Below are positions 1-22,532 of a stretch of DNA of 22,532 bases, one piece after another. Source of the DNA: a virus; IMG/VR virus record IMGVR_UViG_3300025087_000311, positions 1 to 22,532 of that record; one strand, given 5' to 3'. The notes under the pieces were generated by a model, which saw only the letters and a program-made list of their open reading frames with translations, did not search any database and had not been told where the DNA came from. Each line of letters starts with the position of its first letter. Positions within the stretch are counted from its first letter, which is position 1. A program made the translations under genes and the position numbers.

Positions 1-26
1 AATAGATTATACTTCTAACTCACATT

Positions 27-419
27 ATGATTATGAAAAGAGGAGTTCCCAAGCAATCGCTCAAGGATCTTCGCCCTGATTGGAGGGAGTTCATAATTCA
101 CGAAGCTTCTGAAGGTGCATCGGATGTAGAGATACGTTCGCAACTCAAAAAGGATGGTGATAATTATAGGCCTATATCAGACGATCTCTGGTATAGATTT
201 CTAAAAGAGGAACCGGAATTCTCACGAACCATGCAGGAAGCTGACGCATTACGTGAAGCATGGTGGCTATCCAAGGGGCGTAAAAATCTAGAAAATAAAA
301 ATTTCAATTATCAAGGCTATGGAATGAATATGAAAAATAGGTTTGGCTGGAGAGATAAGCAAGACATGAAGGTTGAGGGTTCCTTGAACATCAATATAAT
401 AGATAAGTTTAAAAAATGA
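27..419 (+). CDS. Terminase small subunit (probable)
   Basis: Probable small terminase subunit, which recognises phage DNA and hands it to the large subunit for packaging into the prohead. The protein is 130 residues. Residues 20-60 look helical and could form a helix-turn-helix. The C-terminal half has a WW pair at 79-80, then GRKNLEN and MKNRFGWRDK at 102-111; an Asn/Phe/Gly/Trp block of this kind is typical of one family of phage small terminases. It ends in a basic FKK tail at TGA. Its place directly before the large terminase supports the call. Two ATGs, at 27 and 33, are possible starts. The second is followed by MKRG and is equally plausible. No strong ribosome binding site is visible. 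Family assignment rests on recognition by eye. Confidence 0.72.
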   Translation: MIMKRGVPKQSLKDLRPDWREFIIHEASEGASDVEIRSQLKKDGDNYRPISDDLWYRFLKEEPEFSRTMQEADALREAWWLSKGRKNLENKNFNYQGYGMNMKNRFGWRDKQDMKVEGSLNINIIDKFKK

Positions 420-420
420 G

Positions 421-435
421 TTAATTGACAATTAA
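421..435. promoter_or_regulatory. 15-bp palindrome TTAATTGACAATTAA
   Basis: Seven bases are perfectly mirrored around a central A, beginning one base after the small terminase stop codon. The core AATTGACAATT recurs at 6097-6107, and the half-site TTGACAAT recurs in the palindrome at 739-767. It could be a protein-binding site. No good -10 box follows at promoter spacing. Confidence 0.4.
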
Positions 436-440
436 AAAGA

Positions 441-464
441 TTGCAGCTATCAGCGCATCTGCAA
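441..464 (+). repeat. Short inverted repeat TTGCAG/CTGCAA
   Basis: A perfect 6-bp inverted repeat (441-446 and 459-464) is separated by 12 bases. It could form a small RNA hairpin or be a binding site. It may also be chance in a stretch of this length. Confidence 0.3.
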
Positions 465-738
465 GTAAAAATAAACTTGGGCTGTTGCCTGGAATATAGA
501 GCATAAGTGCGGGCACTGCTGGGGAGCATCCACGCGACAATGCTTTGTATTTCAAGTAACCTAGAGTACGTAAAGGAGAAAGCGGTAACATTCTAATTTA
601 GGTTTGTTTGCATGTAGTTGTAACACCGTACCAGATTATACTTAATGACACTGGTCAGGACTTTCTTTATCTCTGCTTTAATCTTTTTATAAATAGCTTA
701 TTTCTAAGATCGCAGGATTAAAACCCAGGTATGATTAT

Positions 739-767
739 TTATTGTCAATATGCGGTGTTGACAATAA
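739..767. promoter_or_regulatory. Operator-like 10-bp inverted repeat over a -35 box
   Basis: TTATTGTCAA (739-748) and TTGACAATAA (758-767) are perfect reverse complements separated by 9 bases. The right arm contains the -35 hexamer TTGACA of the promoter at 758-786. A dimeric repressor or activator bound here would cover the polymerase -35 contact. The geometry is that of a classical operator. The regulator is not in this window. Confidence 0.6.
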
Positions 768-786
768 GGGAAGAAAGTTATATTAT
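758..786 (+). promoter_or_regulatory. Sigma70-like promoter ahead of the large terminase
   Basis: TTGACA (758-763), a 17-base spacer and TATTAT (781-786) give a perfect -35, optimal spacing and five of six -10 matches. The expected start is near 792-794. The intrinsic terminator at 811-843 lies only about 20 bases downstream, so the default product would be an RNA of about 45-50 nt unless termination is overcome. Confidence 0.6.
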
Positions 787-810
787 ATTGATGTGAATAA
801 CTCCTCAGCA

Positions 811-843
811 AACGAAACCGCTAATAAACTGGCGGTTTTTGTT
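811..843 (+). terminator. Intrinsic terminator just before the large terminase gene
   Basis: AAACCGC (815-821) pairs with GCGGTTT (832-838) across a 10-base loop, and the 3' arm runs into five T residues (836-840). Flanking AAC/GTT can extend the stem past a bulge. It ends about 20 bases before the large terminase ATG, so it would act on transcripts arriving from upstream or from the promoter at 758. It may work as an attenuator or insulator. Confidence 0.7.
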
Positions 844-860
844 ATAATAGACAATAGACT

Positions 861-2177
861 ATGACAACAATACAAATACCCTACAAGTTCACTCCTAGAC
901 CTTATCAGATAGACCTGTACAACTGTCTACCGAATGGATACAAGCGTGGTGTAGTGGTATTTCACAGACGCGCAGGGAAGGATAAAACCCTTATCAATAT
1001 AATAGCGCGCGAGATGCTGAAGACCAAAGGAACTTACTACTATTTCTTTCCAACTTATACGCAAGCCAAGAAAGTCATTTGGAATGGTATGGATAGAGAT
1101 GGTTTCAAGTTCCTAGATCACATCCCTCAAGAAATAAGAATAAGAACCAATGATAGCGAGATGCTGATAGAGATTAAGAATGGCTCTATCTTCCAGCTCA
1201 TTGGATCAGATGACTACGATAAGATAGTCGGGACTAATCCTATCGGCTGTGTGTTCTCAGAATATGCTTTACAAAACCCAGCTGCCTGGGAATATATTCG
1301 GCCGATTCTCACGGAGAATAAAGGGTGGGCATTATTTGCTAGTACCCCAAGAGGCGAAAACCATTTTTATGATCTTTATGAAATGGCAAAGAACAACAAG
1401 GATTGGTTTTGCCAGAAATTAACGATTGATGATACCAGGGACGACTTAGGCAATCCAATTATCACTAAAAAACAAATTGACGCTGAACGTAGGGATGGTA
1501 TGAGCGAAGAAATGATCTTGCAGGAATTCTATTGTAATTTCAGTGCTTCTGCTATTGGATCTTATTATGGTTCACAACTAAGACTTGCTGAACAAGAAGG
1601 AAGGATAGCTAATGTCCCACATGAGACAGGGTTACCAGTCGAAACTTGGTGGGATCTTGGAATGAGGCATAGCACCCCTATTTGGTTCTCTCAAACTATC
1701 GGTAAGGAGATTCGTTTAATTGATTATTATGAAGCATCAGGCGAAGGTTTAGCGCATTATGCAAAAATCCTTGGTGATAAACCCTATGTATATAAAGCAC
1801 ATCATGCTCCACACGATATAGAAGTCAGGGAGTTGGGCACCGGTAAATCCCGCATTGAGGTTGCAAGGGCATTAGGCATTAATTTCCGACTTGTTCCTAA
1901 TCTTGGCTTTGAGGATGGAATTGAAGCTGTTCGTAACATATTCTCGCGTTGTTGGTTTGACAAAACAAAATGTGCTCCAGGGTTAAAGGCATTGAAGAAT
2001 TATCGGAAAGATTATGACGATAAGCGTAAGGTATTCAGATCTTATCCGGTTGATGACTGGTGTGCTGATTCGAGTGACGCATTCCGTTATCTGGCAGTGG
2101 GCTTTAAGGTAGAACGAATTAAAAAGGAAAGAAAATACCAGCCAGTACGCGTGGTGAATCCATTGACGGGTTATTAA
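861..2177 (+). CDS. terL: Terminase large subunit (packaging ATPase/nuclease)
   Basis: This is the packaging motor: an N-terminal ATPase drives DNA into the prohead and a C-terminal RNase H-like nuclease cuts concatemers. The protein has 438 residues, normal for the family. Residues 35-43 (HRRAGKDKT) are the terminase Walker A variant, in which Asp follows the lysine. Residues 130-134 (CVFSE) fit Walker B with a catalytic Glu, and ASTP at 160-163 fits the coupling motif. In the nuclease half, WWDLG has a candidate metal-binding Asp265; other acidic candidates are Asp319 (HDIEV) and the aspartates near DSSDAFRY (403-410). It starts at ATG 861 with no Shine-Dalgarno, about 20 bases after a terminator-like hairpin. 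It ends at TAA. Confidence 0.95.
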   Translation: MTTIQIPYKFTPRPYQIDLYNCLPNGYKRGVVVFHRRAGKDKTLINIIAREMLKTKGTYYYFFPTYTQAKKVIWNGMDRDGFKFLDHIPQEIRIRTNDSEMLIEIKNGSIFQLIGSDDYDKIVGTNPIGCVFSEYALQNPAAWEYIRPILTENKGWALFASTPRGENHFYDLYEMAKNNKDWFCQKLTIDDTRDDLGNPIITKKQIDAERRDGMSEEMILQEFYCNFSASAIGSYYGSQLRLAEQEGRIANVPHETGLPVETWWDLGMRHSTPIWFSQTIGKEIRLIDYYEASGEGLAHYAKILGDKPYVYKAHHAPHDIEVRELGTGKSRIEVARALGINFRLVPNLGFEDGIEAVRNIFSRCWFDKTKCAPGLKALKNYRKDYDDKRKVFRSYPVDDWCADSSDAFRYLAVGFKVERIKKERKYQPVRVVNPLTGY

Positions 2178-2182
2178 GAAGC

Positions 2183-2211
2183 TTGACATTAATATGTTTT
2201 ATTTGTACACT
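2183..2211 (+). promoter_or_regulatory. Possible sigma70-like promoter before the 230-residue gene
   Basis: TTGACA (2183-2188), a 17-base spacer and TACACT (2206-2211) lie in the 76-base gap after the large terminase gene. The -35 is perfect and the -10 matches four of six bases. Expected initiation would be about 35 bases before the ATG at 2254. The A+T-rich context makes chance matches likelier. Confidence 0.4.
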
Positions 2212-2253
2212 TATTTAACTTCAGAAATAATTTAATATTTTTAGAACTTCTTT

Positions 2254-2946
2254 ATGTATAGGATATATAACAAGTCTCTCGATGAAACTCTCAGTATCTA
2301 TAAAGTGTCCAATCTCTCTCAAATTAACGAAGACGATCTATTCAATAAGGTTTGTGAAAACTTTCATATCTCTCCTGTTACCATAATAGATCCCGGCACC
2401 ATGAAGGTTACTGGCAGAAGCAAGTTCAAGACAATAGGTAAGATTATCGACAATCTGTCGGCTTCTTTTTATATGGGGAGGGAATATTGGGACACCAAGC
2501 ATCACGAGATAGCAAAGGATCGAGAACTAGACAGGGATTTGTCCAATGCGACTACAGGCGAAGAAACAGTTAGATTGTTTCAGGATTTAAAATGGGGAGT
2601 CTGGAAGTTAAAGCCGGGAGAGAGTGTAGAACTGGATTTGTCTAATCAATTTGTGAATTACTTTCGCGGACAGTCGGTAGCTGGTTTACTGAAGATTGAA
2701 GAGGTGACTGGGAATGTTGGTACTACACCGTCAATCACAACTAACAAGGGGTTAGAGGAGTTAAGTTCTAATAATCAGGGTGATATGGATGAAAAAAAGA
2801 AAGATATCTATTCGTATCTTGATTTACAGGAGATTAAAGATATGGTGAAGCTAAGAAACAAGAAGTTATCCAAAGAGGAGAGAACCACGGTCATGAATAA
2901 AGAAAGAGATGAATTAATTGATTTTCTAAAACGTACGGCTAAATAG
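2254..2946 (+). CDS. Unknown protein between large terminase and portal
   Basis: A 230-residue protein I do not recognise. The N-terminal third (1-60) is mixed alpha/beta. A central part with the motifs WGVWKLKPGES and VNYFRGQSVAGLL (about 130-165) suggests a compact beta domain. A low-complexity Thr/Asn/Ser/Gly linker follows at about 175-200. The C-terminal 55 residues are highly charged and helical (EERTTVMNKERDELIDFLK), a possible coiled coil. It has no signal peptide or membrane segment. Its place between terminase and portal suggests a packaging or virion-assembly role, but that is only positional inference. It starts at ATG 2254 after a U-rich leader without a Shine-Dalgarno and ends at TAG. 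Confidence 0.75.
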   Translation: MYRIYNKSLDETLSIYKVSNLSQINEDDLFNKVCENFHISPVTIIDPGTMKVTGRSKFKTIGKIIDNLSASFYMGREYWDTKHHEIAKDRELDRDLSNATTGEETVRLFQDLKWGVWKLKPGESVELDLSNQFVNYFRGQSVAGLLKIEEVTGNVGTTPSITTNKGLEELSSNNQGDMDEKKKDIYSYLDLQEIKDMVKLRNKKLSKEERTTVMNKERDELIDFLKRTAK

Positions 2947-2960
2947 TTAAAATTAGAAAT

Positions 2961-3036
2961 AAGGGGGGAACCAAATTGTAGTCATAATAGTCTAGTGATT
3001 ATTGTGATCGCGAAGGGGTTCCCCCCTTTTGCGATC
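2961..3036 (+). promoter_or_regulatory. RNA element with mutually exclusive stems before the portal gene
   Basis: AAGGGGGGAACC (2961-2972) is a perfect reverse complement of GGTTCCCCCCTT (3017-3028), giving a 12-bp stem with a 44-base loop. A competing local hairpin uses GATCGC (3006-3011) with GCGATC (3031-3036) and AAGGGG (3013-3018) with CCCCTT (3023-3028). The long stem and the local G/C stem cannot both form. The long stem plus GATCGC/GCGATC would make an H-type pseudoknot. The element ends 26 bases before the portal ATG. No U-run follows, so it is not a classical terminator. Confidence 0.6.
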
Positions 3037-3062
3037 TTAGTAATTACCAAGTTTTGTCAACT

Positions 3063-5510
3063 ATGCGTGAAGATAAAATCACAACTAAATGGGATGCTTC
3101 TATCTGGAAGGATTATCGAGGTAAAAAGTGGAATAATCGTGCTGAATATGACGATGTTCAGAATGTTACAGATAGGTTTCACGAGATGGAAGAGGGTCGC
3201 AGGACTTCTTGTCCTTGGGCTTCTGTAGAAGATGCCGTTTCTAATACTACGGCTACAAGTGATGGTGAAGAGAAGACAAAAACTGGCAGTGACTGGGTCA
3301 AAGCCTGGAATGATGATATTAAAAGGTGGTCGATGTGGCACGAATATTTAAGGAATCAAAGTAATTTAAAGTCTCCGATCAGTTGGTCCCCTGTTGAAGC
3401 TGGCATGTCTGAATTTGTGAGTGGTGAGAAATTACCTATACTTTCAGGTGACGAGAAGGACGAGCAGAATATCCAGATCCTGCAACATATTTACGAATCA
3501 TTGCACGAGAATGGAGATTTTGATGTTGTTAATAACTCGACTTTCCACGAGAGTCTGATTTGTGGTAGTGCCTGGACGTATATCCCCTGGATAGAACAAA
3601 CTGAAGAAAAAGAATTAATATTAAATCCTAAATTAGCAAGAGAAGAAGCCAAAGAACTTGCGGAGAGCAAAGAGGATAAAGACAAAAAAAGAGTTACAGA
3701 GTTGAAAGATAAGGGAAAACCGCTTACAAAAAAGGTCATGGTAACAAAGTATGATAATCCAGCGATAATACATCCATCATTATTTGAGATTTATATAGAT
3801 CCCGATGCTAGGGTATTAAGGGGGCCAGCTTACGAAGCAAAAGATATTTGCTGGGAACAGCTCCCAAGCCTAGACCAATTCCAGAATGAGTTTGAGAATA
3901 GTAAAGATCCGTATATTATCAAGGAGAATGTGAAGAAAGTTCAGAATGTCCAAGATACTATAACAAGCTATACAACTTCACAGCCGTTCTTCCAGGTTCC
4001 AGCAACGATTTCTAAAAACAAGGTTCGGTTGCTCAGATACTGGAATAAAATCACGGATAAATACATGATAATAGCGAACGATATTCTAATAAGGAATGGC
4101 CCGATGCCCTACAATCATATGGGACGCAAGGAATTGCCATTTGCTTTGCATAAAGCGTTTGACTGGCCACATCAATTATATGGAATGGGATTTCCGAGGA
4201 TGTTAGAAAGCACCCAAGCAGAAGACGAAACCCTAAGAAACATGGCACTCAATCAATTGAAATTGATCTTGAATCCACCTATAGTTTACAACAGAGAGTT
4301 TGAAGATGATATTGATGAGGGTTGGGAAGTAGTAATGCCTGGTCAAAAGTTCGGAATTAGCGGGAAAGTAGATGAAAGCAATATCAGATGGCTAAAGGGT
4401 TCTGAATACAGACCGGATTATTATCAGATGCGGAATCAGCTTCAAGAAGATGCCGTAAAAATATCAGGGGTTAATCCGTTAGCTTTCGCAGCTCCAAAGC
4501 CTGGCGAACCTGTCAGAAATAATATGATGTCTCTAGAAAGTACGTTAAAAATGTTTACGAGAATCATTAATAATTGGGCAGCTGGTGAGAAGGATGTCGT
4601 AAGGCAGGTTTTGTGGCTTGTTATGGAAAGATATCCAGCAAGCAAGGTCAAAACATTGAATCTGCAAAAAATGACAGTAATGGAAAAGACTCGAAGTATC
4701 ACAACACAGGATATAGAATTAAGTTTTGACGATGTGGGCAAATTAAGAAAAGAGTTCAAACCAGGGAGGCATGATTTTGAGATAAAAGACGAATATCTTG
4801 ATATAACAAGCGATATTAATATTGAGATAGACATAGAGAGGATATTACCTATGTCAACAGCATTGAGACTGCAAAGACTTGACAAGGCCATGGCTACTCT
4901 AATACCAATATTTGGTAATCCTGCAATGTTACAAAACAGTGCAATATCTTTGATGGTCAGAGACTACGTCAAATTGAATGGTCTCGATCCTCAATATCTG
5001 GATAACTTGAAAGACGAAGATAGTGAGAACGATGTATTAGAAGCACAACAGCATAACCAGGAGATGAAAGAGGGCAATTATCCAGAAAATACAATACCAG
5101 GCAGAAGTGATGCTCATCTACTAGTACACACTCTACAAGCATTGGAATGGATCAGTGCAAGAGAGCAAATTACACAAAAAAGTAAAGGTGAAAATACTAA
5201 CACGAACGATATCCTAAAAGCAGCTGAAGAATTACAACAGATTGAACAAAGTTTGAATATTCTGGCTAAACACATGTCAACAGAACAGTTACCAGTGGAT
5301 CAGTCAGCTTCAGCGGTGGGAGGTATTGCAAGTCAAGCAGGAGCAGAAGCGGCGTCTCAGCAAGGAGCACAACCTCCGATTAACGAGGGTATGGGGGGGC
5401 AACCTCAAGGGGCAATACCCCAAGAGGCAATACCACAAGGAATAATGCAAGGAACAGGTCCAGAACAGGTTACGCCCGAAATGATGGCCACTGGTATGGG
5501 GCAAGTTTAA
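3063..5510 (+). CDS. Portal protein
   Basis: The portal forms the ring at one capsid vertex through which DNA enters and leaves, and it docks the terminase and then the adaptor. The protein is about 815 residues from ATG 3063, closer to the large portals of P22-like phages than to the 400-500-residue portals of many siphoviruses. Portal-like segments include ELPFALHKAFDWPHQLYGMG and ESTQAEDETLRNMALNQLK (about 353-400) and a later helix-rich part (about 485-540) with NNMMSLESTLKMF. The last 75 residues or so are Gln/Gly/Pro/Ala-rich with AIPQE-type repeats encoded by the 15-bp repeat also seen in intergenic DNA. A TTG start at 3054 is possible, but the ATG is preferred. No Shine-Dalgarno is visible. 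Confidence 0.85.
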   Translation: MREDKITTKWDASIWKDYRGKKWNNRAEYDDVQNVTDRFHEMEEGRRTSCPWASVEDAVSNTTATSDGEEKTKTGSDWVKAWNDDIKRWSMWHEYLRNQSNLKSPISWSPVEAGMSEFVSGEKLPILSGDEKDEQNIQILQHIYESLHENGDFDVVNNSTFHESLICGSAWTYIPWIEQTEEKELILNPKLAREEAKELAESKEDKDKKRVTELKDKGKPLTKKVMVTKYDNPAIIHPSLFEIYIDPDARVLRGPAYEAKDICWEQLPSLDQFQNEFENSKDPYIIKENVKKVQNVQDTITSYTTSQPFFQVPATISKNKVRLLRYWNKITDKYMIIANDILIRNGPMPYNHMGRKELPFALHKAFDWPHQLYGMGFPRMLESTQAEDETLRNMALNQLKLILNPPIVYNREFEDDIDEGWEVVMPGQKFGISGKVDESNIRWLKGSEYRPDYYQMRNQLQEDAVKISGVNPLAFAAPKPGEPVRNNMMSLESTLKMFTRIINNWAAGEKDVVRQVLWLVMERYPASKVKTLNLQKMTVMEKTRSITTQDIELSFDDVGKLRKEFKPGRHDFEIKDEYLDITSDINIEIDIERILPMSTALRLQRLDKAMATLIPIFGNPAMLQNSAISLMVRDYVKLNGLDPQYLDNLKDEDSENDVLEAQQHNQEMKEGNYPENTIPGRSDAHLLVHTLQALEWISAREQITQKSKGENTNTNDILKAAEELQQIEQSLNILAKHMSTEQLPVDQSASAVGGIASQAGAEAASQQGAQPPINEGMGGQPQGAIPQEAIPQGIMQGTGPEQVTPEMMATGMGQV
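5394..5440 (+). repeat. 15-bp hairpin repeat, coding copy in the portal gene
   Basis: Near the portal 3' end, units of a 13-base hairpin plus AA occur in tandem: GGGGCAATACCCC (5409-5421), then GAGGCAATACCAC (5424-5436), with a degenerate unit before them. In frame they encode GAIPQEAIPQG. Related units occur outside genes at 6051-6095 and 7854-7883. Confidence 0.6.
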
Positions 5511-5528
5511 TTTTTATGGGGAATATAA

Positions 5529-5867
5529 ATGAAACTAAAGGATTTAACAGTTGAAGAATTACAAACCTTAGTGGATTTTGGTACTACGGATTACTATAAA
5601 CTATTAAAACGCTGGATTGATGGTCATAAAGATCATCATTTGGCGGAATTACTACTTAATATTGCAGACAGTAACAGCGAATTTGAATTGAATCGTGATC
5701 TTTATGTGCGAGCTGGTCGTTTCTCAGAAGGACGGCTTTTATTAAGATTGCCAGAAAATGCAGAAAAGTTACTTATATCTATTAAAAAGAAAAAAGATGA
5801 CAACAAAGGATCAAAAGAATCCAGCAAGTGCCGAGAAATACCTTGCAATGGATCAGGAATACTCTGA
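5529..5867 (+). CDS. Small unknown protein after the portal
   Basis: A 112-residue protein not recognised by family. Residues 1-85 look like a genuine helical domain (LTVEELQTLVDFGTTDYYKL, RWIDGHKDHHLAELLLNIAD). After a Lys run at about 86-89 (KKKKDD) the sequence becomes Ser/Lys/Cys-rich and less protein-like (KESSKCREIPCNGSGIL), and this part overlaps the start of the next gene. The 3' end may therefore be an out-of-frame tail, with the two genes joined by a +1 shift or a one-base error in the A-run at 5790-5795. It starts at ATG 5529, 18 bases after the portal stop, with a GGGG at about -10 as a weak binding site. Its place before the scaffold suggests a head-related role. Confidence 0.65.
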   Translation: MKLKDLTVEELQTLVDFGTTDYYKLLKRWIDGHKDHHLAELLLNIADSNSEFELNRDLYVRAGRFSEGRLLLRLPENAEKLLISIKKKKDDNKGSKESSKCREIPCNGSGIL

Positions 5868-6051
5868 TTTCATAGCTGATTTTGCTATAAAGTATGGATT
5901 TATGCCAATACCAGTAGTCAATCCTAGTGTGAGATTTGAGCCGATTAGTAAAGAAATACTAGATCATCTTAAAAAGACGGTTGATCAAAGAAAAAAGGAT
6001 ACTATTGTAGTGGCAAAAAATCTACCGACAGAACCTATTTTGGGCAGATAG
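5797..6051 (+). CDS. Small unknown protein overlapping the previous gene
   Basis: An 84-residue protein if it starts at ATG 5797. An ATG at 5758 would add 13 residues but overlaps the earlier gene by 110 bases. From 5797 the overlap is 71 bases. The body (ASAEKYLAMDQEYSDFIADF, KYGFMPIPVV) looks like a real soluble protein with a helix followed by a Pro-rich segment, and the C-terminus is basic then neutral. The start follows a purine run (AAAAAGAAAAAAG) rather than a Shine-Dalgarno. It may be translationally coupled to the upstream gene, or be its C-terminal half separated by a frameshift. The stop TAG abuts the hairpin repeats at 6051. Function unknown; position suggests head assembly. Confidence 0.6.
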   Translation: MTTKDQKNPASAEKYLAMDQEYSDFIADFAIKYGFMPIPVVNPSVRFEPISKEILDHLKKTVDQRKKDTIVVAKNLPTEPILGR

Positions 6052-6098
6052 GGGCGATGCCTCAAGAGGTGATGCCTCAAGAGGCGATGCCTCAATAA
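6051..6098 (+). repeat. Three tandem 15-bp hairpin repeats before the scaffold gene
   Basis: Three 13-base hairpins separated by AA: GGGGCGATGCCTC (6051-6063), GAGGTGATGCCTC (6066-6078) and GAGGCGATGCCTC (6081-6093). Each has a GAT loop closed by G-C-rich arms. The middle unit carries GAGGTGAT, a Shine-Dalgarno-like string. The block is also a 13-codon reading frame (ATG 6057 to TAA 6098) encoding MPQEVMPQEAMPQ, the same peptide motif as the portal C-terminus. The last hairpin ends 36 bases before the scaffold ATG. Confidence 0.7.
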
Positions 6099-6127
6099 TT
6101 GACAATTTTTTATTTTTAATCTACTAT
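6099..6127 (+). promoter_or_regulatory. Possible promoter overlapping the scaffold start
   Basis: TTGACA (6099-6104), a 17-base spacer and TACTAT (6122-6127) have good sigma70 form. The -10 box ends only 2 bases before the ATG at 6130, so the expected start would fall inside the gene. It would then not express the scaffold from that ATG but could serve later genes. The -35 sits in the palindrome AATTGACAATT (6097-6107). Confidence 0.3.
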
Positions 6128-6129
6128 AG

Positions 6130-7089
6130 ATGGCAATAGAAAAACAAGTGGCTGAGAATCAGACGGCCTCCCTAAAAGGTAACGTAACCGAGGGAACGCA
6201 AGATAAGTCTGATATCAAAGTCAAGTCCTCTCCACAAGAGAACGACAAACTTCAGGTAGAATTATCCTCTGCGGATAAGTCTCAATCGCAGAACGATACC
6301 TCACAAGAGACAAAGGTGCAGAAGAATTTAGACGCAGAAGCGGGTAAAATATCAGCATTAGAACGTCAGCGTAACGAAGCTACGGCTAAGGAAGCAACTG
6401 AACGCAGAGCGCGCGAAGAAGCAGAAAAACGGGCACAGGAGTTAGAAGCGTTGCGTGATACGGCTGATGAATTTTTTCGCGATGATAAGGAAGCTTATGA
6501 GAAGTTCCGCGGAAAATGGAACGCTTCAGGTAAGAATTATCTACCATCTTACGAAGAAGTCTATAAAACAACAGCACCTATACAAGGAAGTTCGCAATCG
6601 GGCGCATCGGTTACAGAATTAGATATTGACCAGAAAGTTGAACAGAAGCTTGCTGAGCGTGATTTTACTTCGGCAGTGACGACTTTTGTGGGGAAACATC
6701 CAGAAGTTGATGTGTTTAAAAAAGATCGGAATGATCCAGATTTTCAAAAAGATGTTGATTTCATGAAGCGTGTCAGCGAAGATGCGGGGATTGCTAAAAG
6801 AAGGAATCCGAATCTAAGCTGGGACGAAGCAATTGAGAAGGCTTACAACAGACAAGACGAGATCATAGATCAAGTACGCGAGAAGGCGCAGCAGACTGGC
6901 GAAGTGATAGGAATGGCGCAGCGTGCAGCATCAAACACTGGAACTGAGAGTAATATTTCTGGGGGGATGAACACATCTACTCCTGAAGTAATAACTTTAA
7001 GTCTTGAACAGAAAGCAAACTATGACAGAATCTTAAAAAATTCTGGAAAGAGTATTGCTAATAGGTTCGCAAGGAATTTAAAGTCCTGA
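6130..7089 (+). CDS. Capsid scaffolding protein (probable)
   Basis: Probable internal scaffold that templates prohead assembly around the portal and is later removed. The protein has 319 residues and is highly charged. The first 65 residues are Gln/Ser/Asp-rich and likely disordered. A coiled coil spans about 68-115 (ISALERQRNEATAKEATERR onward), followed by a D/E/K-rich helical middle. A Gly/Ser/Thr-rich linker sits near 275-290, and a basic C-terminus (NRFARNLKS) would suit binding to the coat protein, as in P22-type scaffolds. Gene order portal, scaffold, decoration, capsid supports the call. It starts at ATG 6130 after a U-rich leader with no Shine-Dalgarno and ends at TGA. No protease domain is visible. 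Confidence 0.7.
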   Translation: MAIEKQVAENQTASLKGNVTEGTQDKSDIKVKSSPQENDKLQVELSSADKSQSQNDTSQETKVQKNLDAEAGKISALERQRNEATAKEATERRAREEAEKRAQELEALRDTADEFFRDDKEAYEKFRGKWNASGKNYLPSYEEVYKTTAPIQGSSQSGASVTELDIDQKVEQKLAERDFTSAVTTFVGKHPEVDVFKKDRNDPDFQKDVDFMKRVSEDAGIAKRRNPNLSWDEAIEKAYNRQDEIIDQVREKAQQTGEVIGMAQRAASNTGTESNISGGMNTSTPEVITLSLEQKANYDRILKNSGKSIANRFARNLKS

Positions 7090-7131
7090 TAAATAACTTC
7101 TAAGTATATTCCCTTTTTTAGGTTTTTAAAT

Positions 7132-7149
7132 TAGACCTTTTTAAGTCTA
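7132..7149 (+). promoter_or_regulatory. Weak stem-loop before the decoration gene
   Basis: TAGAC (7132-7136) pairs with GTCTA (7145-7149), with one further U-A pair beyond a mismatch. A U-rich run follows (7152-7171). It could be a weak terminator or a leader hairpin. It ends 24 bases before ATG 7174, matching the spacing of stronger hairpins elsewhere in the window. Confidence 0.35.
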
Positions 7150-7173
7150 TGTTTTATTTTTTAGATTTTTATA

Positions 7174-7839
7174 ATGGCAATAAATAACTATGGTGCAATG
7201 CACATGCCAAGATTAGTCAGAGCAGCCACAGGAAGGGCAGAAGACAGATCCACCTGGAAAATCCCTGGTGAAGATAGCACAAAGTTGTATATGGGGCAAT
7301 TCGTTGCTCTTAGTGATGCGACTAACGGCAAAGAATTTGGTATAACAACTCTAGCTGATGATGATTATATTTTCGGTTTTGTTGTTGGGTTTACAAGGCT
7401 TGGTTCATTAGTTCCAATTCAAGATGACCCACTAAAGGCTGGAACTGTTACTGATGCAACAGGCGAATTACCAATGGCATACACGTTTGCTTCAACTAAT
7501 GACGAGAGTAACACAACTAGTGCGAAAATGGAGCTTGCAGAGATAATGCCAATTCAGACTGGTGATATTATTGAAGTTTCTCTATGGGGTGCTTCTACTA
7601 TCTCGGTAATTAGGGGTACAACTACAGCAGCAGGTACTACAGCTAGTTCCGATAATATTGGAGTAAGTATGGCAACTGATGCTACTTATCCATGGGCGTT
7701 GACAGAATCAACGGCAGTTGTAGCACAGGCGAATATGGACTTTATGACAGTTTCTTTAGACGGCTATAAGCCAGAGAATACTCGTAGAGTTTATGTGTCA
7801 CCTACCAGATGTTTCTCAAGCGCTGGAGCAGCTAACTAG
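7174..7839 (+). CDS. Candidate capsid decoration / head protein
   Basis: A 221-residue protein placed between scaffold and major capsid protein, the usual location of decoration (head-stabilising) proteins. The N-terminus (MAINNYGAMHMPRLVRAATG) is short and basic. The rest looks beta-rich, with many Thr/Gly/Ala turns, for example residues around 55-80 (LADDDYIFGFVVGFTRLGS) and the Thr-rich stretch near 150-160. There is no signal peptide or membrane segment. I infer a role on the capsid surface from gene order and beta-rich composition only; a minor head protein is the alternative. It starts at ATG 7174 after a U-rich leader with no Shine-Dalgarno and ends at TAG. Confidence 0.5.
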   Translation: MAINNYGAMHMPRLVRAATGRAEDRSTWKIPGEDSTKLYMGQFVALSDATNGKEFGITTLADDDYIFGFVVGFTRLGSLVPIQDDPLKAGTVTDATGELPMAYTFASTNDESNTTSAKMELAEIMPIQTGDIIEVSLWGASTISVIRGTTTAAGTTASSDNIGVSMATDATYPWALTESTAVVAQANMDFMTVSLDGYKPENTRRVYVSPTRCFSSAGAAN

Positions 7840-7844
7840 TAGCT

Positions 7845-7901
7845 ATGATCCAGGAGGTGATACCTCAAGAGGCGATACCTCAAATTGATTTTAATTTTTA
7901 G
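7845..7901 (+). other. 18-codon mini-ORF in the capsid gene leader
   Basis: ATG 7845 opens a frame encoding MIQEVIPQEAIPQIDFNF and stopping at TAG 7899-7901, nine bases before the capsid ATG. It spans the hairpin repeats and repeats the IPQE motif of the portal C-terminus. If translated, ribosomes ending here could reinitiate at the capsid gene. It may equally be only a by-product of the RNA repeat. No Shine-Dalgarno is placed for this ATG. Confidence 0.3.
7854..7885 (+). repeat. Two tandem 15-bp hairpin repeats before the capsid gene
   Basis: GAGGTGATACCTC (7854-7866) forms a perfect 5-bp stem with a GAT loop. GAGGCGATACCTC (7869-7881) forms a 4-bp stem with a C-A mismatch at the loop. AA separates them. 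AGGAGGTGAT at 7852-7861 is fully complementary to the common 3' end of 16S rRNA but lies about 50 bases before the capsid ATG and is buried in the first hairpin. Confidence 0.65.
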
Positions 7902-7910
7902 TTTTAAAAA

Positions 7911-8930
7911 ATGGCAAGTACAACACAAAATTTCCAAACCTGGAAAGCCGAGATTGATGCCTATATGCAGGAAGAAGAGGCTTTAAGACCAAAGAGTCTA
8001 TACAGGCAGCTTTTCACTGTGAGATCAACGAATAGACTCCAACTTAATGAAGTTACCTATTCGGATGCAGGCGTTATGGCAGAAGTAGGCGAACTTGGCG
8101 ATGCAGTCGAGGATTCAGATTTGGAAGGTTACAAGACAACTTATTCAAGAAGGATTTTCCGCTCAAAGAAAACTTTTAGCTCCGATCTTATGGAGACTGA
8201 CCAGACTGGTGCAGTCGAGAGAATGGCTAGAGGATTAGTAAGTGCGCCGGAATATTCAAGGAATATGTTTGTTTTCAGCAAGATTAGGAATTTAACCAGT
8301 TCATCTGGTTCTTATGTACAAGGCGACGGGAAAGGATTACTTTCAACCCTACATCCAAGAAAAGACGGATCGGGAACACAGAGTAATACATTTGCTGATG
8401 CTGTACAAAGACCTTTAGATTATGCAGCAGTTGAAGAATTACAGGATGCTCTACTAGCAACAGTATCCAATAAGGGCAACCTTTTGAATATTGGCGATCC
8501 TGGTAGGAACAAGGTTATCGTAACCTCTCCTTACAATAGAGTTGAAGCGTTCAAGATTGCAGGTGTAGAGAGTGTAGATGAACCGGATACCGCAGAGAGA
8601 AATAAGAATTATTTCCGTTATGGAGATAAATTTGATGTTCTATTGGTACCTTTCATTAATTACGAAGCTGCAAGGGCTATGGGTGAAACCACAGTCGCTA
8701 AGACTTCGGCTTCTAATGTCTGGGATACTATGTGGGGAATCGTCGATATAGACGTAATCCGTAAATTCTGGAAAGTCTATGAAGCAGAGGGTTATCCAAG
8801 ATTTCTAGAGAAAGAGACAGAGTCTAACGAGGCTTTGGTTAAGTACGCGCATGATAAATATGCATTTGGAATAACTACTTGGGAGGGTTCTGTATGGTCG
8901 CTTGGTGATAACAGTACACTTTCAACTTAA
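7911..8930 (+). CDS. Major capsid protein (probable)
   Basis: Probable main shell subunit, presumably with the HK97 fold. The protein has 339 residues, a normal size for phage coat proteins. An N-terminal helix (TQNFQTWKAEIDAYMQEEEA) is followed by a region with DAVEDSDLEG and FRSKKTFSSD (about 65-105) that would suit the E-loop and long helix. A Gly/Ser-rich loop lies at about 130-160, and a C-terminal domain carries the motifs KVIVTSPYNR and FRYGDKFDVLLVPF. Position directly after scaffold and decoration genes is the main support. It starts at ATG 7911 after an A/U-only leader with no Shine-Dalgarno in the last 25 bases and ends at TAA. No protease cleavage region is obvious. Confidence 0.8.
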   Translation: MASTTQNFQTWKAEIDAYMQEEEALRPKSLYRQLFTVRSTNRLQLNEVTYSDAGVMAEVGELGDAVEDSDLEGYKTTYSRRIFRSKKTFSSDLMETDQTGAVERMARGLVSAPEYSRNMFVFSKIRNLTSSSGSYVQGDGKGLLSTLHPRKDGSGTQSNTFADAVQRPLDYAAVEELQDALLATVSNKGNLLNIGDPGRNKVIVTSPYNRVEAFKIAGVESVDEPDTAERNKNYFRYGDKFDVLLVPFINYEAARAMGETTVAKTSASNVWDTMWGIVDIDVIRKFWKVYEAEGYPRFLEKETESNEALVKYAHDKYAFGITTWEGSVWSLGDNSTLST

Positions 8931-8955
8931 TTGATCTTTAACAATAAACTTTTAT

Positions 8956-9022
8956 TACACCTGGATACTTCGAGTTTTTCGAGAGATTTAAAGAAGTATC
9001 TAGAGTGCCAACTCTGGGTGTA
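8956..9022 (+). ncRNA. Three-way-junction RNA element after the capsid gene
   Basis: Three stems meet with no unpaired base at the junction. P1 pairs 8956-8962 with 9016-9022 (six Watson-Crick pairs and one G-U). P2 pairs 8964-8971 (GATACTTC) perfectly with 8993-9000 (GAAGTATC), extended by a G-U at 8963/9001, with a 21-base loop. P3 pairs AGAGT (9002-9006) with ACTCT (9011-9015) around a GCCA loop. A U-rich run follows P1 (9024-9035). It lies 24 bases before ATG 9047. It could be a processing or stability element, a terminator of unusual shape, or an unknown structured RNA. Confidence 0.65.
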
Positions 9023-9046
9023 GTTTTATTTTTTAACATAAAAGAA

Positions 9047-10036
9047 ATGGCAACAAATTTCAAAGATGGAGTGTTCAGCATGGGTGTCCCTGTGAATGGA
9101 TTATTTACTCAAGGACGATCTTATTTTGTCGCTCCAAGGACAGGTGCTGATGGTAACTCTGGGAGAACTATTAGTAAGCCCCTCAAAACATTAACAAAAG
9201 CACTTGCATTGGCAAGGGCTAATAGTGGGGACACTGTTTATTTACTTGCAGAGTCAAACTCAGCAAGTTCAACAACCACCTATTTATCAGAAGCATTAGA
9301 TTGGAATAAGGACGGTGTACATCTAATTGGTGTAAATGCAGGATCAAGGATTGGGCAGAGATCAAGGATTGCACAACTTTCAACCGTTTTAACGATTGAA
9401 GATCTTTTCACGGTTTCAGCGGATAATTGTCTAATTGCTAATATTGAGGTATTCCAGGGAGTAGCATCAAGTACAGCAACATCACCAAGAGCGGTAGTTG
9501 TATCTGGACAAAGAAATAAACTCTATAATTGTCAATTTTCTGGCATGGGAGATACTTCAATGGATACAGCCGGAGCAAGATCACTAGCGGTGATTTACCC
9601 AGGTAGCGAGAATTATTTCAAAGATTGTTATATCGGCTTAGATACTACACTTAGAGCAACTAACGTGATTGAAGCTGAAGTTATAGGTACTGGTGCTGGC
9701 ACACGAGTAGCAAGGACGATTTTTGAAGATTGTATATTTAACACATATACATCTAGCACCACGGGTAAAATTCTTAATGTTGCTTATGGAGATAGATTTG
9801 TTCTTTTGAAGAATTGTATGCTTTGTGCTATCGAGAATATCACAAGTGCAGCAGTCCCAACGGGAGCAGTCTCTATATCCAATATGAATGGTAAAGTTTG
9901 GGCATTGGGTGGCGGTGTATTTGGACCAGCAGACTGGACAACAGCAGACGACACAAATGTTAGACTACTTACATACTCAGGCTTAGCAGCTAATGTAGTA
10001 GATCAGGGTGTTGCTAAATCAACAGACGTAGCTTAA
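9047..10036 (+). CDS. Right-handed beta-helix virion protein
   Basis: A 329-residue protein whose N-terminal part has the look of pectate-lyase-like beta-helix proteins: YFVAPRTGADGNSGRTISKP then LKTLTKALALARANSGDTVYLL (about residues 24-70), followed by repeating short beta coils with Asn and Cys at turns (for example LIANIEVFQ, NKLYNCQFSG, RTIFEDCIF). Such parallel beta-helices form trimeric spikes or surface proteins in phages. No catalytic acidic set of a lyase or hydrolase could be identified. Placement after the capsid gene suggests a head- or tail-surface protein. A GTG at 9005 would extend the frame, but it lies inside the structured RNA, so ATG 9047 is preferred. It has no Shine-Dalgarno and ends at TAA. 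Confidence 0.7.
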   Translation: MATNFKDGVFSMGVPVNGLFTQGRSYFVAPRTGADGNSGRTISKPLKTLTKALALARANSGDTVYLLAESNSASSTTTYLSEALDWNKDGVHLIGVNAGSRIGQRSRIAQLSTVLTIEDLFTVSADNCLIANIEVFQGVASSTATSPRAVVVSGQRNKLYNCQFSGMGDTSMDTAGARSLAVIYPGSENYFKDCYIGLDTTLRATNVIEAEVIGTGAGTRVARTIFEDCIFNTYTSSTTGKILNVAYGDRFVLLKNCMLCAIENITSAAVPTGAVSISNMNGKVWALGGGVFGPADWTTADDTNVRLLTYSGLAANVVDQGVAKSTDVA

Positions 10037-10052
10037 TTTTTATAACTCAAAA

Positions 10053-10244
10053 ATGACTTTAATTACAAACTTAAAGAACGAAGAGGTTGAGAAGAACGGC
10101 TTCACGTTTCCAGCATTAGGGACTTTGAATATTGACGAGGATAGTTCAGTCGGATTTAAAAAAGATCCAGAGTTTAAAGTAGGGAAAACAAAGAAAGTAG
10201 GGAAAGTAGAGAAGGAAAAAGAGGCTGAAAAGGTTAAGGAGTAA
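10053..10244 (+). CDS. Small charged protein, unknown
   Basis: A 63-residue protein starting 16 bases after the previous stop, behind an A-rich leader (CTCAAAAATG). The first 35 residues look like a small folded unit (FTFPALGTLNIDEDSSVGF), with Lys/Glu-rich residues after it (about 40-63, VGKVEKEKEAEKVKE), probably helical or disordered. No family recognised. It neighbours virion genes and may be a minor virion or assembly protein. A real gene is likely because the frame fills its gap and the strand and spacing agree. Confidence 0.6.
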   Translation: MTLITNLKNEEVEKNGFTFPALGTLNIDEDSSVGFKKDPEFKVGKTKKVGKVEKEKEAEKVKE

Positions 10245-10251
10245 TTCTGAC

Positions 10252-10280
10252 AGGAGGAAGGGGCAAGTCCTCTTCCTCCT
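10252..10280 (+). promoter_or_regulatory. Strong hairpin burying AGGAGG
   Basis: AGGAGGAAGGGG (10252-10263) pairs with CCTCTTCCTCCT (10269-10280): eleven Watson-Crick pairs and one G-U, with a 5-base CAAGT loop. No U-run follows on either strand, so it is not a standard terminator. AGGAGG is fully paired in the stem. The hairpin ends 32 bases before ATG 10313, the same layout as other leaders in this window. Confidence 0.7.
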
Positions 10281-10312
10281 AAAGTACAAAGTTTAATTAT
10301 TAAATTCAAAAC

Positions 10313-10495
10313 ATGGCAATAGTTAAAACAAAGAAAGGAAAAAAGAAATTCCCATACACAAAGAAAGGGATACAAGCAGCGAAAGGCTATGCAAAGAAAA
10401 CTGGTGGCAAGATGATGATGGACGAGAAAATGATGAAAAAGAAGAAAAAAGGTTCTGGGGCTAATTATTGGCGAAAACAAAGAGAAAGTATGTAA
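10313..10495 (+). CDS. Tiny Lys-rich protein, possibly DNA-binding
   Basis: A 60-residue, very basic protein with Lys making up about a third of all residues. Segments are KTKKGKKKFPYTKKGIQAAK (5-24), a Met/Lys block (GKMMMDEKMMKKKKKG, about 32-47) and a C-terminal NYWRKQRESM. Such protamine-like peptides can coat DNA or RNA or line a capsid; this role is an inference from charge and a setting among virion genes. It starts at ATG 10313 after an A/U-rich leader that follows a strong hairpin, and ends at TAA. Codon choice in the A-rich stretch follows composition, so the homopolymer-like pattern could bias gene calling, but the frame is clean. Confidence 0.65.
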   Translation: MAIVKTKKGKKKFPYTKKGIQAAKGYAKKTGGKMMMDEKMMKKKKKGSGANYWRKQRESM

Positions 10496-10516
10496 TATTT
10501 TTTTAAAAAACGAATC

Positions 10517-10897
10517 ATGCGTAAACCTTATCATATACTAGAAGATGCGGTGGCTACTAATACTCCTGCTGGGATAAGTTTAAAGGGAGTTAAGAGAGCT
10601 ACTGTTTTTATAAAAAGATCAGATCATAGTGCTGGCAGTTCGGTGTTCAGTGTCACAGTCTCACCGGATAATAGTAACTATGCTACTTATAATAAATTAA
10701 TCAGTAACGTGGCAAACGCAAACACGGAAACTTTAACAAGAGTTTCTGGGTCTACATTGTCAGACAATGGGGTTGAAATGTACAGTTTCAGTCCTGAAGA
10801 TATACCAGCGTATGCAAAATTTCTAATGACCATTGATACAGATGGGACTAATAACATCTGGTTAATTTGTGATTATGGTGAACCTAGTTCAATATAA
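10517..10897 (+). CDS. Small beta-rich virion protein, paralogue A
   Basis: A 126-residue protein, paralogous to the next gene. Shared features in order: MRK start, ISL.G.K (about 20-26), HS.GSSV.S.TVSPD (about 37-52), TYNK, N.ETLTRV-type motif, SPED[IV]P, TDGTN..WLI and a C-terminal DYGEP.SI. It is probably an all-beta domain with strands at these motifs. Function unknown; the tandem copies in a virion operon suggest structural subunits of a head or tail appendage. It starts at ATG 10517 after an A/T-only stretch and ends at TAA. A 31-base gap leads to the next gene. Confidence 0.75.
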   Translation: MRKPYHILEDAVATNTPAGISLKGVKRATVFIKRSDHSAGSSVFSVTVSPDNSNYATYNKLISNVANANTETLTRVSGSTLSDNGVEMYSFSPEDIPAYAKFLMTIDTDGTNNIWLICDYGEPSSI

Positions 10898-10927
10898 TTG
10901 TGCAATATAATTATTAAAATATTTTGA

Positions 10928-11314
10928 ATGAGAAAAACATATCCATTAAAAATAGGAACAACATCAAGTTTTACAAGCTCTATGATTTCTTTAGCTGGGG
11001 CGAAGAGCGTATCGATCATGGCAAAACGCGCTGCTCATAGTTCTGGAAGTTCCGTACTATCAGCAACAGTCTCGCCGGATGCTACAGCAGGGAATTTCAT
11101 CACATACAATAAGTGGATTGATAATGTCACTAATACTAATAGTCAGACATTAACAAGGGTGGCAAGCAAGACCTTGTCTAGTAATACAGTAGTTTTGCTG
11201 TCTATGAGTCCTGAGGATGTACCCTTATATATAATAGTAGGCTTGACTCGTGTTACAGATGGGACAAATAGCGTCTGGTTAATTGTAGATTATGGAGAAC
11301 CTGATTCAATATGA
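10928..11314 (+). CDS. Small beta-rich virion protein, paralogue B
   Basis: A 128-residue protein paralogous to the preceding gene, sharing MRK, GSSVLSATVSPD, TYNKWIDNV, QTLTRVASKTLS, MSPEDVP, TDGTNSVWLIVDYGEP and the SI ending. The N-terminal 25 residues differ most. Tandem duplication followed by divergence is the simplest origin. Its stop TGA overlaps the next start in ATGA (11311-11314), which indicates translational coupling. The 30-base gap before it contains a direct repeat of CAATATAATT (10890-10899 and 10903-10912). No catalytic motif is seen. Confidence 0.75.
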   Translation: MRKTYPLKIGTTSSFTSSMISLAGAKSVSIMAKRAAHSSGSSVLSATVSPDATAGNFITYNKWIDNVTNTNSQTLTRVASKTLSSNTVVLLSMSPEDVPLYIIVGLTRVTDGTNSVWLIVDYGEPDSI

Positions 11315-11547
11315 GCACATTAACTGAACGTGTAGGGAAGGCAAATACTTTAACTGATCGAAGTGGAAACGCTTGTACTTTAACAGACAGGGCAGGAAGT
11401 ACAAATGCGCTTGGAGTGAGAGGAGGCTGGAATGCGTGGTGCTTTGCGACAGCCTGGTGTGATTTGAAGGCATGGTGTAATGCAAAGACCTTTGGTACAG
11501 AACGTGTAGGTTATTTATCAATTTTAAATGTAAAAGAAGGAGCATGA
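11311..11547 (+). CDS. Decapeptide-repeat protein with AWC motifs
   Basis: A 78-residue protein with two repeat systems. Residues 3-42 are four ten-residue units: TLTERVGKAN, TLTDRSGNAC, TLTDRAGSTN and a degenerate ALGVRGGWNA. Residues 42-56 contain AWC three times with a six-residue period (AWCFATAWCDLKAWC). TERVG reappears at 63-67. Regular ten-residue repeats with Leu-Thr and Gly at fixed places suggest a beta solenoid or fibrous spacer, and the ordered Trp-Cys residues suggest packing or disulfides. The gene overlaps both neighbours by ATGA, so the three are translationally coupled. Function unknown; a linker between the paralogue pair and the fibre that follows is possible. Confidence 0.65.
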   Translation: MSTLTERVGKANTLTDRSGNACTLTDRAGSTNALGVRGGWNAWCFATAWCDLKAWCNAKTFGTERVGYLSILNVKEGA

Positions 11548-13502
11548 GCGCGGATTATCCAACAACACTACATAGTTTCACAGATACGAGTTGTTCTGAG
11601 ACAAGAACAATTAGTACCGTCATGAACGAACTTCAAGATGAAGCAGCAGCTTTACAAACTAAGCTTGGGGCTGATGCTAGTGCGGTAACTACAAGCCATG
11701 ATTATAAATTGTCAGAAATTACGGGGACTGACAAGGCAGCGGGAAAAACAGCAACTCAGACTTTATCAAGCAAGACTCTGGCTTCTCCGGTAGTAAATAC
11801 TGGCATTTCGGGTACAGCGGTACTTGATGAAGACACTATGGTTTCAGATTCTGCTACCAAAATTGCGACTCAGCAAAGTATTAAAGCTTACGCAGACACA
11901 AACGCTGTTAAAAAAGTCCATTGTATTTATACTTTAGGTGACAGTCTAACGCGTGCAGGCGGTATCCAAACCCAATTAGATTCGTTACTTGACGCTTATT
12001 GGGCACCCGTGATTAATAAAGGAGTTGGTTCAAATACAACAACCTTATCACTCACAAGACTTTATACTGACGTATTGAATTCAGACGAAGGGACACCAGA
12101 ATATGTGGTAGTTTGGCTTGGAGTTAATGATCTTGCAAACGATGTTGCTACAGCCACTATAGAATCAAATTTACAAGCTATTTATACTGCTATCTCAGAC
12201 ACTGGAGCAAAGGTTATTGCTGTAAATGTAACTCCTTGGAAGGGTTCGGCAGCTTGGAGTGCAGCAAGACAGACTGAGACCGATGCTTTAAATGCCTGGA
12301 TAGCAGGGACAGCCACAGATATTGACTATAATATAGACATGTATTCTCTTTTAGAAGATCCAGACGTAGACGATACATTACTTCCAGCTTATGATGATGG
12401 GGGTAACATACACTTAAGCACTGACGGATATAATTTAGTTGGAACTACAATTAATAGTTCAGTGGGAACTTGGGTTAGAAGTACCACTGAAGGGATTATT
12501 GATCCCGATTCATATAATATTCAGACAACTGCCACTTCGCTTGCTAAGCAGGCCTTAATTAATGGCAATTTCGATGTTTGGCAACGGGGAACAAGCTTTG
12601 CAGGTGCTGGGGCTGGTATTTATACTGCTGATAGATGGTTTTCCCAACGTAGTGCTGGCGTGGCAGGGATGACGGTTAGTCAACAATCTGGAACTGGAGT
12701 GCAAGGTAGTTATTATTCGATACGGACACAAAGAGATAGCGGAAATAGTGCAACTAACACCTGCACCCTTTCCCAAGCACTGCCTACAATAGATAGCGTA
12801 AAATTTAGAGGTAAAAAAATAACTTTAAGTTTTTGGGCTAAATGCGGGGCTGATTTTTCTGCTACGAGTTCAATATTAAATGCGCGTATTTATACTGGGA
12901 CTGGGACAAACCAACAAGTAGGGAGCTTCACCGGTGGTGTAATTAATGGGAGTGAGAATAATACATTAACGACATCCTGGCAAAAATTTACAGTAACAAC
13001 ATCACTTCCAATCATTGCTACTGCAACACAGATAGGCGTTTGGTTTGTATATACTCCAGTAGGAACTGCAAGCACAAATGATTGGTTCGAGATAGCACAA
13101 GTACAGCTTTGTGAGGGTACGGAAGCTCTTCCTTTTACGCCAAAAAGCACCCAACAGGAAGAATGGGATTGTTATCAGTATGCTTTTTATCCAATGTATA
13201 ACCAGTCAACAGGGAATACAAGAGCGAGAATGGTTCTTTATACAGCAAATTCGCTTAATTTTGTTATAGGTCTTCCTAGAGTGATGTATGATACTAATCC
13301 TACGCTTACTAGTGGTACTGAAGTTACAGATTGGCAGGTTTACACAACAGCAGCAGCAGCTCAAACAGGATTCAGTATATCTATAGCGAGTGGTTCTAGG
13401 GGTAATACGGGTTATCTAAATGCAGCAAAAACAGGACATGGACTTACAGATGGGGCAATATTGATTAAAACAGGTGTGTTTGGGATTTCGGCAGAATTTT
13501 AA
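11544..13502 (+). CDS. Tail fibre with SGNH/GDSL hydrolase domain
   Basis: A 652-residue fibre-like protein. Residues 1-123 resemble a phage-fibre attachment and stalk region (KTATQTLSSKTLASPVV, TKIATQQSIKAYADT). A SGNH/GDSL hydrolase domain spans about 125-310: GDS with nucleophile Ser134, a block II Gly near 160-162 (NKGVGS), GVND with Asn195, and a block V histidine at His290 (GNIHLSTDGY) with Asp284/285 as the likely acidic partner. From 339 a carbohydrate-binding-like module begins (LINGNFDVWQRGTSF, ADRWF). Known SGNH phage proteins remove acetyl or other acyl groups from surface polysaccharides; that substrate is inferred here. It starts at an ATGA overlap and ends at TAA. Confidence 0.85.
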   Translation: MSADYPTTLHSFTDTSCSETRTISTVMNELQDEAAALQTKLGADASAVTTSHDYKLSEITGTDKAAGKTATQTLSSKTLASPVVNTGISGTAVLDEDTMVSDSATKIATQQSIKAYADTNAVKKVHCIYTLGDSLTRAGGIQTQLDSLLDAYWAPVINKGVGSNTTTLSLTRLYTDVLNSDEGTPEYVVVWLGVNDLANDVATATIESNLQAIYTAISDTGAKVIAVNVTPWKGSAAWSAARQTETDALNAWIAGTATDIDYNIDMYSLLEDPDVDDTLLPAYDDGGNIHLSTDGYNLVGTTINSSVGTWVRSTTEGIIDPDSYNIQTTATSLAKQALINGNFDVWQRGTSFAGAGAGIYTADRWFSQRSAGVAGMTVSQQSGTGVQGSYYSIRTQRDSGNSATNTCTLSQALPTIDSVKFRGKKITLSFWAKCGADFSATSSILNARIYTGTGTNQQVGSFTGGVINGSENNTLTTSWQKFTVTTSLPIIATATQIGVWFVYTPVGTASTNDWFEIAQVQLCEGTEALPFTPKSTQQEEWDCYQYAFYPMYNQSTGNTRARMVLYTANSLNFVIGLPRVMYDTNPTLTSGTEVTDWQVYTTAAAAQTGFSISIASGSRGNTGYLNAAKTGHGLTDGAILIKTGVFGISAEF

Positions 13503-13520
13503 GTTTTATTCTAAAATATA

Positions 13521-14462
13521 ATGGATCTACAAGGAATGCGAAACAGGGTTTTTAGTTATATCAATTATGTTGATGGTAGTGCTGATCCTATCACAAATTC
13601 TGATATCACAACAACCGAAGTTGATCGCTGGATTAATGATAGATACCTAGAGGATCTTTTCCCAGAATATGCTAGTTTACATCCAGAGTATTATTCTGCG
13701 GAAGCCGTGATTGACAACTATGCAGCTACAGGGACAGTTGCAGCAGGATCGACAAGTTCAACTTTAGTGGCTTCGACTGCTATATTCACATCAAATATGG
13801 TTGATGGGATCGCATACAATTCAACTGATGATGAAACTCGCAAAATTACAGCATACACAAATACAACAACGGTCACGGTTGATAGCGCAATAGATGACGA
13901 CTGGGACGGTGATACGATTTATATCTTTACTGGATTATTCACATACGCTGATACATATTTGGTACACAAGCCAATCTGGGTGGGGGTCAAATGGACATCA
14001 AGCGATCTCGATTTCACACGTTGTGATCCTCTCAAAGACGAGGATCTATACAATAGTTCGCGTGGTAGAACGGCAGATACATTATTTAGTCAAGCATACC
14101 CAGTTTATACATTCCAGACAGAAAGTGTATCAAGCGTACCAACTTCCACAATTAAAATACGTCCTTTTGACTGGACTACAAATATTGAAGATTCTGTCTA
14201 CCTAAAATATGTCAAAAAGCCAGCAGAACTTACAAATACTACTGATGTCCCAAGAATACCACTCGGAGGGCATAAGGGCATAGTGTTTGGTGCAACCGCG
14301 GACGCTCTAATGAAACTTGAAAAATTCGATCAGGCGAATCAATATGAAGCCAAATTTATAGAAGCGAAACAAAGGCTAATGAAAATCAGACCATCAGAGA
14401 GACCAGTACGCACAATAGATTTTATGAAGAATACCTTACCTTTTACTAGGAGATCGGTCTAA
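13521..14462 (+). CDS. Head-tail adaptor-like protein with inserted beta module
   Basis: A 313-residue protein with the look of phage adaptors that sit below the portal: an N-terminal helical segment (MRNRVFSYINYVDG, TTTEVDRWINDRYLEDLFPE, residues 5-50) and a C-terminal helical half (GGHKGIVFGATADALMKLEK, QYEAKFIEAKQRLMKI, about 249-297). Between them residues 71-137 form a Thr/Val-rich beta module (STAIFTSN, YNSTDDE, WDGDTIYIF) that also occurs in the next protein. Adaptor assignment is by helix layout and gene order, not by a catalytic motif. It starts at ATG 13521 and its stop TAA directly abuts the next ATG. Confidence 0.55.
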   Translation: MDLQGMRNRVFSYINYVDGSADPITNSDITTTEVDRWINDRYLEDLFPEYASLHPEYYSAEAVIDNYAATGTVAAGSTSSTLVASTAIFTSNMVDGIAYNSTDDETRKITAYTNTTTVTVDSAIDDDWDGDTIYIFTGLFTYADTYLVHKPIWVGVKWTSSDLDFTRCDPLKDEDLYNSSRGRTADTLFSQAYPVYTFQTESVSSVPTSTIKIRPFDWTTNIEDSVYLKYVKKPAELTNTTDVPRIPLGGHKGIVFGATADALMKLEKFDQANQYEAKFIEAKQRLMKIRPSERPVRTIDFMKNTLPFTRRSV

Positions 14463-16166
14463 ATGGCAAGAAAAACAAAATCAACATGGATACAGAATTT
14501 AACGGGAGGCATGGATCAAGCTTCTGATCCTTCTTTGGTTAGTAATAATGAATCGCCACTACTTTTGAATGTAACAACGGATCAGCCTGGGAATTGGGCA
14601 ACAAGACCAGGTTCTGATCTATTCTGGGATAAAATTAGTGCAAATCCTGGCTACGGATTATGGTCATACAATAAGACGGATGGTACACACAAACTCTTTG
14701 CAGTAGCAGATCGTGATCTTTTTGTAGTAGACGAAACTACAGGGTGGGGCGCAGCAGTTGATACTGATGAATGGCCTGCCGATACTCAGGTGAACGGGAT
14801 AGATTTTTTGAATCGAAGTTATATTGGCTCGATGGACGGGGCTACGTCTTTAGCCTATACAACGGGTTCTACAATAACCGATGTCACAGTTACAGGAGAT
14901 GCAAATTATAAAATAGGTGGTGGGGTATTAGCGGTTAATCAGAACTTCCTATTAGTCGGAGGTAATTCAATTAAGCCAAATGTATTACTTTGCTCTAATT
15001 TGCCTTTCATTGACGAATTTTTTGCAAGACAAACGCAAACCATTTATGGGACTTGCTCTGCTAACGCGGATTCTAACGGCACAGGGACAGTTGTGACAAC
15101 AGCTATATTTTTTGAAGCTAATATTAAAGGCGCGATACTTTATAATTCTAATGATGGTGCGATGGTGACAATCTTAGATTGGGTAAATGCAGCAGTGCCT
15201 TATGTTAAAACAGATGGTGATACTTCTGGCTGGGATAATGACAAAATCTATGTATTTAGGCATACATTTAAAATAGATGGTAAATGTACTGCTGCAATAG
15301 GATATGGTAGCGAATTCTTAATCTGGGATGAACAAAAGATGTATAGATGGAATCCTATAACTGATGTGTCTGATGACGTTGGTAATTTTGGCTGTACTTC
15401 TTATAGAAGTGTGAAAATTGTTGATGGCATTGTTCTTTGGGCTAATAGGGAGGGGTTTTGGTTATATAATGGCGAAAATTTACCAACAAATATCACAGAT
15501 AAGCTTAGAGATCGTGTTGATTTTTATGGTGTTTGGGACTTAATTAGCGATTCTAACTGGGGAAGTCTGGCAGCAGGTGTAAGAGAGGCGCAGGGACAGT
15601 ATATATTATCAGTCGGGACTTTAGATACACTATCGGGGGCATTAGCATCAGCACTTACGAATATTTGCATAGTCTTTGATGTCAGAAAAGGGACGCTATT
15701 CACTTCGGGTTATCAGGATAGATTTATGGCGTTCACGGATTTTATTAATTCGACTGGATCGAAGGATATCTACGCAATAGGCTACAATGATGCTGGAATT
15801 TGGAAGCTAGACACAGGTACGACAGACGATGATGCCGCGGGTGTTGCTCAGTCTATAACAGTCAAAGTATATACAGCACATCATGTTACTGGCGATCCAA
15901 GGGTTGCTAATAAAGTTGCGAATGTTTTTTTGAAATACCGTGCAGCAGCAACGGTTACACTAAAAATTTCAAATAACAGGGGTGCTTATGCGACATATAA
16001 GACAATTGCTTTAAGTACGACATCAAAAACGCAGCAGGTGACACCAAAGATTAATACCGAAGGGTGGTCACATAGTTTAGGTTTTGAAACAACGGGTAAA
16101 TTTATTTTAGAAGGGTACGACTTTGATGTAGTTCCACAAACTACATTAAGAATACCGAAAGTTTAA
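14463..16166 (+). CDS. Tail nozzle / stabilisation-like protein
   Basis: A 567-residue beta-rich protein. The N-terminus (QNLTGGMDQASDPSLV, LLLNVTTDQPGNWATRPG; residues 11-50) has the layout seen in P22 gp10-type stabilisation and other tail-nozzle proteins: Gly-Gly, then LNV, then a RPG turn. Repeated short strands with Trp and Tyr (GYGLWSYNKTDG, KLFAVADRDLFVVD, FLIWDEQKMYRWNP) suggest a beta-propeller-like core. Residues 196-266 carry the same module as the adaptor gene product (TTAIFFEAN, YNSNDGA, WDNDKIYVF). It begins at the base after the adaptor stop, which favours translational coupling. Role as a tail-tube closure/nozzle is inferred from neighbours. Confidence 0.55.
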   Translation: MARKTKSTWIQNLTGGMDQASDPSLVSNNESPLLLNVTTDQPGNWATRPGSDLFWDKISANPGYGLWSYNKTDGTHKLFAVADRDLFVVDETTGWGAAVDTDEWPADTQVNGIDFLNRSYIGSMDGATSLAYTTGSTITDVTVTGDANYKIGGGVLAVNQNFLLVGGNSIKPNVLLCSNLPFIDEFFARQTQTIYGTCSANADSNGTGTVVTTAIFFEANIKGAILYNSNDGAMVTILDWVNAAVPYVKTDGDTSGWDNDKIYVFRHTFKIDGKCTAAIGYGSEFLIWDEQKMYRWNPITDVSDDVGNFGCTSYRSVKIVDGIVLWANREGFWLYNGENLPTNITDKLRDRVDFYGVWDLISDSNWGSLAAGVREAQGQYILSVGTLDTLSGALASALTNICIVFDVRKGTLFTSGYQDRFMAFTDFINSTGSKDIYAIGYNDAGIWKLDTGTTDDDAAGVAQSITVKVYTAHHVTGDPRVANKVANVFLKYRAAATVTLKISNNRGAYATYKTIALSTTSKTQQVTPKINTEGWSHSLGFETTGKFILEGYDFDVVPQTTLRIPKV

Positions 16167-16171
16167 CAGAT

Positions 16172-17143
16172 ATGGCTACAAACGAAAAAACATTAGAAGA
16201 GATGGGCTTCGATAAATTTAATCGTAGGTCCAACTTTGCACATGTTTCTGGAGGACTAAGGAATAATCGTTTAAGAGCAGGACTCTTTGCGGGTGGAATC
16301 CTACCTAAAGATACAATTATAGGGATCGGTAGTGACAAATTTGAAATTAATGCGAAGGAAGGACGTATGACTTTGCATGATGGAACGAATTATAGGATTG
16401 TAATAGGTCAAAAACCCGATGGGACTTTAGCCGTAGAAATGAGTGATGTTGGTTATGACGTGTTCAGAGCTTACGAAGGTGAGAAATTATTATCAACACA
16501 AGATCATGATGATTGGACGGAATATAATCCAGGTAATTTTTCTTATACTAATGCTAACAGAATAGCGATAGCCAATTATACAGGAACAGATCTGTTCCAA
16601 AAGGGGGACAGAATAAAGATAACACAAACTACTACGAAATATTTGAATATTACGAACGTAGCAGCAACATATATTGATGTTACAGGGGGAACAGACTATA
16701 CAGTAGCGAATGCAGCGATTACAGAGTTTTTTAAATCCAGAGAGGTGTTGCCCAGCGGATTTGCTTCGACTTTTACTTGGGCACCTGCGCTTTCAGTAGT
16801 GACAGGGACAATAGCAGGTATTTCATATATAGTCGCTGAATATTGGATACTTGGAGATAGAGTGGAATGCGACATTTCGGCACAGTTTACTATAGGCGGT
16901 GGTGGTGGGTCAGAAGTAATAGTTGCCCTACCTCCAGTAGCGAACGCTTACAATTATGGTGCGTCTGGTGCCTGGTCGGCAGGTTACGGATTTGTGCATA
17001 CTCCAGCAAACGATTTCGCAGCGAATGTATATTTTCCTTCAGGGGAGACCACCTTAGACTATTGTGGTTTTACTCCAATAGACAATGTGTTCCCTGATGG
17101 AGCTTGTGCGATAACTGGAAGGATTATTTATAAATTAGCTTAA
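16172..17143 (+). CDS. Tail protein with phage-tail beta module
   Basis: A 323-residue protein. The N-terminal half (about 40-100) has FEINAKEGRMTLHDGTNYR and VIGQKPDGTLAVEMSDVGYD, a short-strand pattern typical of tail or fibre attachment domains. Around residues 115-190 it has FQKGDRIKITQTTTKYLNIT and YIDVTGGTDYTVANAAITEF, a segment common in phage tail proteins. A Gly-rich run (IGGGGGS, about 246-252) precedes the C-terminal beta part. It may be a tail spike or head-tail joining fibre. It starts 5 bases after the previous stop. A hairpin overlaps its TAA (17135-17153). Homology is by recognition of the module only. Confidence 0.6.
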   Translation: MATNEKTLEEMGFDKFNRRSNFAHVSGGLRNNRLRAGLFAGGILPKDTIIGIGSDKFEINAKEGRMTLHDGTNYRIVIGQKPDGTLAVEMSDVGYDVFRAYEGEKLLSTQDHDDWTEYNPGNFSYTNANRIAIANYTGTDLFQKGDRIKITQTTTKYLNITNVAATYIDVTGGTDYTVANAAITEFFKSREVLPSGFASTFTWAPALSVVTGTIAGISYIVAEYWILGDRVECDISAQFTIGGGGGSEVIVALPPVANAYNYGASGAWSAGYGFVHTPANDFAANVYFPSGETTLDYCGFTPIDNVFPDGACAITGRIIYKLA

Positions 17144-17153
17144 ACTAAGCTAG
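17135..17153 (+). terminator. Hairpin over the stop codon before the first internal-protein gene
   Basis: TAGCTTA (17136-17142) pairs perfectly with TAAGCTA (17146-17152) around a 3-base loop, with a further G-U pair outside. It overlaps the stop of the preceding gene. CATAATTTTTATATT follows, so it could be a weak terminator. It ends 21 bases before ATG 17175, fitting the leader-hairpin spacing seen elsewhere. Confidence 0.5.
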
Positions 17154-17174
17154 CATAATTTTTATATTCAATTT

Positions 17175-17948
17175 ATGGCAAACGTATTAGATATAATAAA
17201 GAGAGCACAACAAGCAGTGCAATCAGCTCAAAAGGCAGAACAAACAAGGCGTATTGCAAGTACAGCAGTGCAAAGAGCAGCTACAGCACAAAAGAGTGCA
17301 GTTAGGAAGACAGCTCCTATTGCTGGCTATACACAAACGGCAACTAAATTGGCGTCTAGTCCTGTCAATCCAGTGAAAAGTTTGACTCCAGCAGATATAG
17401 CGAAACAAATTAGTGACGCGTTTGCTAAAAATGTATACAAAGGTCCAGGCTTCCAAGACGTGCTCCCTTTCTATAAATCTTGGGAGAAATTGTTACCAGC
17501 AGCACAAGGGGCAGCAGCAGAACAGGTGAATCCTGAGCTTAATAGGCAATATAATACACAGTTAATGAATACAATGTATGGGATAGCACAGGGCGGAGGA
17601 CGTGGCAGCCAAACATGGGGGAATGTGAGTCAGTTAGGAGCTGAGACAGAAAGGCAGCGTAAGGCAGGTATTTTAGACTGGTTAAATAAATATCAGCAAG
17701 GATATAGGGAATTATTCTATAATCCTGCACAAGAGGCGTTTAATAGAGCAACAACATTGAATCCAACAAAGACGCCAACGGTTGCGGGGATGCCTACGTC
17801 TTGGAATGATTTTATGAAACAGTACCAACCAGGAACAGAAACAGGAATGGGAACAGGGACGGATTTAACAACTGCGGGGAATAAGTTATTGAAATTACCA
17901 AAAACAGCTCAGACATTTACAGGGAATAAATTATTAAAATTATCTTAA
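17175..17948 (+). CDS. Candidate internal virion (ejection) protein 1
   Basis: A 257-residue Gln/Ala/Lys-rich protein. The N-terminal 60 residues are a basic amphipathic helix (IIKRAQQAVQSAQKAEQTRR then further Ala/Gln/Lys). The middle (about 95-195) has FQDVLPFYKSWEKLLPAAQG and a Tyr-rich helix (WLNKYQQGYRELFYNPA). The C-terminus holds a duplicated NKLLKL motif, once at about 236-241 and again near the end, separated by PKTAQTFTG. Three consecutive genes of this composition after the tail genes, and before the next fibre, match the internal ejection proteins of podoviruses such as P22 gp7/gp20/gp16 in arrangement. That identification is by analogy, not sequence match. It starts at ATG 17175 without a Shine-Dalgarno. 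Confidence 0.5.
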   Translation: MANVLDIIKRAQQAVQSAQKAEQTRRIASTAVQRAATAQKSAVRKTAPIAGYTQTATKLASSPVNPVKSLTPADIAKQISDAFAKNVYKGPGFQDVLPFYKSWEKLLPAAQGAAAEQVNPELNRQYNTQLMNTMYGIAQGGGRGSQTWGNVSQLGAETERQRKAGILDWLNKYQQGYRELFYNPAQEAFNRATTLNPTKTPTVAGMPTSWNDFMKQYQPGTETGMGTGTDLTTAGNKLLKLPKTAQTFTGNKLLKLS

Positions 17949-17964
17949 ATATTAAATAAATAAA

Positions 17965-18732
17965 ATGGCAATGGATTTACCAGGAGCAACAAGTGCATTA
18001 CAAACAGCGGAATCAGCAATGACTCCTTACCAAAGCATGGAGTTGCCGACAATGATAAATAAAAATATTACAGAACAATGGTCACCATCCCTTGAGAGGT
18101 CTACTGGTGTGACGCAGAATCTGATGTCTGAATTCTTGCCAAAATTTTTCAATATAGCGAATACTGGTCTAACAGCAGGGACAACAGCAGCAGATATGGC
18201 ACCATCACAAAAATTGACCCAAATGGGCAAGGAACTTGGTACAATGGGCGGAGAACTTGCAGCAGCTAGTGCATATTCTGATTATCTGGGCGGTCAAATG
18301 GCTGATATGCAGAATCGTGCATTACAGGCATTGCAATACGGCAATCAAGCAGCAGCAGACGCCTATAACAGAGTATTCCAAAGGTATCAGTTGGCATTCC
18401 AACAACTTGCAACACAAGCATTTACAAACAATAACAATGATCAGCCAGTTCCAACGCCAACAATAGACACAGTGGATACGGAGGAGGGTTTGGTATTTAA
18501 TAAAAAGACTAATATGTGGGAAAGCCCAGATGTCACAGCTTTACAAGGTTTTAAGTATAATCTAAACACAAAAGACCAGGTATTGAATGCACTTAGTAAA
18601 GCAGCAAACTATGGTTCAACTGGAACTCCTTATGGGAGTCTTATGTCTACCGTATATAAACCATTAGCTAGCAAATATGTAGATACAACTAAAAAGAATT
18701 TTGGTAAAGTAGGGAATTTTTTTGGCATTTAA
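17965..18732 (+). CDS. Candidate internal virion (ejection) protein 2
   Basis: A 255-residue protein rich in Ala, Gln, Thr and Met. It begins with a helical segment (TSALQTAESAMTPYQSM) and has a long amphipathic helical region at about 80-155 (KELGTMGGELAAASAYSDYL then QAAADAYNRVFQRYQLAFQQ). A Pro/Thr/Asp linker follows (about 160-175) before a small C-terminal domain (EGLVFNKKTNMWESPD and on). It has no signal peptide. It sits between two proteins of similar composition, with 16 bases between it and the preceding stop and 17 bases to the next start, which implies one translational unit. A role in genome delivery or membrane passage is inferred from context. Confidence 0.5.
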   Translation: MAMDLPGATSALQTAESAMTPYQSMELPTMINKNITEQWSPSLERSTGVTQNLMSEFLPKFFNIANTGLTAGTTAADMAPSQKLTQMGKELGTMGGELAAASAYSDYLGGQMADMQNRALQALQYGNQAAADAYNRVFQRYQLAFQQLATQAFTNNNNDQPVPTPTIDTVDTEEGLVFNKKTNMWESPDVTALQGFKYNLNTKDQVLNALSKAANYGSTGTPYGSLMSTVYKPLASKYVDTTKKNFGKVGNFFGI

Positions 18733-18749
18733 AATATTAATTTAAATAG

Positions 18750-20732
18750 ATGGCACAATTGACAGGACAAGCAGCATTAGATTATATAAAATCACATCCA
18801 AATGGCGGTTATAAAGTCATAGATCCAGGTGGATATGGGGCGTATTTTCAACAATCACAAAACACACAGCCACAAGATCCACAGTCTAAAAACGGTATTA
18901 GTGGATTTTTAGGCGGTTTTTTTAAGCAACCCTTACAATTGGGGAAAAATCTAATAAATGATATTGGTACACTTGGGAGTATGGCAGTAAGTGGAGGCAA
19001 GAATACTGGCAGTCCAATGATAGGATCAAAGCAGGATTATTGGAATAGATTAGAACAGGCAAACACAGATCCTAATGCATTAGCCGTACAAACTCTTAAA
19101 AATGCAGCAGGAACAGTAGCCTTTGGAGTCCCCGCAGGTGGGGGATTATTTGGTGTGGGGTTGGGTGGAGCAGTCAAAGCAAGTGCAGTAGCTGGAGGTC
19201 TCGGAGGTTTTGGAGCATCAGCTCCAGGACAGGAATTAGAATCTATAGGGACTGGGGCATTATTTGGAGGGGTAACAGGTGGAGTTCTTAATAAGGCGGG
19301 TGGTTTATTCGGAAAATCAAAAATTGGCAAGAGTCTTCAAAAGAAAATATTCACTGGATTAAAGGCTAGTGATGTAGAAATGACACCGAATCAGTTTAAT
19401 CTAGCTAAAACGTCTATATTAGATGATCTTGGTTTAAAAGGGATTAAAGTCAATACGGGTGATGACGTTGCAAATGCCCTACCAGACTTAATAAGTAGTT
19501 ATTCTGACGATATAGCAAGAAATTCGACTGAACTACCAGGAGCAAAACAGGATATTCTTAGTGATATAGTAGAGAAATATGGGAAGGGGAAAAATGGACA
19601 AAAGCAATTGGCAGGTATATTCAAAGATCCGCAAATGGCAAGGGTAAAAGACGCCTTGAATGCATTACCAGATAATCCACAAGCTTTGGATCTTGTGAAA
19701 GTCAATCAACTAATAAAAGAGGTTGGGGGTAGCTATAAGGGGGTAACAGAAGGTGGCGCAGGATTGAAGAAACAGATATTAACAAATATTAGATCCAAAA
19801 TAAGGGGGAATATTAAAGGTCCAGTTGACAATTTCCTAACAAAACAATCATATGCAATTAAATTTGCAGAAAAGATGACTAAAGCAGCCGAGAAAACATT
19901 GGGTCCTCGTTATATGGGATTAGGTGCAAATGTAAAAAACCCCGTCCAACAAATGGCTTCGAGGATAGGGAGGGCGGGAGAAGGCATAGGAGAGAAGATG
20001 AGCACATCTAAAATCCCAGGGATATTAGGTCAAGTAGCTCCGATTCTTGCAGGCCAGCAAGGTGCAATTACGCAAGAAGATTTAACACAACCACAGGGAC
20101 AATTGCCGGTTGGATTAGAAACAACAGGATTATTCGGCGGGCAAGGAGCAGGTATGACACAAGAACAGCAACAGTCCAAATTCATAGAATTGGTAAATTC
20201 TGGGTATAGTCCTACTGAAGCGCAGACAATCATGAAAAATGCTTACGGTACGGGTGGAGGGAAGACAATTCCAGCTACACAGCTTGCTGATCTTGGAGAT
20301 ACTCAGGCAGCTCTACAGAATCTTGGGACGCTTAATGAACAGTTCCAGGCAAGTCAGGGAGCATTCGGTCCAATAGAAGGAAAATTAAGAAGTTTGAACC
20401 CTTGGGATCAATCTGCACAGCAAGCAAAAGCTACTATTTTCACGGTTAAGCAGATCATTGGTAAGGGTCTTGAAGGTGGTGTTTTGAGGAAAGAAGACGA
20501 ATATAAGTATGCACAGATATTACCGAAACTGAGTGATACTTCCGAACAGGTTGCATATAAGATTCAGCTTTTGCAAAAGGTGCTAACCGTAAAATATCAA
20601 AATAGGGTTCAAATGTATCAACAGGGTGGTTATAATACAAGTGCAATAACTGGTGGATATTCGACAGGCGGAGGGAATGAAATGAATACCGAGGATTATA
20701 TTAACAGTAGCGGTTTATCTGATTATTTTTAA
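18750..20732 (+). CDS. Candidate internal virion (ejection) protein 3, large
   Basis: A 660-residue protein, the longest of three consecutive virion candidates. The N-terminal domain (1-55) is Gln/Asn/Gly-rich with YIKSHPNGGYKVIDPGG. Residues about 120-190 are a Gly/Ala/Val glycine-zipper stretch (GTVAFGVPAGGGLFGVGLGG and on), a type that inserts into membranes. The middle (200-440) is helical and charged. The C-terminus has a Gln/Gly-rich linker and an amphipathic helix (DEYKYAQILPKLSDTSEQVA), ending NSSGLSDYF. The glycine-zipper supports a membrane-channel role during DNA ejection, as in other podoviral large internal proteins; that is inference. No lytic transglycosylase motif could be identified. 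It starts at ATG 18750. Confidence 0.55.
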   Translation: MAQLTGQAALDYIKSHPNGGYKVIDPGGYGAYFQQSQNTQPQDPQSKNGISGFLGGFFKQPLQLGKNLINDIGTLGSMAVSGGKNTGSPMIGSKQDYWNRLEQANTDPNALAVQTLKNAAGTVAFGVPAGGGLFGVGLGGAVKASAVAGGLGGFGASAPGQELESIGTGALFGGVTGGVLNKAGGLFGKSKIGKSLQKKIFTGLKASDVEMTPNQFNLAKTSILDDLGLKGIKVNTGDDVANALPDLISSYSDDIARNSTELPGAKQDILSDIVEKYGKGKNGQKQLAGIFKDPQMARVKDALNALPDNPQALDLVKVNQLIKEVGGSYKGVTEGGAGLKKQILTNIRSKIRGNIKGPVDNFLTKQSYAIKFAEKMTKAAEKTLGPRYMGLGANVKNPVQQMASRIGRAGEGIGEKMSTSKIPGILGQVAPILAGQQGAITQEDLTQPQGQLPVGLETTGLFGGQGAGMTQEQQQSKFIELVNSGYSPTEAQTIMKNAYGTGGGKTIPATQLADLGDTQAALQNLGTLNEQFQASQGAFGPIEGKLRSLNPWDQSAQQAKATIFTVKQIIGKGLEGGVLRKEDEYKYAQILPKLSDTSEQVAYKIQLLQKVLTVKYQNRVQMYQQGGYNTSAITGGYSTGGGNEMNTEDYINSSGLSDYF

Positions 20733-20736
20733 AAAT

Positions 20737-21012
20737 ATGACATTAGAAGAATTAAAAGAACAATACAAGATTTTGTCGGCTAAACTTGACATTCTAACAG
20801 GGAAAGAAAAGTCCGAGCTAGAGGGCTTGATCGTGGATATAGATAAGAAAATCAAAAACCATCCTGATTATCTCTGGATACAGGAGTATGAACATCAACA
20901 AAAAAATAAATTTTTAAACAAAATCCGTGTCAGAATACACAATACAAAACAAAAGCTGGGTAATTGGATCGGACAGTGCAAGCGCTACATTGACAGCAAG
21001 TTTCGCAGATAA
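20737..21012 (+). CDS. Small helical protein
   Basis: A 91-residue, highly charged protein predicted mostly helical (LEELKEQYKILSAKLDILTG, KSELEGLIVDIDKKIKNH). The C-terminal 30 residues are basic (RVRIHNTKQKLGNWIGQCKR). It starts at ATG 20737, four bases after the previous stop, and ends at TAA 21012. The last 86 bases overlap the next gene in another frame. A small coiled-coil chaperone or connector is possible. No family recognised. Confidence 0.6.
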   Translation: MTLEELKEQYKILSAKLDILTGKEKSELEGLIVDIDKKIKNHPDYLWIQEYEHQQKNKFLNKIRVRIHNTKQKLGNWIGQCKRYIDSKFRR

Positions 21013-21337
21013 TGTAGCGCACATACCGACTGGGTTCATATCTGTTGTGGAATTAAACATCTCTTATACTCCAGGAGAAGATGCTGCAGTGCTACATATG
21101 CAAATTGAGACAGGAGATTCAAAAGATGATGTTTATAAAATGACTAGTTCGGAAATTATTAGCGATATTGACAATATTAAGTTATTGCCAGGAAAATTCG
21201 CTGAAACCGTAACAAATGGGACTAATTATAAATTTGCTAAGACTTATAGAGTAAATAATTTGTTTTTACGGATCAGTTTCAGGGAGGTGGCGACAAGCCA
21301 TGGCACTTTAGTTGTTAAGGCGATAACCTCAGGCTAA
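20927..21337 (+). CDS. Small beta-rich virion protein with GTG start
   Basis: A 136-residue protein beginning at GTG 20927 (MSEYTIQNKSWVIGSD). It appears all-beta (TASFADNVAHIPTGFISVVE, TPGEDAAVLHMQIETGD, LFLRISFREVATSHG), similar in size and texture to the two paralogues at 10517-11314, though I cannot prove homology. The start is chosen because the next in-frame candidates are TTG 20990 and GTG near 21047, which would remove convincing sequence. It overlaps the upstream gene by 86 bases. The stop TAA overlaps the next start by one base (TAATG), implying coupling to the fibre that follows. It may be a fibre adaptor or chaperone. Confidence 0.6.
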   Translation: MSEYTIQNKSWVIGSDSASATLTASFADNVAHIPTGFISVVELNISYTPGEDAAVLHMQIETGDSKDDVYKMTSSEIISDIDNIKLLPGKFAETVTNGTNYKFAKTYRVNNLFLRISFREVATSHGTLVVKAITSG

Positions 21338-22532
21338 TGGGATCAGATACATATCAATCAAAAATAGCAGATCCGCAGATATTAGGACCTCAGACTAGTG
21401 TACTTGATCTTCGTTATCTAAAACTTGACCAAACCACCCCCCAAACTATAGTCAATGGCGCACCGATATTTAATGCTGGACTAGTTTCAAATGATGATGT
21501 TGCTATTGGATTATCCACAGCATTAGCAAGATTACACGTCAAGGGCACGAATTCGCTTGCTACGATTGACACGACTAATCTACTTACTGCGGATGGGGCT
21601 TTTGATACATCTACTGGCTGGACAATAGGGGCTGGCTGGACAATAGGAAGTGGAGTCGCAACTCATGCAACGGGTAATACTGCTACACTGAGTGGTACCT
21701 CAACTGCGAATACTATTTTAAAAGAATATCAAATCATATTCACTGTAGCAGTCACTACCGCTGGTTCGGGTTTTTCTGTATCACTTGGTGGTAAGGATGC
21801 CGGACAAGTATTCTCGACAGCCGGCACAAAAACTATATATGTACATCCTACAGCTACGACTGGGACGTTATTATTCACGCCTGGTAGTGGTGGTACATTT
21901 GTTGGAACAATTGACAATGTTCAAATCTATGAGGTCTTGTCATCAGATCCGGATGTTATTTTTGAAAATGACGATGGGACTGCCAATTCTATTGAATTTA
22001 GGGCAGGTGGTTCAGGAACTAATTCCCTATTCATAGGTAAGGATGCTGGGAAATTTAATACTAATGTGGGGGGCGGGAATAGGGGACAATTTAATACTTT
22101 CGTCGGTGTTGAAGCTGGGTTTTTCAATGTGACAGGCGATAAAAATACTTGTTTAGGGTATCGCGCTGGATATTCTTTAACTCATTTTGATGGTTCTGCC
22201 ACAAACGATTCAAATACCCTAATAGGATATAATGCAGGTCGCAATATCACGACTGGTTATAATAATAACGCTTACGGTTCTAATGCAGGATTCAATATTA
22301 CGACTGGAAGTGACAATATGTGTTTTGGAAAAAATTCCTTAATTCAGACGACGACTGGTTCTTTTAATACAGCAATAGGTACAACTGCAGGGAATAGTAA
22401 TACTACAGGAAGTAGTAATATATTTATTGGATATCAAGCAGGCTACAGGCAAACGACAACATCAAACCTGCTAATTTTTGACAATCAAGTAAGGGCTAAT
22501 GTCACTATAGAGTCTACCAATGCAATTTTGTA
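21337..22532 (+). CDS. Tail fibre with YadA-like repeats, truncated by window end
   Basis: An open frame of at least 398 codons from ATG 21337 to the right edge with no stop, so the 3' end is missing. The N-terminus has a fibre-attachment style (VLDLRYLKLDQTTPQTIVNG) followed by VAIGLSTALARLHVKG (about 57-72), a form frequent at the head of fibre stalks. A Trp/Gly-rich module with the direct repeat GWTIGAGWTIGSG (about 100-112) follows. From about 229 on, the frame has short repeats of the type NT.IG..AG...TTG, as in YadA-like trimeric heads. It ends with IFDNQVRANVTIESTNA, which often precedes a C-terminal chaperone domain. It probably binds the host surface. Start overlaps the previous stop by one base. 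Confidence 0.75.
   Translation, partial: MGSDTYQSKIADPQILGPQTSVLDLRYLKLDQTTPQTIVNGAPIFNAGLVSNDDVAIGLSTALARLHVKGTNSLATIDTTNLLTADGAFDTSTGWTIGAGWTIGSGVATHATGNTATLSGTSTANTILKEYQIIFTVAVTTAGSGFSVSLGGKDAGQVFSTAGTKTIYVHPTATTGTLLFTPGSGGTFVGTIDNVQIYEVLSSDPDVIFENDDGTANSIEFRAGGSGTNSLFIGKDAGKFNTNVGGGNRGQFNTFVGVEAGFFNVTGDKNTCLGYRAGYSLTHFDGSATNDSNTLIGYNAGRNITTGYNNNAYGSNAGFNITTGSDNMCFGKNSLIQTTTGSFNTAIGTTAGNSNTTGSSNIFIGYQAGYRQTTTSNLLIFDNQVRANVTIESTNAIL

Follow-up and report, generated by a model that had tools for sequence, protein, structure and literature searches.

Introduction

Protective structures between the cistrons of a bacterial message lead to differential decay of operon segments, which has been established for malEFG and other operons (PMC5927463). 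The intercistronic structures of malEF and menBCE are described as hairpins or REP-type structures; each is a stable fold that separates, on one transcript, an upstream gene whose product is in high demand from a downstream gene whose product is needed less (PMC5927463). In phage T7, the simple hairpin T-phi is located after gene 10, directly behind the major capsid gene and before a lower-copy structural gene (PMC5592923).

Here, we analyzed the virus record IMGVR_UViG_3300025087_000311 over its whole length of 22,532 nt (22.5 kb; hereafter the window), which carries late genes of a tailed phage. The window contains a predicted stable RNA fold with the same setting as in malEF and menBCE, although it is a phage three-way junction, known here from sequence alone. 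With T-phi it shares the position behind the major capsid gene and ahead of a lower-copy structural gene. It differs from T-phi in that the fold is branched, the U-run that follows it is generic in this phage, and no phage RNA polymerase gene was recognized in the (partial) record.

Results

The late genes of the window encode TerL, an SU10-like portal, the capsid protein, a beta-helix protein, a tail protein containing a GDSL lipase and an SU10-like adaptor, several of these matches being weak. The features of the capsid/beta-helix region are listed in Table 1. The beta-helix gene starts at ATG 9047 and not at GTG 9005, an alternative start that falls within P3; homologues match the protein read from 9047 from its first residue on. 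Almost all genes of the window were without Shine-Dalgarno (SD) sequences, and the phage host is probably of the Bacteroidota type. Bacteroidota lack SD sequences and have their starts in AU-rich, unstructured regions (PMC3155529, PMC6847099). The phage has the absence of an SD and such pre-start regions in common with them, whereas its U-rich motif at a fixed distance stands out more strongly than the A preferences reported for them.

Table 1. Features of the capsid/beta-helix region of the window.
Feature	Position	Strand	Basis
Major capsid protein gene, 339 aa	7911..8930	+	PHROG 371 major head protein, E 1.2e-5; follows scaffold-like and decoration-like ORFs
Intercistronic gap, 116 nt, contains the RNA fold	8931..9046	+	ORF list and homologue-supported start at 9047
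P1, 5' strand UACACCU	8956..8962	+	RNAfold MFE and ensemble
P2, 5' strand	8963..8971	+	RNAfold
Weak G-U rich apical stem on P2, 7 pairs	8972-8978/8983-8989	+	RNAfold
P2, 3' strand	8993..9001	+	RNAfold
P3 hairpin AGAGU-GCCA-ACUCU	9002..9015	+	RNAfold; stem 9002-9006/9011-9015
P1, 3' strand GGGUGUA	9016..9022	+	RNAfold MFE and ensemble
U-run UUUUAUUUUUUA, general pre-start motif of the phage	9024..9035	+	WAWTTTTTA distribution
Right-handed beta-helix gene (spike or fibre-like)	9047..10036	+	Homologue alignment; weak PHROG tail fibre match

DNA and protein searches of GenBank phages with the capsid and beta-helix genes gave no match, and a relative of the beta-helix protein was not found in prokaryote genomes. 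The single match to the capsid in IMG/VR (L001) arose by chance from a peptide within an unrelated ORF and is not a close capsid relative. L110 is the same virus as the window, and its record stops before the gap. TerL (861-2177) has relatives of up to 61% identity (L111-L189), but tblastn detected none of the other window genes in their contigs; judged by this gene content, mosaicism is strong, and these contigs were dropped as a source of homologous gaps.

On the coding strand, the three-way junction was both the minimum-energy and the ensemble-dominant fold. The three stems proposed in the sequence-only reading were recovered by RNAfold, with P2 one pair longer than described: it consists of 9 pairs, the additional one being G-U, while P1 has 7 pairs, the last of which is U-G. 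The junction contained zero unpaired bases, again in agreement with that reading. The 67-nt element had an MFE of -23.6 kcal/mol (z -3.9; 0/200 shuffles as good), and with 200 to 600 nt of flanking sequence the stems kept mean pair probabilities of 0.74-0.91 (P1), 0.96-0.99 (P2) and 0.74-0.95 (P3). The reverse strand folded more weakly (-17.1 kcal/mol, z -2.1), because several pairs are G-U, and this asymmetry of the predicted folds points to an RNA of the coding strand.

A search of the window against Rfam 15 returned no family at gathering score, and no description of this element was found in the open PMC literature. A sequence homologue of the RNA was searched for and none was found; therefore, there is no covariation for the window fold. 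The compact junction in a gap without coding capacity might be taken for a self-cleaving ribozyme or a ligand-binding RNA, but this is highly improbable: there is neither an unpaired junction core nor an Rfam match, and no conserved nucleotides are common to relatives. The hammerhead in particular has an unpaired conserved core at its junction; the window fold has none, as had already been pointed out.

Junctions with zero unpaired bases and all stems of at least 5 pairs arose in 6/4000 dinucleotide shuffles of the 116-nt gap. Block-shuffled windows contained on average 0.42 such junctions on each strand of 22.5 kb, and a junction of similar total stem length arose in one in 12 of them; the real window has only one, counting either strand. 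The fold thus surpasses chance for its gap but not at the scale of the whole window, and the earlier statement that it is unlikely by chance holds for the former and was overstated for the latter. That it is a chance fold in an AT-rich gap, with no function, would agree with the frequency in shuffled windows and with the lack of a sequence relative. We consider this quite unlikely, given the rarity of the fold for this gap and its location exactly where related phages show an excess of the same shape.

This excess was found in a survey of related loci. Relatives of the beta-helix protein in IMG/VR have about 35-65% identity, and the gene upstream of them often encodes a capsid protein, with no more than about 30% identity to that of the window. 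Because the capsids were too diverged for aligning the gap by sequence, the survey was done by shape, with simple ORF calling and post hoc junction definitions, on gaps that precede beta-helix genes or follow capsid genes. Three-way junctions classed as compact (no more than 3 unpaired bases, stems of at least 4 pairs) were present in 11/104 non-redundant gaps of these two kinds, a count that takes in the window itself and is not confined to loci with a verified capsid upstream. The number expected from shuffles was 0.92, or 0.99 when the strongest hairpin was kept intact and the flanks alone were shuffled. Other gaps of the same loci, used as controls, contained 0/150 (0.78 expected). The hypergeometric probability of this difference is about 4e-5, with a few of the 11 being mutually related. 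A hairpin of -8 kcal/mol or better was present in 101/118 gaps after capsid or before beta-helix genes, and in 85/150 of the control gaps.

Homologous loci that retain the genes yet lose the stems had been proposed as the observation that would speak against the element, and here the outcome was mixed; none of the loci has the two genes with close identity. Among beta-helix homologues of phages without SD sequences, those with short gaps (L009, L010, L311) had no fold, and those with gaps of >100 nt (L002, L008, L013) had a junction, three-way or nearly so, that is unrelated in sequence. The latter three and L354 have a common core, UUUWGACC-hairpin-GAGGAA-hairpin-AUAUAU within a closing stem, before the beta-helix genes of SD-less phages. 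This core has four members; a scan for its GACC..GAGGAA part added L354 only, and the remaining matches were due to chance.

The end of P1 at 9022 is followed by G and then UUUUAUUUUUU, with 10 U in 12, so that the stem is followed immediately by a U-tract. The same motif precedes most genes of the phage, with or without a hairpin; the tract thus goes with the next gene and is not specific to the hairpin. In the form WAWTTTTTA it is placed at a nearly fixed distance, 10-13 nt before most start codons, in place of an SD (for example at 5508, 6104, 7155, 7892, 9027, 10034 and 17156). Eight exact copies occur on the + strand, seven just before annotated starts and the eighth (20908) 20 nt before an ORF at 20927. 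The TAA stop of the preceding gene is often the first part of the motif, and L008 and L010 have a similar TTAATTATTAA form of it. The U-run noted in the sequence-only reading is therefore real but not specific to P1, and as one copy of a generic pre-start motif it does not qualify as a terminator tail.

These data bear on the possibility that the element is a partial intrinsic terminator (attenuator) with a branched head, at which polymerase would stop at the U-run (9024-9034) once P1 forms, resulting in fewer beta-helix transcripts. In T7, the sole phage terminator lies right after the capsid gene and is read through to genes 11 and 12 (PMC5592923), and some relatives of the window have perfect hairpins with U tails (L074, L237). 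A simple terminator scan flagged 8996-9021 of the window, but it returned 2 sites where 2.0 were expected. P1, moreover, has only its 7 pairs with a G-U end to close a 53-nt loop, and the 10 U in 12 behind it belong to the standard pre-start motif. A U tail (5 or more T in 8) followed strong hairpins in 17% of post-capsid versus 27% of control gaps. Because such tails were rare, the post-capsid folds are, as far as their sequences indicate, mostly not canonical terminators, and termination as a general rule is not supported. With this absence of U-tail enrichment, attenuation at the window junction appears somewhat unlikely.

An arm of the junction could also control translation by blocking ribosome entry at the beta-helix gene until a ribosome reaching the end of the capsid gene, or a protein, opens that arm. 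In phages with SD sequences, P3 would hold the SD in its stem or have an anti-SD loop, and in the window the P3 loop GCCA (9007-9010) would pair with UGGC (9048-9051) over the start codon. The arrangement with the SD within P3, and P1 abutting the ATG and the capsid stop, was observed in L015, L020, L022, L094, L193, L195, L200, L206, L257 and L263. P3 loops complementary to the downstream SD were observed in L017, L018, L103 and L201 (combined random-loop p about 1e-4, post hoc), and in the R1 subfamily described below a CUCC loop is conserved and is matched by GGAG. However, most loop matches were unremarkable under dinucleotide shuffling of the downstream sequence, and the L066 loop GGCCC has no complementarity. 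The match in the window is 4 bp long and could be due to chance (loop-permutation p 0.08, random-loop p 0.007), and the nested fold leaves the start free. Start regions after the survey gaps were slightly more open, not less, than with shuffled gaps (+0.025 +/- 0.008, n=112; window 0.48 vs 0.44), which does not support occlusion of the ribosome-binding site as a general rule. For the window we therefore regard translational control as doubtful; it may apply to the subset with an SD in P3 or a P3 loop complementary to the SD.

In L200, L206, L227, L235, L249 and other post-capsid gaps, the capsid stop region is complementary to the next start codon (e.g. TAATTTATC / GATAAATTATG), and the complementary stretches enclose a GC-rich hairpin, an arrangement that suggests translational coupling.

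Ten loci upstream of phage beta-helix genes form a candidate RNA family, R1: L016 (3935-3983), L062, L063, L087, L103, L282, L384, L385, L387 and L400. Four of these (L384, L385, L387, L400) were true additions from a pattern scan that also gave chance matches. The R1 core, GUGGGG-loop-CCCU-GGCUGCUCCGGCU, is enclosed by a variable P1 with compensatory changes: on alignment A6, both partners change in 7 of its pairs, and the covariation score is 0.365, versus 0.207 +/- 0.030 for shuffles and no more than 0.10 when slid. There is hardly any variation in P2 and P3, which are thus neither backed nor refuted by covariation, and the core has a competing fold in the single-sequence MFE. With the covariance model, all ten members scored 50-69 bits, L066 scored 28.6 bits and L024 was marginal. 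An Rfam search of L016, L087, L384, L385, L387 and L400 gave no match at gathering score. The ORF upstream of R1 in L387 and L400 is not a capsid gene but encodes a short zinc-binding-like or HNH-like protein; therefore, R1 travels with the beta-helix gene. The conserved CUCC loop is complementary to the downstream SD (GGAG).

The window element and R1 are alike in forming a three-way junction with a P1 and a short P3 in the gap upstream of a homologous beta-helix gene, and all R1 members, like the window gap, precede beta-helix-type genes. The conserved R1 core GUGGGG..CCCUGGCUGCUCCGGCUGC is absent from the window, which scored 0.8 bits against the R1 model with filters off and is thus not a member.

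Other gaps of the window are also folded. A very stable long hairpin with a TTTT tail is located before the portal gene (2958-3028; gap z -7.1) and is stronger than the three-way junction. Tandem 15-nt units AAGAGGYGATRCCTC form hairpins in two gaps of the head-gene cluster (6049-6095 and 7837-7883), which are 81% identical over 47 nt. A near-perfect hairpin, AGGAGGAAGGGG / TCCTCTTCCTCCT, lies between two small ORFs (10252-10280) and has no U tail.

Discussion

We tentatively propose, as a possible reading of the predicted fold, that the window junction is a branched intercistronic mRNA element that marks the capsid cistron at its 3' end, bounds or protects the message of this cistron and sets protein ratios. 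A long late transcript would be cut or degraded from its 3' part, and 3'-to-5' exonucleases would stall at the branched fold, so that the capsid segment would outlive the beta-helix segment. Being self-contained, the fold would not obstruct the access of ribosomes to the AU-rich region around the beta-helix start, and more capsid than spike protein would be made from one transcript. We infer RNA decay as the mechanism and the protein ratio as the purpose.

This reading is preferred because the fold is self-contained, lies after the gene of the most needed protein, requires no U tail and has a precedent in bacterial operons, where protective structures are likewise stable, self-contained folds between co-directional genes. 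The strong hairpins without a U tail in other long gaps of the window (10252-10280 and 6052-6092) were counted in its favor, as were the stability of the fold and, from the survey, the frequent strong hairpins, the excess of compact junctions, the rarity of U tails and the slightly more open start regions. Against it stand the lack of covariation, the frequency of such folds in shuffled whole windows and the U-run after P1, which could also end transcription. From the sequence-only reading, which had proposed a new structured RNA acting as a processing site, an exonuclease barrier or an unusual terminator, the structured RNA was retained, the first two roles fit best, and the third, which relied on the generic U-run, was weakened.

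A wider and rather improbable version of translational control would be that phages of different hosts repeatedly evolved sequence-unrelated three-way junctions in the capsid/beta-helix gap, the third arm of which contacts the ribosome entry site, i.e., the SD, or the start codon in SD-less Bacteroidota-type phages. Such junctions would be a shape-conserved, sequence-free device that sets the capsid-to-spike ratio by translation.

Per virion, phages need hundreds of capsid proteins and few spikes, which are often made from one transcript. The R1 subfamily is a testable candidate for a new RNA family. A recurrent RNA shape in the capsid/spike gap with unrelated sequences would show selection on shape, and it would give a simple handle on how protein ratios are set in uncultivated phages, including those without SD sequences.
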